From a bacterium (GTDB lineage Bacteria > Patescibacteriota > Saccharimonadia > Saccharimonadales > Saccharimonadaceae): 50,485 bases of DNA. Positions 1 through 50,485 of this stretch are shown in pieces; position 1 is the stretch's first letter, and each line of letters opens with the position of its first letter. The notes under the pieces were generated by a model, which saw nothing but the letters and a program-made list of their open reading frames with translations, did no database searches and had not been told where the DNA came from. The position numbers and the translations under genes were made by a program. The stretch is from positions 1 through 50,485 of the forward strand of contig DAIDKB010000037.1 in NCBI GenBank assembly GCA_027451105.1. The letters run 5' to 3'.

Positions 1-1
1 G

Positions 2-397
2 CTGCTGCCATGGTTTAGCGTGCCTGACCGCCGCCATGACGAATTGGCCGATGAGCTGCGTATTATCGCTCGACGTTGGAAATCAATTGATGTTGACGTA
101 GAAGGCGAGGCGATGTTTGGCCGACACGAAAATATCCCAGTGACCCTACTGGGCGCTAGTGCGCTGCGGGCAATTCATAATAACCTGCTTAACACTGTCA
201 AATTGGTTGGCGGCACATTGCGCGATGAGACATTTGCCGGTGCGCATTATCGGCCGCACGTCGCGCACGACTATAGCCAAGTGGCAACTACAGCCGACAA
301 GCTGATTGTCGACGACTTTTCAGTTGTTGAAAAAATTGATTATGCGCGGGCTAATCGTGAAGTTGTTTCAACCTACAAGCTAGAAGGCACTAAGTGA
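2..397 (+). CDS. 2H phosphoesterase (2'-5' RNA ligase family), 5'-truncated
   Basis: The reading frame is open from base 2, so the gene starts before the window and only its C-terminal 131 residues are present. The part seen resembles the C-terminal half of the LigT/2'-5' RNA ligase-like 2H phosphoesterases: a hydrophobic strand followed by a Pro-His-Val-Ala stretch (second H motif, about base 260) after a segment rich in basic residues. Members hydrolyse or form 2'-5' or cyclic phosphodiester bonds in RNA or nucleotides. The first H motif would lie outside the window, so catalytic completeness cannot be judged. The stop overlaps the tlyA start by 4 bases (GTGA), which suggests translational coupling with an RNA methyltransferase. 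The family call is moderate because only one motif is visible. Confidence 0.55.
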   Translation: MLPWFSVPDRRHDELADELRIIARRWKSIDVDVEGEAMFGRHENIPVTLLGASALRAIHNNLLNTVKLVGGTLRDETFAGAHYRPHVAHDYSQVATTADKLIVDDFSVVEKIDYARANREVVSTYKLEGTK

Positions 398-1119
398 GCA
401 AGCGTCGCCTTGATCAAGAACTGACTATCCGTGGCCTAACGCCGACGCGGTCGCAGTCCGAAAGCTGGATTAAAATGGGCAAGGTGACGGTTGATGGCCG
501 CGTCGTCACAAAACCAGGCCTGGCGGTTAGCGAAGCCTCTAAAATTGAACTTATTACCGACGAGCAATATGTTAGTCGGGCCGGCCTAAAATTAGCATCG
601 GTCGCCAAGATATTAAGCTTAGATTTTCAGGACAAAATCGTCCTGGATGTTGGCAGTAGTACCGGTGGTTTTACGGATTATGCGTTGCAACACGGCGCCA
701 AAAAAGTTTATGCAGTCGATGTTGGCACCGACCAGTTGCATCCTAGTTTGCATGGCCATCCGCGGATTGAACTACACGAAAAAACCGATATTCGCGATTT
801 TAAGATGAATGAGACCCCAGATGTAGTAGTAATCGACGTCAGTTTTATTAGTTTGCAGGCGATTTTGCCGGCGGTTGCCAGGCTGTCTGGTCCGCGGACG
901 ATTATCGCTGCTATGGCCAAGCCACAGTTTGAGGCCGAGCCAAAAGAAGCCAGTAAGGGTGTGATTAAAAATGACACGATGCGTCGCAATATTTTAAAGC
1001 GGCTTGAACAATTTTTGCGTGGACACTTTGTGATTGTCGATAGGGCCGATAGTGAAGTGGCGGGCGCCAAGGGCAACCGCGAACGCTTTTATAAGCTTAT
1101 ACCTAACAAGAATAACTAG
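394..1119 (+). CDS. tlyA: TlyA-family rRNA (cytidine-2'-O)-methyltransferase
   Basis: 241 aa, GTG start overlapping the upstream stop. Residues 3-60 form an S4 RNA-binding domain (RRLDQEL...SWIKMGKVTVDG). From residue about 60 an FtsJ-like Rossmann methyltransferase follows: the SRAGLKL segment, the SAM-binding motif LDVGSSTGGFTD, an acidic VDVG strand, and DVVVIDVSFIS, the family's usual post-motif IV sequence. TlyA proteins 2'-O-methylate cytidines in 16S and/or 23S rRNA, which in other bacteria affects sensitivity to capreomycin-type drugs; the older name 'hemolysin' is misleading. Length and domain order are normal. The stop overlaps the stop of the convergent ychF gene by 4 bases. Confidence 0.92.
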   Translation: MSKRRLDQELTIRGLTPTRSQSESWIKMGKVTVDGRVVTKPGLAVSEASKIELITDEQYVSRAGLKLASVAKILSLDFQDKIVLDVGSSTGGFTDYALQHGAKKVYAVDVGTDQLHPSLHGHPRIELHEKTDIRDFKMNETPDVVVIDVSFISLQAILPAVARLSGPRTIIAAMAKPQFEAEPKEASKGVIKNDTMRRNILKRLEQFLRGHFVIVDRADSEVAGAKGNRERFYKLIPNKNN

Positions 1120-2192
1120 ACGTTAAAGCGGAACTCGACGACATCGCCGGGCTTCATGACGTATTCTTTGCCTTCAGTGCGCATTTTACCGGCAGCCTTG
1201 GCAGCAACTTCAGAGCCGGCAGCAATTAAATCGTCAAAATCAACTACTTGGGCAGCAATAAAGCCCCGCTCGAAATCGGTGTGAATGACACCAGCGGCTT
1301 GTGGAGCAGTGGCGCCTTGTTTGATTGTCCAAGCACGAACTTCTTTGGGGCCAGCGGTCAGGTAGCTTTGCAGACCGAGCGTTTCGTAGCTAGCCTTAAT
1401 CAGTTGTTGCAGACCGGTCTCGTGAACGCCATAGCTTTCGAGCAGCTCGACGGCATCGGCGGCGGGCAAGCCACGCAACTCTTCCTCTAACTTGGCGCAG
1501 ACAAAAATTGATTTGGCTGGCAGGACGAGTTTTGCTAGCTCGGCTTGCTTGGCGGTATCGGACAGGGTGGCCTCATCAACGTTAAAGGCATAAATGACTG
1601 GCTTGGCCGTCAGCAAGTGCAGGTCGCTAATTTGGTCTTCGTTAAGATCTGGCAGTGACGATAGGGTAGTGCCAGCTTCTAGGTGACGCATTAAAGTTTG
1701 CAGGTAGTCGTAGGTCAACTTGGCGGCGGGCTTAGCCTTAATTTCTTTGTTCAACTTTTGCAGACGGGTTTCGATAGTTTGCATATCGGCTAGGATTAGC
1801 TCGGTATTAATGATTTCGATATCGCTTTTTGGGTCAATCCGGTCGTTAACGTGAATAATATCGTTGTTCTCGAAGGCGCGCACAATATGCACAATTGCTT
1901 CACATTGGCGAATATTAGCTAGGAATTTATTACCCAAACCTTCGCCCTTGCTAGCACCGGCAACCAGGCCAGCGATATCAACAAAAGTCACCGTAGCCGG
2001 CAGCAGTTTTTGCGAACCGTAAAGGTCAGCTAGTTTTTGCAAACGGTTATCGGGCACAGCCACGACGCCGGTGTTGGGCTCGATAGTGGCAAAAGGGTAG
2101 TTAGCGGCCAAAATGTTGTTGTCAGTGAGCGCATTAAATAATGTCGACTTGCCGACATTTGGTAAACCAACGATTCCGATAGATAAACTCAT
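1116..2192 (-). CDS. ychF: YchF/Ola1-family P-loop ATPase
   Basis: 358 aa, the normal length for YchF. The N-terminus has the G1 loop [14 protein letters not shown] (residues 8-21), a switch region ending in PNTGVV, G3 [17 protein letters not shown], and the G4-like NVDE in place of NKxD; this change is what gives the family ATP rather than GTP preference. A helical insertion (about 130-200) precedes the C-terminal TGS domain, where [28 protein letters not shown]-type residues are diagnostic. YchF associates with ribosomes and is tied to translation and oxidative-stress responses. A -10 hexamer TATAAT (minus strand, 2205-2200) lies exactly 7 nt before the ATG and there is no ribosome binding site, so the mRNA is predicted to be leaderless. 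Confidence 0.95.
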
Positions 2193-2199
2193 TAGCGCT

Positions 2200-2205
2200 A
2201 TTATA
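2200..2205 (-). promoter_or_regulatory. -10 element for a leaderless ychF transcript
   Basis: TATAAT on the minus strand, with 7 nt between it and the ychF ATG. A usual -10 to start-site distance puts the first transcribed base on or beside the A of the start codon. Confidence 0.7.
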
Positions 2206-2243
2206 ACAGAGGTAGCCGATACCTGTCGATAGATATTAGAGCA

Positions 2244-2272
2244 TTGTACGGTTTAGTGTGGTGATTTATACT
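2244..2272 (+). promoter_or_regulatory. Promoter for the TPR/surface-protein genes
   Basis: TTGTAC (2244-2249), a 17-nt spacer and TATACT (2267-2272). The ATG of the downstream gene is 13 nt further on, so the leader would be only about 6 nt. Confidence 0.65.
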
Positions 2273-2285
2273 CATAAGCACTAGC

Positions 2286-2831
2286 ATGAAATTAAAAAAA
2301 TACCTTCCGCATAACTTGCCATCGACTATTACTTGGCTGTTGTCGCTTATCTTGATAATTGGCGGTATATATTATTTTTATTCAGTTCAAAAAAATAATT
2401 CGGTTGCTAGGAAGCCGGCGGATAATGCGTCTACTAGCTCAAGCTCTGAGGCTGCGGTTACAAAAACACAGACACAGCTTGATGCCATGGCTAGTAAAGG
2501 CGATGTGACTGGATCACTTAAGGCTTACGATAGCGCCATCGCGTCGGCCAGTGATGCGACCGCAAAGCGTGAACTATTGCTTTATAAGGCAACAGTTGCT
2601 TTGAACAACAAACAATATGACGTTGCCCTGGCTGCAGCCCAAGCGGCCGATAGCATTAAAAGTGACTTTAATACATTAAGCGCTGAAGCCGAGTCCTATG
2701 ACGGTATGAACAATTATGCCAAGGCGATAGAGTATTACCAAAAAGCAGCTGACGATCCGACAGAATTTAATTTTGATAAACCTTTCTATCAATCAAGGAT
2801 TGCAGAGCTAAAGAAGGTGATTAATGAATAA
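2286..2831 (+). CDS. Membrane-anchored TPR-like protein
   Basis: 181 aa. A short basic N-terminus is followed by one membrane segment (residues about 14-33), a Ser/Ala-rich linker (45-60), and an alpha-helical outward region containing TPR-like repeats: AKRELLLYKATVALNNKQYD and a second copy near NNYAKAIEYYQKAADDP. No catalytic motif is seen. TPRs usually hold partner proteins. It overlaps the next gene, a large secreted protein, by 8 bases, so the two are probably translated together. A scaffold or assembly role for the neighbouring surface proteins or pili is inference. The specific family is not recognised. Confidence 0.7.
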   Translation: MKLKKYLPHNLPSTITWLLSLILIIGGIYYFYSVQKNNSVARKPADNASTSSSSEAAVTKTQTQLDAMASKGDVTGSLKAYDSAIASASDATAKRELLLYKATVALNNKQYDVALAAAQAADSIKSDFNTLSAEAESYDGMNNYAKAIEYYQKAADDPTEFNFDKPFYQSRIAELKKVINE

Positions 2832-4776
2832 GCACCGAATCTTAAGGATACTAACGCTATTGTTGCTTTGTGTTGGTATTACAATCGGTCCGACTGTCAG
2901 TAGCGTATATGCTGCCGAAACACACTGGGGAAGGGCCGAAGGTTATGGCTATTTTTCGGGTAATCTCTATCCGTGGGGATATAATCCCGGAACTTGGCCC
3001 GATAACGGATATGTGCTACCGCCTATATATAATGGGGCTGCTATCCCTTCGAGTGTCACGGACAACATTGACGCCGATAAACTACTCAATTTTTTAAAAA
3101 ATACTTATAACGGCGATCAGTCGTACAGTAGGGCAGCTATGGTGTCATTTATCGTGCATACGATGCTGGGCGTAGACGGTGCGAATGCCTCAAGAACTGT
3201 CAGCTCGACAGACTGGCAGGATTTAAGTGATCGCTTGCATGGCCCAGTCATTACTATAAATGTTGAAGAACATCAAACATTCAGAAATACGTTCCATCAG
3301 ACTTCAAGTATGAAAGTTGGAGGAATAGTGGATAGAACACAAGACGCTCAGGATGTCGGCTGGGCGAAATCCGGCCAACGCGGTCAGGCGGTTGTTATAA
3401 AGAATAATGGAACGGCCGTCTACGCATTATTTGTCAGTTGTGCAAATCCAGACGGCAGCTTGAGTAATGGTATACCCGAAGCACCGCCACCGTCGCATTA
3501 TTATCTGACGCCAACTGTAAAAAATGTCAATCCATCTGGCGTGGTTGAGTCGGGGACAACCATCACGGTTATGCCTAATGTTAATAATTCTGGCAACAGA
3601 AATAGCGACGCCGCCCCATGGCAAGTTTCTAGATTTTATTTACCATCTGGTCAGCCTGCACCGGTTGCATCATCCGACAGTACTAAGAGCCCAGCTGAAT
3701 ATTATGGCAATGGCCTAGTATCGCTAGGCGGTGATGCGGGCGGAATATTTGCGCCAGGCGATACTAACCCCGGGACACAGACCGATACAGTAGGCGATCA
3801 GGGTGTAGGTACTCAGGTGTGTTATGCCGTGTCGGTTCAAAAATACACCGATGATCCTGCGACTACTGATTGGCGCCATAGCGCACCGACGTGTATAAAA
3901 ATTGGTAAACGACCAAAGACTCAGGTTTGGGGCGGAGATTTAATTGACTCTGGGTCTGTTAGCACTGGTACTGTTAATAAAACTATTGGCGGTACGGTCT
4001 ATACATTTGGTAGTTGGATTGAGTACGGCATATTTGCAGTCAATAGCATTACTGGCACCGGCTCCGGATCGGCATATGCAGGATCTGGTTTAGCTAATGC
4101 TAGTAACTGTAATGAGAGCAAACTAAGCTTCGTTAACTCAACAACATCTGGTGCTTGCGCTTCCGGAACGGTAATTGGAAATTACACAAACTCACCATCA
4201 ATGCCCAATGTAAGCGTTAGTTTTCCGGTGACCGGCAGTACACCTCAGATTAATAGTGGTGATTTGTCGGGTTCGTCAAGTTCAGGTGTTTTTACTAGTA
4301 ATGGCGTCACGCTGAGTGGCGGAAATATTCAAAAAGGCAGGTGGGTTGTCATTAATGCGCCGGGTGCCGATATTACAATTGATGGTAATATCACCTACAG
4401 TCCAAGTATGATGCATTCGTTGAGCGACATTCCTCAGGTGGTTATTATTGCCAACAACATCAATATTACGGCAAAAGTTACTCAGGTAGATGCTTGGCTG
4501 ATTGCTAAAAATAATCTAAATACCTGCTCAGACGTCACTAATAACCTCGACTCGACTGTTTGCAATAATCAGCTAACCGTTAACGGACCCGTGGCGGTCG
4601 GTAAGCTTTACTTACGCCGCACGGCTGGTTCGGGTACTGGATCCGATCACAGCGGTGACCCGGCTGAGGTATTTAACTTGCGCCCCGATGCTTACATGTG
4701 GGCTAGCCTGCGCGCGGCTGGTACTGGCAACCGCATCCAAACAGTTGAAACTATCGAGTTGCCGCCACGGTTATAG
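2824..4776 (+). CDS. Large secreted surface protein, paralogue 1
   Basis: 650 aa with a clear signal peptide: basic start, hydrophobic core (residues 7-27) and probable cleavage after VYA-A (about residue 31). The mature protein is rich in Ser, Thr, Gly and Asn and begins with an aromatic-rich region. A middle part (about 225-370) looks like DUF11/Ig-like repeats, with strands such as TPTVKNVNPSGVVESGTTITV. The C-terminal ~280 residues are shared almost segment by segment with the next gene: GGDLI, GSWIEYGIFAV, a Cys pair around NCNESKLSF and SGAC, GRWVVINAPGADITI, IPQVVIIANNINI and NLRPDAYMWASLR. The rhythm of the last part suggests a beta-solenoid (inference). There is no LPxTG signal or C-terminal membrane anchor. 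The adjacent type IV pilus locus makes an adhesin or pilus-associated role plausible but unproven. Confidence 0.75.
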   Translation: MNKHRILRILTLLLLCVGITIGPTVSSVYAAETHWGRAEGYGYFSGNLYPWGYNPGTWPDNGYVLPPIYNGAAIPSSVTDNIDADKLLNFLKNTYNGDQSYSRAAMVSFIVHTMLGVDGANASRTVSSTDWQDLSDRLHGPVITINVEEHQTFRNTFHQTSSMKVGGIVDRTQDAQDVGWAKSGQRGQAVVIKNNGTAVYALFVSCANPDGSLSNGIPEAPPPSHYYLTPTVKNVNPSGVVESGTTITVMPNVNNSGNRNSDAAPWQVSRFYLPSGQPAPVASSDSTKSPAEYYGNGLVSLGGDAGGIFAPGDTNPGTQTDTVGDQGVGTQVCYAVSVQKYTDDPATTDWRHSAPTCIKIGKRPKTQVWGGDLIDSGSVSTGTVNKTIGGTVYTFGSWIEYGIFAVNSITGTGSGSAYAGSGLANASNCNESKLSFVNSTTSGACASGTVIGNYTNSPSMPNVSVSFPVTGSTPQINSGDLSGSSSSGVFTSNGVTLSGGNIQKGRWVVINAPGADITIDGNITYSPSMMHSLSDIPQVVIIANNINITAKVTQVDAWLIAKNNLNTCSDVTNNLDSTVCNNQLTVNGPVAVGKLYLRRTAGSGTGSDHSGDPAEVFNLRPDAYMWASLRAAGTGNRIQTVETIELPPRL

Positions 4777-4795
4777 TCTGCAATAATAAGTTCAA

Positions 4796-4825
4796 TTGCT
4801 ATAAGCGTTAGCTGTTTGGTATGAT
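4796..4825 (+). promoter_or_regulatory. Promoter for the second surface-protein gene
   Basis: TTGCTA (4796-4801), an 18-nt spacer and TATGAT (4820-4825), 10 nt before the ATG at 4836. The ATG at 4821 lies inside the -10 element, so it cannot be the start of a transcript made from this promoter. Confidence 0.6.
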
Positions 4826-4835
4826 AACAGTAGCC

Positions 4836-7067
4836 ATGTCACGCAAATTTTTATCACATAATCCAAGACGTAGGATATTGCACGCCGCAATGTTTACAGC
4901 TGTTTTACTGGTGATAGGGCTGAGCTCGGTATTATTTACTTCAAAAGTTGTCCATGCTGGTGGTGTTGGTGGTGGTGGTAGTGGTAGCGGCGGCGGCAGT
5001 GGTGGCTATAGAAGTGCCAATGGTTGGGGATGGGCGCAATATGCTGTTTCTGGCGGTGGTCCAACGGCTTATACCCTGGGAACTGCTAGCTGGGCTAGTA
5101 TACGCAATACTTGTTCCGACGCTAATTCGGTCATTACGTTCGTGGCCCTTAATGCGTCTAAGCAGGCGCGCGTTTACCAAGACACAGGATGGGAAGGTAA
5201 GAACTTTGGTGAATGGTGGTCGACGCACTATGGGCCTCTACCTGCCCACCGAGAGTCCGGTGGCACGGCTGATGGCGGCTCATTTATATCATCAAGCTCG
5301 GCGCAATGGGCGTTTAATCAACTTGGTGCGTATGGTGTCAGCACGGCGGGTTATACATTTGGTAGGAACGTTGCTTGGTTTTGTTGGGACTATAAACCGC
5401 AGGGCTACAGCCTGAGCGCCGCTAGTATGGCTGACCACACTTCTGCTAAGCCAGGCGACACGATTACCTGGTCGCATACTCTGGCGAATAATGGACCAGG
5501 GGCAACTACTCAAAATACTCACAGCAACGTCGGTATGAGCGGTTTTTCGAATGGCTGGGGTAATCCGTCGGTTGAATATAGTCCTGGCGATACGCCGGCC
5601 GGCGCTGGAGTTGGGGTTATTAGGAATAGTTTTTCATATAATATTTATGGCGTTCAGCAGGCTGATGTCGGTAATACCCTGTGCGAATGGGTTCAGTATG
5701 ATCCGGTTGATTCTGCGGGTAATCGTAACGGTAGGGGTATCCCGGCATGTGTATCAATTCCTTATGGCTACACGCTAACGCCCAATACTAATGTTGATTT
5801 GAGCGGAACGGTTGAGGCTAATAGTACGGTCAATGTTACGCCAACGATATCTAATGCTGGGCCGACTAAAAGTCAGTCAGTTCAATGGCAAGTTACGCAA
5901 ATAGTTGTGCAACCGGGCGCGGGTGTGCCGAATGCTGGGGGTGGTACCTCGAACGTCTCTGTTACACCGTGCGGTACTTATTTTAAGAGCCTACCACAAG
6001 CAACTTGTTCGACGATTGCAAGTGGTAATTCGGTAATTGATCCATCGGGTAGCGTTCTAAGCGGCAGCGCGCTGTCAACAAGTTCCGTAGTGATTGGCGA
6101 TTATCCTGTTGGTACCAAGGTTTGTTACGCAACATCGGTGCAGCCATATTCCAGTTCGACGACCGACTGGCGTCATTCGGCTCCAGTTTGTTTGATAATA
6201 GGGTTAAAGCCAAAGGTCCAGGTGATTGGCGGTGATTTAATGGCCAATTCGGTCAACACTAGTGCGACACGCAAAAGCTTTTTGGGCACCGACTATACTT
6301 TTGGTAGCTGGATAGAATACGGTATATTTGCTGTTGGTAATATCTATGGGGCAGCGTCTGGATCGGCCTATTCTGGCTCGGGATTGGCGAATGCTAACAA
6401 CTGTATTGAAAGCAAGCTAAGCTTTGCCGATTCGACAGCATCGGGTGTCTGCTCGTCAACAACTGCCATCGGTAATTATGCCAATTCAAATTCAATACCT
6501 GATGTTGGCGCTAGCTTCCCGGCCTCTGGGGCGCCGTCAATTGGTAGTGGTGACTTATCTGTCCAGTCAAAGTCGGGTGTCTTTACTACCAGCGGCGTCA
6601 CGCTAAGTGGCGGTAATATCCAACAGGGTCGTTGGGTAGTCATTAACGCCCCTGGCGCCGACGTCACGATTAATGGCGACATTACTTATACAAATGGTCA
6701 GCTGCATTCGCTCGGCGATATTCCCCAGGTTGTTATTATTGCTAACAACATCAATATCACGAGTAACGTCAAGCAGATTGACGCTTGGCTGATTGCTAAA
6801 AGTAGCCTTAACACCTGTTCGGACGTAATCGGTAATCTAAGTTCTGATCTTTGTAATAACCAGCTAATCGTTAACGGACCAGTGGCAGCTGGAAAATTGT
6901 ACCTGCGTCGTACCGCCGGATCGGGTAGTGGCCCTGATCACAGTGGTGACCCTGCCGAAATATTTAACTTGCGTCCAGACGCATACATGTGGGCTAGCTT
7001 GCGCGCCACCGGTGGCGGTAATCGCATTCAAACGGTTTATACGACCGAACTGCCGCCTCGATTATAA
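4836..7067 (+). CDS. Large secreted surface protein, paralogue 2
   Basis: 743 aa from the ATG at 4836, chosen because the upstream in-frame ATG at 4821 overlaps the -10 box. It has a basic N-terminus, a hydrophobic signal segment (about residues 16-36) with probable cleavage near VVHA, and then a Gly/Ser-rich low-complexity stretch (about 40-58). Two or more DUF11/Ig-like domains follow, for example ADHTSAKPGDTITWSHTLAN and a later ANSTVNVTPTISNAGPT. The last ~280 residues match paralogue 1 closely, including the paired Cys, the VVIIANNINIT strand, DAWLIAK and the ending TELPPRL. No sortase signal or membrane anchor is seen. The tandem duplication with divergent N-terminal halves looks like diversification of an exposed surface protein. 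Confidence 0.75.
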   Translation: MSRKFLSHNPRRRILHAAMFTAVLLVIGLSSVLFTSKVVHAGGVGGGGSGSGGGSGGYRSANGWGWAQYAVSGGGPTAYTLGTASWASIRNTCSDANSVITFVALNASKQARVYQDTGWEGKNFGEWWSTHYGPLPAHRESGGTADGGSFISSSSAQWAFNQLGAYGVSTAGYTFGRNVAWFCWDYKPQGYSLSAASMADHTSAKPGDTITWSHTLANNGPGATTQNTHSNVGMSGFSNGWGNPSVEYSPGDTPAGAGVGVIRNSFSYNIYGVQQADVGNTLCEWVQYDPVDSAGNRNGRGIPACVSIPYGYTLTPNTNVDLSGTVEANSTVNVTPTISNAGPTKSQSVQWQVTQIVVQPGAGVPNAGGGTSNVSVTPCGTYFKSLPQATCSTIASGNSVIDPSGSVLSGSALSTSSVVIGDYPVGTKVCYATSVQPYSSSTTDWRHSAPVCLIIGLKPKVQVIGGDLMANSVNTSATRKSFLGTDYTFGSWIEYGIFAVGNIYGAASGSAYSGSGLANANNCIESKLSFADSTASGVCSSTTAIGNYANSNSIPDVGASFPASGAPSIGSGDLSVQSKSGVFTTSGVTLSGGNIQQGRWVVINAPGADVTINGDITYTNGQLHSLGDIPQVVIIANNINITSNVKQIDAWLIAKSSLNTCSDVIGNLSSDLCNNQLIVNGPVAAGKLYLRRTAGSGSGPDHSGDPAEIFNLRPDAYMWASLRATGGGNRIQTVYTTELPPRL

Positions 7068-7083
7068 TCCGCGATTTTACAGC

Positions 7084-7113
7084 TTGCTTTTAACGCTAAT
7101 GCTTCTGTATAAT
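7084..7113 (+). promoter_or_regulatory. Promoter of the type IV pilus operon
   Basis: TTGCTT (7084-7089), an 18-nt spacer and consensus TATAAT (7108-7113), 10 nt before the preferred pilM ATG at 7124. The layout is the same as for the gene at 4836. Confidence 0.7.
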
Positions 7114-7123
7114 GATAGGCAAT

Positions 7124-8170
7124 ATGGCATTACTAAAAGGAGTGGGCAGCTTTTTCGCACTAGACATTGGAACCAACGCCGTTAGGGTGGTTCAGTTGTC
7201 TTCGACCGGTGCTGATAGTTGGAGCCTGCAGCACTACGGCTACGCGCCAGTTGACGAAAAGACTAGTGCGAGTGACTCGCCTGAAAGTCGCCACCGCCTT
7301 GGTGAAATCATCATGACTGCAATCGGTCAAAGTGGTATCAAGGAAAAAGATATTGTGATTGGCTTGCCATCAAGCAAGACTTTTACGACTGTTATCGACG
7401 TACCGATGATGGGCGAGGCCGAACTACGCAGTACGATTAAGTATCAAGTTGATCAGTATATCCCAATGTCGGTTGACGAGGCTAAAGTCGACTGGGCGCT
7501 ATTAGGTCAGTCACTGCACGATGCCAAGCAGCAGGAGGTTTTACTGGCAAGCACCTCTAACGCCTTTGCTGAAGAGCGCCTAGAGTTTATCGAAAGTCTT
7601 GGTCTAAACGTAATTGCGGCCGAACCAGACCCAATTGCGATGATTCGCTCACTGCTGCCGAGTGGTATCAAGGACGCCCGTCTAATTATTGATGTAGGCG
7701 AGCAGTCAACCGACCTTGCGATTACCTTTGGCGACACGCCACGACTTGTCCGTACTATCCCAACCGGTATCCGTTCGCTTATTAAGGCCGCTGTTCAAAA
7801 TCTAAATGTCCAGGATGATCAAGCTCGCCAGTTTATTTTGAAGTTTGGTTTAGCACCAGACCGACTTGAGGGTCAGGTTTATCGGGCAATCGAAGGTACT
7901 TTAGACAACTTTGCGGCTGAACTTGTTAAATCAATTAAGTTTTTCCAGACTCGTTATCCAAACACGCCAGTTGGTGGTATTTTGTTGTCTGGTTTTGGCG
8001 CCGTTGTGCCGCAATTTGGTGAGTATGTAACAGCCAAAACCGGGGTGCCGTCTAGTGTTGCCAACCCTTGGCAAAAGGTGCGCGTTGCTCAGGCTGACCA
8101 GCAAAAATTAGGTACAGTTGCCTCTGAATTTGCCACTGTCATTGGCTTGGCGCAGCGGAGGAATAAGTAA
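7124..8170 (+). CDS. pilM: PilM, type IV pilus inner-membrane platform (actin-like)
   Basis: 348 aa from ATG 7124; the earlier in-frame ATG at 7112 overlaps the -10 hexamer. It is an actin-like ATPase fold: the N-terminal phosphate-1 loop FFALDIGTNAVRVVQL, then an SHS2/1C-like domain with VIGLPSSKTFTTVIDVPMM and the conserved ELRSTIKYQVDQYIPMSVDEAKVDW. A second phosphate loop IDVGEQSTDLAI follows and the adenosine-site glycines GGILLSGFGAVVPQF lie near the C-terminus. PilM is cytoplasmic and binds the N-terminus of PilN to link the PilB/PilC motor to the membrane. It is the first gene of the pilM-N-O-P-like-B-T-C run. Confidence 0.93.
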   Translation: MALLKGVGSFFALDIGTNAVRVVQLSSTGADSWSLQHYGYAPVDEKTSASDSPESRHRLGEIIMTAIGQSGIKEKDIVIGLPSSKTFTTVIDVPMMGEAELRSTIKYQVDQYIPMSVDEAKVDWALLGQSLHDAKQQEVLLASTSNAFAEERLEFIESLGLNVIAAEPDPIAMIRSLLPSGIKDARLIIDVGEQSTDLAITFGDTPRLVRTIPTGIRSLIKAAVQNLNVQDDQARQFILKFGLAPDRLEGQVYRAIEGTLDNFAAELVKSIKFFQTRYPNTPVGGILLSGFGAVVPQFGEYVTAKTGVPSSVANPWQKVRVAQADQQKLGTVASEFATVIGLAQRRNK

Positions 8171-8171
8171 A

Positions 8172-8897
8172 ATGATTGAAATCAACCTTATACCTGATGT
8201 CAAGCAAGAGCTTATCAAGGCGCAGCACATTCGCTCGGCTGTCATATCGGTAACTATCCTGATTGGACTGGCGTCGGTCGCTATTGTGACCCTGCTGGCT
8301 ATCTATGCCTTCGGCGTTCAGACGGTGCGCAGCGCACTAGCTGACGACTCTATTAAAAAGGGTAGTGCACAGCTTGCCGCAGTGCCTGACCTGTCGAAGA
8401 CTTTGACGATTCAGAACCAGTTAACCATGATATCGACAATCCACGATTCGACCAAGATTGACTCGCGGCTATTTGACGTTTTGCAAGAAATTATTCCGCC
8501 AGCTCCAAACGATGTTCAGATCTCAACCTTTAAAATTGACTCGTCGGCTGACCAGATCACAATTGATGGCCAGGCGGTCAATAGCTACGCCGCTGTCGAA
8601 GTCTTTAAAAAGACAATTGAAGGCGCTCAAGTTAGCTATTCGGACGGCAAGACTACTCAAACGGTGCCTTTGGCGACTAATGTCAGTACTAGCAACACTA
8701 GTTACGGTGAAGATGCTAGTGGCGTAAAGGTTTTGCGCTTTACGATCGGTTTCAGCTACGCGCCAGAACTACTGTCGCCGCTATCGCAGAATGTTAAGGT
8801 TACGATTGCTAATCAAGGTAATGCCACCGATTCATACCTTGGCGTTCCAACCAGCATATTTGTTGACCGCGCTAAAGATCTAGGGGGAACTAACTAA
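8172..8897 (+). CDS. pilN: PilN-like type IV pilus assembly protein
   Basis: 241 aa. I place the start at ATG 8172, one base after the pilM stop, behind GGAGG (8157-8161); this start exposes the hallmark PilN N-terminus MIEINLIPD, which binds PilM. One membrane segment follows (about residues 24-50). A ferredoxin-like extracytoplasmic domain comes next (RLFDVLQEIIPPAPNDVQISTFKID). A low-complexity Thr/Ser-rich stretch around SDGKTTQTVPLATNVSTSNT is unusual for PilN. It partners the following PilO-like protein in the alignment complex. The call rests on motif, membrane topology and gene order. Confidence 0.85.
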   Translation: MIEINLIPDVKQELIKAQHIRSAVISVTILIGLASVAIVTLLAIYAFGVQTVRSALADDSIKKGSAQLAAVPDLSKTLTIQNQLTMISTIHDSTKIDSRLFDVLQEIIPPAPNDVQISTFKIDSSADQITIDGQAVNSYAAVEVFKKTIEGAQVSYSDGKTTQTVPLATNVSTSNTSYGEDASGVKVLRFTIGFSYAPELLSPLSQNVKVTIANQGNATDSYLGVPTSIFVDRAKDLGGTN

Positions 8898-8898
8898 T

Positions 8899-9600
8899 AT
8901 GGCAGCTAAAGACGCCGCTATTCGTAAGCGAACACAAATTGCCAAGGCTAATCGAACGATGTTTGTCTGGGTCGCGGCCGTGTCTGTTGTCGTTGGTTTT
9001 GCTTTGGTCGGCTCAATCTTTTTAGCGCAACGAATTTTCTTTAATGAAAAAGTTTTAGCTGCAAAAAATAATACGATTTCAATTTTGAATAAAGATAACA
9101 GTAACGTCAGTGAGCTTGAGGCTCAGGTGCGCGTGCTTGATACTAATCAGGCTTTAAGTACCGCCAAGGCCAAGCCAACTGACCAGACTATTCAGGTAAT
9201 TTTGGATGCTTTGCCGTCTGACGCCAACTCATTAGCACTTGGTGCCTCGCTGCAAAACGTACTATTAAACGGTATAAATGGGCTAAGTCTGCAGTCGCTA
9301 CAGGTTGATCCCGTTGTTGGTGTCGAATCACTATCGACCGACAGTTCGACGACTCAGGTAGCTACGACAACCACTACCGACTCGACTCAGCCACAGATTA
9401 CTTTCAGATTTGCCGTTAAAGGTAGTGAGGCGGCCTTAAAAGAAAGTCTAACTCGACTTGAGCGCTCGATTCGCGCAATTGATATTATCTCGCTAACAAT
9501 CGAAAACCAGGGTAATGATCGTTTAATGACGGTTGAAGCGCGAGCCTTTTATGAGCCGACTCGTACGGTCGAACTAAAAGATAAGGTAGTGAAGTCATGA
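8899..9600 (+). CDS. pilO: PilO-like type IV pilus assembly protein
   Basis: 233 aa. It has a basic N-terminus, one membrane segment (about residues 23-46), then a short coiled-coil region (ILNKDNSNVSELEAQVRVLDTNQAL) and a ferredoxin-like C-terminal part (ITFRFAVKGSEAALKESLTRLERSIRAIDIISLTI), which is the usual PilO architecture. A Ser/Thr-rich insertion (about 145-165) interrupts the domain. Sequence similarity to PilO is weak in this phylum, so the name depends on topology and on its place directly after pilN. The stop overlaps the next start (ATGA). Confidence 0.75.
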   Translation: MAAKDAAIRKRTQIAKANRTMFVWVAAVSVVVGFALVGSIFLAQRIFFNEKVLAAKNNTISILNKDNSNVSELEAQVRVLDTNQALSTAKAKPTDQTIQVILDALPSDANSLALGASLQNVLLNGINGLSLQSLQVDPVVGVESLSTDSSTTQVATTTTTDSTQPQITFRFAVKGSEAALKESLTRLERSIRAIDIISLTIENQGNDRLMTVEARAFYEPTRTVELKDKVVKS

Positions 9601-9839
9601 AAAAATCAGACATAGCCATGATTATATTAATTGCATCAGTTAGCGTTTTAATTGCGTATTTTGTGGCCAAGGGAATATTTGGCGGTAGCATCAACACAAG
9701 CCAGACCGTTAAAACGATTGATCCAATCGACTCTAAAATTGTCGATCCCGACCCGACAATCTTTAATAGCAATGCTATCAATCCAGCGGTCGAAGTTCAG
9801 ATTAGCGGCACCGCACAGACTCAATCAGGCACGCAATAG
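9597..9839 (+). CDS. Small membrane protein in the PilP position
   Basis: 80 aa, overlapping the PilO-like stop by 4 bases. It has one N-terminal membrane segment (residues 5-27) and a short, polar, acidic and Ser/Thr/Gln-rich outer tail with no lipobox cysteine. It occupies the slot where proteobacteria encode the lipoprotein PilP, but it is much shorter and has no visible homology to PilP. A monoderm cell needs no outer-membrane connection, so a different small stator subunit is plausible (inference). Confidence 0.65.
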   Translation: MKKSDIAMIILIASVSVLIAYFVAKGIFGGSINTSQTVKTIDPIDSKIVDPDPTIFNSNAINPAVEVQISGTAQTQSGTQ

Positions 9840-9851
9840 GATGATAGCAGT

Positions 9852-11615
9852 ATGGCACTCCTAACAAGTGATATACAGGACAAACTAGTTGGTCTTCTTA
9901 TCAGTGAAGGTCTAGTTGAAGAGGCGAAGCTACAAGAAGCTGGCGCCAAGTCGGCCGCCTCTAACAAACCACTGCTGGCGATTTTGACCGAAGACGATAT
10001 TGTTGATGATGAAATGCTGACGCACGCCATCGCGCAGGTCTCGGGAGTGCCATATGTCAACTTGACCAGTAGTTTGATTGATCAAAATGTTCTATCGCTA
10101 CTTCCCGAAGACATCGCCGAACGATTTATGGCCGTACCGCTAGCTGAGGTCCAAAATAGGTTAGCCGTAGCTATGATTGACGCCAATAATGTCCAAGCAG
10201 TTGATTACTTGGCTAATCGCATTCAGCGACCGCTCAAGGTATTTATGGCTTCAGAAGCCGGCGTGCGACATGTCTTGGATCAGTACAAGACCGACCTTTC
10301 GAGTGTCGGTGAAGCAGCCGAGGCCAGTCAGGCCGAAGCCAGCCTTGATTCTGATCGTGACGTAAAAACTATTGTTCAGGATTCACCAATCAGCAAGGCG
10401 CTTAGTACGATTTTGGAGTATGCAGTTAAATCACGGGCAAGTGATGTTCATGTCGAACCACTTGAGGGTTCACTCAAGATTCGGGTTCGGGTTGATGGTG
10501 TGCTACGCGAGATTATGCAGCTACCAAAAAGTATCGAACCAGCCCTTGTTAGCCGAATAAAAATTTTATCCAATTTAAAGATTGACGAACACCGTGTTCC
10601 GCAGGACGGCCAGTTTACGGTTAAGGTTGCTAACAAGGAAGTTGACCTTCGTATTGCAATTAGTCCAGTCGTTTGGGGTGAACAAGTCGTCATCCGTCTG
10701 TTGGATAAGTCCGGTAACTCGTTTGACCTTGAGGAGATGGGTTATGCCGGTCGCGCCCTCAGGGCAATCCGTCGTGGTATTGTACATCCAAATGGTATGG
10801 TCTTAACATCTGGTCCAACTGGTAGCGGTAAATCAACCAGTCTGTATGCTTTAATTAAAGAGATCAAGAACGATATGGTCAACATTGTGACACTAGAGGA
10901 CCCAGTTGAGTACAAAATGAACGGAGTTAATCAGATTCAAGTAAATGCCGATGTTGGCCTGACTTTTGCCACTGGTCTGCGCTCGATTTTACGTCAAGAC
11001 CCTGATGTTGTGATGGTAGGTGAGATTCGTGATGGCGAGACGGCTAACTTGGCCGTCCAGGCGGCCCTTACGGGTCACCTGGTGTTTAGCACGCTACACA
11101 CTAACAGTGCTGCCGGCGTCCTGCCGCGTCTGCTTGATATGGGTATAGAACCATTTTTGATCGCTAGTACAGTGAATACAATTATTGGTCAGCGTTTGGT
11201 GCGTCGTGTTTCGCCAAAACGCGAGACTTATCAGTCAAATCCGATTGAAACTCAAAATATTTTGGCCACAATCGGTCATTTACTGCCCAAGACACCGGCC
11301 GATGTCGCGGCGGTTTCACAAGATTTAGGCTATAAAGACTTGCCCCTAGCGGGCCAAAGCGCTTATACTTTAGTCAAGGGTATTGATACACCTCAGACGC
11401 CACACGGTTATAGTGGTCGTGCTGGTCTATACGAAGTTATGGACGTTAACACTGATATCCAAAACCTGATTGTTGCACGCGCTACCAGCTCCGAGATTCA
11501 GCGTATGGCGGTTTCTCAGGGAATGATCACAATGCGACAAGATGGATATCTAAAAGCGCTGCAGGGTATTACAACAATCGAAGAAGTTAATCGCGTAGCC
11601 GCCGATACGGCCTAA
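9852..11615 (+). CDS. pilB: PilB/GspE-type pilus extension ATPase
   Basis: 587 aa. The N-terminal ~150 residues form an MshEN/T2SSE-N domain (LVGLLISEGLVEEAKLQEA..., SLLPEDIAERFMAVPL). The catalytic part has the N2 domain (SDVHVEPLEGSLKIRVRVDGVLRE), Walker A GPTGSGKSTSLYAL (about residues 319-332), the Asp box TLEDPVEYKMNGVNQIQV, Walker B DPDVVMVGEIRDGETA and the His box TGHLVFSTLHTNSA. The four-cysteine zinc motif common in GspE/PilB is absent: the segment after QRLVRRVSPK contains no Cys. The hexameric ATPase powers pilin polymerisation through PilC. Confidence 0.95.
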   Translation: MALLTSDIQDKLVGLLISEGLVEEAKLQEAGAKSAASNKPLLAILTEDDIVDDEMLTHAIAQVSGVPYVNLTSSLIDQNVLSLLPEDIAERFMAVPLAEVQNRLAVAMIDANNVQAVDYLANRIQRPLKVFMASEAGVRHVLDQYKTDLSSVGEAAEASQAEASLDSDRDVKTIVQDSPISKALSTILEYAVKSRASDVHVEPLEGSLKIRVRVDGVLREIMQLPKSIEPALVSRIKILSNLKIDEHRVPQDGQFTVKVANKEVDLRIAISPVVWGEQVVIRLLDKSGNSFDLEEMGYAGRALRAIRRGIVHPNGMVLTSGPTGSGKSTSLYALIKEIKNDMVNIVTLEDPVEYKMNGVNQIQVNADVGLTFATGLRSILRQDPDVVMVGEIRDGETANLAVQAALTGHLVFSTLHTNSAAGVLPRLLDMGIEPFLIASTVNTIIGQRLVRRVSPKRETYQSNPIETQNILATIGHLLPKTPADVAAVSQDLGYKDLPLAGQSAYTLVKGIDTPQTPHGYSGRAGLYEVMDVNTDIQNLIVARATSSEIQRMAVSQGMITMRQDGYLKALQGITTIEEVNRVAADTA

Positions 11616-11634
11616 AAGAAAGAGGTGGGAAGAA

Positions 11635-12705
11635 ATGAATAATCAAGAATTAAGAATCGAAGTACTGCTCGAAGAGGTAGTGCGTAAACGTGCTTCTGAC
11701 CTTCACCTTCAGGTCGGTTTGCCGCCAATGTTGCGTATCGATGGCTCGCTAGTTGCTGTTAACGGCTATGGCCCAATGGACGAGCCGGCTGTTGAAAGCT
11801 TAATTTTTGCTATTTTAGACCAAGATCAACGCCAGATTTTACTTAAGGATAAAGAGTTCGACTTTAGCTTCGCCTTCGGTACCTTGGGCCGTTTCCGTGT
11901 GAACGCCTACCATGAACGCGGTAACCTAGCCGCTGCCTTGCGTCTTATCCCGATTGATATCAAGACTTTGACCGAACTGGGTATGCCAAATGTCGTCATG
12001 GGCTTTGCTGATTATCCACGTGGTCTAGTGCTAGTGACTGGCCCAACCGGTAGTGGTAAGTCAACCACCTTGGCGGCGCTTGTTGACAAGATTAACAGTG
12101 AACGCGCCCAACATATTATTACGATCGAAGACCCAATCGAATTTACGCACAAATCTAAAAAATCAGTCGTTGTCCAACGTGAAGTTCACTATGACACCTA
12201 CAGTTTCTCGGCGGCACTTCGTTCAAGCTTACGTCAAGACCCTGATGTCGTTCTGATTGGTGAGATGCGCGACCTTGAGACTATCTCGGCGGCGATTACA
12301 ATTGCCGAAACCGGACACTTGGTGTTTGCCACCCTGCACACCAACAGCGCCGCTCAGTCTATTGACCGTATGATTGACGTTTTTCCACCGCACCAGCAGC
12401 CACAAATTAGGGCACAGTTGTCCAATATCCTGATGGCAATTTGTTCGCAGCGTTTAGTGCCGGCCATTGGCGGTGGGCGAGTAGTCGCGGCCGAGGTTTT
12501 GGTAGCCAACTCGGCTGTCCGTAATATTATTCGTGAAGGTAAATCACACCAACTTGATGCCGTTATTCAAACCGGTGCTGATCAAGGTATGCAAACAATG
12601 GACCGAACGCTGGCCGGGCTAGTTCAAAGTGGTACCGTTACATATGACAATGCCCGCGACTACGCCGTTGATATAACTGAGTTTGAAAGGTTGATTAGGG
12701 GCTAA
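11635..12705 (+). CDS. pilT: PilT-type pilus retraction ATPase
   Basis: 356 aa, typical PilT length, with an AAGAGGTGGG ribosome binding site just upstream. An N-terminal PAS-like domain (RKRASDLHLQVGLPPMLRIDGSL) is followed by Walker A GPTGSGKSTTLAAL, the Asp box TIEDPIEF, Walker B DPDVVLIGEMRDLETISAAI, and the His box ETGHLVFATLHTNSA. Near the C-terminus the AIRNLIRE motif of PilT appears as AVRNIIREGKSHQL, which separates it from PilB. It depolymerises the pilus and so drives twitching or DNA/host retraction. Having both motors argues for dynamic pili. Confidence 0.95.
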   Translation: MNNQELRIEVLLEEVVRKRASDLHLQVGLPPMLRIDGSLVAVNGYGPMDEPAVESLIFAILDQDQRQILLKDKEFDFSFAFGTLGRFRVNAYHERGNLAAALRLIPIDIKTLTELGMPNVVMGFADYPRGLVLVTGPTGSGKSTTLAALVDKINSERAQHIITIEDPIEFTHKSKKSVVVQREVHYDTYSFSAALRSSLRQDPDVVLIGEMRDLETISAAITIAETGHLVFATLHTNSAAQSIDRMIDVFPPHQQPQIRAQLSNILMAICSQRLVPAIGGGRVVAAEVLVANSAVRNIIREGKSHQLDAVIQTGADQGMQTMDRTLAGLVQSGTVTYDNARDYAVDITEFERLIRG

Positions 12706-12706
12706 C

Positions 12707-13918
12707 ATGAAAAAATTTGCCTATGAAGCGCGTGACCAAGCCTCTAATAAGATTGTTAAGGCTACACTTCAGGCAGATTCAGAAAATGCCGCCGCTCGTT
12801 TATTGGTTGAGCAGGGTTTTACTCCTTTAAAGATTAAAGAAGAGTCGGCTGATAAGAACTTTTTTGAGCGCCTATCGGGACGAATTACCGTCAAGGACAA
12901 AGTTGTCTTTACGCGCCAGCTAGCGACTCTAATTGGCGCCGGCTTACCACTAGCCCAAAGCTTGCATACTGTGCTTGATCAGACTCAAAATAAACAACTG
13001 CAATCAATTATTCAAGAAATTACAGCGTCAGTTGAAGGCGGTAAGAGCCTATCGGATTCGTTTGCGAAACATACCGAGGTTTTTGATTCGGTCTTTATCG
13101 CATTAGTATCAGCCGGTGAAATTTCAGGTACGCTTGATGAGGCTCTGCAGCGGGTTGCCAATCAGCAAGAAAAAGACGCTGCTACCGCTAGCAAGATTAA
13201 AAGTGCTCTGACATACCCAATCATTGTGCTGGTTGTCATTATGGGTGTGATGGCCTTTATGTTATTTACAGTCGTGCCGCAGGTTGAGAAGTTGTATCAC
13301 GATCTTAAAAAGCAGCTACCAATGATTACTCAAGTGATGGTTAATACGGCTAACTTTTTGGCCCAATACTGGTGGCTGACATTATTGATAATCGGCATAG
13401 CTGGCTACTTTATTAATCAATACCTCAAGACTGAGGCGGGTATAAAACTTAGAGATACCTTCAAGCTCAACGTACCGCTATTCGGCGGGATGTTTCGAAA
13501 GCTATACATGGGGCGATTTGCTCGTACCGGCCAGACTCTGCTGAGCACTGGTGTTAGTATGCTCGACATGCTCAGAATTACCGGTACATCAATGAACAAT
13601 ACGGTTCTGGAAAAGAGTATTGCACGGGCTGCTGACAAGGTTAAGGGCGGTAAGGCTCTATCAGCGGCGCTACAGCCAGAGGATTATATTATGCCACTGG
13701 TACCGCAAATGATTAAAATTGGTGAGCAGTCTGGCCGGATTGACGAGATGATGGGTAAGGTCGCCCAAGTTTACGAAGATGAGCTTGACGAAGAGATTCG
13801 CAATATTTCTACGGCAATCGAGCCGATTTTAATGGTAGTCCTGGCGGTCGTGGCCGGTGGCATGGTGGGCGCTATCTTGTTGCCAATCTATGGCTTGGTC
13901 AATGGTATTAACGTATAG
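12707..13918 (+). CDS. pilC: PilC, pilus inner-membrane platform protein
   Basis: 403 aa with the two tandem T2SSF domains expected for PilC/GspF. The N-terminal FAYEARDQASNKIVKATLQADSENAAARLLVEQGFTPLKI is the usual PilC lead. The first F domain (about 65-190) includes FTRQLATLIGAGLPLAQSL; membrane segments follow at about 165-190 and 220-240. The second F domain includes RFARTGQTLLSTGVSMLDML, and a last membrane segment (about 375-398) closes the protein. It starts immediately after pilT. PilC couples the ATPases to pilin extraction from the membrane. Confidence 0.94.
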   Translation: MKKFAYEARDQASNKIVKATLQADSENAAARLLVEQGFTPLKIKEESADKNFFERLSGRITVKDKVVFTRQLATLIGAGLPLAQSLHTVLDQTQNKQLQSIIQEITASVEGGKSLSDSFAKHTEVFDSVFIALVSAGEISGTLDEALQRVANQQEKDAATASKIKSALTYPIIVLVVIMGVMAFMLFTVVPQVEKLYHDLKKQLPMITQVMVNTANFLAQYWWLTLLIIGIAGYFINQYLKTEAGIKLRDTFKLNVPLFGGMFRKLYMGRFARTGQTLLSTGVSMLDMLRITGTSMNNTVLEKSIARAADKVKGGKALSAALQPEDYIMPLVPQMIKIGEQSGRIDEMMGKVAQVYEDELDEEIRNISTAIEPILMVVLAVVAGGMVGAILLPIYGLVNGINV

Positions 13919-14003
13919 ACAATAAAATGCCTGTAGGGTACTATATACATAAGCATCTTGATAAGAGATTATAAAGTTCATTTGAAAGGTGGGAAAAGTT
14001 CCT

Positions 14004-14474
14004 ATGAACATTCAACAAAAAATAAAAGACATCAAAGACACAAAAGGTTTTACAATCATTGAGGTCGTTTTGGTCCTGGCGATTGCTGGACTGATTTTCT
14101 TGATGGTATTTACGGCTTTGCCGGCATTGCAGAGAAGTCAGCGCGACACCGCACGCAAGAATGATGTTAGCACGGTCGCTTCGTCGGTCACCAGCTATGC
14201 ATCCAATAATCGTGGAGCCTTTCCAGACTCAACTGGTTTAAGCTCGTACGTCACAAACCTTTCATCGAATACTACGACTGTGACGGTAACTTCTGCTGGA
14301 ACTATTCCATCATCGGTATCGCCAGCTGACGGTACAATTGTAGTTACTCAAAAAACTACCTGTGGCACCAGCAGTCCTGCCAGTGAGACACTTGGTAGTG
14401 GCACGACACGACAGTTTACAGTTGTCACCAAGCTTGAATCAGGCAATGGTGCTTACTTCTGCCAAGACAGCTAG
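14004..14474 (+). CDS. pilA: Major type IV prepilin candidate
   Basis: 156 aa from ATG 14004, behind AAGGTGGG (about 13985-13992). The GTG at 13989 would add five residues but overlaps that ribosome binding site. The leader is short and basic and ends in DTKG, cleaved before FTIIEVVLVLAIAGLIFLMVFTAL. This is a class III prepilin signal with Phe+1 and Glu+5 and a ~20-residue hydrophobic helix. A polar, Ser/Thr-rich globular head follows, with two Cys near the C-terminus (TTCGTS, FCQDS) that could form the D-loop disulphide. It has its own strong terminator at 14496, which suits a highly expressed major subunit. Rank as major pilin is inference. Confidence 0.85.
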   Translation: MNIQQKIKDIKDTKGFTIIEVVLVLAIAGLIFLMVFTALPALQRSQRDTARKNDVSTVASSVTSYASNNRGAFPDSTGLSSYVTNLSSNTTTVTVTSAGTIPSSVSPADGTIVVTQKTTCGTSSPASETLGSGTTRQFTVVTKLESGNGAYFCQDS

Positions 14475-14495
14475 AGTCTAAATTGTTAATAACTT

Positions 14496-14523
14496 AAGAG
14501 GCGCCCGACTAGGCGCTTCTTTT
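14496..14523 (+). terminator. Intrinsic terminator after the main pilin
   Basis: Stem AAGAGGCGCC / GGCGCTTCTT with a 6-nt loop, followed by TTCTTTT. It separates pilin transcription from pilD. Confidence 0.8.
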
Positions 14524-14542
14524 GATTTGTCGCCGCAGCTGA

Positions 14543-14548
14543 TATGAT
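14543..14548 (+). promoter_or_regulatory. -10 element for leaderless pilD
   Basis: TATGAT, exactly 7 nt before the pilD ATG at 14556. No ribosome binding site is present. Confidence 0.65.
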
Positions 14549-14555
14549 AGTGCTT

Positions 14556-15434
14556 ATGGAAATTACTATTTATATAGCCCTTGTTTTAGTCGGCCTATGC
14601 ATGGGCAGTTTTGCTGGGGCGACAACTTGGCGTTTACGCGCTAATGAACTGGCTGACGATAAAAAGCGTGGCGACAAATATGACGCCGCGGAATACAAAC
14701 GCTTAAAAAAACTATCACATGTTAAGACAGCCCAAGATAGGTCGGTCTGTTTAAATTGCTCGTATCGACTTCGCTGGTATGATTTGATCCCGCTTTTTAG
14801 CTGGCTATCACTGGGTGGTAGGTGCCGACAGTGCCACAAGCCAATTGGCTATTTTGAGCCTTTAATGGAGTTAGGTGTCGCTTTGTTCTTTGTGTTATCT
14901 TATGCCTTTTGGCCAGGACAGCTTAATTCGGTACTGCCAGTTCTTCATTTTGTCATATGGCTAATTGCCGGAGTGGTTTTGGCAATCTTATTTGCCTATG
15001 ATGCCAAGTGGTTTTTATTACCAGATAAAATCAACTACACACTGATTGGCCTGGGTTTGGTAAGTTCTGTTATCATTGCTGCTACCTCGGGCGCTCCAGC
15101 GGCTGCGGTCGGTAGTATTGCTGGATCGGTAGCAATTTTAAGTGGTCTATATTATCTAATTTACTTGGTATCACAGGGCAAATGGATCGGTTTTGGCGAC
15201 ATTAAACTAGGCTTAGGCTTGGCGCTACTACTAGGCGATTGGCGATTGGCTTTTATTGCTCTATTTATAGCTAACTTGGTTGGCTGCCTAATCGTCATTC
15301 CATTAATGGCGATAGGTAAACTCAAGCGCGACTCGCACATACCCTTTGGGCCGCTGCTAATTATTGGTACGGTTGTAGCCTGGTTGGCCGGCATGGCACT
15401 GCTTAGTTGGTATAGTGGTATAGTCTTAATTTAG
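14556..15434 (+). CDS. pilD: PilD prepilin peptidase/N-methyltransferase
   Basis: 292 aa from ATG 14556; the longer frame from 14544 would begin inside the -10 box. The start gives the usual N-terminal membrane helix with the family segment MGSFAGATTWRLRA. The zinc-binding methyltransferase loop has both CxxC pairs (SVCLNCSYRLRWYDLIPLFSWL and GGRCRQCHKP). The aspartyl protease residues are in AYDAKWFLLPDKINY and in the GxGD motif GFGDIKLGLGLALLLG. About eight membrane helices are predicted by eye. It cleaves the leaders of the prepilins in this cluster and methylates the new N-terminus. The loop between helix 1 and the first CxxC is unusually charged (DDKKRGDKYDAAEYKRLKKL). Confidence 0.95.
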   Translation: MEITIYIALVLVGLCMGSFAGATTWRLRANELADDKKRGDKYDAAEYKRLKKLSHVKTAQDRSVCLNCSYRLRWYDLIPLFSWLSLGGRCRQCHKPIGYFEPLMELGVALFFVLSYAFWPGQLNSVLPVLHFVIWLIAGVVLAILFAYDAKWFLLPDKINYTLIGLGLVSSVIIAATSGAPAAAVGSIAGSVAILSGLYYLIYLVSQGKWIGFGDIKLGLGLALLLGDWRLAFIALFIANLVGCLIVIPLMAIGKLKRDSHIPFGPLLIIGTVVAWLAGMALLSWYSGIVLI

Positions 15435-15458
15435 GGTTCGGCTGTTTGCTGCTTATGC

Positions 15459-15464
15459 TATAAT
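15459..15464 (+). promoter_or_regulatory. Extended -10 element for the minor pilin genes
   Basis: TTATGCTATAAT, an extended TGn -10, 9 nt before the ATG at 15474. This predicts a 2-3 nt leader. Confidence 0.65.
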
Positions 15465-15473
15465 TGTCCTTAA

Positions 15474-16250
15474 ATGGGCAACTTAAATAAAAACGGTTTT
15501 ACGCTTATAGAAACAATGCTTTTCTTGGCGATTACTGGAGCGCTGATAGTCGCTGTCCTGGTTGGTACGGGCGCCTCGATTAACGTTCAGCGCTATCGTG
15601 ATAGCGTTACGTCATTAAAGTCATTAATTCAAAGCCAGTATTCGGATGTTTTAAATGTGCAAAATCAGGCAACTGCTACTAATATAGCCTGTGATAGTAA
15701 CGCTAACATTAGCACTACTGGCAGTACAGTGCCACGCGGGCAGTCAGACTGCGTCATTATGGGTAAGTACGTTACAATTAACGGCTCTAATGTTACAACG
15801 AGTACGGTGATTGGTCACGCCAGCGGTACGACCACGTCTGATCTATCAGACATCAATTTAATTAAATCTTATAATTTATCAACTCTACCATCAAGCACTG
15901 AGACTTCGCAACTTGAGTGGGGGACTCAAATCGCTTGGCCAAAATCAGGTGGCGGTGCAAAAAGCCCGACAACACCGCGTTCGATTGCAATTTTAATTAT
16001 TCGTTCACCACAAAATGGTCAAAACTATACCTTTACTGGCGATGATATCACGGTGCCATTAAAATCACTGATCGTGGCTGGAGCAAGCAATCCAGGCCAG
16101 GGTCAGCGTACGATTTGCGTGGCATCCGATGGTTTAACTAATAATAATGATATGGCAATCTCGATTGGTGCCTATGCCGCCAGCAGTAGCGATATTGAGT
16201 CCAGGTCTAATAGCGTTAACCTTAGCCTAGGGATTAACAGCCAATGTTAG
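15474..16250 (+). CDS. Prepilin-like minor pilin 1
   Basis: 258 aa. Leader MGNLNKNG with cleavage before FTLIETMLFLAITGALIVAVLVG, giving Phe+1, Glu+5 and a hydrophobic N-terminal helix. The head is large, polar and rich in Ser/Thr/Asn, with Cys in NIACDSN, QSDCVIMG, RTICVAS and INSQC, so two disulphides are possible. Minor pilins prime pilus assembly and form the tip. It is first in a four-gene run (15474-18650) and overlaps the next start. It is larger than the major pilin, as expected for a tip subunit (inference). Confidence 0.8.
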   Translation: MGNLNKNGFTLIETMLFLAITGALIVAVLVGTGASINVQRYRDSVTSLKSLIQSQYSDVLNVQNQATATNIACDSNANISTTGSTVPRGQSDCVIMGKYVTINGSNVTTSTVIGHASGTTTSDLSDINLIKSYNLSTLPSSTETSQLEWGTQIAWPKSGGGAKSPTTPRSIAILIIRSPQNGQNYTFTGDDITVPLKSLIVAGASNPGQGQRTICVASDGLTNNNDMAISIGAYAASSSDIESRSNSVNLSLGINSQC

Positions 16251-16807
16251 GAATAAGGCTATTTCAAAGAGGGGATACTTTAATTGAGGTCTTATTTGCT
16301 GTGACAGTCTTTAGTCTGGTGACAGTTGGGGCATTATCGATTATGAACAGTAGCACGGCGATGGCCGAGCGGGCCCTCGAGACGACTTTGGTGCGTAATC
16401 AAATCGATGCTCAGGCCGAGGCCTTGCGCTATATTCACGACTCGTACGTCGCGGCCTATCCTAATCCGGTAGCTGGTCAACCGTCGGCCGAGTGGTCAAC
16501 TAATATCGTTGCCAATGAAGCGCCGAGCGCTTCAACATTCGGCAACTGTACGCCGCCGTCGAATGCTTTTGTGATTAATACTAATACCGAAAAGGTCGAA
16601 AGTCGTTCGGTTATTACATCCAATGTCCAGACGTATGCGCAGTTACGTTTGACTCCTTCAGTCTCGTCTGAGGGATTGTGGATAGAAGCGGTCAAAGCTA
16701 GCTCTACCAATAAATATGTTGATTTTCACATAAGAGCATGCTGGTCAAGCCAAGGATTGAGCACGCCGATGACGCTTGGCACGATTGTGAGGTTATATGA
16801 ACCGTAA
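16244..16807 (+). CDS. Prepilin-like minor pilin 2
   Basis: 187 aa, overlapping the upstream stop by 7 bases. The leader MLGIRLFQRG is cut before DTLIEVLFAVTVFSLVTVGALSIM, so +1 is Asp rather than Phe, as in PilV/GspI-type minor pilins with a GDTLIE signature; Glu+5 is kept. A helical neck (ALETTLVRNQIDAQAEALRYIHDSY) leads to a small head with Cys in FGNCTPP and RACWSS. It resembles the I/V-type subunit of a minor-pilin complex. Confidence 0.78.
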   Translation: MLGIRLFQRGDTLIEVLFAVTVFSLVTVGALSIMNSSTAMAERALETTLVRNQIDAQAEALRYIHDSYVAAYPNPVAGQPSAEWSTNIVANEAPSASTFGNCTPPSNAFVINTNTEKVESRSVITSNVQTYAQLRLTPSVSSEGLWIEAVKASSTNKYVDFHIRACWSSQGLSTPMTLGTIVRLYEP

Positions 16808-17471
16808 GGGATTTACGCTAATTGAGCTGATGCTAGCTATGACTTTTGTGTCAGCCCTACTGCTGGCTATTGCCATGACTGTTATTCAGATTAGCCATAT
16901 CTATACCAGGGGGTTGACTGTCAAAGAGGTTAATCAGGCTGGTCGTAGCTTAGCAATTGAGTTAAAGCGGGGCATCTCGCAGTCGGCGCCTTTTTCTATA
17001 CCAGGTGCTAAATACGTTAATCAGACCTGGGGTGGCCGTTTGTGTGTTGGTCAGTACAGCTATGTCTGGAACTACGGCACGACGCTTAACAATACGGCAA
17101 CTGATAAAAATAATAGTAATGTCTATTTGGATGGCAAGACCAAGATGAGCTTTATTAAAGTGCCCGACAGCGCCGGTGCCTATTGTTCGACACCGGGGTC
17201 TTTGGTTGATCAGACCAACGCGGTTGAGATGTTGGCCTCGGGTGACAACAGCTTGGCCCTGCAGAGTTTTTCGATTACTCAGGATTCAGCCGATTCAACT
17301 TCAGGTGAGGCCATTTACAGCATTTCGTATATCATTGGCACTAACAATCAAGCAGCTCTAAGTCCTAGCTATACTTCTTGCAAAGCACCGAACCAAACCG
17401 GCTCAGATTTAAATTACTGCTCAATTAATCAATTCGATATAGTGGTTCGCGCACTGAATGCATTACAATAA
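16797..17471 (+). CDS. Prepilin-like minor pilin 3 (PilW/GspJ-like)
   Basis: 224 aa, overlapping the previous gene by 11 bases. A very short leader MNRKG precedes FTLIELMLAMTFVSALLLAIAMTVIQI. After the helix, the pattern RGLTVKEVNQAGRSLAIELKRGISQS resembles the PilW/GspJ neck. The head has Cys at GRLCVGQY, AYCSTPG, TSCKAPN and NYCSIN. Gene order (I/V-like, then J/W-like, then X-like) mirrors the minor-pilin operons of other bacteria; the individual letter assignments are inference. Confidence 0.78.
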   Translation: MNRKGFTLIELMLAMTFVSALLLAIAMTVIQISHIYTRGLTVKEVNQAGRSLAIELKRGISQSAPFSIPGAKYVNQTWGGRLCVGQYSYVWNYGTTLNNTATDKNNSNVYLDGKTKMSFIKVPDSAGAYCSTPGSLVDQTNAVEMLASGDNSLALQSFSITQDSADSTSGEAIYSISYIIGTNNQAALSPSYTSCKAPNQTGSDLNYCSINQFDIVVRALNALQ

Positions 17472-17474
17472 ATT

Positions 17475-18650
17475 ATGAAAGTGAATAATAGCATGGCAAA
17501 AAACGAAAAAGGTGCGGTATCGTTGTTTGTAGTCATTTTTGCGACTCTTTTGATAACTATTATCACGATTAGTTTTGCGCGTTTGATGACTAGTGATCAG
17601 CAGCAGGCGTCAACGTCGGATTTGTCGCAAAGTGCGTACGACTCGGCTCAGTCCGGGGTAGAGGACGCAAAGCGGGCTTTATTAAACTTTACGACGCTAT
17701 GTGCTAGCGGTAGTCCAAGCTGTAGTACGGTGCAAAGTCATATCGACTCACCAGACTGTAATGTCAGTGTGTCTGATGTTGTAACACCTCAAAATGGTGA
17801 AGTTGTGATTCAGCAGAACCCCAATGACCAGGCACTCAACCAGGCTTATACTTGTGTGACAATTACACGCAATACGACCGATTACATTGGTGTCTTGCAG
17901 GCTAATTCGTCAAAGGTCATTCCACTAAATGGACTATCGCCGTTTAATCAGATTTTGATTGAGTGGTATTCATCTAGTGATACACAAAACCCGACGGCGG
18001 TTGACATTAGTTCGGCCGGCTACGGGACGCCACTTTTACCACAGTCGAGCTGGTCGGTTGACAGACCCTCAGTTATGCGGACTCAATTTATGCAAATTGG
18101 CAGTAATTTTAAATTGACTGATTTTGACGATGAGAGTGGCAACAGTAACGCTAATACGTTGTTCCTTTATCCAGTCGGCAGTAAGGGGGTTGTGAATAGT
18201 AATATCGACACGAGCCATAGCTTGCCTTTATCGAGTTATGATACGCGTAAGACTGCCACCGGAAGTCCGCTGCCAATTCAATGCTCGGGTAACATATCGG
18301 CTGGTGGCTATGCCTGTCGAGCACAACTAGTGTTGCCGAATCCAATTGGTGGCAGTAGCAGTAGCGATCGGACGGCAGCCTTACTGCGTCTAACGTCACT
18401 GTATAATAAAGCCAATTTCCGAATATCTTTGTTTCAAGATGGTACGCCAGTTAAATTTAACGGTGTTCAGCCAGAGGTTGATTCAACTGGTCGGGCGGGT
18501 GATTTGTTCCGCCGTGTGCAAAGTCGTGTCGAGTTTAGCGATCCCAATTTCCCGTATCCAAATGCCGCTGTTCAGACGACTGGTAATTTTTGTAAGAATT
18601 TCTTAATAACCAACAATCCTGCTGACTACTCGAATAGTTGTACGCCTTAA
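17475..18650 (+). CDS. PilX-like pilus-associated protein
   Basis: 391 aa, four bases after the previous stop. The N-terminus has KNEKGAVSLFVVIFATLLITIITISFARLM: a hydrophobic helix preceded by a Gly, but without the canonical Glu+5. This is typical of PilX/GspK-like proteins, which lack that residue and cap the pilus. The rest is a large extracellular domain with several Cys (LCASGSPSCSTVQS, DCNVS, YTCVTI, IQCSGN, YACRA, NFCKNF, NSCTP). ATG 17475 or the in-frame ATG 17493 could start it. The gene ends in a 4-base overlap with the convergent xer gene, closing the pilus locus. Confidence 0.72.
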   Translation: MKVNNSMAKNEKGAVSLFVVIFATLLITIITISFARLMTSDQQQASTSDLSQSAYDSAQSGVEDAKRALLNFTTLCASGSPSCSTVQSHIDSPDCNVSVSDVVTPQNGEVVIQQNPNDQALNQAYTCVTITRNTTDYIGVLQANSSKVIPLNGLSPFNQILIEWYSSSDTQNPTAVDISSAGYGTPLLPQSSWSVDRPSVMRTQFMQIGSNFKLTDFDDESGNSNANTLFLYPVGSKGVVNSNIDTSHSLPLSSYDTRKTATGSPLPIQCSGNISAGGYACRAQLVLPNPIGGSSSSDRTAALLRLTSLYNKANFRISLFQDGTPVKFNGVQPEVDSTGRAGDLFRRVQSRVEFSDPNFPYPNAAVQTTGNFCKNFLITNNPADYSNSCTP

Positions 18651-19570
18651 TTATCGTCGCTGGTTTCGCTGTGGAACTTTTCGTAAACTTCGCGTAGGTG
18701 TTGGTCGGTAACATGAGTATAAACTTGGGTGGTACTAATATTGCTGTGACCCAGCATACCTTGAACGCTACGGATATCAGCACCGTTCATCAATAGATCG
18801 GTCGCAAAACTGTGTCGCATCGTGTGCGGGCTGACGTGTTTGGTGATGCCGGCCAGGCGACTATATCGATTGATTAATCGCTGGATGCTGCGAGCCGTCA
18901 AGCGGCGATAGTCACCACTGTTACTGATTATATTATTACGGCTGTAGCTTAAAAATAGGGGCGGTAGATTATCTAGGCGTGTTGCTAAATAATCATCTAT
19001 ATGACTGGCGGCATTTTCGCTGATAAAAATTGGACGATCTTTTTGGCCCTTACCACGCACCATAAACTCGCGTCGCTTGGTATTGATATGATCGCGGTTT
19101 AAATTAACTAGTTCAGAGACGCGCAGTCCACTGGAAAAAAGTAGTTCAACAACGGCTTTATCGCGCAAGCCAACTTCGGATGATGTATCAATTTGTGACA
19201 GCAGCCGCTCAACTTCGTCGTAATGCAAAAAGGTGACTTGTTTACGTGAGGTTTTAGGGAGTTCGACTTTATTAGGTGCTAGGCTAACGATATCCCGCTT
19301 GGAGAGATAGCCCAGGAAGCCGCGCAGGGCGATTAAGTGGTAGTTTTGGGTGATTGTTGCTAATTCGTCATTGTTGTTATTTTTGTAACGATTCAACCAT
19401 AGGCGATATTTACGAACCACCTCTGATGTTATTTTATCAACAGTTATATCATTGGTGAATTCAACAAACCGCTCCAGGTAAAGCGCGTAGTTGGCGGCGG
19501 TCCGCGCTGAACGACCACCCTCAACTTCAAGGTGTTCAATATAGTCTAATAACAACTCGGACATGTACAT
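18647..19570 (-). CDS. xerA: Xer-type tyrosine recombinase
   Basis: 307 aa, normal for XerC/D/A. The N-terminal SAM-like core-binding domain (residues 1-90, LLDYIEHLEVEGGRSARTAANYALYLERFVEF) precedes a catalytic domain holding all conserved residues: Arg in SSGLRVSELVNL, Lys in VRGKGQKDR, His-x-x-Arg in SPHTMRHSFATDLL, His in GMLGHSNISTTQVY and the nucleophile Tyr in QVYTHV. It is probably the cell's chromosome-dimer recombinase acting at dif, because it lies among housekeeping genes with no mobile-element partner. A -10-like TATGCT lies 6 nt before the ATG, so it too may be leaderless. XerC, XerD and XerA cannot be told apart here. Confidence 0.88.
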   Translation of the reverse strand: MYMSELLLDYIEHLEVEGGRSARTAANYALYLERFVEFTNDITVDKITSEVVRKYRLWLNRYKNNNNDELATITQNYHLIALRGFLGYLSKRDIVSLAPNKVELPKTSRKQVTFLHYDEVERLLSQIDTSSEVGLRDKAVVELLFSSGLRVSELVNLNRDHINTKRREFMVRGKGQKDRPIFISENAASHIDDYLATRLDNLPPLFLSYSRNNIISNSGDYRRLTARSIQRLINRYSRLAGITKHVSPHTMRHSFATDLLMNGADIRSVQGMLGHSNISTTQVYTHVTDQHLREVYEKFHSETSDDN

Positions 19571-19576
19571 ACTATT

Positions 19577-19609
19577 AGCATAGCCTAAATGGGGTCAGTT
19601 CGGTACAAT
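19577..19609. promoter_or_regulatory. Divergent promoters between xer and uppP
   Basis: The 46-bp gap holds a minus-strand TATGCT (19582-19577) 6 nt from the xer ATG and a plus-strand TACAAT (19604-19609) exactly 7 nt from the uppP ATG. Both point to leaderless transcripts. Confidence 0.6.
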
Positions 19610-19616
19610 AGTTTTT

Positions 19617-20414
19617 ATGCATAACATTTTTGAAACGGTGATTCTCGGTCTAGTGCAGGGTCTTACCGAGTTTATACCGGTCAGTAGTTCGGGGCATTTA
19701 GTAATAACTCAATTTTTCTTTAGCCAAGCCTCTGATCACATGTTTTTGGAGTTTTTAGATATCGGTACGACAGTTGCTTTGTTTGTTTACTTCCGTAAGC
19801 GCATCTGGGAGGTCCTGACTAATATCGTTGCTAAGAAAAATATTAACCTGCTTCGTAATGTTATTATTACAGCCGTGCCAGCAGGAGCGGTTGGTTATTT
19901 CTTGTCAGATTTTCTTAACAGTTCATGGTTTTTCGGCAGCCTAACAGTTGTTGCCATTGCCTTGGCTTTAATTGGTCTTGTTATGGTGTTTATTGAGAAG
20001 TTACCGAAAGCTAGTCCGGTAGAAAAAGGCGAAGATCTAAGTCCAGCGCGCGCTCTTGTAGTTGGTTTGGTACAGATTCTGGCTCTAGTACCAGGTGTTT
20101 CCCGATCCGGTTCGACAATTGTAGCTGGCCGACTGGCTGGGCTTGATTCGGCGGCGGCAGCCGAATACAGTTTCTTGGCGGCATTGCCAATTATGTTTGG
20201 CGTTATGTTAAAGCTGATGTTGGGCCACACCGAGAGGGCTTATCTAATGGCCCATCTTTCGACGATTATCCTTAGTAACTTAGTGGCCTTTGTTGCTGGT
20301 ATGTTTGCAGTTGGCTTTATGCTTCGCTACCTGTCGAAGCACAGTCTGGCGCTATTTGGCTGGTACCGAGTGGGCCTGGCGGCTATCCTGTTGACGGTGA
20401 TTTTGTTACAATAA
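19617..20414 (+). CDS. uppP: Undecaprenyl-diphosphatase UppP/BacA
   Basis: 265 aa, a polytopic membrane protein of normal length. Both signature motifs are present: GLVQGLTEFIPVSSSGHLVI near the N-terminus (Glu-rich motif 1) and LVPGVSRSGSTIVAGRLAGLD (motif 2 with the catalytic-region Ser/Arg). It dephosphorylates undecaprenyl pyrophosphate, recycling the lipid carrier for peptidoglycan and other surface polymers, and can confer bacitracin resistance. Its presence supports cell-wall synthesis by this organism. It is expressed from its own promoter with no ribosome binding site. Confidence 0.95.
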   Translation: MHNIFETVILGLVQGLTEFIPVSSSGHLVITQFFFSQASDHMFLEFLDIGTTVALFVYFRKRIWEVLTNIVAKKNINLLRNVIITAVPAGAVGYFLSDFLNSSWFFGSLTVVAIALALIGLVMVFIEKLPKASPVEKGEDLSPARALVVGLVQILALVPGVSRSGSTIVAGRLAGLDSAAAAEYSFLAALPIMFGVMLKLMLGHTERAYLMAHLSTIILSNLVAFVAGMFAVGFMLRYLSKHSLALFGWYRVGLAAILLTVILLQ

Positions 20415-20438
20415 GCTTAAATAATCAAAGGAAAAAGT

Positions 20439-20945
20439 ATGAGTCAAGATATTCAAAAAACACTGATAGTTTTTAAGCCTGACACGCTGCAGCGTGGTTT
20501 GGTGGGGGAAATTCTGACAAGATTTGAGCGCGTTGGTCTCAAGATTGTTGCCACCAAGATGCTTGCACCCGACAGGCAGCATTACTACAAGCACTACGAG
20601 GAGATTGGCAAGATGGTGACTCGTCGTGGTGAGCATACCTTTAATATTACACTCGACTTAATGACCCAGGGCCCGGTTATCGCCATGGTTCTAGAGGGCG
20701 TCGAGGCCGTAGCATTGGTTCGCAAGATGGTTGGCCCAACTGAGCCAAAATCGGCTGCTCCGGGCACTATTCGCGGTGACTTCTCGCACATGAGCTTTGG
20801 CTATGCCGATGAGAATGATAAGGGTATTCCAAACTTGATTCATGCCAGTGGCGACGAGGCCGAGGCCGCAGAAGAAATCAAGCACTGGTTTAGCGACACT
20901 GAGCTTTACGACTACAAGGTTCTAAACGAAAAATTCACCCGTTAA
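20439..20945 (+). CDS. ndk: Nucleoside diphosphate kinase
   Basis: 168 aa with an AAAGGAAA ribosome binding site. KTLIVFKPDTLQRGLVGEI is the N-terminal signature (Lys of KPD), GPVIAMVLEGVEAVALVRKMVGPT the nucleotide pocket, PGTIRGDF the Arg loop, and NLIHASGDEAEAAEEI holds the phospho-acceptor His. It is about 25 residues longer than the E. coli enzyme because of an insertion between the Arg loop and the His motif (SHMSFGYADENDKGIP) and a longer C-terminal tail, a form also seen in some archaea and other CPR. It transfers gamma phosphates between NTPs, useful in a cell with little nucleotide synthesis. Confidence 0.94.
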   Translation: MSQDIQKTLIVFKPDTLQRGLVGEILTRFERVGLKIVATKMLAPDRQHYYKHYEEIGKMVTRRGEHTFNITLDLMTQGPVIAMVLEGVEAVALVRKMVGPTEPKSAAPGTIRGDFSHMSFGYADENDKGIPNLIHASGDEAEAAEEIKHWFSDTELYDYKVLNEKFTR

Positions 20946-20966
20946 TATTACAACCCCTGCTTATGC

Positions 20967-20972
20967 TACAAT
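20967..20972 (+). promoter_or_regulatory. Extended -10 element for tRNA-Arg
   Basis: TTATGCTACAAT, an extended -10, ending 18 nt before the mature 5' end of the tRNA. Confidence 0.6.
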
Positions 20973-20990
20973 AGCAAAAGGCGGGGATGG

Positions 20991-21067
20991 GCCCTGGTAG
21001 CTCAACTGGATAGAGCAGATCCGTCCTAAGGATAAGGTTGTAGGTTCGACTCCTGCCCGGGGTACCA
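20991..21067 (+). tRNA. tRNA-Arg(CCT)
   Basis: 77 nt including an encoded CCA. Acceptor GCCCTGG pairs with CCGGGGT, the D stem is GCTC/GAGC, the anticodon CCT lies at 21025-21027 (loop GTCCTAA), and the T arm is GTAGG-TTCGACT-CCTGC. The first anticodon-stem pair (27-43) is a G-A mismatch. The next gene starts 7 nt after the CCA. Confidence 0.93.
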
Positions 21068-21074
21068 AAAAATT

Positions 21075-21617
21075 ATGAGTAATAATCAAGATCATCAATC
21101 AAGTGATTGGCCAGAATTTGAGGGTCAGCGCAGTGACGAGCGATTATTATTTGTGTTTCGGCGCCACATGATTTCGATGCGCAAGGGATTTTATTTGTTG
21201 ATGATTCCTGTGGTAGTGACCTCAATCCCACCGTTAATTTGGCAAAGCAATCTTGAACTTTTTTTGTTGCCAATCGGTGGGCTCATACTCGGGCTAATCT
21301 TGTTCTCTTATCACTTTATACTTTGGTATTTTACAGTCTATATTGTCACCGATCAGCGTATCCGTCAGGTAACTCAAAAAGGGTTTTTTGGTAAGGACGT
21401 TATCGAGTTACGGCTGTCAAAGATTCAAAACATAAGCTATAATATACCAGGGTTTACGGGCGAAATATTTAAGTTCGGCACCATTGTCATCCAGACATTT
21501 GTGGGTGACCTTGTCATTCATCAGGTTGAACATCCTGATGAAACTTACAATAAACTGCAAGACGCTGTGAATAACGCCGTTAAGCTTCAAGGAGATTATG
21601 AAGAAGTTAATAACTAA
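21075..21617 (+). CDS. bPH2-domain (YdbT-like) membrane protein
   Basis: 180 aa. Two membrane segments (about residues 38-60 and 66-92) form a hairpin, followed by a bacterial PH-like (bPH2/DUF304) domain: YIVTDQRIRQVTQKGFFGKDVIELRLSKIQNISYNIPGF...GTIVIQTF. The YxVTxxRI...G.....EI.L..I pattern is diagnostic. Such proteins are poorly characterised and probably sit at membranes. The ATG is 7 nt downstream of the tRNA-Arg CCA and no ribosome binding site is present. The 3' end overlaps the next gene by 20 bases. Confidence 0.8.
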   Translation: MSNNQDHQSSDWPEFEGQRSDERLLFVFRRHMISMRKGFYLLMIPVVVTSIPPLIWQSNLELFLLPIGGLILGLILFSYHFILWYFTVYIVTDQRIRQVTQKGFFGKDVIELRLSKIQNISYNIPGFTGEIFKFGTIVIQTFVGDLVIHQVEHPDETYNKLQDAVNNAVKLQGDYEEVNN

Positions 21618-22632
21618 AGTTTTGCGCAAAAAAAGTGCACCAGTTCCACCGTCGCGCATTACTAACGAGACCGTCGCTGAGCACCGCGAAAGAATTCTGG
21701 CCGGCGGTCGTCGCTTTAAATACCCAGTGCAATACGCTCGTCACCGCTTGGTGATTAATGCGATTATTATTAGTATTGCTGCGCTCATTGTTATGATTGC
21801 TGTTGGCTGGTGGCAGCTGTACTCAGCCCAAAATACAGGTACGTTTATGTACCGTGTCACTAAAGTTTTACCGGTGCCAGTCGCTTCGGTAGATGGCTAT
21901 CCAGTGCTTTACAGAGATTATTTAATGAAATATCGTAGCTCGGCCTATTATCTAGAAAAGAAAGAGCAGGTCAGCCTGAAGAGCGATGACGGTAAACGCC
22001 AGCTAGACTATATTAAGCAGCAAGCAATGCAGGATTCTGTCGCTGATGCTTATGCCCAAAAACTTGCTGGCGGGCTTAAACTGACCGTAACTGACCAAGA
22101 ACTAGAATCGTTCTTGACCCTGCAGCGCCAGTCGCCAGATGGCGAAGTTTCGCAACAGACTTATGACGCGGTCGTTCTCGACTATTACAACTGGACACCA
22201 GACGAATATCGCTATGCTACTAAAAATAAGCTACTGCGCCAAAAAGTTGCTTATGCTATCGATAAAGACGCATCTACACTGTCAAGTTCATTATTAACTC
22301 AGGCAAAGGCCTCGGGTAGCGACTTCAAGGCCATTGTGGCTGCGGCCAAGCCGGTTGGTGGTAGTAAGGCGACTTACGGGGCGTCTGGCTGGGTGCCACG
22401 TTCTAATCAGGATGGTGGCTTAGCCTTAGCCGCTGCCAAGCTTCAAAAAGGTGATGTATCCGATGTTATAAAATCGACAACAGGCGACGGCTATTACATT
22501 GTAAGGCTGCTCGATTCTAATGACAGCCAGGTTAGCTATGAATATATCCAAATCCCGCTTACCAAGTTTACGAATGACCTGGCTAGTATTACCAAAGCGG
22601 GCAAGGTGAAGCATTATATTTCAATTCCATAG
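21598..22632 (+). CDS. Membrane-anchored SurA/PrsA-like peptidyl-prolyl isomerase
   Basis: 344 aa, start overlapping the upstream gene and preceded by GGAG. A long basic cytoplasmic N-terminus (1-55) is followed by one membrane anchor (about 56-76). Outside, a SurA-N-like chaperone domain (VASVDGYPVLYRDYLMKYRSSAYYLEKKEQ...DSVADAYAQKLAGGLKLTVTDQELESFL) precedes a PpiC rotamase-like domain (SDFKAIVAAAKPVGGSKATYGASGWVPRSNQDGGLALAAAKLQKGDVSDVIKSTTGDGYYIVRLLD). It would fold secreted proteins such as pilins and surface proteins after Sec export. The anchor replaces the PrsA lipobox, as no Cys is present. Confidence 0.85.
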   Translation: MKKLITKVLRKKSAPVPPSRITNETVAEHRERILAGGRRFKYPVQYARHRLVINAIIISIAALIVMIAVGWWQLYSAQNTGTFMYRVTKVLPVPVASVDGYPVLYRDYLMKYRSSAYYLEKKEQVSLKSDDGKRQLDYIKQQAMQDSVADAYAQKLAGGLKLTVTDQELESFLTLQRQSPDGEVSQQTYDAVVLDYYNWTPDEYRYATKNKLLRQKVAYAIDKDASTLSSSLLTQAKASGSDFKAIVAAAKPVGGSKATYGASGWVPRSNQDGGLALAAAKLQKGDVSDVIKSTTGDGYYIVRLLDSNDSQVSYEYIQIPLTKFTNDLASITKAGKVKHYISIP

Positions 22633-22642
22633 TCTGTCGATA

Positions 22643-22677
22643 TATAATTAAAGTGACACAAAAATTAATAGTGGAGG
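22643..22677 (+). promoter_or_regulatory. Promoter and ribosome binding site of sod
   Basis: TATAAT (22643-22648) followed about 25 nt later by GGAGG (22673-22677), 6 nt before the ATG. This is one of the few leadered genes here with a strong Shine-Dalgarno sequence. Confidence 0.65.
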
Positions 22678-22683
22678 TATAAA

Positions 22684-23277
22684 ATGTTTGAATTACCAGG
22701 TCTGCCGTACGATTACGACGCGCTCGGAAAGTATATCAGTAAGGATATTATGTATCTTCATCATGATAAGCATCACCAAGCTTACGTCGACAAGCTAAAT
22801 GCCGCGCTTGATGCTGTCCCAGAACTAAGGGGAACTAGCTTGGATGATTTATTACAGAACTTAACCGAATTGCCAGCTCAATATAAGACTGCTATCAGAA
22901 ATAACGGTGGTGGCCACTATAACCACGCGCTGTTTTGGCAATGGATGTCGCCCGATGGCGGCGGTCAGCCAACTGGTGAGATAGCCGCTCAACTTAACAA
23001 TAAGTATGGCGATTTCCAGTCTTTCGTAGATGAATTTACAACAAAAGCTTTGTCAGTTTTTGGTAGCGGATGGGTTTGGCTACAGCCCGATATGGAAATT
23101 ATCGCTACGGCTAATCAAGACACGCCGATTATGCAAGGACTTGAGGCGCCACTGCTTGGATTGGACGTCTGGGAGCATGCTTATTATCTGGATTACAAGA
23201 ACAAGCGTGACGATTACGTCAAAGCCTGGTGGAACGTGGTTAACTGGGACTTTGTCGCCAGCCGGTTTGGCGAATAG
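22684..23277 (+). CDS. sod: Fe/Mn superoxide dismutase
   Basis: 197 aa. The metal ligands are all recognisable: His in IMYLHHDKHHQAYVDKLN, His in GGHYNHALFWQWMSP, and Asp and His in the signature DVWEHAYYLDYKNKR, with the C-terminal WWNVVNWDFV. The enzyme converts superoxide to oxygen and peroxide in the cytoplasm. The GGG...GGGQPTGE loop resembles Mn- or cambialistic types, but the metal cannot be assigned by eye. It implies regular exposure to oxygen. It has its own promoter. Confidence 0.95.
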   Translation: MFELPGLPYDYDALGKYISKDIMYLHHDKHHQAYVDKLNAALDAVPELRGTSLDDLLQNLTELPAQYKTAIRNNGGGHYNHALFWQWMSPDGGGQPTGEIAAQLNNKYGDFQSFVDEFTTKALSVFGSGWVWLQPDMEIIATANQDTPIMQGLEAPLLGLDVWEHAYYLDYKNKRDDYVKAWWNVVNWDFVASRFGE

Positions 23278-23282
23278 CTAGC

Positions 23283-23332
23283 AATCTAAAATGGCCCGTG
23301 CTAGGTGGGGTTGTTTTAGATTAGTAAAAAAT
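23283..23332. other. Stem-loop downstream of sod
   Basis: Perfect 9-bp inverted repeat AATCTAAAA / TTTTAGATT around a GC-rich 32-nt loop. There is no U-tract, so a terminator role is doubtful; it may protect the 3' end of sod mRNA. Confidence 0.4.
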
Positions 23333-23399
23333 GCCCATAAGTTCAATTGGCGGGCCACAGCGGAAGAGGCCTGGAACTATTTTGTTCAGAAATGAGAAT

Positions 23400-23445
23400 G
23401 CCCCAGTGGTATCTCATCTCCGAAAAGAAGTGATACCACTGGGGC
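23400..23445. terminator. Long perfect hairpin at the 3' end of the macro-domain gene
   Basis: A 14-bp perfect stem (GCCCCAGTGGTATC / GATACCACTGGGGC) with an 18-nt loop lies immediately after the minus-strand macro gene. There is only a weak T-rich tail, so it is terminator-like rather than canonical. Confidence 0.5.
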
Positions 23446-23449
23446 TTGG

Positions 23450-23953
23450 TCAGGCCGACGTCGACAGCGCCTTTCTGAGGAACTGGACGTCCGCCTGGTT
23501 GTCGTAGACCACGATCGTGATCTCATCGAGTTGGGAGTTTCCATAAAAGGCAACGGCTTCGGCCAGTGCCGTCAGAGCTTCCTCTCGCGTCTCCCGTACG
23601 CCGGCCATGACGCCGGTACGGATGGTGGGGATAGTGACGCTCTTGAGCTCGTTGTCCACCGCCAGTTCGAGACCAACCAGGATGAGGTCCTTGAGCGGCC
23701 AGTTCAGATCGTCGATCACGAAGATGACGCTCTTGAAGGCGCCACCATGAGCGGCGGTAGCCTCGACGTAGATGCCTTCACCGTTGTGGAGTGGGGCGAG
23801 CTGCGTGAGCTGACCGTGGAACATGTTGCCGGCGACGCGCGCGATAGCACCGTCGATGCCACCGAACCACATGCCGCCCGAGTTGATGGCGGTGATCAGA
23901 GCATCGGCGTTCACCTGGGTGATGTCGCCTTCGATCACAGATATCTGAGTCAC
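23450..23953 (-). CDS. Macro-domain (ADP-ribose binding) protein
   Basis: 167 aa from GTG 23953, chosen because AAGGAG lies 4 nt before it; the longer frame to 24022 has no such site. It is a single macro domain: VIEGDITQVNADALITAIN matches the GDIT...DAIVNAAN strand-loop, GGIDGAIARVAG matches the GGGVDGAIHRAAG phosphate loop, and TIRTGVMAGVRETREEALTALAEAV matches the second phosphate loop. Macro domains bind or hydrolyse ADP-ribose and its conjugates. Ala-Ile-Asn replaces Ala-Ala-Asn, so hydrolase activity is uncertain. GC content (53-57% in the 60-base samples I counted) is above that of its neighbours, and a long hairpin follows the gene. It is probably horizontally acquired next to tRNA-Asp. 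Confidence 0.82.
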   Translation of the reverse strand: MTQISVIEGDITQVNADALITAINSGGMWFGGIDGAIARVAGNMFHGQLTQLAPLHNGEGIYVEATAAHGGAFKSVIFVIDDLNWPLKDLILVGLELAVDNELKSVTIPTIRTGVMAGVRETREEALTALAEAVAFYGNSQLDEITIVVYDNQADVQFLRKALSTSA

Positions 23954-24008
23954 TGGTCTCCTTAAGGTCCGAGGGGAATTCCTGCACACACCCAAAAGGG
24001 TACGATAT

Positions 24009-24035
24009 AAAAATAATACCACAAAAATGGTATTA
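24009..24035 (-). terminator. Terminator of tRNA-Asp
   Basis: On the minus strand, TAATACCA and TGGTATTA form an 8-bp stem with a 6-nt loop, followed by TTTTTAT, 9 nt after the tRNA CCA end. Confidence 0.7.
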
Positions 24036-24043
24036 AGTCAATT

Positions 24044-24119
24044 TGGCGGGCTCGGCCGGATTTGAACCGGTGATCTCCTCCGTGACAGGGAGGCGTGATA
24101 ACCCCTTCACTACGAGCCC
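24044..24119 (-). tRNA. tRNA-Asp(GTC)
   Basis: 76 nt with encoded CCA. Acceptor GGGCTCG pairs with CGAGCCC, the discriminator is G, and the anticodon GTC is complementary to 24084-24086. The T loop is TTCAAAT. Confidence 0.95.
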
Positions 24120-24207
24120 GTATGCGTGGGTGAACTAGAGTATGATATCAGTTTTTTAATTTTGGTGCAACAGGGTGAGCGGCGTTTATTTTAATCACTT
24201 GGAGTGT

Positions 24208-24213
24208 TATAAT
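24208..24213 (+). promoter_or_regulatory. -10 element for tRNA-Thr
   Basis: TATAAT ending 21 nt before the tRNA 5' end. No other promoter is seen for the membrane-protein genes that follow the tRNA. Confidence 0.6.
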
Positions 24214-24234
24214 AACCAATGATCGCTTAGGTGT

Positions 24235-24310
24235 GCCGCTGTAGCTCAGCTGGTAGAGCGGCGCTTTCGTAAAGCGTAGGTCTCCGGTTCAAATCCGGAC
24301 AGCGGCTCCA
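24235..24310 (+). tRNA. tRNA-Thr(CGT)
   Basis: 76 nt with encoded CCA. Acceptor GCCGCTG/CAGCGGC, discriminator T, anticodon stem GCGCT/AGCGT, anticodon CGT at 24268-24270. The U discriminator matters for the T-box ahead of thrS, whose TGGA would pair with UCCA. The next ATG is 8 nt after the CCA. Confidence 0.95.
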
Positions 24311-24318
24311 TATATTTT

Positions 24319-24696
24319 ATGAAAAAACTTATCTTAGAATCATTTTCACAGCTTCTTGGCAATCGCCGGCTATTTGTGTTGTGTATTTTTTTAGTAATTT
24401 CGGCGATTAGCTTTATGCTTTATGTAGCGCTTAATGTTCGTCCTAGTGAACTACAGCTAGTCTCGCACTATTCAGCCTTTGGTGTGACGCACTTTTACAG
24501 AGACCAGTGGTACTATCTGCTAGCTTTTGGAGCTTTTGGGCTATTAGTGGCGGTGATGCATGTCGTTTTGGCCGTTAAGGTTCTAATCGTGAAGGGTCCG
24601 ACCCTTGCCATATTATTTACGTGGATGAGCATCGCTATGATATTTTTCGCCTGGATGACAACGTACGCTCTATTAAATGTATGGTCACCGTCATAA
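24319..24696 (+). CDS. Small polytopic membrane protein
   Basis: 125 aa, not recognised. Three membrane segments are visible (about residues 17-41, 66-90 and 96-119), and the loop between the first two has conserved-looking aromatic residues (VTHFYRDQWYY). The ATG is 8 nt after tRNA-Thr and lacks a ribosome binding site. The gene abuts a membrane glycosyltransferase, so it may be an accessory subunit of it (inference from context only). Confidence 0.7.
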   Translation: MKKLILESFSQLLGNRRLFVLCIFLVISAISFMLYVALNVRPSELQLVSHYSAFGVTHFYRDQWYYLLAFGAFGLLVAVMHVVLAVKVLIVKGPTLAILFTWMSIAMIFFAWMTTYALLNVWSPS

Positions 24697-24700
24697 ATCC

Positions 24701-26365
24701 ATGACCGACCTTGAGATACCTCTTGGAAAAAGAACGCGGCTATATCGCTTTTTTGAAATGGTGCCGGCTTTAATTAGCTACGGTGCGATAATCCTATTGA
24801 TTGTTTTGTCGCTAATTAGTCCGCTACTGGCAGCGATTTACCTGATGATTGTAATTATCACGCTTATCGTCAAAGCGATTGGCATTGCTTATCATACGAT
24901 TCGTGGACACAATATGCTGGAAAGCGCTCAGCGGGTTGATTGGCGAGCGCGTTTACTGGATCTTGAAGACGCGGCCAAGTCCTATCGACATCACAAAGGC
25001 ATTAAGTCGCACGCTTTCGGATATCGGGCCCATCTTGAAAATCTACAAATAATAGCCGACCACCCAGCTGATTTCCCGAAACCTTCGCAGATTTACAATG
25101 CAGTTATCGTGGCGACCTATAATGAAGGTTATGATATCTTAGAGCCGACTATTAAGTCAGTCCTAAACACTACCTACGACAAGTCCAAACTGATATTAGT
25201 TATTGCCTATGAAGAGCGAGGCGGTCCCGCAATCAAGGCTACTGTTGAAAAGCTAAAGAAGCAGTATGGCAAAAAGTTTCACTCATTTTTATTGATCCAG
25301 CACCCTAAGGATATTAAGGATGAGGTTATTGGTAAGGGCGGCAATATTACATTCGCCGGCCACTATTTAAAGGAATGGTTGCCAAAGCAAAGTATCGAGT
25401 ACAAAAACGTGATTATCACCACACTTGATAGCGATAATCGTCCGCATCCAACTTATTTTGATAACGTTACTTACGAATACATTGTTCACGAAGATCGCAA
25501 GCATCTGTCGTATCAGCCGATTTCGCTATTTCTAAATAATATTTGGGACGCACCGGCGCCGATGCGTGTTGTGGCGACTGGTAACTCGTTCTGGAACATT
25601 ATTAGCTCAATGCGACCGCACACCTTACGCAATTTTGCCTCGCATTCGCAACCGATGGATGCCCTGGTTGAGATGGACTTTTGGAGTACGCGTACGATTG
25701 TCGAGGACGGGCACCAGTATTGGCGTAGCTATTTTCATTTTAATGGTGACTATGCGGTCCAACCACTGTACGTACCCATCTATCAAGATGCGGTGCTATC
25801 AAGCACGTACCTAAAGACCTTAAAGGCTCAATTTGTACAGCTCCGACGTTGGGCTTATGGTGCTTCAGACGTCCCGTATGTGGCGGTACACATTTTTACG
25901 CGTGATCGTAATGTTCCGCTGATGGGGGGCATTGCGCGGCTTGTTAGGCTGCTTGACGGCCACGTTACGCTAGCAAGTGTCTCGATTTTGGTTGCAGTTG
26001 GTGGCTGGATACCTCTTTTGATTAATAGCCAGTCTTTCCGTGATCCAGTGGCGCACCAGCTACCAGATGTGATTAGCGTAATTCAACAGGTCGCCATGAT
26101 TGGTCTGTTTATAACCGTATTCTTGTCGCTCAAGATGCTACCGCCGCGCCCAGCGCGTTATAGGCGCCATCGCACGATATTTATGGTTGCCCAGTGGTTT
26201 TTGATGCCGCTAACGGCAATCGGCTATAGCTCATTGTCGGCCTTTTACTCACAGACGCGCCTGATGTTCGGTCATTATCTTGATAAATTCGACGTCACCG
26301 ATAAGGCTACGCGTCAATCGGTCGACAAGGCGAAGCAGCCCGCCAAGCAAATTAAAAAAGCTTAG
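24701..26365 (+). CDS. Membrane GT2 glycosyltransferase (cellulose synthase-like)
   Basis: 554 aa from ATG 24701, 4 bases after the previous stop; an alternative ATG at 24677 would overlap that gene by 20 bases. Two N-terminal membrane helices (about 15-65) precede a GT-A domain. VIVATYNEGYDILEPTIKSVLNTTYD is the nucleotide-sugar strand, TLDSDNRPHPTYFD gives the DxD metal site, ALVEMDFWSTRTIVEDGHQYW contains the catalytic ED, and QFVQLRRWAYGASD is the QxxRW motif of processive enzymes. Further C-terminal helices (about 425-515) could form a channel. It probably makes or exports a surface polysaccharide; the sugar cannot be inferred. A bidirectional terminator follows. Confidence 0.88.
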   Translation: MTDLEIPLGKRTRLYRFFEMVPALISYGAIILLIVLSLISPLLAAIYLMIVIITLIVKAIGIAYHTIRGHNMLESAQRVDWRARLLDLEDAAKSYRHHKGIKSHAFGYRAHLENLQIIADHPADFPKPSQIYNAVIVATYNEGYDILEPTIKSVLNTTYDKSKLILVIAYEERGGPAIKATVEKLKKQYGKKFHSFLLIQHPKDIKDEVIGKGGNITFAGHYLKEWLPKQSIEYKNVIITTLDSDNRPHPTYFDNVTYEYIVHEDRKHLSYQPISLFLNNIWDAPAPMRVVATGNSFWNIISSMRPHTLRNFASHSQPMDALVEMDFWSTRTIVEDGHQYWRSYFHFNGDYAVQPLYVPIYQDAVLSSTYLKTLKAQFVQLRRWAYGASDVPYVAVHIFTRDRNVPLMGGIARLVRLLDGHVTLASVSILVAVGGWIPLLINSQSFRDPVAHQLPDVISVIQQVAMIGLFITVFLSLKMLPPRPARYRRHRTIFMVAQWFLMPLTAIGYSSLSAFYSQTRLMFGHYLDKFDVTDKATRQSVDKAKQPAKQIKKA

Positions 26366-26405
26366 CCGGCTACTTATCAGTTAATCTAGCATAGGCTTAA
26401 CTAAT

Positions 26406-26435
26406 AAAACACCCGCTGGCTGGCGGGTGTTTTAT
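26406..26435. terminator. Bidirectional terminator
   Basis: ACACCCGC/GCGGGTGT hairpin flanked by A and T runs between the plus-strand glycosyltransferase and the minus-strand small protein. Confidence 0.85.
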
Positions 26436-26456
26436 ATTTTGCCTAAATAGGGCAGT

Positions 26457-26591
26457 CTAATTGTCTTTATAGGTACGAAGACGAACTTCGCGCTTGATCT
26501 CTTGAAGCGTCTTGTCATATTCAAAACCAAGGTTAAAACGTTCAAGACGAGAGGTGGTTTGTGGTGGCTGTATCTGTTTATCATTTGCCAT
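26457..26591 (-). CDS. 44-aa small protein
   Basis: A short reading frame that runs from ATG 26591 to TAG 26457. The protein is hydrophilic: a Gln/Pro-rich start (MANDKQIQPPQTTSRL) leads to a charged helix-like C-terminal half (FEYDKTLQEIKREVRLRTYKDN). A -10-like TATGCT lies 11 nt upstream, the same near-leaderless layout as other genes here, and the bidirectional terminator follows the stop. No family is recognised and no function is offered. Support comes from promoter, terminator and plausible composition; comparison across Saccharibacteria would test it. Confidence 0.6.
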   Translation of the reverse strand: MANDKQIQPPQTTSRLERFNLGFEYDKTLQEIKREVRLRTYKDN

Positions 26592-26674
26592 ACGTTGATA
26601 TTAGCATAAACACAATAAAATGTCAATAGTACAGGTATTAGAGCAATATTCATATCATGATATATGGTTCGGTA

Positions 26675-26751
26675 GGTGAGCTAATTTACCCACGTGGAAA
26701 ACTCATCTGGGATGTGGGTAAACAAAAACTCACCACTGTTAAGTGATGAGT
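26675..26751. other. RNA element with competing helices next to tRNA-Val
   Basis: One fold pairs GGTGAG (26675-26680) with CTCACC (26729-26734) and TTTACCCAC (26685-26693) with GTGGGTAAA (26714-26722). A second pairs ACTCATC (26701-26707) with GATGAGT (26745-26751). A third is the terminator-like hairpin 26728-26751. They cannot all form together. Confidence 0.4.
26724..26751 (-). terminator. Terminator of tRNA-Val
   Basis: On the minus strand ACTCATCACT and AGTGGTGAGT form a stem (one mismatch) followed by TTTTTGTTT, 14 nt after the tRNA. Confidence 0.7.
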
Positions 26752-26765
26752 TAGTAGGCTATAAA

Positions 26766-26842
26766 TGGTGGGTCCTAGAGGGCTCGAACCTCTCACCTCC
26801 ACAACGTCAATGTGGCGCTCTAGCCAAATGAGCTAAGGACCC
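26766..26842 (-). tRNA. tRNA-Val(GAC)
   Basis: 77 nt with encoded CCA. Acceptor GGGTCCT/AGGACCC, anticodon stem CCACA/TGTGG, anticodon GAC (complement of 26806-26808), T loop TTCGAGC. Confidence 0.95.
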
Positions 26843-26890
26843 AGGCTATATAAGGATAGCAAAAGAGAGGTGGCGACGCAAGAATATGCT

Positions 26891-27085
26891 ATTATATTAC
26901 CTGGGTGATGACGTAACCTAACCACTTACCGAACCCCGCGAAGAGGAACGCGCTAAATACCTCCAACAAGTGTCCATCCCGTGGAGGGTGGGAAGTCCGG
27001 TGGAACCGCTCGCCTTGCGAGTCCGAGACATGCGATCAATAGATTCAAGCATTAGTTTGAATGTAAAAATCGCATGTTTTTATTT
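26891..27085 (+). promoter_or_regulatory. Probable T-box riboswitch (tRNA-Thr sensing) ahead of thrS
   Basis: A -10-like TATTAT (26891-26896) starts a leader of about 200 nt. A basal stem (GATG 26908-26911 with CATC 26976-26979, then CACTT/AAGTG) resembles a short Stem I; the adjoining internal loop contains ACC, a Thr codon, at 26917-26919. The T-box core TGGAACC is at 27002-27008, followed by a 5-bp stem CTCGC/GCGAG. It is flanked by outer pairings (26996-27001 with 27024-27030), as in an antiterminator. A competing terminator follows: ACATGCGAT (27029-27037) pairs with ATCGCATGT (27069-27077), then TTTTTATTT. TGGA is complementary to the UCCA end of tRNA-Thr. The specifier position is not settled. 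Confidence 0.68.
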
Positions 27086-27105
27086 AACTAAAAAGGAGTA
27101 TACCT

Positions 27106-28917
27106 ATGAATGACGATCAACTACACGCAATGCGCCACAGCTTGGCACATATTACTGCTGCCGCCGTGCAGCGTTTGTGGCCAACCGCTAAATTTGGGGT
27201 TGGGCCAGTTGTCGAAAACGGTTTTTACTATGATATTGATTTGGGTGAGATTAATATTTCGGAAGCAAATTTTCCAAAAATTGAGAAGGAAATGCGCGGC
27301 ATTATTAATTACGGCGACGATTTTGAGCGTTTTGAGATGCCAATTGATCAGGCGATTGACTGGGCTAAGCAGAACAGCCAGCCGTATAAGGAAGAGCTAC
27401 TTAATGATTTAAAGCGCTCGGGCACAACTGTCGCCAAAGACCTTGATGTCAATGAGCTTGGTCTAGCTGCAACTGGCGACTCGGCAGTCGAAAACGTCTC
27501 TTTTTACAAAAACGGTAACTTTGTTGATTTATGTCGTGGCCCACACGTCGCTAATACTAAGGATGTCGGTGCTTTTAAGTTAATACGAGTTGCCGGTGCT
27601 TATTGGCGCGGCAAAGAGACCAATCCGCAGATGCAGCGGCTCTACGGTGTCGCTTTTGCGACTCAGGAAGAGCTGGATGCCTATTTGGAACGACTTGAAC
27701 AGGCTAAAGCCCGTGATCATCGTCGCCTCGGTAAAGAACTTGATCTTTACACGATGTCGCCACTGGTCGGGGCTGGTTTGCCGCTATTTACGCCACGCGG
27801 TACGGTGCTGCGGGACATTTTTGCGCAGTATTCAAACCAGTTACGCCAAAGTCGCGGCTTTACTAAAGTTTGGACACCGCATATTACCAAGACCGACCTG
27901 TACGAAACCTCTGGCCACTGGGCAAAGTTTGGCGATGAACTGTTTTTAGTAACCAGCCAAGAGACTGACGACAAGATGGCTCTAAAGCCGATGAACTGTC
28001 CGCATCACACGCAGATTTATGCCAGCCGTCCGCGTAGTTATCGCGATATGCCAGTGCGCTTTTTGGAGACTACAACAGATTATCGTGACGAGAAAACCGG
28101 TGAACTGGGTGGTCTAAACCGCGTGCGATCGCTGACCCAAGACGATAGTCACGTATTTTGTCGAACTGATCAAATTGAAAGCGAGATTAATAATTTACTT
28201 GCTAGCGCCCGTGAGCTTTACGGTGCAATTGATATGCCACTAAGGGTTAGACTGTCTTATCGAGATGATAGTGATGGCTATTTGGGTGAGATGGCTTTAT
28301 GGCAATCGGCTCAAGATCAATTAAAAGCGGCCGTAATCGCCAATGAACTGGAATATTTTGAGCAAGACGGCGAAGCGGCTTTTTATGGTCCAAAAATTGA
28401 CTTTATGGCGACAGATGCGATTGGTCGCGAACACCAAGTTGCGACTGTCCAGCTGGATTTTGTTCAGCCGGGCCGTTTTGGGCTAACTTATACTGATAGC
28501 GAAGGTAACTCGCAGACACCGGTTATGATTCACTGTGCCTTGCTTGGTTCAATCGAGCGTTTCTTGAGCGTCTTAATCGAGCATACGGCTGGTTGGTTCC
28601 CATTCTGGTCAGCTCCGGAACAGATTCGGATTTTAACAATCAACGATACTTTATGTGATTACGTCGATGAAATAAAAGCTATTTTAGATGGCATAGTGCT
28701 GATGAAGCCGGTTAAATATAACGAACTTCGCTACACAGTTGATGAACGTAATGAATCACTTGGTAAAAAAATTCGCGAGGCCACCAGCTGGAAAATTCCC
28801 GTGCAGTTGATTGTTGGCCAAAAAGATAAAGACGCTCACGAGGTTAGTGTGCGAACGCAAAAAGGCGAGGAGAAGGTGTCGCTTGATAATCTTGGCGATT
28901 ACCTAACTAGTTTGTAG
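27106..28917 (+). CDS. thrS: Threonyl-tRNA synthetase lacking the TGS domain
   Basis: 603 aa with AAGGAG 9 nt before the ATG. The protein begins directly in the N2 editing domain (MRHSLAHITAAAVQRLWP, with HxxxH; later DLCRGPHV holding Cys and His), so the N1/TGS domain of the E. coli enzyme is missing. The class II catalytic core follows: motif 2 around RFLETTTDYRDEKTGELGGLNRVR, zinc ligands in MNCPHHTQIY and later His residues, and motif 3 in IHCALLGSIERFLSVLIEH. A C-terminal anticodon-binding domain (IRILTINDTLCDYVDEI...YTVDERNESLGKKIREA) ends it. Expression is probably controlled by the T-box leader. Confidence 0.95.
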   Translation: MNDDQLHAMRHSLAHITAAAVQRLWPTAKFGVGPVVENGFYYDIDLGEINISEANFPKIEKEMRGIINYGDDFERFEMPIDQAIDWAKQNSQPYKEELLNDLKRSGTTVAKDLDVNELGLAATGDSAVENVSFYKNGNFVDLCRGPHVANTKDVGAFKLIRVAGAYWRGKETNPQMQRLYGVAFATQEELDAYLERLEQAKARDHRRLGKELDLYTMSPLVGAGLPLFTPRGTVLRDIFAQYSNQLRQSRGFTKVWTPHITKTDLYETSGHWAKFGDELFLVTSQETDDKMALKPMNCPHHTQIYASRPRSYRDMPVRFLETTTDYRDEKTGELGGLNRVRSLTQDDSHVFCRTDQIESEINNLLASARELYGAIDMPLRVRLSYRDDSDGYLGEMALWQSAQDQLKAAVIANELEYFEQDGEAAFYGPKIDFMATDAIGREHQVATVQLDFVQPGRFGLTYTDSEGNSQTPVMIHCALLGSIERFLSVLIEHTAGWFPFWSAPEQIRILTINDTLCDYVDEIKAILDGIVLMKPVKYNELRYTVDERNESLGKKIREATSWKIPVQLIVGQKDKDAHEVSVRTQKGEEKVSLDNLGDYLTSL

Positions 28918-28922
28918 TCGTC

Positions 28923-29555
28923 ATGTTAAAGACATTAGCGCCTAAACTAACAATTGCAGTCGATATCGATGACGTTCTATTTCCGTTTGTTAGTGGGATT
29001 GCGGATTTTTATAATCAAAAACACGGTGCTAATTTAACTGTCGATGACTTTATAAGCTATAACTTTGTTGACGTATGGGGTGGTAGTTATGAGGATTCGG
29101 TTAAGTTAGTTGATGACTTCTTAGCAATCGATCACAGCCATCTTCGGCCAATCGAAGGTTCGATTGCTGCAATTAATAGATTGAAAGGCGGTTATCGAGT
29201 TGTTTCAATTACGGCTCGAAATGGTATCTTTGAGCCAAATACTATGAAGTGGCTGTCGGCGCATTTTCCGGGTTTGTTTGACGGTGTTTATTTTGCCGGT
29301 AGTCGCCATGACGGGCGGCCATATCGTCCAACGGGCGAGGTATGTCGTGAAGTGGGCGCTCATATCCTAATTGATGATAGCCCTAATAATCTGCTATCTG
29401 CAGCTGAACATGGCGTCGACGGTGTTTTGTTCGGTAAAAAACCTTGGAGTCTTATGAATGGCTTGTCGCCTCAGTCGGTCAAGCACTGCGCAGACTGGGT
29501 GGAAGTTGAGGATTATATATATAATGACTGGCAATCAAGACAATTTTCGAACTAG
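28923..29555 (+). CDS. HAD-family phosphatase (5'-nucleotidase-like)
   Basis: 210 aa, 5 bases after thrS. HAD motif I is TIAVDIDDVLFPF (nucleophile Asp and acid/base Asp), motif II is VVSITARNG (Thr), and motif IV is HILIDDSPNNLLSAAEHG (Asp-Asp). The small helical cap (FYNQKHGANLTVDDFISYNFVDVWGG) resembles the NT5C/YorS-like nucleotidase group. It probably dephosphorylates a small nucleotide or a similar phosphomonoester; the substrate is not known. The 3' end overlaps the ATL gene by 32 bases. Confidence 0.8.
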   Translation: MLKTLAPKLTIAVDIDDVLFPFVSGIADFYNQKHGANLTVDDFISYNFVDVWGGSYEDSVKLVDDFLAIDHSHLRPIEGSIAAINRLKGGYRVVSITARNGIFEPNTMKWLSAHFPGLFDGVYFAGSRHDGRPYRPTGEVCREVGAHILIDDSPNNLLSAAEHGVDGVLFGKKPWSLMNGLSPQSVKHCADWVEVEDYIYNDWQSRQFSN

Positions 29556-29841
29556 AGTTTACGGCCTTGTAGCCGAAATTCCGACGGGCCGAGTTATGAC
29601 CTATGGTGATATTGCAGCCTGTTGTGGGGTTGCCCACGCTGCTCGGATTGTTGGTGGTTTGGCGCATTTTGGCCCATCAGAACTGCCGTGGCATCGGGTA
29701 ATTAACCGTTTTGGTGGTCTTGCCTCTGGTTTTCCTGGCGGTAGGGAGGTTCAGTCTGCGCTTCTAGCTGCAGAAGGTGTAGAGTGTCCTGACTATATCG
29801 TTAGTAATTTTAAGGAGTTAAGATGGCAGCCGATAATTTAG
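29524..29841 (+). CDS. atl: Alkyltransferase-like protein (ATL)
   Basis: 105 aa from ATG 29524, where homology begins; the longer frame from 29458 is overlap with the HAD gene. It is the C-terminal domain of O6-alkylguanine-DNA alkyltransferases: VYGLVAEIPTGRVMTYGDIAACCG (winged helix-turn-helix), ARIVGG (Arg finger region) and the active-site motif, which reads PWHRV instead of PCHRV. Loss of the Cys acceptor defines ATLs: they bind O6-alkylguanine, flip it and hand the lesion to nucleotide excision repair. The next gene, miaA, starts before this one ends. Confidence 0.9.
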   Translation: MTGNQDNFRTRVYGLVAEIPTGRVMTYGDIAACCGVAHAARIVGGLAHFGPSELPWHRVINRFGGLASGFPGGREVQSALLAAEGVECPDYIVSNFKELRWQPII

Positions 29842-30707
29842 GTAACCTTCCTCTAATTGTCATTGTTGGTCCAACGGCGAGCGGCAAGACTTCACTCGCC
29901 ATTGATTTAGCCGAGGCTTATGGCGGCGAAATAATTTGCGCTGACTCTCGGACCATATACCGCTATATGGACATTGGCACTGCCAAGCCGACTGCGGACG
30001 AACAGGCCAGGGTACCACATTGGGGGATTGATTTGGCTGATCCTGGTGAATCGTTTTCGGCGGCCGATTTTAAACAATATGCTTTGCAAAAAATTAACGA
30101 AATACGGGCGCGCGGTCATGTCCCGTTTTTGGTTGGTGGCACTGGTCTATATATCGATTCAGTCGTCTTGGATTATAATTTCGGAACAAAGTCTGACCCG
30201 GTATTTAGGGCCAAACTAGAAGACCAAAGTTTGGATGAGCTATATAAATATTGCTATAATAACAACATGTCATTGCCGGAAAATTACAAAAACAAACGCT
30301 ACGTGATTCGAGCAATTGAAGGTCATAATTCAGACAAAAAACGCCGCCTAACACCTATTGATAACACTATAGTTGTAGGAATAGCAACAAATAAAGTTAC
30401 ATTGCAAATGAGAATAGCACAACGTTTTGAACAAATGCTTGAAAATGGAGTGGTCGAAGAGACAACAATGTTGGGCAAAAAATATGGCTGGACAGTCGAA
30501 GCGATGAAGTCAAACATATACCCACTAATACGCGACTATAGCGATAATAAGATTTCGATTGATAATGTAAGAAAAGCAATACTTACGGCTGACTGGCATC
30601 TTGCAAAACGACAGTTAACTTGGCTGCGTCGCAACAAATTTATTCAATGGTTTAACCTAGAGGAAGCCCGAAATTACTTATCAGCCCAACTCGCTATGCA
30701 CAAGTAA
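29823..30707 (+). CDS. miaA: tRNA dimethylallyltransferase MiaA
   Basis: 294 aa with AAGGAG upstream inside the preceding gene. The P-loop IVGPTASGKTSLAIDLA (residues 13-29), the CADSRTIYRYMDIGTAKPT segment (catalytic Asp and substrate loop) and VGGTGLYIDSVV are diagnostic. It adds a dimethylallyl group to A37 of tRNAs reading UNN codons. The C-terminal part is somewhat shorter than in E. coli. From about base 30240 onward the gene becomes noticeably more A-rich in codon choice than its first third, which may reflect recombination or relaxed selection. Confidence 0.93.
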   Translation: MAADNLGNLPLIVIVGPTASGKTSLAIDLAEAYGGEIICADSRTIYRYMDIGTAKPTADEQARVPHWGIDLADPGESFSAADFKQYALQKINEIRARGHVPFLVGGTGLYIDSVVLDYNFGTKSDPVFRAKLEDQSLDELYKYCYNNNMSLPENYKNKRYVIRAIEGHNSDKKRRLTPIDNTIVVGIATNKVTLQMRIAQRFEQMLENGVVEETTMLGKKYGWTVEAMKSNIYPLIRDYSDNKISIDNVRKAILTADWHLAKRQLTWLRRNKFIQWFNLEEARNYLSAQLAMHK

Positions 30708-30750
30708 TCGTGATATTATAGAACACGAAAGTTATCCGGGAGAAACTAAC

Positions 30751-31353
30751 ATGATTGACGCATTATTCGGTTCAAAGACAAGAGTGAAATTGCTTCATCT
30801 ATTTTTAAATAGTCCTGGGCAGTCTTTTTATGTTCGTGAGATTACTCGTAAAATTGATGAACAAATTAATTCAGTTCGTCGCGAGCTATCGAATATGCTT
30901 GAGGTTGGAGTAATCACTAGCGATAGTGCCGACAACAAGCTCTATTATCAAGTCAATCAGCGTTATGATTATTACATACCGTTAAAGGCTATTTTTGGTG
31001 ATAATGTCGGTGAAATGACAAGCTCGACATCATTGGCCCTCGAGCCGACCGACGAGTACAGCATGGCTATCCGCTCAATCCCGGGCCTAAGATTGGCGCT
31101 TATTGCTGGTGTTTTGGTCCGTGGGTCAAGCAGTGCAGTTGATGTTTTGTTAGTCGGTAATTTATCGGCTCAAAAAGTGCGGGCTGCGATTGCGGTAATT
31201 GAAAAGGGCGAGGGTCGAGATATTAACTATACCGTGTTATCATATGAAGAGTTCTATTATCGATTAAGTGTTCGAGATAGGTTTATTACTGAAATTCTGA
31301 ATGGCAAGTATATTGTCCTAGCCGACAAAGATAATGCCTTGAGCCAGAAGTAG
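30751..31353 (+). CDS. Winged-helix transcriptional regulator-like protein
   Basis: 200 aa with GGGAG before the ATG. Residues 1-75 form a winged helix-turn-helix (ALFGSKTRVKLLHLFLNSPGQSFYVREITRKIDEQINSVRRELSNMLEVGVI, wing SADNKLYYQVN), of the ArsR/MarR-like type often preceding a nucleotidyltransferase domain. The C-terminal half (LRLALIAGVLVRGSSSAVDVLLVGNLSAQKVRAAI) resembles a minimal nucleotidyltransferase fold without the full GSxxxG...DxD catalytic site. It lies 13 bases before the MBL-fold gene, so a joint function is likely. Target unknown. Confidence 0.72.
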   Translation: MIDALFGSKTRVKLLHLFLNSPGQSFYVREITRKIDEQINSVRRELSNMLEVGVITSDSADNKLYYQVNQRYDYYIPLKAIFGDNVGEMTSSTSLALEPTDEYSMAIRSIPGLRLALIAGVLVRGSSSAVDVLLVGNLSAQKVRAAIAVIEKGEGRDINYTVLSYEEFYYRLSVRDRFITEILNGKYIVLADKDNALSQK

Positions 31354-31366
31354 AGGAGGATTAAAA

Positions 31367-32002
31367 ATGTTTGAAATCGAATATAAAGGTGGCAACACCG
31401 TACTAATATCAACCAAAAAGGCTGTGATTGTGGCTGACCCAAAGTTGTCGGTTGTTGGCTTGAAGGATGTGGTCATTAAGGATGCTGTTGAACTTGCTAC
31501 CGAGTCGAGGTTCGCACTTAATAGCCAAGACGCTAAACTTCTCATTGAAGGTCCGGGTGAGTATGGAGTAGCCGAATTTGATATTCACGGTATTGCTGCT
31601 CAGCGTCATTTGGATAGCTCCGATCAGGAAAAACTAGCCACTATCTATCGTATCGAGGTTGGTGATGTTCGGATTGGTCTACTGGGCAATATTTACGAAA
31701 GCCTAACCGAAGACCAGCTCGAAGCGCTTGGAGTAATTGATATTTTGATTCTTCCAGTCGGTGGCAATGGCTATACGCTTGATGCAACTGGGGCTGCTGG
31801 TTTGGTGCGCAAAATTGATCCGAAGATTGTTATTCCCGTACATTACGCTGACAGCGCATTGTCATATGAAGTCCCGCAAGATACTTTAAGTACTTTTGTA
31901 GGCGAGCTCGGTGCGCCGGTCGAAACGACCGCGAAGTACAAGAGCAAGGGTGTTAGCAGCGTTCCGGCTATACTAACGGTTGTCGAGCTAACTCGTAGTT
32001 AA
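31367..32002 (+). CDS. Degenerate metallo-beta-lactamase-fold protein
   Basis: 211 aa with GAGGAGG before the ATG. The strand order and phrases such as VIVADPKLS, LLIEGPGEYGVAEFDIHG, DILILPVGG and KIVIPVHYAD match the UPF0173/Zn-dependent hydrolase group of the MBL superfamily. The HxHxDH metal motif, however, is missing; the expected position is replaced by the AVELATESRFALN region. It may therefore have no hydrolase activity. It probably shares a transcript with the upstream winged-helix gene. A strong bidirectional terminator follows. Confidence 0.75.
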   Translation: MFEIEYKGGNTVLISTKKAVIVADPKLSVVGLKDVVIKDAVELATESRFALNSQDAKLLIEGPGEYGVAEFDIHGIAAQRHLDSSDQEKLATIYRIEVGDVRIGLLGNIYESLTEDQLEALGVIDILILPVGGNGYTLDATGAAGLVRKIDPKIVIPVHYADSALSYEVPQDTLSTFVGELGAPVETTAKYKSKGVSSVPAILTVVELTRS

Positions 32003-32020
32003 CGGCATGCTAGTCAATTT

Positions 32021-32046
32021 AAAAATCCTCCGTTTGGAGGATTTTT
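32021..32046. terminator. Bidirectional terminator
   Basis: AAAAATCCTCC/GGAGGATTTTT with a GTTT loop (32021-32046) between the plus-strand MBL gene and the minus-strand rpmB. Confidence 0.9.
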
Positions 32047-32066
32047 AAATTTGGAAAATCAACAAG

Positions 32067-32261
32067 CTAGGCTAGAATGCCTTTTTTCTTCAAAGTACGA
32101 ATAGCCTGAGTGCTTAGGATCATCGTAACTTTTTGGCCATCAACCTCAAAAGTCTTCTTCTGAAGATTTGGCTTAAAGACGCGCTTGGTGCGACGCAAAG
32201 AGAAGCTCACATTGTGGCCAAATTGCTTGCCTTTTCCGGTTAGTTCACATCGTGCTGCCAT
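32067..32261 (-). CDS. rpmB: Ribosomal protein bL28
   Basis: 64 aa. MAARCELTGKGKQFGHNVSFSLRRTKRVFKPNLQ is the usual bL28 N-terminal half, with TKR.F.PNLQ conserved, and VTMILSTQAIRTLKKKGI closes it. It is a large-subunit protein near the L1 stalk base. Only one Cys is left of the zinc-type motif. It is monocistronic on the minus strand, ending just before the shared terminator. Confidence 0.95.
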   Translation of the reverse strand: MAARCELTGKGKQFGHNVSFSLRRTKRVFKPNLQKKTFEVDGQKVTMILSTQAIRTLKKKGILA

Positions 32262-32360
32262 TTAGTTACTTTCGCTTATTTTTAACAATCTTTGCCAGTA
32301 TAACGTTTTTTGACCGTGTCGTCAAGATGAAATAAGGAGTTGCGATGACTTGAAGGCTGT

Positions 32361-32366
32361 TATAAT
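32361..32366 (+). promoter_or_regulatory. -10 element for a leaderless M50 protease gene
   Basis: TATAAT, exactly 7 nt before ATG 32374. The longer frame from the TTG at 32350 would run through the promoter. Confidence 0.7.
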
Positions 32367-32373
32367 GGTAGGC

Positions 32374-33009
32374 ATGACTGTTGATATTGCCTACATTCTT
32401 ATTGTTATAATAGTTATACTGCTTTCAATGACTCTCCATGAGGCAATGCACGGCTTTGTTAGCTATTGGTTGGGTGACGATACGGCCAAGCTGCAGGGAA
32501 GGCTAACACTTAATCCGATTAAGCACATTGATCCATTCTTGACGATTATTTTGCCGATTATCCTCGCCTTATCTGGTATGCCAATATTTGGAGGTGCCAA
32601 GCCGGTGCCGTTTAATCCATTTAATGTTCGATGGGGTGATTGGGGCGCGGCACTGGTGGCGATTGCCGGACCATTGACTAACTTTGTCATCGCTTTTGTG
32701 GTTTTTGGCATATGGGTTCTGCTAGGCTCTCCGGTCATGGGCACTGCCTATCTGGTAATTCACACTACCGTGTTGGTTAACCTAGGATTTTTCATATTTA
32801 ATATGATTCCGATTACACCTCTGGACGGATCACGAGTCTTATATGCATTGGCACCTGATTTTGCCAAGCGCGGCATGGAGGCGATGGAACGTTATGGTAT
32901 TATTGTTGTTTTTGGGATTGTCATACTCGCCGGTCAATATTTAAGTAGCTTTATGATTGCCGCAATAAACTTCTTTTTGACAGTATTTACAGGTATTTAT
33001 CATCTGTAG
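32374..33009 (+). CDS. Site-2-protease-family (M50) membrane metalloprotease
   Basis: 211 aa from ATG 32374. The first helix carries the zinc motif HEAMH (HExxH) followed by GFVSYWLGDDTAKLQGRLTLNPIKHIDP. The third ligand region is PITPLDGSRVL, the DG motif of M50B peptidases. Four to five membrane helices are visible. Such short S2P/RseP-like enzymes, lacking PDZ domains, cut transmembrane segments of regulators or signal peptide remnants inside the membrane. No dedicated substrate gene is adjacent. Transcription starts from its own promoter. Confidence 0.92.
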   Translation: MTVDIAYILIVIIVILLSMTLHEAMHGFVSYWLGDDTAKLQGRLTLNPIKHIDPFLTIILPIILALSGMPIFGGAKPVPFNPFNVRWGDWGAALVAIAGPLTNFVIAFVVFGIWVLLGSPVMGTAYLVIHTTVLVNLGFFIFNMIPITPLDGSRVLYALAPDFAKRGMEAMERYGIIVVFGIVILAGQYLSSFMIAAINFFLTVFTGIYHL

Positions 33010-33014
33010 AGTGT

Positions 33015-33185
33015 TATAATTAGAGTTGCCCCAGGACTAGCCTAGGCGTCAATGATTTTCCTGAATTATCATGTAGATTAGGGAACTTAATATGATTCAT
33101 TTCCGTGGAAGTGAATTGAAAGTACCCACCTTGCCTTTACGGTACGGAATATCTAGCGTCGACAGCGTGGCCCTGGGGCTTTTTG
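33015..33185 (+). ncRNA. ssrS: 6S-like regulatory RNA
   Basis: TATAAT (33015-33020) starts a non-coding transcript of about 155-160 nt. Its ends form a closing stem, GCCCCAGG (33028-33035) with CCTGGGGC (33172-33179), and it stops in TTTTT. Between them lies a long imperfectly paired middle with an ACCCACCTTG segment (33124-33133) like the one recalled from 6S RNAs. Size, terminal stem, open centre and own promoter and terminator all suit 6S RNA, which binds the RNA polymerase holoenzyme by mimicking an open promoter. I do not see SRP RNA motifs. A covariance-model search would decide. Confidence 0.55.
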
Positions 33186-33260
33186 TATATCTATCGCTAT
33201 ATTCCGACAAATGATAAAATATGATTGTAATTAAGACTCAAAAACAGAAAGCTAACAGGC

Positions 33261-34142
33261 ATGAAGCAAAGAATCGTCGTACAGGCTATCATTCAAGCCG
33301 AAAATAAAGTTTTACTGCTTCGGCGCTCTCAGGGACGGCCTGGCTTAATCGGTAAATATGAGCTGCCCGGTGGAACCCTGGATGATGGTGAGCAGCCCGA
33401 TGACGCGCTAAGACGGCATTTACGTAACGATACTGGATTAGAGCTTTCAAGCTTTAGTCTTCATGATGTCCTGACAATGTCCAGCCGTGAGGAAGGTGAT
33501 ATTCAGCATGTGCTGGTTGTTTATTTATGTGAACTGCACACCACTGATATGCCAATATTGCTGGGCAATAGTTTTGATAAGTATGAGTGGTTGAGTGTTA
33601 AAAATGTCCAACCAGGCGAGCTACGCGATAGCGCCCAGACTATTTTAGGGTTTTACGGACAGGCTAATTCAGCTGGAGGGCTAGCCGAAACCGACAGTAG
33701 TAATGATGTTAAAAAGTCAACTATTGGTTCTAAAGTAATTATTTATTCAGATGGTGGTTCAAGGGGTAATCCGGGCCCGTCGGCCGGAGCTTATGTGATA
33801 ATGAATCAAAACCGCGATGTGCTTGATGAGGGCGGGGAATATCTGGGTATAACAACTAATAACCAAGCCGAATATCATGCTGTTCGGCTTGGGCTGGAGC
33901 GCGCGCTCACGCTAGGCTATAAGGAGGTTGAGTATAGACTAGATAGTATGCTTGTCGTAAATCAGCTGAAGGGTGCTTATGCGATTAAAAATCGTGAACT
34001 ATGGCCGATTAATGAGCGTATTCGTGAGCTATTACCTCAATTTAGGTCGGTCAAGTTTATTCACGTACCGCGCGAACTTAATCACGTGGCGGATTCGCTG
34101 GTTAACAAGCTACTCGACCAACATCAAAAAGACCAAAATTAG
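33261..34142 (+). CDS. Nudix-like domain fused to RNase H
   Basis: 293 aa in two parts. Residues 1-130 are a Nudix fold (RIVVQAIIQAENKVLLLRRS..., YELPGGTLDDGEQPDDALRRHLRNDTGLEL). The Nudix box is degenerate: the REUxEE core that binds metal reads RRHLRND, so catalysis is doubtful. After a Ser/Asp linker (about 135-155), residues 156-290 form an RNase HI domain: IIYSDGGSRGNPGPSAGAY (first Asp), TTNNQAEYHAVRLGLERAL (Glu), LDSMLVVNQLKGAY (Asp) and VPRELNHVADSLVNK (His, Asp). All four acidic catalytic residues are present, so RNA in RNA-DNA hybrids is the likely substrate. rnpB follows directly. Confidence 0.88.
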   Translation: MKQRIVVQAIIQAENKVLLLRRSQGRPGLIGKYELPGGTLDDGEQPDDALRRHLRNDTGLELSSFSLHDVLTMSSREEGDIQHVLVVYLCELHTTDMPILLGNSFDKYEWLSVKNVQPGELRDSAQTILGFYGQANSAGGLAETDSSNDVKKSTIGSKVIIYSDGGSRGNPGPSAGAYVIMNQNRDVLDEGGEYLGITTNNQAEYHAVRLGLERALTLGYKEVEYRLDSMLVVNQLKGAYAIKNRELWPINERIRELLPQFRSVKFIHVPRELNHVADSLVNKLLDQHQKDQN

Positions 34143-34156
34143 CGTTGATACTTTGA

Positions 34157-34162
34157 TATACT
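34157..34162 (+). promoter_or_regulatory. -10 element of rnpB
   Basis: TATACT about 7 nt before the inferred 5' end of RNase P RNA. Confidence 0.6.
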
Positions 34163-34168
34163 ATACGG

Positions 34169-34506
34169 AGGCGGTTCGTTAGATGATCGCTTGTGTCTTT
34201 AGGGCATAAGAGGAAAGTCCGGGCAGCGTAGAGTAATGGCAGTCGCTAACGGCGACCGGAGGTAACTCTAGGGAAAGTGCCACAGAAACGAAACTACCTG
34301 ATTTATCAGGAAAAGGTGAAACGAGCGAGGTAAGAGCTCACAGTATATTATGGTGACATAATATAGAGGTAAACCCTGCCAGTTGCAAGGAGGTCTGCAT
34401 TAAGGGCTACTCGTCCGCAGGCCGATATCCGCTTGATCTTGTAGGCAACTGCATGACTAGATAGATGATCGTCCTAGACAGAACCCGGCTTACCGACGGA
34501 CCGCCC
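34169..34506 (+). ncRNA. rnpB: RNase P RNA
   Basis: About 338 nt. Helix P1 pairs GGCGGTTCG at the 5' end with CGGACCGCC at the 3' end. The conserved core appears as GAGGAAAGTCCGGGC (about 34210-34224), the CACAGAAACGAAACTACC segment near 34281, and AGACAGAACCCGGCTTA near the 3' end, which forms P4 with the first. Peripheral helices suggest the ancestral type A. It is the catalytic RNA that trims tRNA 5' ends. The exact termini are estimates. Confidence 0.95.
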
Positions 34507-34508
34507 AT

Positions 34509-34540
34509 TAAAAATAATCGCTTATAAGGCGATTATTTTT
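34509..34540. terminator. Bidirectional terminator between rnpB and rplT
   Basis: AAAATAATCGC/GCGATTATTTT with a short loop and flanking A and T runs. Confidence 0.9.
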
Positions 34541-34570
34541 AATTTTGTAAGGATAAAATATGCTAAGTAT

Positions 34571-34915
34571 TTAGTTTTTAGCTGATTTAGCGATTTCGGC
34601 AAATGTCTTTGGCTCGCTAACGGCAAGTTCAGCTAGAACCTTACGGTCAAGTTCGATATTAGCGGCTTTTAGGCCGGCAATTAGCTTACCGTAAGTTGTA
34701 CCAACTTCACGGGCAGCTGCGTTAATCCTAGTGATCCAAAGACCGCGAAGATCGCGCTTGCGGTTGCGACGGTCTCGGTATGCATACTGCAGGGCACGAA
34801 TAACGGCTTGTTTAGCAAGACGGTATGAACGTGTGCGGTTGTGCTGCATGCCCTTGGCAAGCTTCAAGATCTTCTTGTGCTTGGCTCGTGCTGTGACGCC
34901 TCGTTTTACTCTCAT
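34571..34915 (-). CDS. rplT: Ribosomal protein bL20
   Basis: 114 aa, normal length. [38 protein letters not shown] and [25 protein letters not shown] are the bL20 signature. It is an early assembly protein of the 50S subunit and, in other bacteria, a translational repressor of this operon. It is the last gene of infC-rpmI-rplT. Confidence 0.97.
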
Positions 34916-34917
34916 AA

Positions 34918-35112
34918 TTAAATTCCTAACGCTCGTCGAACGTTTTTAGCCATCGCACCTGTAACAAATGCAGTGGTGTTGATATTTCGTTTACGGCTCT
35001 TACTTTTCTTAGAAAGCAGGTGACCGCCGAAAGCGCGACGACGAGTCAATTTACCGGTGCTGGTAAGCTTGATTCGCTTAGCGGTTCCTTTGTGGGTCTT
35101 TAACTTTGGCAT
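34918..35112 (-). CDS. rpmI: Ribosomal protein bL35
   Basis: 64 aa. [42 protein letters not shown] is typical bL35. The start overlaps the infC stop by one base (TAATG), and its AAGGAG ribosome binding site lies within the infC coding end, so the genes are translationally linked. Confidence 0.97.
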
Positions 35113-35618
35113 TATTTACTCCTTACTACTACACTCAGATTGCGACCGGCCATCTGAGGTTTTTGCTCTAAAATTGCATCGTTTTCCAGTAGGCTGATGA
35201 TTTTTTCAATCATAACGTAGCCTAGCTCTTGGTGTGCCATCTCTCGTCCCCGGAAGACAACCAGGATTTTAACCTTGTGTCCTTCTGATAGGAACTCGCG
35301 AATTTTGCGCAGCTTAATCTCTAAATCATTAGCGCCAATCTTGAGGCCAAGCCGCATCTGCTTTAGTTCAGCAGTTTTGGCATTCTTGCGATTCTTTTGT
35401 TGTTCCTTCATCTTCTGGTACTGATATTTGCCCCAGTCGATAACTTTTACAACCGGCGGATCGGCGTTGGGCGATATCTCAACCAGGTCAACACCAGCCT
35501 CTTCGGCAATTTTAAGTGCCTCACTTCTGGTAAGTATTCCAAGTTGGTCGCCGTCCGGTCCAATCACGCGTAAATTATCTGCGCGAATTGCTTCATTGAT
35601 GCGAATTGATGTACTGAT
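35112..35618 (-). CDS. infC: Translation initiation factor IF-3 with an AUC start codon
   Basis: 168 aa. I place the start at an ATC codon (35618-35616): AAGGAG lies 6 nt upstream, and reading from it gives (I)STSIRINEAIRADNLRVIGPDG, the conserved IF-3 N-terminus with INE.IR. A start at the first GTG (35567) would delete that segment and has no ribosome binding site. The C-terminal domain has LKQMRLGLKIGANDLEIKLRKIREFLSEGHKVKI and FRGREMAHQELG. IF-3 rejects non-AUG starts, so an AUC start lets it repress its own translation, as known for infC in E. coli (AUU). Confidence 0.95.
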   Translation of the reverse strand: MSTSIRINEAIRADNLRVIGPDGDQLGILTRSEALKIAEEAGVDLVEISPNADPPVVKVIDWGKYQYQKMKEQQKNRKNAKTAELKQMRLGLKIGANDLEIKLRKIREFLSEGHKVKILVVFRGREMAHQELGYVMIEKIISLLENDAILEQKPQMAGRNLSVVVRSK

Positions 35619-35701
35619 TGTTGTCTCCTTTTTGAACGTGCAATCTTTGAGCGTTTACTCGCTAGCTATTTTACCAGATGTGAACAGGTAATTCAAGCGG
35701 A

Positions 35702-37207
35702 TTAGCCACGGTATTGCAGGGCTTCGCTAATATGGGCCAAAGAAATGTCGGCCGTGCCGTCTAAATCGGCAATCGTGCGGGCGACTTTAATAATTTTTAA
35801 ATAGCTACGGGCGCTTAGTGAAAGACGATCGGCGGCTTGTGATAAAAGATTTTTAACTTCCGGAGAAAGCGGTGCGAGTTTTGAAATTTCACGGTTTGTC
35901 ATATTAGCGTTGTATCTAGTACTACAGCCATATCTGTCGGCTTGAACTTTTTGGGCCTTTTTGATCAGCTCTTGTGCTGATATATGTTGTGAATTACTCG
36001 ACGAAGTTGTCTCCAGTAAGGCTTCATGGGGGACACGCGACACGTGAACAACTAAATCAATTCGATCAAGTAGTGGTCCGGATAATCTTTTTTGATAAGA
36101 AAATATTTGTGTGGCCGAGCAAACACATTCTTTTGAACTGTCGCCATAATAGCCGCAAGGGCAGGGGTTCATCGTCGCGACTAGCATGAAATCGGCCGGA
36201 TAGATGGCTCGTCCTTCGGCACGGCTAATTGCGATAGTTTTATCTTCAAGTGGTTGGCGCAGGGCTTCTAGGCTCGCCCGTGGGTATTCGGGAAGTTCGT
36301 CAAGAAATAATACCCCAAGGTGGGCTAGGCTAATTTCACCAGGTTTCGGGCGATTGCCACCGCCGACAAGCGAAGTGCGGCTGGAGGTGTGGTGTGGCAT
36401 TCTAAAGGGCCGCCTGGTAACAATTTCTTCATAAGCTTCGCCGGCAAGACTGTGCAGTTTAGTGGTGGCGATTTGCTCTTCTGGCGAAAGTGGCGGCAAG
36501 AGATTGACCATGGCTTTAGCTAACATTGTTTTGCCCGCTCCCGGCGATCCGTTAAGAAGAATATTGTGATGGCCTGCAGCAGCGATAATTAGGGCGCGCT
36601 TGGCTTGATCTTGGCCTTTGACGTCGTCAATTAGTGGCGGCGAGTCTGGTTCGTCCGGCTCAGCCACCTCAGCGTGTACTAGTGGTAGCAATTTGAGCTC
36701 GCCCTTAAGGTGTAAAAATATCTCTTTTAGCGAGGTGATTGGGATGACTTCAATGTCACTTATTAAGCTAGCTTGACGGGCACTGGCGACGGGTAGATAT
36801 ACACGGGTATAACCGTGTCGTCGGGCCGTTTCAGCGATACTAATAGCACCCTTTATGGGGCGCAGGTTGCCGTCCAGACCAAGCTCACCGGCATAGATGG
36901 CCTTATCGAGCTCTTGCTGCCTTAGCTGGCCGCTCACGCATAAAACCGCTAGGGCAATAGGCAGGTCATAATGCGCGCCATCTTTAGGCAGTTCGGCCGG
37001 GGCTAGATTGATAGTAATGCGCTTTTTAGGAAAGTCTAGCAAAGAATTGGTGATAGCGCTACGAACACGCTCTTTAGCTTCGTCAATAGCCTTATTGCCC
37101 AGTCCTACAATCTGAAAAGAGGGCAGTCCATTAGTAGAATCGCTCTCAACCTCAACGAGCGATCCCTCGAAGCCTATTGGTGCGATTGTCATGACACGAG
37201 CAACCAT
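35702..37207 (-). CDS. comM: YifB/ComM-family AAA ATPase (Mg-chelatase-like)
   Basis: 501 aa, typical. The N-terminal Lon-protease-like fold (VEVESDSTNGLPSFQIVGLGNKAIDEAKERVRSAI...FPKKRITINLAPAELPKDGAHYDLPIA) precedes the Mg-chelatase-type AAA domain with Walker A NGSPGAGKTMLAKAM, Walker B GVLFLDELPEY and sensor MLVATMNPCPCG, which has the Cys-rich CPCGYYGDSSKECVC. A C-terminal helical domain (LSARSYLKIIKVARTIADLDG) ends it. In naturally competent bacteria ComM drives branch migration of incoming DNA, which would pair well with the DNA-uptake potential of the T4P. Confidence 0.95.
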   Translation of the reverse strand: MVARVMTIAPIGFEGSLVEVESDSTNGLPSFQIVGLGNKAIDEAKERVRSAITNSLLDFPKKRITINLAPAELPKDGAHYDLPIALAVLCVSGQLRQQELDKAIYAGELGLDGNLRPIKGAISIAETARRHGYTRVYLPVASARQASLISDIEVIPITSLKEIFLHLKGELKLLPLVHAEVAEPDEPDSPPLIDDVKGQDQAKRALIIAAAGHHNILLNGSPGAGKTMLAKAMVNLLPPLSPEEQIATTKLHSLAGEAYEEIVTRRPFRMPHHTSSRTSLVGGGNRPKPGEISLAHLGVLFLDELPEYPRASLEALRQPLEDKTIAISRAEGRAIYPADFMLVATMNPCPCGYYGDSSKECVCSATQIFSYQKRLSGPLLDRIDLVVHVSRVPHEALLETTSSSNSQHISAQELIKKAQKVQADRYGCSTRYNANMTNREISKLAPLSPEVKNLLSQAADRLSLSARSYLKIIKVARTIADLDGTADISLAHISEALQYRG

Positions 37208-37253
37208 AAGTACTATTAGTTAATCACGACTACCATAAAGGTGCAAATAATGA

Positions 37254-37259
37254 TATAAT
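37254..37259 (+). promoter_or_regulatory. -10 element of the tmRNA gene
   Basis: TATAAT, 14 nt before the mature tmRNA 5' end. Confidence 0.6.
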
Positions 37260-37273
37260 CAATCTGTTACGTT

Positions 37274-37677
37274 GGGGCTGACTTTAGCTTTGACGGAAGG
37301 ATTTTAACAGATTATTTTGCAAGTCGACCGTGGGCGTAACCCACAAATTTTAATTGCAACAGCATTTAAAACAGCAAAAGCTAAGGTAGTTGCGTTTGTT
37401 AACTCATTCCAACCCCTTACTCTTGCGCCAATCGCAGCCTAATACGCTCGATCATCACTTTCTGCAGGCGGCATAGACAGTTAGTGGTGTTATAAATATG
37501 CCGCTTGTTGGTTTGATGGGCAGCAACATCAAATCGAGACACTTTTTGCGCGATAACCGCAGTATTTTATGTCTAGCTTCTAGCTGCGGGTGTCGTTAAC
37601 AACCAAGATAGACTAAACTTGTAGACGAATAATAGGTTACCTTTCGGACCGGGGTGCGATTCCCCGCAGCTCCACCA
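37274..37677 (+). ncRNA. ssrA: tmRNA
   Basis: 404 nt. GGGGCTG at the 5' end pairs with CAGCTCC before the encoded ACCA, and the T arm CGGGG/CCCCG is intact. The tag frame most likely resumes at GCG 37392, after TAGTT (compare TAGTC-GCA in E. coli), and ends at TAA 37440-37442. It encodes the 16-residue tag AFVNSFQPLTLAPIAA. The tag ends IAA rather than the common LAA. The T loop reads TGCGATT instead of TTCGATT. It rescues stalled ribosomes together with SmpB. Confidence 0.95.
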
Positions 37678-37688
37678 AATTGACTTTA

Positions 37689-37718
37689 AAATACCCACGC
37701 GTAGTGGGTATTTTTTAT
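37689..37718 (+). terminator. Terminator of tmRNA
   Basis: AATACCCAC/GTGGGTATT hairpin followed by TTTTTATT. Confidence 0.9.
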
Positions 37719-37755
37719 TAGCGACGCTACATATGTGGCTAATTTTTTATAATAA

Positions 37756-37786
37756 AAAACAACCGCCTGCGAGGAACGGTTGTTTT
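37756..37786. terminator. Second, symmetric terminator-like hairpin
   Basis: AAAACAACCG (37756-37765) and CGGTTGTTTT (37777-37786), with an 11-nt loop and A/T flanks. It could stop transcription in both directions ahead of the gene-free region. Confidence 0.75.
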
Positions 37787-38640
37787 AATGTGGAGTTTTG
37801 AATAGCTGTTTGTTTTTGGCCCCTGCATAAGTTTTTTATTCAGAAGCTACCCCTATAATATGACGCCAAGACGCTTGTGTCAATAATAATCGTAAAGATT
37901 ATTAAGTAAAAAATACCACGCAATTATTGAATGCATTTTAGCATCTGTTAGACGAATATGGGGCGTGTCAATTTATATCAGTAAACAACCCAGAGGGTGT
38001 TGTTATAATATGAAATTTTTAGCTAGTTTTGCGCCTTATGCTAATCGGGTGGGCTATGATATGTAAAACATAAAGTTATGTTTAGCTTATTTTAATATAA
38101 CATTTTGCTGATATAAAGCTGATAAAAGATTGTCATAGTTTAGCCCAATTCATAATCTGCGATTTTTAATTAGGCTCTTTTGCCATGCCCGAGCTGGTGA
38201 TGTTTTTTGTATGCGGGAAACTTTATACGCAAAAATAACTGCTAATAATAGGACTGTAAGCCAAAGATAGTACCGCCAATCGATAACTCATATTAGTTAT
38301 TAAGCACATTGCATTTCTATATTCGCACGCACTTCTTATGACAATCAGGATTTTGGTTTAACTATCATATGGGCGATTTAAAGGCAGTGTCAATTAGTGT
38401 TGTTGAAATATTTATTGTTAATATAACATCGTTGTATTGTAGTCATATGCAATGTAATACATCTGTAATTTTTAGATAAATGGTAGTCAGAAGTAAATCA
38501 TACAACGTTAAATTGATCCAGACATATTGACCAATCGAATAGCTTATGGTAATGTTGACTCAAGCTTTTAGAACACAAACACAAAGCCAAAAATACCTTA
38601 AAAATTCATAGCCTCATACCGATTTTTTGACGAATATTCG
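37787..38640. other. AT-rich stretch with no gene found
   Basis: About 850 bases with stops in every frame and no convincing CDS or known RNA. It has TATAAT boxes at 37854-37859 and 38004-38009 and small hairpins at 37885-37903 (AATAATC/GATTATT), 38066-38083 (AAACATAA/TTATGTTT) and 38283-38300. No DnaA-box cluster was found, so it does not look like an origin. Confidence 0.5.
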
Positions 38641-38701
38641 GTAACGACACGTAGCTAAATTGACTTGCACAAGCAGGACACGTACCTTTTGCTACTTGCT
38701 G

Positions 38702-38917
38702 GCGTTACCGATGTTTCGCCAAATCGGCGTAACGCTTTATGCCTAGTACTGATGCCTTTGGCATCGTGGAAGCGCATAGAGATACGTACAGACATATGCT
38801 CCTTAACTAAGGAGCGGTCAGTACGAATAGCCTGCAGCGGCAGGTGGTCAAGATTCACGGCTCAAATTTTATATTTAGGAGCGTCAGTTGCAATCTGGAC
38901 ATTTACACTTGTCGCTC
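38702..38917. other. Cluster of strong hairpins, possible structured RNA
   Basis: Five stem-loops follow one another: GCGTTAC-CGAT/ATCG-GTAACGC (38702-38735, 2-nt bulge), GATGCC/GGCATC (38751-38765, perfect), GCTCCTTA/TAAGGAGC (38798-38815, perfect), CCTGC/GCAGG (38831-38844) and GAGCG/CGCTC (about 38879-38917). The segment is richer in G+C than its flanks. Short frames overlap it on both strands (minus 38655-38858, 67 aa), but none resembles a known protein. A CPxC-type cysteine stretch in another minus frame (around 38660-38690) leaves a decayed zinc-ribbon gene possible. Confidence 0.45.
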
Positions 38918-38966
38918 GGGCTTGTTCCAATCTTAGTGATTATTTGGTGTTATAGTAATCATAATC

Positions 38967-39353
38967 ATGTTGAAGAAAATAGTAATCGCCGTAACAATAG
39001 TAAGCCTCTGCTTGCTAGTCACTCTCGTTAATACCTCAACACCTACGGGCATTGGTCCATTCGGTATATTGGCTGTTTTTATGTCTGCCTATCTGTCATT
39101 ACTTGGTGTAATGACTTTTTTTATATTTTCAGTCAGTAAGCTAACTGCTCACTTGTCGTCGGCATTTACGGTTAGAAAGCCTATCTTGGCTTTATCGTTT
39201 AAAAAATCATATTATTATTCGACTATATTTTCAGCTGCACCGATTATGCTGATTGGGCTTCAATCAGTTGGATCAATCGGGCCGTATGAATTGGCACTAG
39301 TCTTACTTTTTGTCGTTATTGGATGCATCTATATTACAAAAAGAGCTCGTTAA
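38967..39353 (+). CDS. Small integral membrane protein
   Basis: 128 aa, not recognised. Four hydrophobic segments are visible (about residues 5-22, 31-57, 84-102 and 107-124), with a basic loop (RKPILALSFKKS) between the second and third. A -10-like TATAGT (38951-38956) lies 10 nt before the ATG, another near-leaderless layout. It is followed by two genes of the VirD4-like ATPase group, but a link is only positional. Confidence 0.65.
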   Translation: MLKKIVIAVTIVSLCLLVTLVNTSTPTGIGPFGILAVFMSAYLSLLGVMTFFIFSVSKLTAHLSSAFTVRKPILALSFKKSYYYSTIFSAAPIMLIGLQSVGSIGPYELALVLLFVVIGCIYITKRAR

Positions 39354-39384
39354 ATTTACTTACATAAGCTTAATATCATTATGC

Positions 39385-39390
39385 TATAAT
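39385..39390 (+). promoter_or_regulatory. Extended -10 element, leaderless gene at 39398
   Basis: TTATGCTATAAT, exactly 7 nt before the ATG. No ribosome binding site is present. Confidence 0.7.
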
Positions 39391-39397
39391 TACAGAT

Positions 39398-39814
39398 ATG
39401 AAACCGGAGACCTCGTTACCAAATAATGTACCAGAGCGAATCCCTGACGGCTTTGGTCAATCTATTGAGCGCGCGCCTCAATATGTGGGCCCTGAAACTG
39501 GTATCGAAACTGGAGCGGAGCGTCGCGAACAAGCTTCAGAAGCCGCAGCCGCGGCCGCTGACAGTAGTGGTTTACCGATTGTCTTGCCAGCGCCAGTTGC
39601 TATACCCGTAGTGCCTGTAGTCGATGATTCTCAAATTAGCGCAACACCTCTTGTCGCTGGTGACGATGACCTTATAGAAAAAGAATGGGTTGATCGTGCT
39701 AAGAAGATTGTTGATGAGACCAGGGAAGATCCCTATAAACGAGAAGCGGCTGTTAGCCAACTCCAGAAAGATTACCAGAAAAAACGCTACGGAAGGGAGT
39801 TGGGTGAGGCTTAG
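39398..39814 (+). CDS. Acidic, Pro/Ala-rich protein upstream of the VirD4-like ATPase
   Basis: 138 aa, soluble and not recognised. The first ~90 residues are disordered-looking: Pro, Glu and Gly rich, then an Ala run (about 49-55) and a Pro/Val-rich stretch. The last ~45 residues form a charged helix (DDDLIEKEWVDRAKKIVDETREDPYKREAAVSQLQKDYQKKRYG). That helix is the only part likely to fold and might bind a partner. It ends 29 bases before the large ATPase gene and is probably co-transcribed with it, so an adaptor or regulator role is a reasonable guess. Confidence 0.65.
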   Translation: MKPETSLPNNVPERIPDGFGQSIERAPQYVGPETGIETGAERREQASEAAAAAADSSGLPIVLPAPVAIPVVPVVDDSQISATPLVAGDDDLIEKEWVDRAKKIVDETREDPYKREAAVSQLQKDYQKKRYGRELGEA

Positions 39815-39843
39815 GCGGCTTCACCTAATATAAGGCTGGTCGA

Positions 39844-42684
39844 ATGTTAAGTTTTATCATAACGATTATCGTAGTTATAGCTCTTATGGGTGTCGTCTTG
39901 GCGTTTGTCTTTTCGCAGTATAAGAAGACCCTCCGTGAAGCTAAAAACTACGAACGCGGTCTTAAGATGGTGCCTTTATATATACACATTCCACCATCCA
40001 GCGATGACCTAGAAGGTAACGGACGTGACGAACGCGATGTTACCGAAGAGGTTTTGTCGCAGGCCCAGGTTATGTACAACATTCTGGCGAGTACGGCTAC
40101 AAAAGGCTTTAAGAGCCGGGTCTACGGACAGCGGCACATATCACTTGAGATTGTGGCTCACGAAGGCCTAGTTCATTATTATGCAGTTGTACCAACCGTA
40201 TTAATAGATGTTGTAACCCAGGCGATAGCGGCGGCGTACCCGTCGGCAAGGCTAGAAGAAGTTGAAGAGCGTAATATTTTTAATCAAGCAGGTAAGTTGA
40301 GCGGCACAATCGGTGGCGAATTTACGCTTAAGAAGAATTTTGCCTACCCAATCGCAACCTACCAAGAATCGAAGCGAGATGCCGCCCGGGCGCTTTTGAA
40401 TGCCTTATCGGCTGCTAATCGCGAAGATGGTGTGGCGGTGCAAATCTTGCTGCGACCGGCGGCTGATGGTTGGACTAAAAACTCAATCTTTTTTGCTAAT
40501 CGCATAAAAAAAGACAAGGGTCAGAAAAAGCCGGGCTTTGGTGGACTGCTTGACGTGAAGGGTCTAATGGAGGCTCTATGGAAGCCGCCTGAAGTTAGTG
40601 ATGTAAAACCTGAGGATAAACAGTTAACTTCACTTGAGCAGTCGTTGGTTGAGTCGATCGAGGAGAAGACTAGACATCCTGGCTATGAGACCCTTGTTAG
40701 GGTGGTCGTGTCGTCTAATACGGCAGCCAGGTCACAGACGCTACTAAAAAATGTCGTAGCGGCTTTTTCATTATTTGATTCACCTACTAATAATGGTTAT
40801 AAGTTTACAGTTTCGAAAGATATTGAAGAGTTAGTCACGGCTTATATATTTAGATTCTTTCCGCAATCAATCAATCAGAATATTTTAAATAGTGTCGAGC
40901 TGGCGACGATTTTTCACCTGCCAGACCAAAACAGCATTCCAACATCGCAGGTCCAGCGCCAGATGGCCAAACAAGTTGATGGGCCGACTCAGGTCATGGA
41001 AGAGGGCTTCTTACTCGGCTATAACGAATTTAGAGGTGTCAAGAAGCAGATCCGACTTAGCACTAATGATCGTCGTCGCCATACCTATATGATTGGCCAG
41101 ACCGGTACCGGAAAGTCGAAACTGCTCGAGAACCTAGCTTTTCAAGACATGATGGACGGCCGTGGCTTTGCCTTTATTGATCCGCACGGTGATTCAGTCG
41201 ATGAGCTGCTTGGCATGGTACCAAAAGAGCGCGTCGAGGACGTGATTTACTTTAGTCCAGCTGATATGGAGAATCCAATCGGCTTAAACTTATTTGAATT
41301 TGAAAATCAAGATCAACGCGATTTCTTGATTCAAGAGTCAATTGCGATGCTTTATCGGTTATATGACCCAGGACACACCGGTATCATTGGTCCACGCTAT
41401 GAGCACTGGTTCCGTAATGCCGCTCTGACAATTATGAGTGATCCGCAGGGTGCAACCTTTATTGACGTGCCTCAGGTTTTTAATGACCAATCATTTACCG
41501 ATGAGAAGTTAAAATATGTAACCGATCGCACGGTGCTAGATTTTTGGCATAAGGAGATGGCTCAGACTAGCGAAGCTAACAAATCAGAGGTACTAGGTTG
41601 GTTCGTCAGTAAGTTTGGTGCCTTTTTGTCGAACGAGATGATGCGTAACGTAATTGGCCAGACCAAGAGCGGCTTTAACCTACGCGAAATTATGGATAAC
41701 AAGAAAATTCTACTAGTTAACCTAGCCAAGGGCCGAACAGGTGAGTTAAACTCACAGCTGCTTGGTATGATTTTTGTTATGAAGTTTCAAGCAGCAGCTA
41801 TGGGCCGAGCTAATATACCAGAGTCTGAGCGTGAAGATTTTGCACTGTATGTTGATGAGTTCCAAAACTTTGCAACCGATAGTTTTGAGTCGATCTTGTC
41901 CGAGGCGAGGAAGTATCGACTCAATCTAGTGTTGGCGAACCAGTTTATGACTCAGTTGACCGACAAAATCCGCGAGGCAATTATAGGTAACATCGGCACC
42001 GTCATTAGTGGCCGTATTGGTATCACTGATGCCGAGTTGCTACAAAAAAAGTTTGCACCAACTTTTGACGCCGAAGATTTGACTAAACTGCCGAACTTCC
42101 AGACAATCGCATCGGTTATGATTAATAATGTGCCATCAGCGGCTTTTAGCATGGCGCTGCTGCCCCCAATGGGTACGTCTAACCCACAATTGCGTGATGC
42201 GCTTAAGAAGCTGTCAGCGGCTAAATACGGCCGTCCAAGAGCAACAGTCGAGAAGGAGATTTTTGCACGACTGGGCGCGGGTGATGCGGCTCGTAAGGCA
42301 AAAATGGATGCCATGAAAGAGGCGCAGCGTAATCGCTTCAATCCACCGGTACAGGGCCAGCCGCAAGCAGGCAATAGCGGCGTTACGGGCGGAACGTCAT
42401 TTTTGGATGAATGGCTAGCCAAGCGTGAGCAGATTGTCGCTGCTAAGCCACCTGTTACTCAAACGCCCTCAAGCCAGCCCGTCCAACCACAGCCGAGTCA
42501 ACCCATAAATCAGGCCTCCACGACGACAGCCCCTTGGCAGGCGCCGCTAGCAACAAGTCATGATAATGACTCGGTAAAAGAGGCTATCACTCCCAAGACT
42601 AGCGTTGATGAGCAAGCCAGACTACATGTTCATGCGCCAGATAAGAATGGCTCCAGTGATGAAATTTCAATTAAACTGCGTTAA
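39844..42684 (+). CDS. VirD4/TraG-like conjugation-type ATPase
   Basis: 946 aa. One N-terminal membrane helix (residues 2-25) is followed by a long N-terminal domain (about 60-390), unlike VirD4, with no known motif. The RecA-like motor has Walker A MIGQTGTGKSKLLENLAF (about residue 415), the strand RGFAFIDPHGDSVDELL, Walker B-type FALYVDEFQNFATDSFESILSEARKYRLNLVLANQFMTQL, and a late Arg-finger region. This fits the VirD4/TraG/HerA group that couples DNA or protein to type IV secretion channels. The C-terminal ~120 residues are Pro/Gln-rich and disordered. No VirB4, VirB6 or relaxase lies nearby, so it is an orphan here. It may export effector proteins or DNA, or take DNA up; the substrate is unknown. 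Confidence 0.85.
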   Translation: MLSFIITIIVVIALMGVVLAFVFSQYKKTLREAKNYERGLKMVPLYIHIPPSSDDLEGNGRDERDVTEEVLSQAQVMYNILASTATKGFKSRVYGQRHISLEIVAHEGLVHYYAVVPTVLIDVVTQAIAAAYPSARLEEVEERNIFNQAGKLSGTIGGEFTLKKNFAYPIATYQESKRDAARALLNALSAANREDGVAVQILLRPAADGWTKNSIFFANRIKKDKGQKKPGFGGLLDVKGLMEALWKPPEVSDVKPEDKQLTSLEQSLVESIEEKTRHPGYETLVRVVVSSNTAARSQTLLKNVVAAFSLFDSPTNNGYKFTVSKDIEELVTAYIFRFFPQSINQNILNSVELATIFHLPDQNSIPTSQVQRQMAKQVDGPTQVMEEGFLLGYNEFRGVKKQIRLSTNDRRRHTYMIGQTGTGKSKLLENLAFQDMMDGRGFAFIDPHGDSVDELLGMVPKERVEDVIYFSPADMENPIGLNLFEFENQDQRDFLIQESIAMLYRLYDPGHTGIIGPRYEHWFRNAALTIMSDPQGATFIDVPQVFNDQSFTDEKLKYVTDRTVLDFWHKEMAQTSEANKSEVLGWFVSKFGAFLSNEMMRNVIGQTKSGFNLREIMDNKKILLVNLAKGRTGELNSQLLGMIFVMKFQAAAMGRANIPESEREDFALYVDEFQNFATDSFESILSEARKYRLNLVLANQFMTQLTDKIREAIIGNIGTVISGRIGITDAELLQKKFAPTFDAEDLTKLPNFQTIASVMINNVPSAAFSMALLPPMGTSNPQLRDALKKLSAAKYGRPRATVEKEIFARLGAGDAARKAKMDAMKEAQRNRFNPPVQGQPQAGNSGVTGGTSFLDEWLAKREQIVAAKPPVTQTPSSQPVQPQPSQPINQASTTTAPWQAPLATSHDNDSVKEAITPKTSVDEQARLHVHAPDKNGSSDEISIKLR

Positions 42685-42686
42685 GG

Positions 42687-43265
42687 TTATTTTTTGCCGG
42701 TAACGATTAGGCGCAGGTAGTCGTAAATAATACCGATTACCCAGCCTATAATGAAAGCCCCAATAGTCTCGAAGCCAGATAGTTTATAGCCAATGTTCTT
42801 AGCAATAACATATACCAGCAGTGTCAAAATAAAGGCAGTGACCGATCCGGCTAGGATAGCGTTCGGACGGGCAATTGTCGAACCGATGATATCACTAGTC
42901 TTTTCGACAGCTTTGTTGTGAATAATCTTGCTGAAGGTTCGACTGCTGGGCGATAGCTCGGCTTGGACTTCGCTCATTTGACGCTTAAAGCTAGCCTCTT
43001 TTTGCTTTTTACCAACTGGTCCGCGTCGTTGTGGTAGTTTATGCTCGTCACTAGACTGACGTTCCTTGCCACCAGCCTCCACGCTGACGGCAGACTCAAG
43101 GGCCTCAACTCGGGCTCTTTCGGCCATAGCTTCGGCGTCGCGCGGACTAAGCTCGACAGAATTTTCAGGTGTATTAGCTAGTTTTTCAAGTTGCTCGGCG
43201 GCCGAAGCGGAATTTTCAATACCGGTTTCTAGTGTGTTGCTGAGGGTTTCTGGCTGGTTGCTCAT
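42687..43265 (-). CDS. C-terminally membrane-anchored protein
   Basis: 192 aa, not recognised. AGGAAGT lies before the ATG. Residues 1-110 are charged and disordered-looking with Glu/Ala-rich helices (NSVELSPRDAEAMAERARVEALESAVSVEAGG); then a basic patch (KKQKEASFKR) precedes two hydrophobic segments (about 138-160 and 164-183), and a basic tail (RLIVTGKK) ends it. This is a tail-anchored hairpin layout. It converges on the VirD4-like gene with a 2-base gap and lies downstream of the LPTTG protein on the same strand. Confidence 0.68.
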   Translation of the reverse strand: MSNQPETLSNTLETGIENSASAAEQLEKLANTPENSVELSPRDAEAMAERARVEALESAVSVEAGGKERQSSDEHKLPQRRGPVGKKQKEASFKRQMSEVQAELSPSSRTFSKIIHNKAVEKTSDIIGSTIARPNAILAGSVTAFILTLLVYVIAKNIGYKLSGFETIGAFIIGWVIGIIYDYLRLIVTGKK

Positions 43266-43282
43266 ATTAAACTTCCTAACTT

Positions 43283-44593
43283 TTAAATTGTTCCAGCGTT
43301 AAGACTGTGACGGATAAGTCTAACTTCTGTTTTGACTTGACGGGCGCGGGCGTAGAAGTAGGTAGTAACGGCTAGGACAACACCGGCGAACAGCAAGTTC
43401 TCACTTGGTCCAGTAGTCGGTAGTTGTGAGGCAACTTGCTCGACGATCTTAGGGGCGGCACAATTAACTGATACGTCAACTGAATTGCCAAAGACATTAA
43501 CCATGTGGCAATCGTATGAAGTGGGGTCACTTTGACCACGGGCGGTTGCTGGGATTGGATCCATGACCCTTATGACAAAGCTGCGGACTTGGCTGGCGCC
43601 AGGTGCAAGCGTAACGACTGGCCATGATAGGGCCTTAGTAGTTGCATCCAGATTGCCGCCGCCATTATCTACTAGTGTCGAATATTCCAAGGTGTCGGCC
43701 AATTGGTCCGATATAGTAGTGTCAGTAGAGGCTAGGCCGGTATTTTTGACGGTTATAGTATAGGCGATTGTATCGCCACCATTTGCAGTAACGGTCGTGG
43801 CGTCAACTGATCCCTGGGTTACATTGATGGCGGCTTTTGATTGCACGATAGTTGCTGAGCACTTTTCGTCTTTAATCCATATAGTATTGTCACCCGGGCA
43901 TGGCTGACAGTCTTTACTATCGGCGAGTAAGCTAGAGTTAAAATTACACTTGGCGGGCGCAACGACAGTCGGCGCAGGTGTAGGTGTGGGGGCCGGTGCA
44001 GGCGTTGGTGCAGCTGGCGGTGCTGGTATAGCATTTGTAACCAAGTTGCCGCAAACCTGCATAACTGCGAACCAGCCGACTCTTGCGGAGTGGCCAATCC
44101 AGCCATATATTCTAGCCTTTGATCCGTTAAGTAGGGTCATTGGACGGGCATATATTGTCGTAACGATCGCACCACTAGCATTGGTTATCGGCACCGAGCG
44201 TTCACCCTGGGTGTAGCTAAAGCGACTGTTGTGGCCCCATGATATTTTGCTGCCTGTTATGAAGCTGCCATACTGGGCACTGGCAATTTCTTCACGACTG
44301 ATACCCATATAGGTCATAATATCTTTTAAATTGGCAGTATTGTTGTCATATGGTGCCAAAAAGTTATTGATTGACTTACCGAGCCCACCGTAAACGAAAT
44401 CATTTGGGCTAGAGGCGTTGGCCGACTCTGGCGCTTGAAAGACAGCAAGAGACTGGACAATTAGGGCTAAAACAACAAAAATTAACCCTAGTTTACGAGT
44501 TGCTTCTTCTTGTCGAAGGCGCTTGGCATAAAAGCCAAGTTGACCGACAAGAGCTGGGCTGAAAGAAAGATTTGATACAATTTTTCTAAACAT
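43283..44593 (-). CDS. DUF11 surface protein with an LPTTG sorting signal
   Basis: 436 aa. An N-terminal membrane-type signal (about residues 36-58, after a long basic lead) ends near SANAS. The first domain (about 62-190) is Gly/Asn-rich, a Pro/Ala/Thr-repeat linker follows (about 195-215), and a Cys-rich short segment (KCNFNSSLLADSKDCQPCPGDNTIWIKDEKC) leads to a DUF11 repeat (SKAAINVTQGSVDATTVTANGGDTIAYTITVKNTGLASTDTTISDQL). The C-terminus has QLPTTGPSENLLFAGVVLAVTTYFYARARQVK: LPxTG, a hydrophobic helix and basic residues, which is a sortase signal, although the tail is longer than usual. It would be anchored to the cell wall if a sortase exists elsewhere. Confidence 0.8.
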   Translation of the reverse strand: MFRKIVSNLSFSPALVGQLGFYAKRLRQEEATRKLGLIFVVLALIVQSLAVFQAPESANASSPNDFVYGGLGKSINNFLAPYDNNTANLKDIMTYMGISREEIASAQYGSFITGSKISWGHNSRFSYTQGERSVPITNASGAIVTTIYARPMTLLNGSKARIYGWIGHSARVGWFAVMQVCGNLVTNAIPAPPAAPTPAPAPTPTPAPTVVAPAKCNFNSSLLADSKDCQPCPGDNTIWIKDEKCSATIVQSKAAINVTQGSVDATTVTANGGDTIAYTITVKNTGLASTDTTISDQLADTLEYSTLVDNGGGNLDATTKALSWPVVTLAPGASQVRSFVIRVMDPIPATARGQSDPTSYDCHMVNVFGNSVDVSVNCAAPKIVEQVASQLPTTGPSENLLFAGVVLAVTTYFYARARQVKTEVRLIRHSLNAGTI

Positions 44594-44668
44594 TTTTGTT
44601 TTTTGTTGATTACCTCTTATACATCACATTAGCATAAGAAATATGTTCAGCGCAATAGCTCAATAAAC

Positions 44669-44697
44669 TTGAGTGAACACAAATTGTTCGCTATAAT
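44669..44697 (+). promoter_or_regulatory. Promoter of gyrB-gyrA
   Basis: TTGAGT (44669-44674), a 17-nt spacer and TATAAT (44692-44697). This is followed by a leader of about 55 nt, so the gyrase genes are leadered, with a ribosome binding site GAGGGAG at 44745-44751. Confidence 0.75.
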
Positions 44698-44721
44698 AGT
44701 GTTATTGTAAATAGTAAATAA

Positions 44722-46731
<2,010 letters not shown>

Positions 46732-46743
46732 GGGATAAAACGT

Positions 46744-49272
46744 ATGAATGAAAATAATATACCAACCGAACCAATCGATGAAGACCTTCCGGTTGAAGGT
46801 GAACTACTAACGAACGAAGACACTGTAGGCGTTGAAAAGCGTACAATCGAAAAAGTAATGGAAGACAGCTTCTTCCGATACTCGATGAGCGTCATTATTG
46901 ATCGTGCTCTTCCAGACGTCCGCGACGGTTTAAAGCCGGTTCATCGCCGTATTATGCACTCCATGAACGTTAATGGTAATCGTAGCAACGCCAAGTTCGT
47001 TAAAAGTGCTCGTATTGTCGGTGACGTTATGGGTAAGTTTCACCCGCATGGTGACTCAGCGATTTACGATGCCATGGTTCGTTTGGCGCAACCTTGGTCG
47101 CTTCGTTACCCTCTAGTTCAAGGACAGGGTAATTTTGGCTCAATGGATGGTGACCCCGCAGCCGCAAGCCGATACACTGAGGCTCGTTTGCAGCGAATTG
47201 CTGATGAAATGCTGTCTGATATCGAAAAGCAGACGGTTGATTTTCGTGATAACTACGATGGCTCCGAACAAGAGCCGATAGTCCTGCCCGCCAAGCTACC
47301 AAACCTTCTGCTTAACGGTCAGATTGGTATTGCGGTTGGTATGGCAACTAATATTCCGCCGCACAACCTGGGTGAACTAATCGATGCCTCGGTTGAATTA
47401 ATTGATAATAAAGATGCGACAATTGATGATTTATTGAAGCACGTTAAGGGTCCAGACTTCCCAACTGGTGCAGTGGTCTATGGCGGTGCTCCAATGAAGC
47501 AAGCCTACGTCACTGGCCGCGGTAGCGTTACTATTCGGGCGGTTGCTAATATCGAGGAAACTAAAAAAGGCCGTCATCAAATCGTCGTAACGGAAATTCC
47601 ATATGGTGTAAATAAAGCAACGCTTGTTGAAAAGATTGCTGAGCTTTACAAGGAAAAGAAGATTAATATTAGCGACTTACGCGACGAAACATCGCGTGGC
47701 AAGGTACGTATTGTTATAGAGGTTAAAAAGGACGGTTACCCTAAGAAGGTTCTTAACCAACTTTACAAGCTAACTGCCCTACAAAGTAGCTTTAATTACA
47801 ACATGTTGGCTCTGATTGATGGTATTCAGCCAAAGATTCTTGGTCTCCAAGAAATGCTTCAAGAGTTTATCAAGCATCGTCAACAAGTTGTTCGACGCCG
47901 AACCGAATTTGAACTTCGTAAAGCAAAAGAGCGTGCACATATTTTAGAAGGTTACAAAATTGCACTTGATCATATTGATGAAGTGATTCGAATTATTCGC
48001 GCTAGCCAAACAAGCGAAGAGGCTCAAAAGAACCTTATCGAAAAATTTGGTCTAAGTGAAATTCAGGCTCAATCAATTTTGGCGATGCAACTACGCCGCC
48101 TAACTGGACTTGAACGTGCAGCCATCGAAAACGAACTTGATGCACTACTTAAGATGATTAAGCGCTATGAGGAAATATTGGCAGACGAGAAGGAAGTCCT
48201 GGCTATTATCAAGTCAGAGCTTCTTGAGATGAAAGAGAAGTACGGCGACGAACGTCGTTCGAAGATGATTAATAATGAACTTGGTAAGTTTAGCGATGAG
48301 GAATTGATCCCTGAAGAAGAATCAGTCATCCTGCTAACAACTGAAAACTACATCAAGCGTACGCTTGTTAGTGAGTATCGACGTCAGCATCGTGGCGGTA
48401 AGGGCAAGCGTGGCATGACTACCAAAGAGATGGATGTTATCGACCAGCTAGTACCAGCTTCAACCCACGATTATCTGCTATTCTTTACTAATAAGGGACG
48501 GATTTTCCGACTAAAGGCCTATGAAGTGCCAGCTGCTAGCTTGGCTGCTAAGGGTGTAGCTGCAGTTAACCTATTGCAACTTCAACCAGAAGAGCGCATT
48601 ACCTCTATCATCAGGCACGCCAAAGACGCGAGTGATGACGGCTTCTTATTTATGGCCACAACCAAGGGTACTATCAAAAAGACGCCTTTGAAGGACTATG
48701 CCAATATTCGAACCAATGGCTTAATTGCAATTAAGCTAGATGAAGGTGATGAGTTGAGATGGATCCAAAAGACCGATGGTGTAAGTGATGTAATTGTGTC
48801 AACATCTGCCGGTCAGGCTATTCGCTTTAACGAGAAAGACGCCCGTCCAATGGGACGTTCCGCCCGCGGTGTCCGCGGAGTTCGTTTGCGACCAAATGAC
48901 CAGGTTGTTGGTATGGATATTGTTGGCGGTGATGGCCATAGTCTGCTAGTTATTAGTGAAAATGGCTACGGCAAAGTTACGAAAGTTGCTAACTTCCCAT
49001 CACACAAGCGCGGTGGTGTTGGCATCAAGGCAGCGGTCGTAACTGCTAAAACCGGTCCAATTATTGCTGTTCAGACACTTGATCCAAACGCTAGCGAAGT
49101 TCTATTGATTTCGAATAAGGGACAGGCTATTCGTATTAGTCTTAAGGATATCCCAACTTTAGGTCGGACGACCCAGGGTGTTCGTATTATGCGTATGAGT
49201 GACGGCGATAAGGTAGCATCGCTTGGTCTAATGCCAGAGCAACAAGTCGTAGATGATGAGGAAGAGGAGTAG
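46744..49272 (+). CDS. gyrA: DNA gyrase subunit A
   Basis: 842 aa with GGGGATAAA upstream. The quinolone-resistance region reads [37 protein letters not shown], with Ser and Asp at the positions equivalent to E. coli 83 and 87 (the sensitive residues), and the catalytic Tyr is in [10 protein letters not shown]. The C-terminal beta-pinwheel carries the GyrA box as QHRGGKG, a small change from QRRGGKG, supporting gyrase rather than topoisomerase IV. The C-terminus is acidic (VVDDEEEE). It ends 8 bases before the next gene. Confidence 0.97.
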
Positions 49273-49280
49273 GGCGTTAT

Positions 49281-49715
49281 ATGAACGCTCTATCTCCTTA
49301 TATCCTAACAGTCCTGATTGCTTGGTTCGCAGCTCAGGGTCTGAAATATATCGTTTCTAGCGTTAAACATCGGAATTTTAAAGAATCACTAGGGCAATTG
49401 TACTTGTCGGGTGACATGCCAAGCGCTCATAGCGCAACAGTCGTGTCGCTATTGGTGCTAATTGGGGCTCGCGAAGGTTTTAATTCAGCGATATTCGGGC
49501 TAGCCGCACTGTTTAGTGCAATCGTTATGTATGACGCCATGATGGTTAGGCGATCGTCTGGTGAGCAGGGTAGAGCATTAACTCAACTGTTAGTTTCGAC
49601 AAAAAGCGACATCCGTCTGCCCCGCGTCGCCAAGGGCCACACCCCTTCGGAAGTGGCTGCTGGTGCAATTTTAGGACTATTTGTTGGTATCATTGTTATT
49701 TTAGCGACATCTTAG
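49281..49715 (+). CDS. Divergent PAP2-family membrane protein (DUF212)
   Basis: 144 aa. Two family motifs are visible: SGDMPSAHSATVVSLLVLIG (the SGGMPSSHSA motif, with phosphatase-like His) and KGHTPSEVAAGAILGLFVGI. Four to five membrane helices are present. The family is related to acid phosphatases such as PAP2 and may act on lipid phosphates, but activity has rarely been shown. It starts 8 bases after the gyrA stop and so reads out from the gyrase promoter. The rRNA promoter begins 11 bases after its stop. Confidence 0.88.
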   Translation: MNALSPYILTVLIAWFAAQGLKYIVSSVKHRNFKESLGQLYLSGDMPSAHSATVVSLLVLIGAREGFNSAIFGLAALFSAIVMYDAMMVRRSSGEQGRALTQLLVSTKSDIRLPRVAKGHTPSEVAAGAILGLFVGIIVILATS

Positions 49716-49726
49716 CGAAAAAACCC

Positions 49727-49756
49727 TTGACGCGAGGCTAATTCATAGAGTATGAT
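49727..49756 (+). promoter_or_regulatory. rRNA operon promoter
   Basis: TTGACG (49727-49732), an 18-nt spacer and TATGAT (49751-49756), about 207 bases before the 16S 5' end. A second TTGACA at 49820 has no convincing -10 partner. Confidence 0.75.
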
Positions 49757-49914
49757 TGTTTAAGTCTGGTCGCGGAAACAACGTGATAACAACGTGGAGT
49801 TGAACAGATGAACAGAACTTTGACAATTTAGTTGTGCAAATCATCGTCAGTTTATTATGTTAATGAACGAACGTATAATTAAACTTGTTTATTTATACTA
49901 AGTTAAGAATATTA

Positions 49915-49962
49915 TCTCTTCGGAGATATTGAGTATGTTTGTACCGATTTATCGGTACAACT
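49915..49962 (+). other. Two hairpins in the 16S leader
   Basis: TATCTC-TTCG-GAGATA (a UUCG tetraloop hairpin, about 49914-49929) and TTGTACCGAT-TT-ATCGGTACAA (about 49939-49960) sit directly upstream of the mature 16S sequence. They are probably leader structures for rRNA processing. Confidence 0.55.

Positions 49963-50485
<523 letters not shown>

Follow-up and report, generated by a model that had tools for sequence, protein, structure and literature searches.

Introduction

T-boxes are commonly regarded as a Gram-positive device. Nearly all of them carry a K-turn at the base of Stem I, and those that contain Stem II also possess the IIA/B pseudoknot. The Stem II arm with its S-turn is common among T-boxes, is missing in glyQS and is not a defining feature; the double T-loop that binds the tRNA elbow is a class I trait, which is missing from T-boxes with a short Stem I and is not defining either. 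Transcriptional T-boxes generally require a long, elbow-binding Stem I, whereas those with a short Stem I need Stem II and act on translation, and a specifier in the apical loop occurs only in short Stem I's and is known from translational actinobacterial T-boxes (PMC7583486).

In the actinobacterial ileS T-box (Nocardia farcinica, Mycobacterium; Sherwood 2015, reviewed in PMC7583486), a short Stem I carries the specifier at its tip, in the apical loop, above a K-turn; the IIA/B pseudoknot, Stem III and a UGGN antiterminator-type element are present as well. This T-box acts on translation, recognizes tRNA-Ile and needs the S-turn arm of Stem II. The transcriptional thrS T-boxes of Bacillota (RF00230 class I) have a Thr specifier, a UGGA bulge and a terminator/antiterminator switch, together with a long Stem I bearing the elbow-binding double T-loop and usually Stem II; they can occur two or three in tandem (PMC12452182). 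The glyQS T-box of Bacillus and Geobacillus is transcriptional, with a long Stem I and with neither the Stem II arm nor the IIA/B pseudoknot.

The bacterium studied here is a tiny parasite from a phylum of reduced, host-dependent bacteria. We know of no earlier evidence on how Saccharibacteria tune their synthetase genes, and we found no description of a T-box in Saccharibacteria, TM7, Patescibacteria or the candidate phyla radiation, in a search that left out most subscription papers and does not prove priority. Here we analyse the thrS leader in a 50,485-nucleotide stretch of Saccharibacteria DNA (the window). This single leader shares with the actinobacterial ileS T-box the parts listed above, but it ends in a terminator, is directed at Thr and has no Stem II arm. 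With the Bacillota thrS T-boxes it has in common the gene, the Thr specifier, the UGGA bulge and the switch, without their long, elbow-binding Stem I or Stem II. Like glyQS it belongs to the transcriptional type without a Stem II arm, but unlike glyQS it has an ultrashort Stem I and has kept the pseudoknot. A sequence-only reading of the window had proposed a T-box in front of thrS, an interpretation supported by the conserved TGGAAC, the terminator, the Thr codon and covariation in relatives. We are highly confident that the leader is a compact, transcription-controlling T-box that senses tRNA-Thr, with the binding of the tRNA, the sensing of its charge and the regulation itself being inferred.

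Results

Structure of the thrS leader

The leader spans positions 26903 to 27081 and measures 127 nt from Stem I to the antiterminator (Table 1). The Shine-Dalgarno sequence AAGGAG is located between the terminator and the thrS ATG at 27106, and the putative -10 box lies 7 nt upstream of Stem I. A TATTAT-like box is also present in the thrS upstream regions of relatives; a formal scan of the region upstream of thrS returned no sigma-70 promoter.

Table 1 Features of the thrS leader, its locus and the related elements of the same genome.
Feature	Position	Strand	Details
tRNA-Thr (CGU)	24235..24310	+	3' end UCCA; ARAGORN
Putative -10 box	26890..26895	+	TATTAT; inferred from position and a similar box in relatives
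Ultrashort Stem I	26903..26936	+	Outer helix GGGU/ACCC (26903-26906 with 26933-26936), inner helix GUAA/UUAC (26913-26916 with 26926-26929)
K-turn-like elements	26907..26932	+	3-nt bulge GAU (26907-26909); GA (26910-26911) opposite GA (26931-26932)
Apical specifier loop	26917..26925	+	CCUAACCAC; 9 nt; specifier ACC 26921-26923, then purine A26924
IIA/B-type H pseudoknot	26937..26964	+	CGCG (26937-26940) with CGCG (26949-26952); GAGG (26943-26946) with CCUC (26960-26963)
Stem III and flanks	26968..26994	+	AAGUG (RRRNG) 26968-26972; UCCAUCC/GGGUGGG (26973-26979 with 26986-26992); AA 26993-26994
Antiterminator	26995..27029	+	A1 GUC-C-GG / CC-GA-GAC; A2 GCUCGC/GCGAGU (27008-27013 with 27017-27022)
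T-box bulge	27001..27007	+	UGGAACC; UGGA complementary to UCCA of tRNA-Thr
Intrinsic terminator	27028..27081	+	ACAUGCGAU/AUCGCAUGU; inner hairpin and U-run; 5' strand overlaps the A1 3' strand
thrS, threonyl-tRNA synthetase, regulated gene	27106..28917	+	TIGR00418 equivalog, 600 bits against a cut-off of 384
ileS leader L316	G000:C19, ileS ATG at 116608	-	AUC specifier, UGGU bulge

Stem I terminates at the specifier loop, and the distal double T-loop for the tRNA elbow is absent. Judged by sequence only, the base of Stem I meets the K-turn criterion of T-boxes. In the thrS leaders the spacing from Stem I to IIA is 0 nt, which leaves no room for the S-turn arm of Stem II, and the IIA and IIB helices of the window are only 4 bp each. 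Stem III forms 7 contiguous pairs in the window and is missing from many related leaders; its RRRNG and AA flanks are given as a T-box motif in PMC7778990. In the thrS leaders of another order (L165, L167, L174, L184, L185), the 3' strand of the terminator (GGUGG/GGCGG) has the Stem III region (CCACC/CCGCC) and not A1 as its pairing partner, and the terminator would thus sequester Stem III, a different competition.

Conservation and covariation among related leaders

We fetched 80 Saccharibacteria thrS loci and kept 55 leaders, including that of the window, 51 of which entered the alignment. Most of the fetched leaders have a common layout, in which a 4-bp outer helix, a 3-nt bulge with GA/GA, a 4-bp inner helix and a 9-nt loop are followed by the pseudoknot, an optional Stem III, the antiterminator with UGGAAC and the terminator. 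All 8 pairs of Stem I were formed in most leaders in the first parse, and a second leader subtype (AAUAGCCAAGGUGGAACC) has a shorter outer helix. Both GA dinucleotides of the K-turn are invariant or nearly so across the alignment, GA/GA being a requirement of the 55-leader parse.

The 21 pairs of the named structure are formed in 94.3% of the cells of the 51 leaders, compared with 22-45% when the partners are slid by 1-3 columns. Changes on both sides of a pair occur at 16 of the 21 pairs and in 149 cells, against a shuffled mean of 41.5, and none of 500 shuffles was as high. These shuffles ignore the kinship of the leaders, and better evidence comes from the slid control and from how varied the pair types are; those at the base of A2, for instance, include GC, GU, UA and AU. 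In Stem I, the outer helix is paired in 93.9% and the inner helix in 99.0% of cells, with both-side changes at all 8 pairs somewhere among the leaders. The IIA helix is paired in 93.6% of cells, and a mean of 6.16 of 7 IIB positions are paired in subtype 1, versus 5.27 with partners swapped between leaders (maximum 5.63; 0/500 swaps reach the observed pairing). For the antiterminator, A2 is 97.5% paired with both-side changes in all 4 counted pairs, and A1 is 88.6% paired with covariation in its outer part. The covariation in the antiterminator that the sequence-only reading had named as a check on related leaders is observed, and Stem I and the pseudoknot covary as well.

Folding of the single sequence gave z = -3.7 for the whole leader relative to shuffles, which speaks against a chance fold. 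Without the terminator, the minimum free energy of the leader is no better than that of shuffles (z 0.1) and the predicted structure differs from the T-box fold. The main evidence for the element is its conservation and covariation in relatives.

The same comparison bears on the possibility that the leader is a relic, an inherited fold that still holds a terminator and has become unresponsive in this genus since Stem II and the distal part of Stem I were lost. The parts that grip the tRNA are indeed gone, and several relatives have deleted the whole leader, but compensatory changes persist in the helices, and the specifier and the bulge are strictly conserved across families, even in classes that are likewise without Stem II, so we hold this explanation to be very improbable. 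In about ten relatives (L025, L027, L030, L032, L033, L036, L041-L043, L060), thrS is leaderless and the entire T-box is missing, with a -10-like box immediately before the ATG. Such leaderless thrS genes in close relatives are a clean loss and do not contradict the T-box reading.

Specifier and tRNA discriminator

The loops were picked in the parse by pairing, with the codon not used as a criterion. In all 54 leaders with a 9-nt loop, positions 5-7 hold a Thr codon (ACC in 41, ACG in 7, ACU in 6) and position 8 is a purine, so that the conserved Thr codon which the earlier reading had proposed to look for in relatives was found. That reading had correctly noticed ACC triplets in the window and misplaced them in an internal loop; the specifier ACC occupies the apical hairpin loop of the very short Stem I. 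ACC is the codon read by tRNA-Thr(GGU).

A Thr triplet in front of thrS could also belong to a leader peptide with Thr codons, through which the ribosome would control attenuation. The window does contain ATG ACG TAA at 26908-26916, and the leader ends in a terminator. No Shine-Dalgarno sequence precedes this ATG, though, 9 of the 55 leaders have another base at its T, which lies in the K-turn bulge, and an open reading frame of at least 8 codons with two adjacent Thr codons exists in only 2/55 leaders. We regard ribosome-mediated attenuation as practically ruled out.

On the tRNA side, 41 tRNAs were collected from the genome of the window. All three tRNA-Thr of the genome (GGU, UGU and CGU) have U73 and the 3' end UCCA, which matches the UGGA of the bulge. 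The CGU species was called in the window itself by ARAGORN, confirming the TCCA end and U discriminator claimed earlier for this tRNA. In the same genome, tRNA-Ile has A73 and ends in ACCA, and tRNA-Asp has G73 and ends in GCCA. Its two tRNA-Gly(UCC) genes carry unlike discriminators, A and U.

Antiterminator and terminator

UGGAAC is present in all 55 leaders, which were found by means of this motif. The sequence-only reading had identified TGGAACC and placed it at 27002-27008, one base to the right of its real position, 27001-27007. In the thrS T-boxes L006, L039, L065 and L078, the bulge reads UGGAACA instead of UGGAACC, and in L039 and L065 the A1 helix is re-paired as UUUCGG/CCGAAA.

Positions 27028-27036 and 27069-27077 form the terminator stem, 9 bp without a mismatch, and T's come after it. 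This terminator had already been described, with its T-run ahead of the ribosome binding site, and can be read directly in the sequence. A terminator hairpin with a U-run occurs in 55/55 leaders, and in 53 of them it occupies the outer A1 3' strand in full (3 nt). A rule-based promoter and terminator scan returned nothing for the leader; the loop of the terminator contains an inner hairpin that exceeds the length permitted by the rule.

The two states exclude each other on paper. The folding energy is -12.1 kcal/mol for the antiterminator element and -21.4 kcal/mol for the terminator (-25.1 with its basal extension). When the antiterminator is forced, the terminator stem is reduced from 12 to 7 bp and the U-run is displaced from the hairpin. 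The terminator state is favoured over the antiterminator state by only 2.4 kcal/mol, and plausibly 4 bp to the tRNA 3' end plus stacking are enough to tip this balance. The overlap between antiterminator and terminator is merely 2-5 nt in this lineage, which we counted against the T-box reading, along with the lack of an RF00230 hit in the window, the single-sequence fold without the terminator, and the missing Stem II S-turn and distal Stem I, by which known T-boxes hold the tRNA.

Related T-boxes upstream of other genes

In members of the T-box family with other SPECIFICITIES, codon and bulge both differ according to the gene. The ileS T-box of the window's own genome (L316) holds AUC in the same type of loop, a UGGU bulge, a Stem II-like arm and a terminator. 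Elsewhere in the class, ileS leaders combine AUC with UGGU, or with UGGA in a few cases (L170, L194, L196, L199), and aspS leaders combine GAC with UGGC, the gene being a non-discriminating AspRS (NF003483). GAC and UGGC are found in L204, L205, L212 and L312, of which L204, L212 and L312 precede non-discriminating aspS. In other Patescibacteria, glyS T-boxes (L305, L310, L311, L314) have UGGA and, where the specifier is readable (L311, L314), GGC. The Saccharibacteria ileS T-boxes (L316; L206, L207, L216 and others) resemble the thrS form in their short Stem I, apical specifier and antiterminator/terminator logic, but between their Stem I and the IIA/B pseudoknot they retain a Stem II-like GGAAGAAA... 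arm, which the thrS form lacks. Two genomes of another class have thrS T-boxes (L297, L306) without Stem II or the pseudoknot, in which Stem I to antiterminator measures ~85 nt. Ile-type T-boxes (AUC) also lie directly ahead of non-synthetase genes (L182, L209, L215, L219), namely those of DNA-3-methyladenine glycosylase I (tag), a DUF5680 protein and two unassigned proteins.

The joint variation of codon, bulge and gene is predicted by T-boxes and by neither a leader peptide nor a ThrRS-binding operator, and it is the strongest test. The operator would mimic the anticodon arm of tRNA-Thr, as in the E. coli thrS operator, and ThrRS would repress its own gene. Although the gene is thrS and the hairpin loop holds a Thr triplet, this triplet is the codon ACC and no anticodon (CGU/GGU), and the loop has 9 nt, not 7. 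The sister elements at ileS, aspS and glyS carry their own codons, and an operator leaves both the terminator and the match of the UGGN bulge to the discriminator unexplained. An operator of this kind can hardly be the right explanation of the leader.

Distribution and detection by covariance models

R1, a covariance model built from leaders of the thrS form, scores a single element at 81 bits in the window's genome and matches 127 of 295 Saccharimonadia genomes and, in the phylum, 68 of the 380 genomes sampled. The strong R1 loci that we inspected all contain thrS (45/45), whose start lies at most 110 bp after the element in 41 of the 45. A few of the weakest matches in the class are chance or ileS T-boxes. 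The weak matches L163, L192, L193, L195, L197, L198 and L202 were rejected as chance, with no thrS downstream and no T-box layout. The pattern GGTGGNAC had 92 sites in the window's own genome versus 106 in the reversed control and is uninformative alone.

No T-box was among the Rfam hits in the window at the gathering score, which comprised tRNAs, RNase P, tmRNA and 16S rRNA. At E up to 10, Rfam gave only a chance osmY match on the thrS leader, so the RF00230 search that the sequence-only reading had suggested came back without a hit. Over the window's genome, the best RF00230 score was 9.8 bits, within a tRNA gene and thus chance. This failure is explained by the homologous thrS leader of a same-genus genome (G009): RF00230 matches the whole of that leader with 37.5 bits (E 2.4e-7), below the cut-off. 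The gathering score of 93 bits is an annotation rule, not a biological feature. Some relatives have thrS leaders that RF00230 matches independently. At an E threshold of 1, matches of RF00230 are present in 48 of the 147 sampled Saccharimonadia genomes, none over the cut-off.

With E limited to 0.01, RF00230 matches 59 of 192 genomes in the phylum; five of these exceed the gathering score (L277, L278, L279, L280, L281), which indicates that ordinary T-boxes exist in Patescibacteria too. Genome G344 contains nine RF00230 matches. The ileS T-box of the window's genome (L316) is matched by neither RF00230 nor R1 at E up to 10, and since both models miss it, the distribution counts are lower bounds. 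TBDB relied on RF00230 and an actinobacterial class II model (PMC7778990); given these two models, it probably missed leaders of this type.

Discussion

The observed codon and discriminator matches, together with the anatomy of known T-boxes, allow a mechanism to be proposed. The anticodon of tRNA-Thr(GGU) would pair with ACC in the apical loop of Stem I, and the K-turn and the IIA/B pseudoknot may turn the RNA so that it runs back alongside the tRNA. An uncharged tRNA-Thr could pair through its 3' UCCA with the UGGA of the antiterminator bulge. The docked 3' end is expected to hold the outer A1 helix and to remove about 5 basal pairs of the terminator, so that the U-run would be separated from the shortened hairpin and thrS would be transcribed. 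The 3' end of a charged tRNA-Thr presumably cannot dock, in which case the full terminator would form and transcription would stop. Binding of the tRNA, sensing of its charge and the direction of regulation are all inferred here from known T-boxes.

Without an elbow-binding distal Stem I or a Stem II arm, the thrS form is pared down to a minimum, which is unusual among transcriptional T-boxes. In a phylum of reduced, host-dependent bacteria, these leaders join a transcription terminator to a Stem I that is ultrashort, with Stem II missing. The family escapes standard annotation, the Rfam cut-off annotating 0 of 147 sampled Saccharimonadia genomes. We lean, with real reservations, towards the view that Patescibacteria have phylum-wide, mostly unannotated transcriptional T-boxes with a hairpin-loop specifier, and that their thrS branch, without the Stem II arm or the elbow-binding end of Stem I (in L297 and L306, at ~85 nt, also without the pseudoknot), still senses charging and includes the smallest working T-boxes. 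These leaders make directly testable how little RNA is required for sensing the charge of a tRNA, and they represent a natural tRNA-responsive part that is usable in the new genetics of Saccharibacteria.
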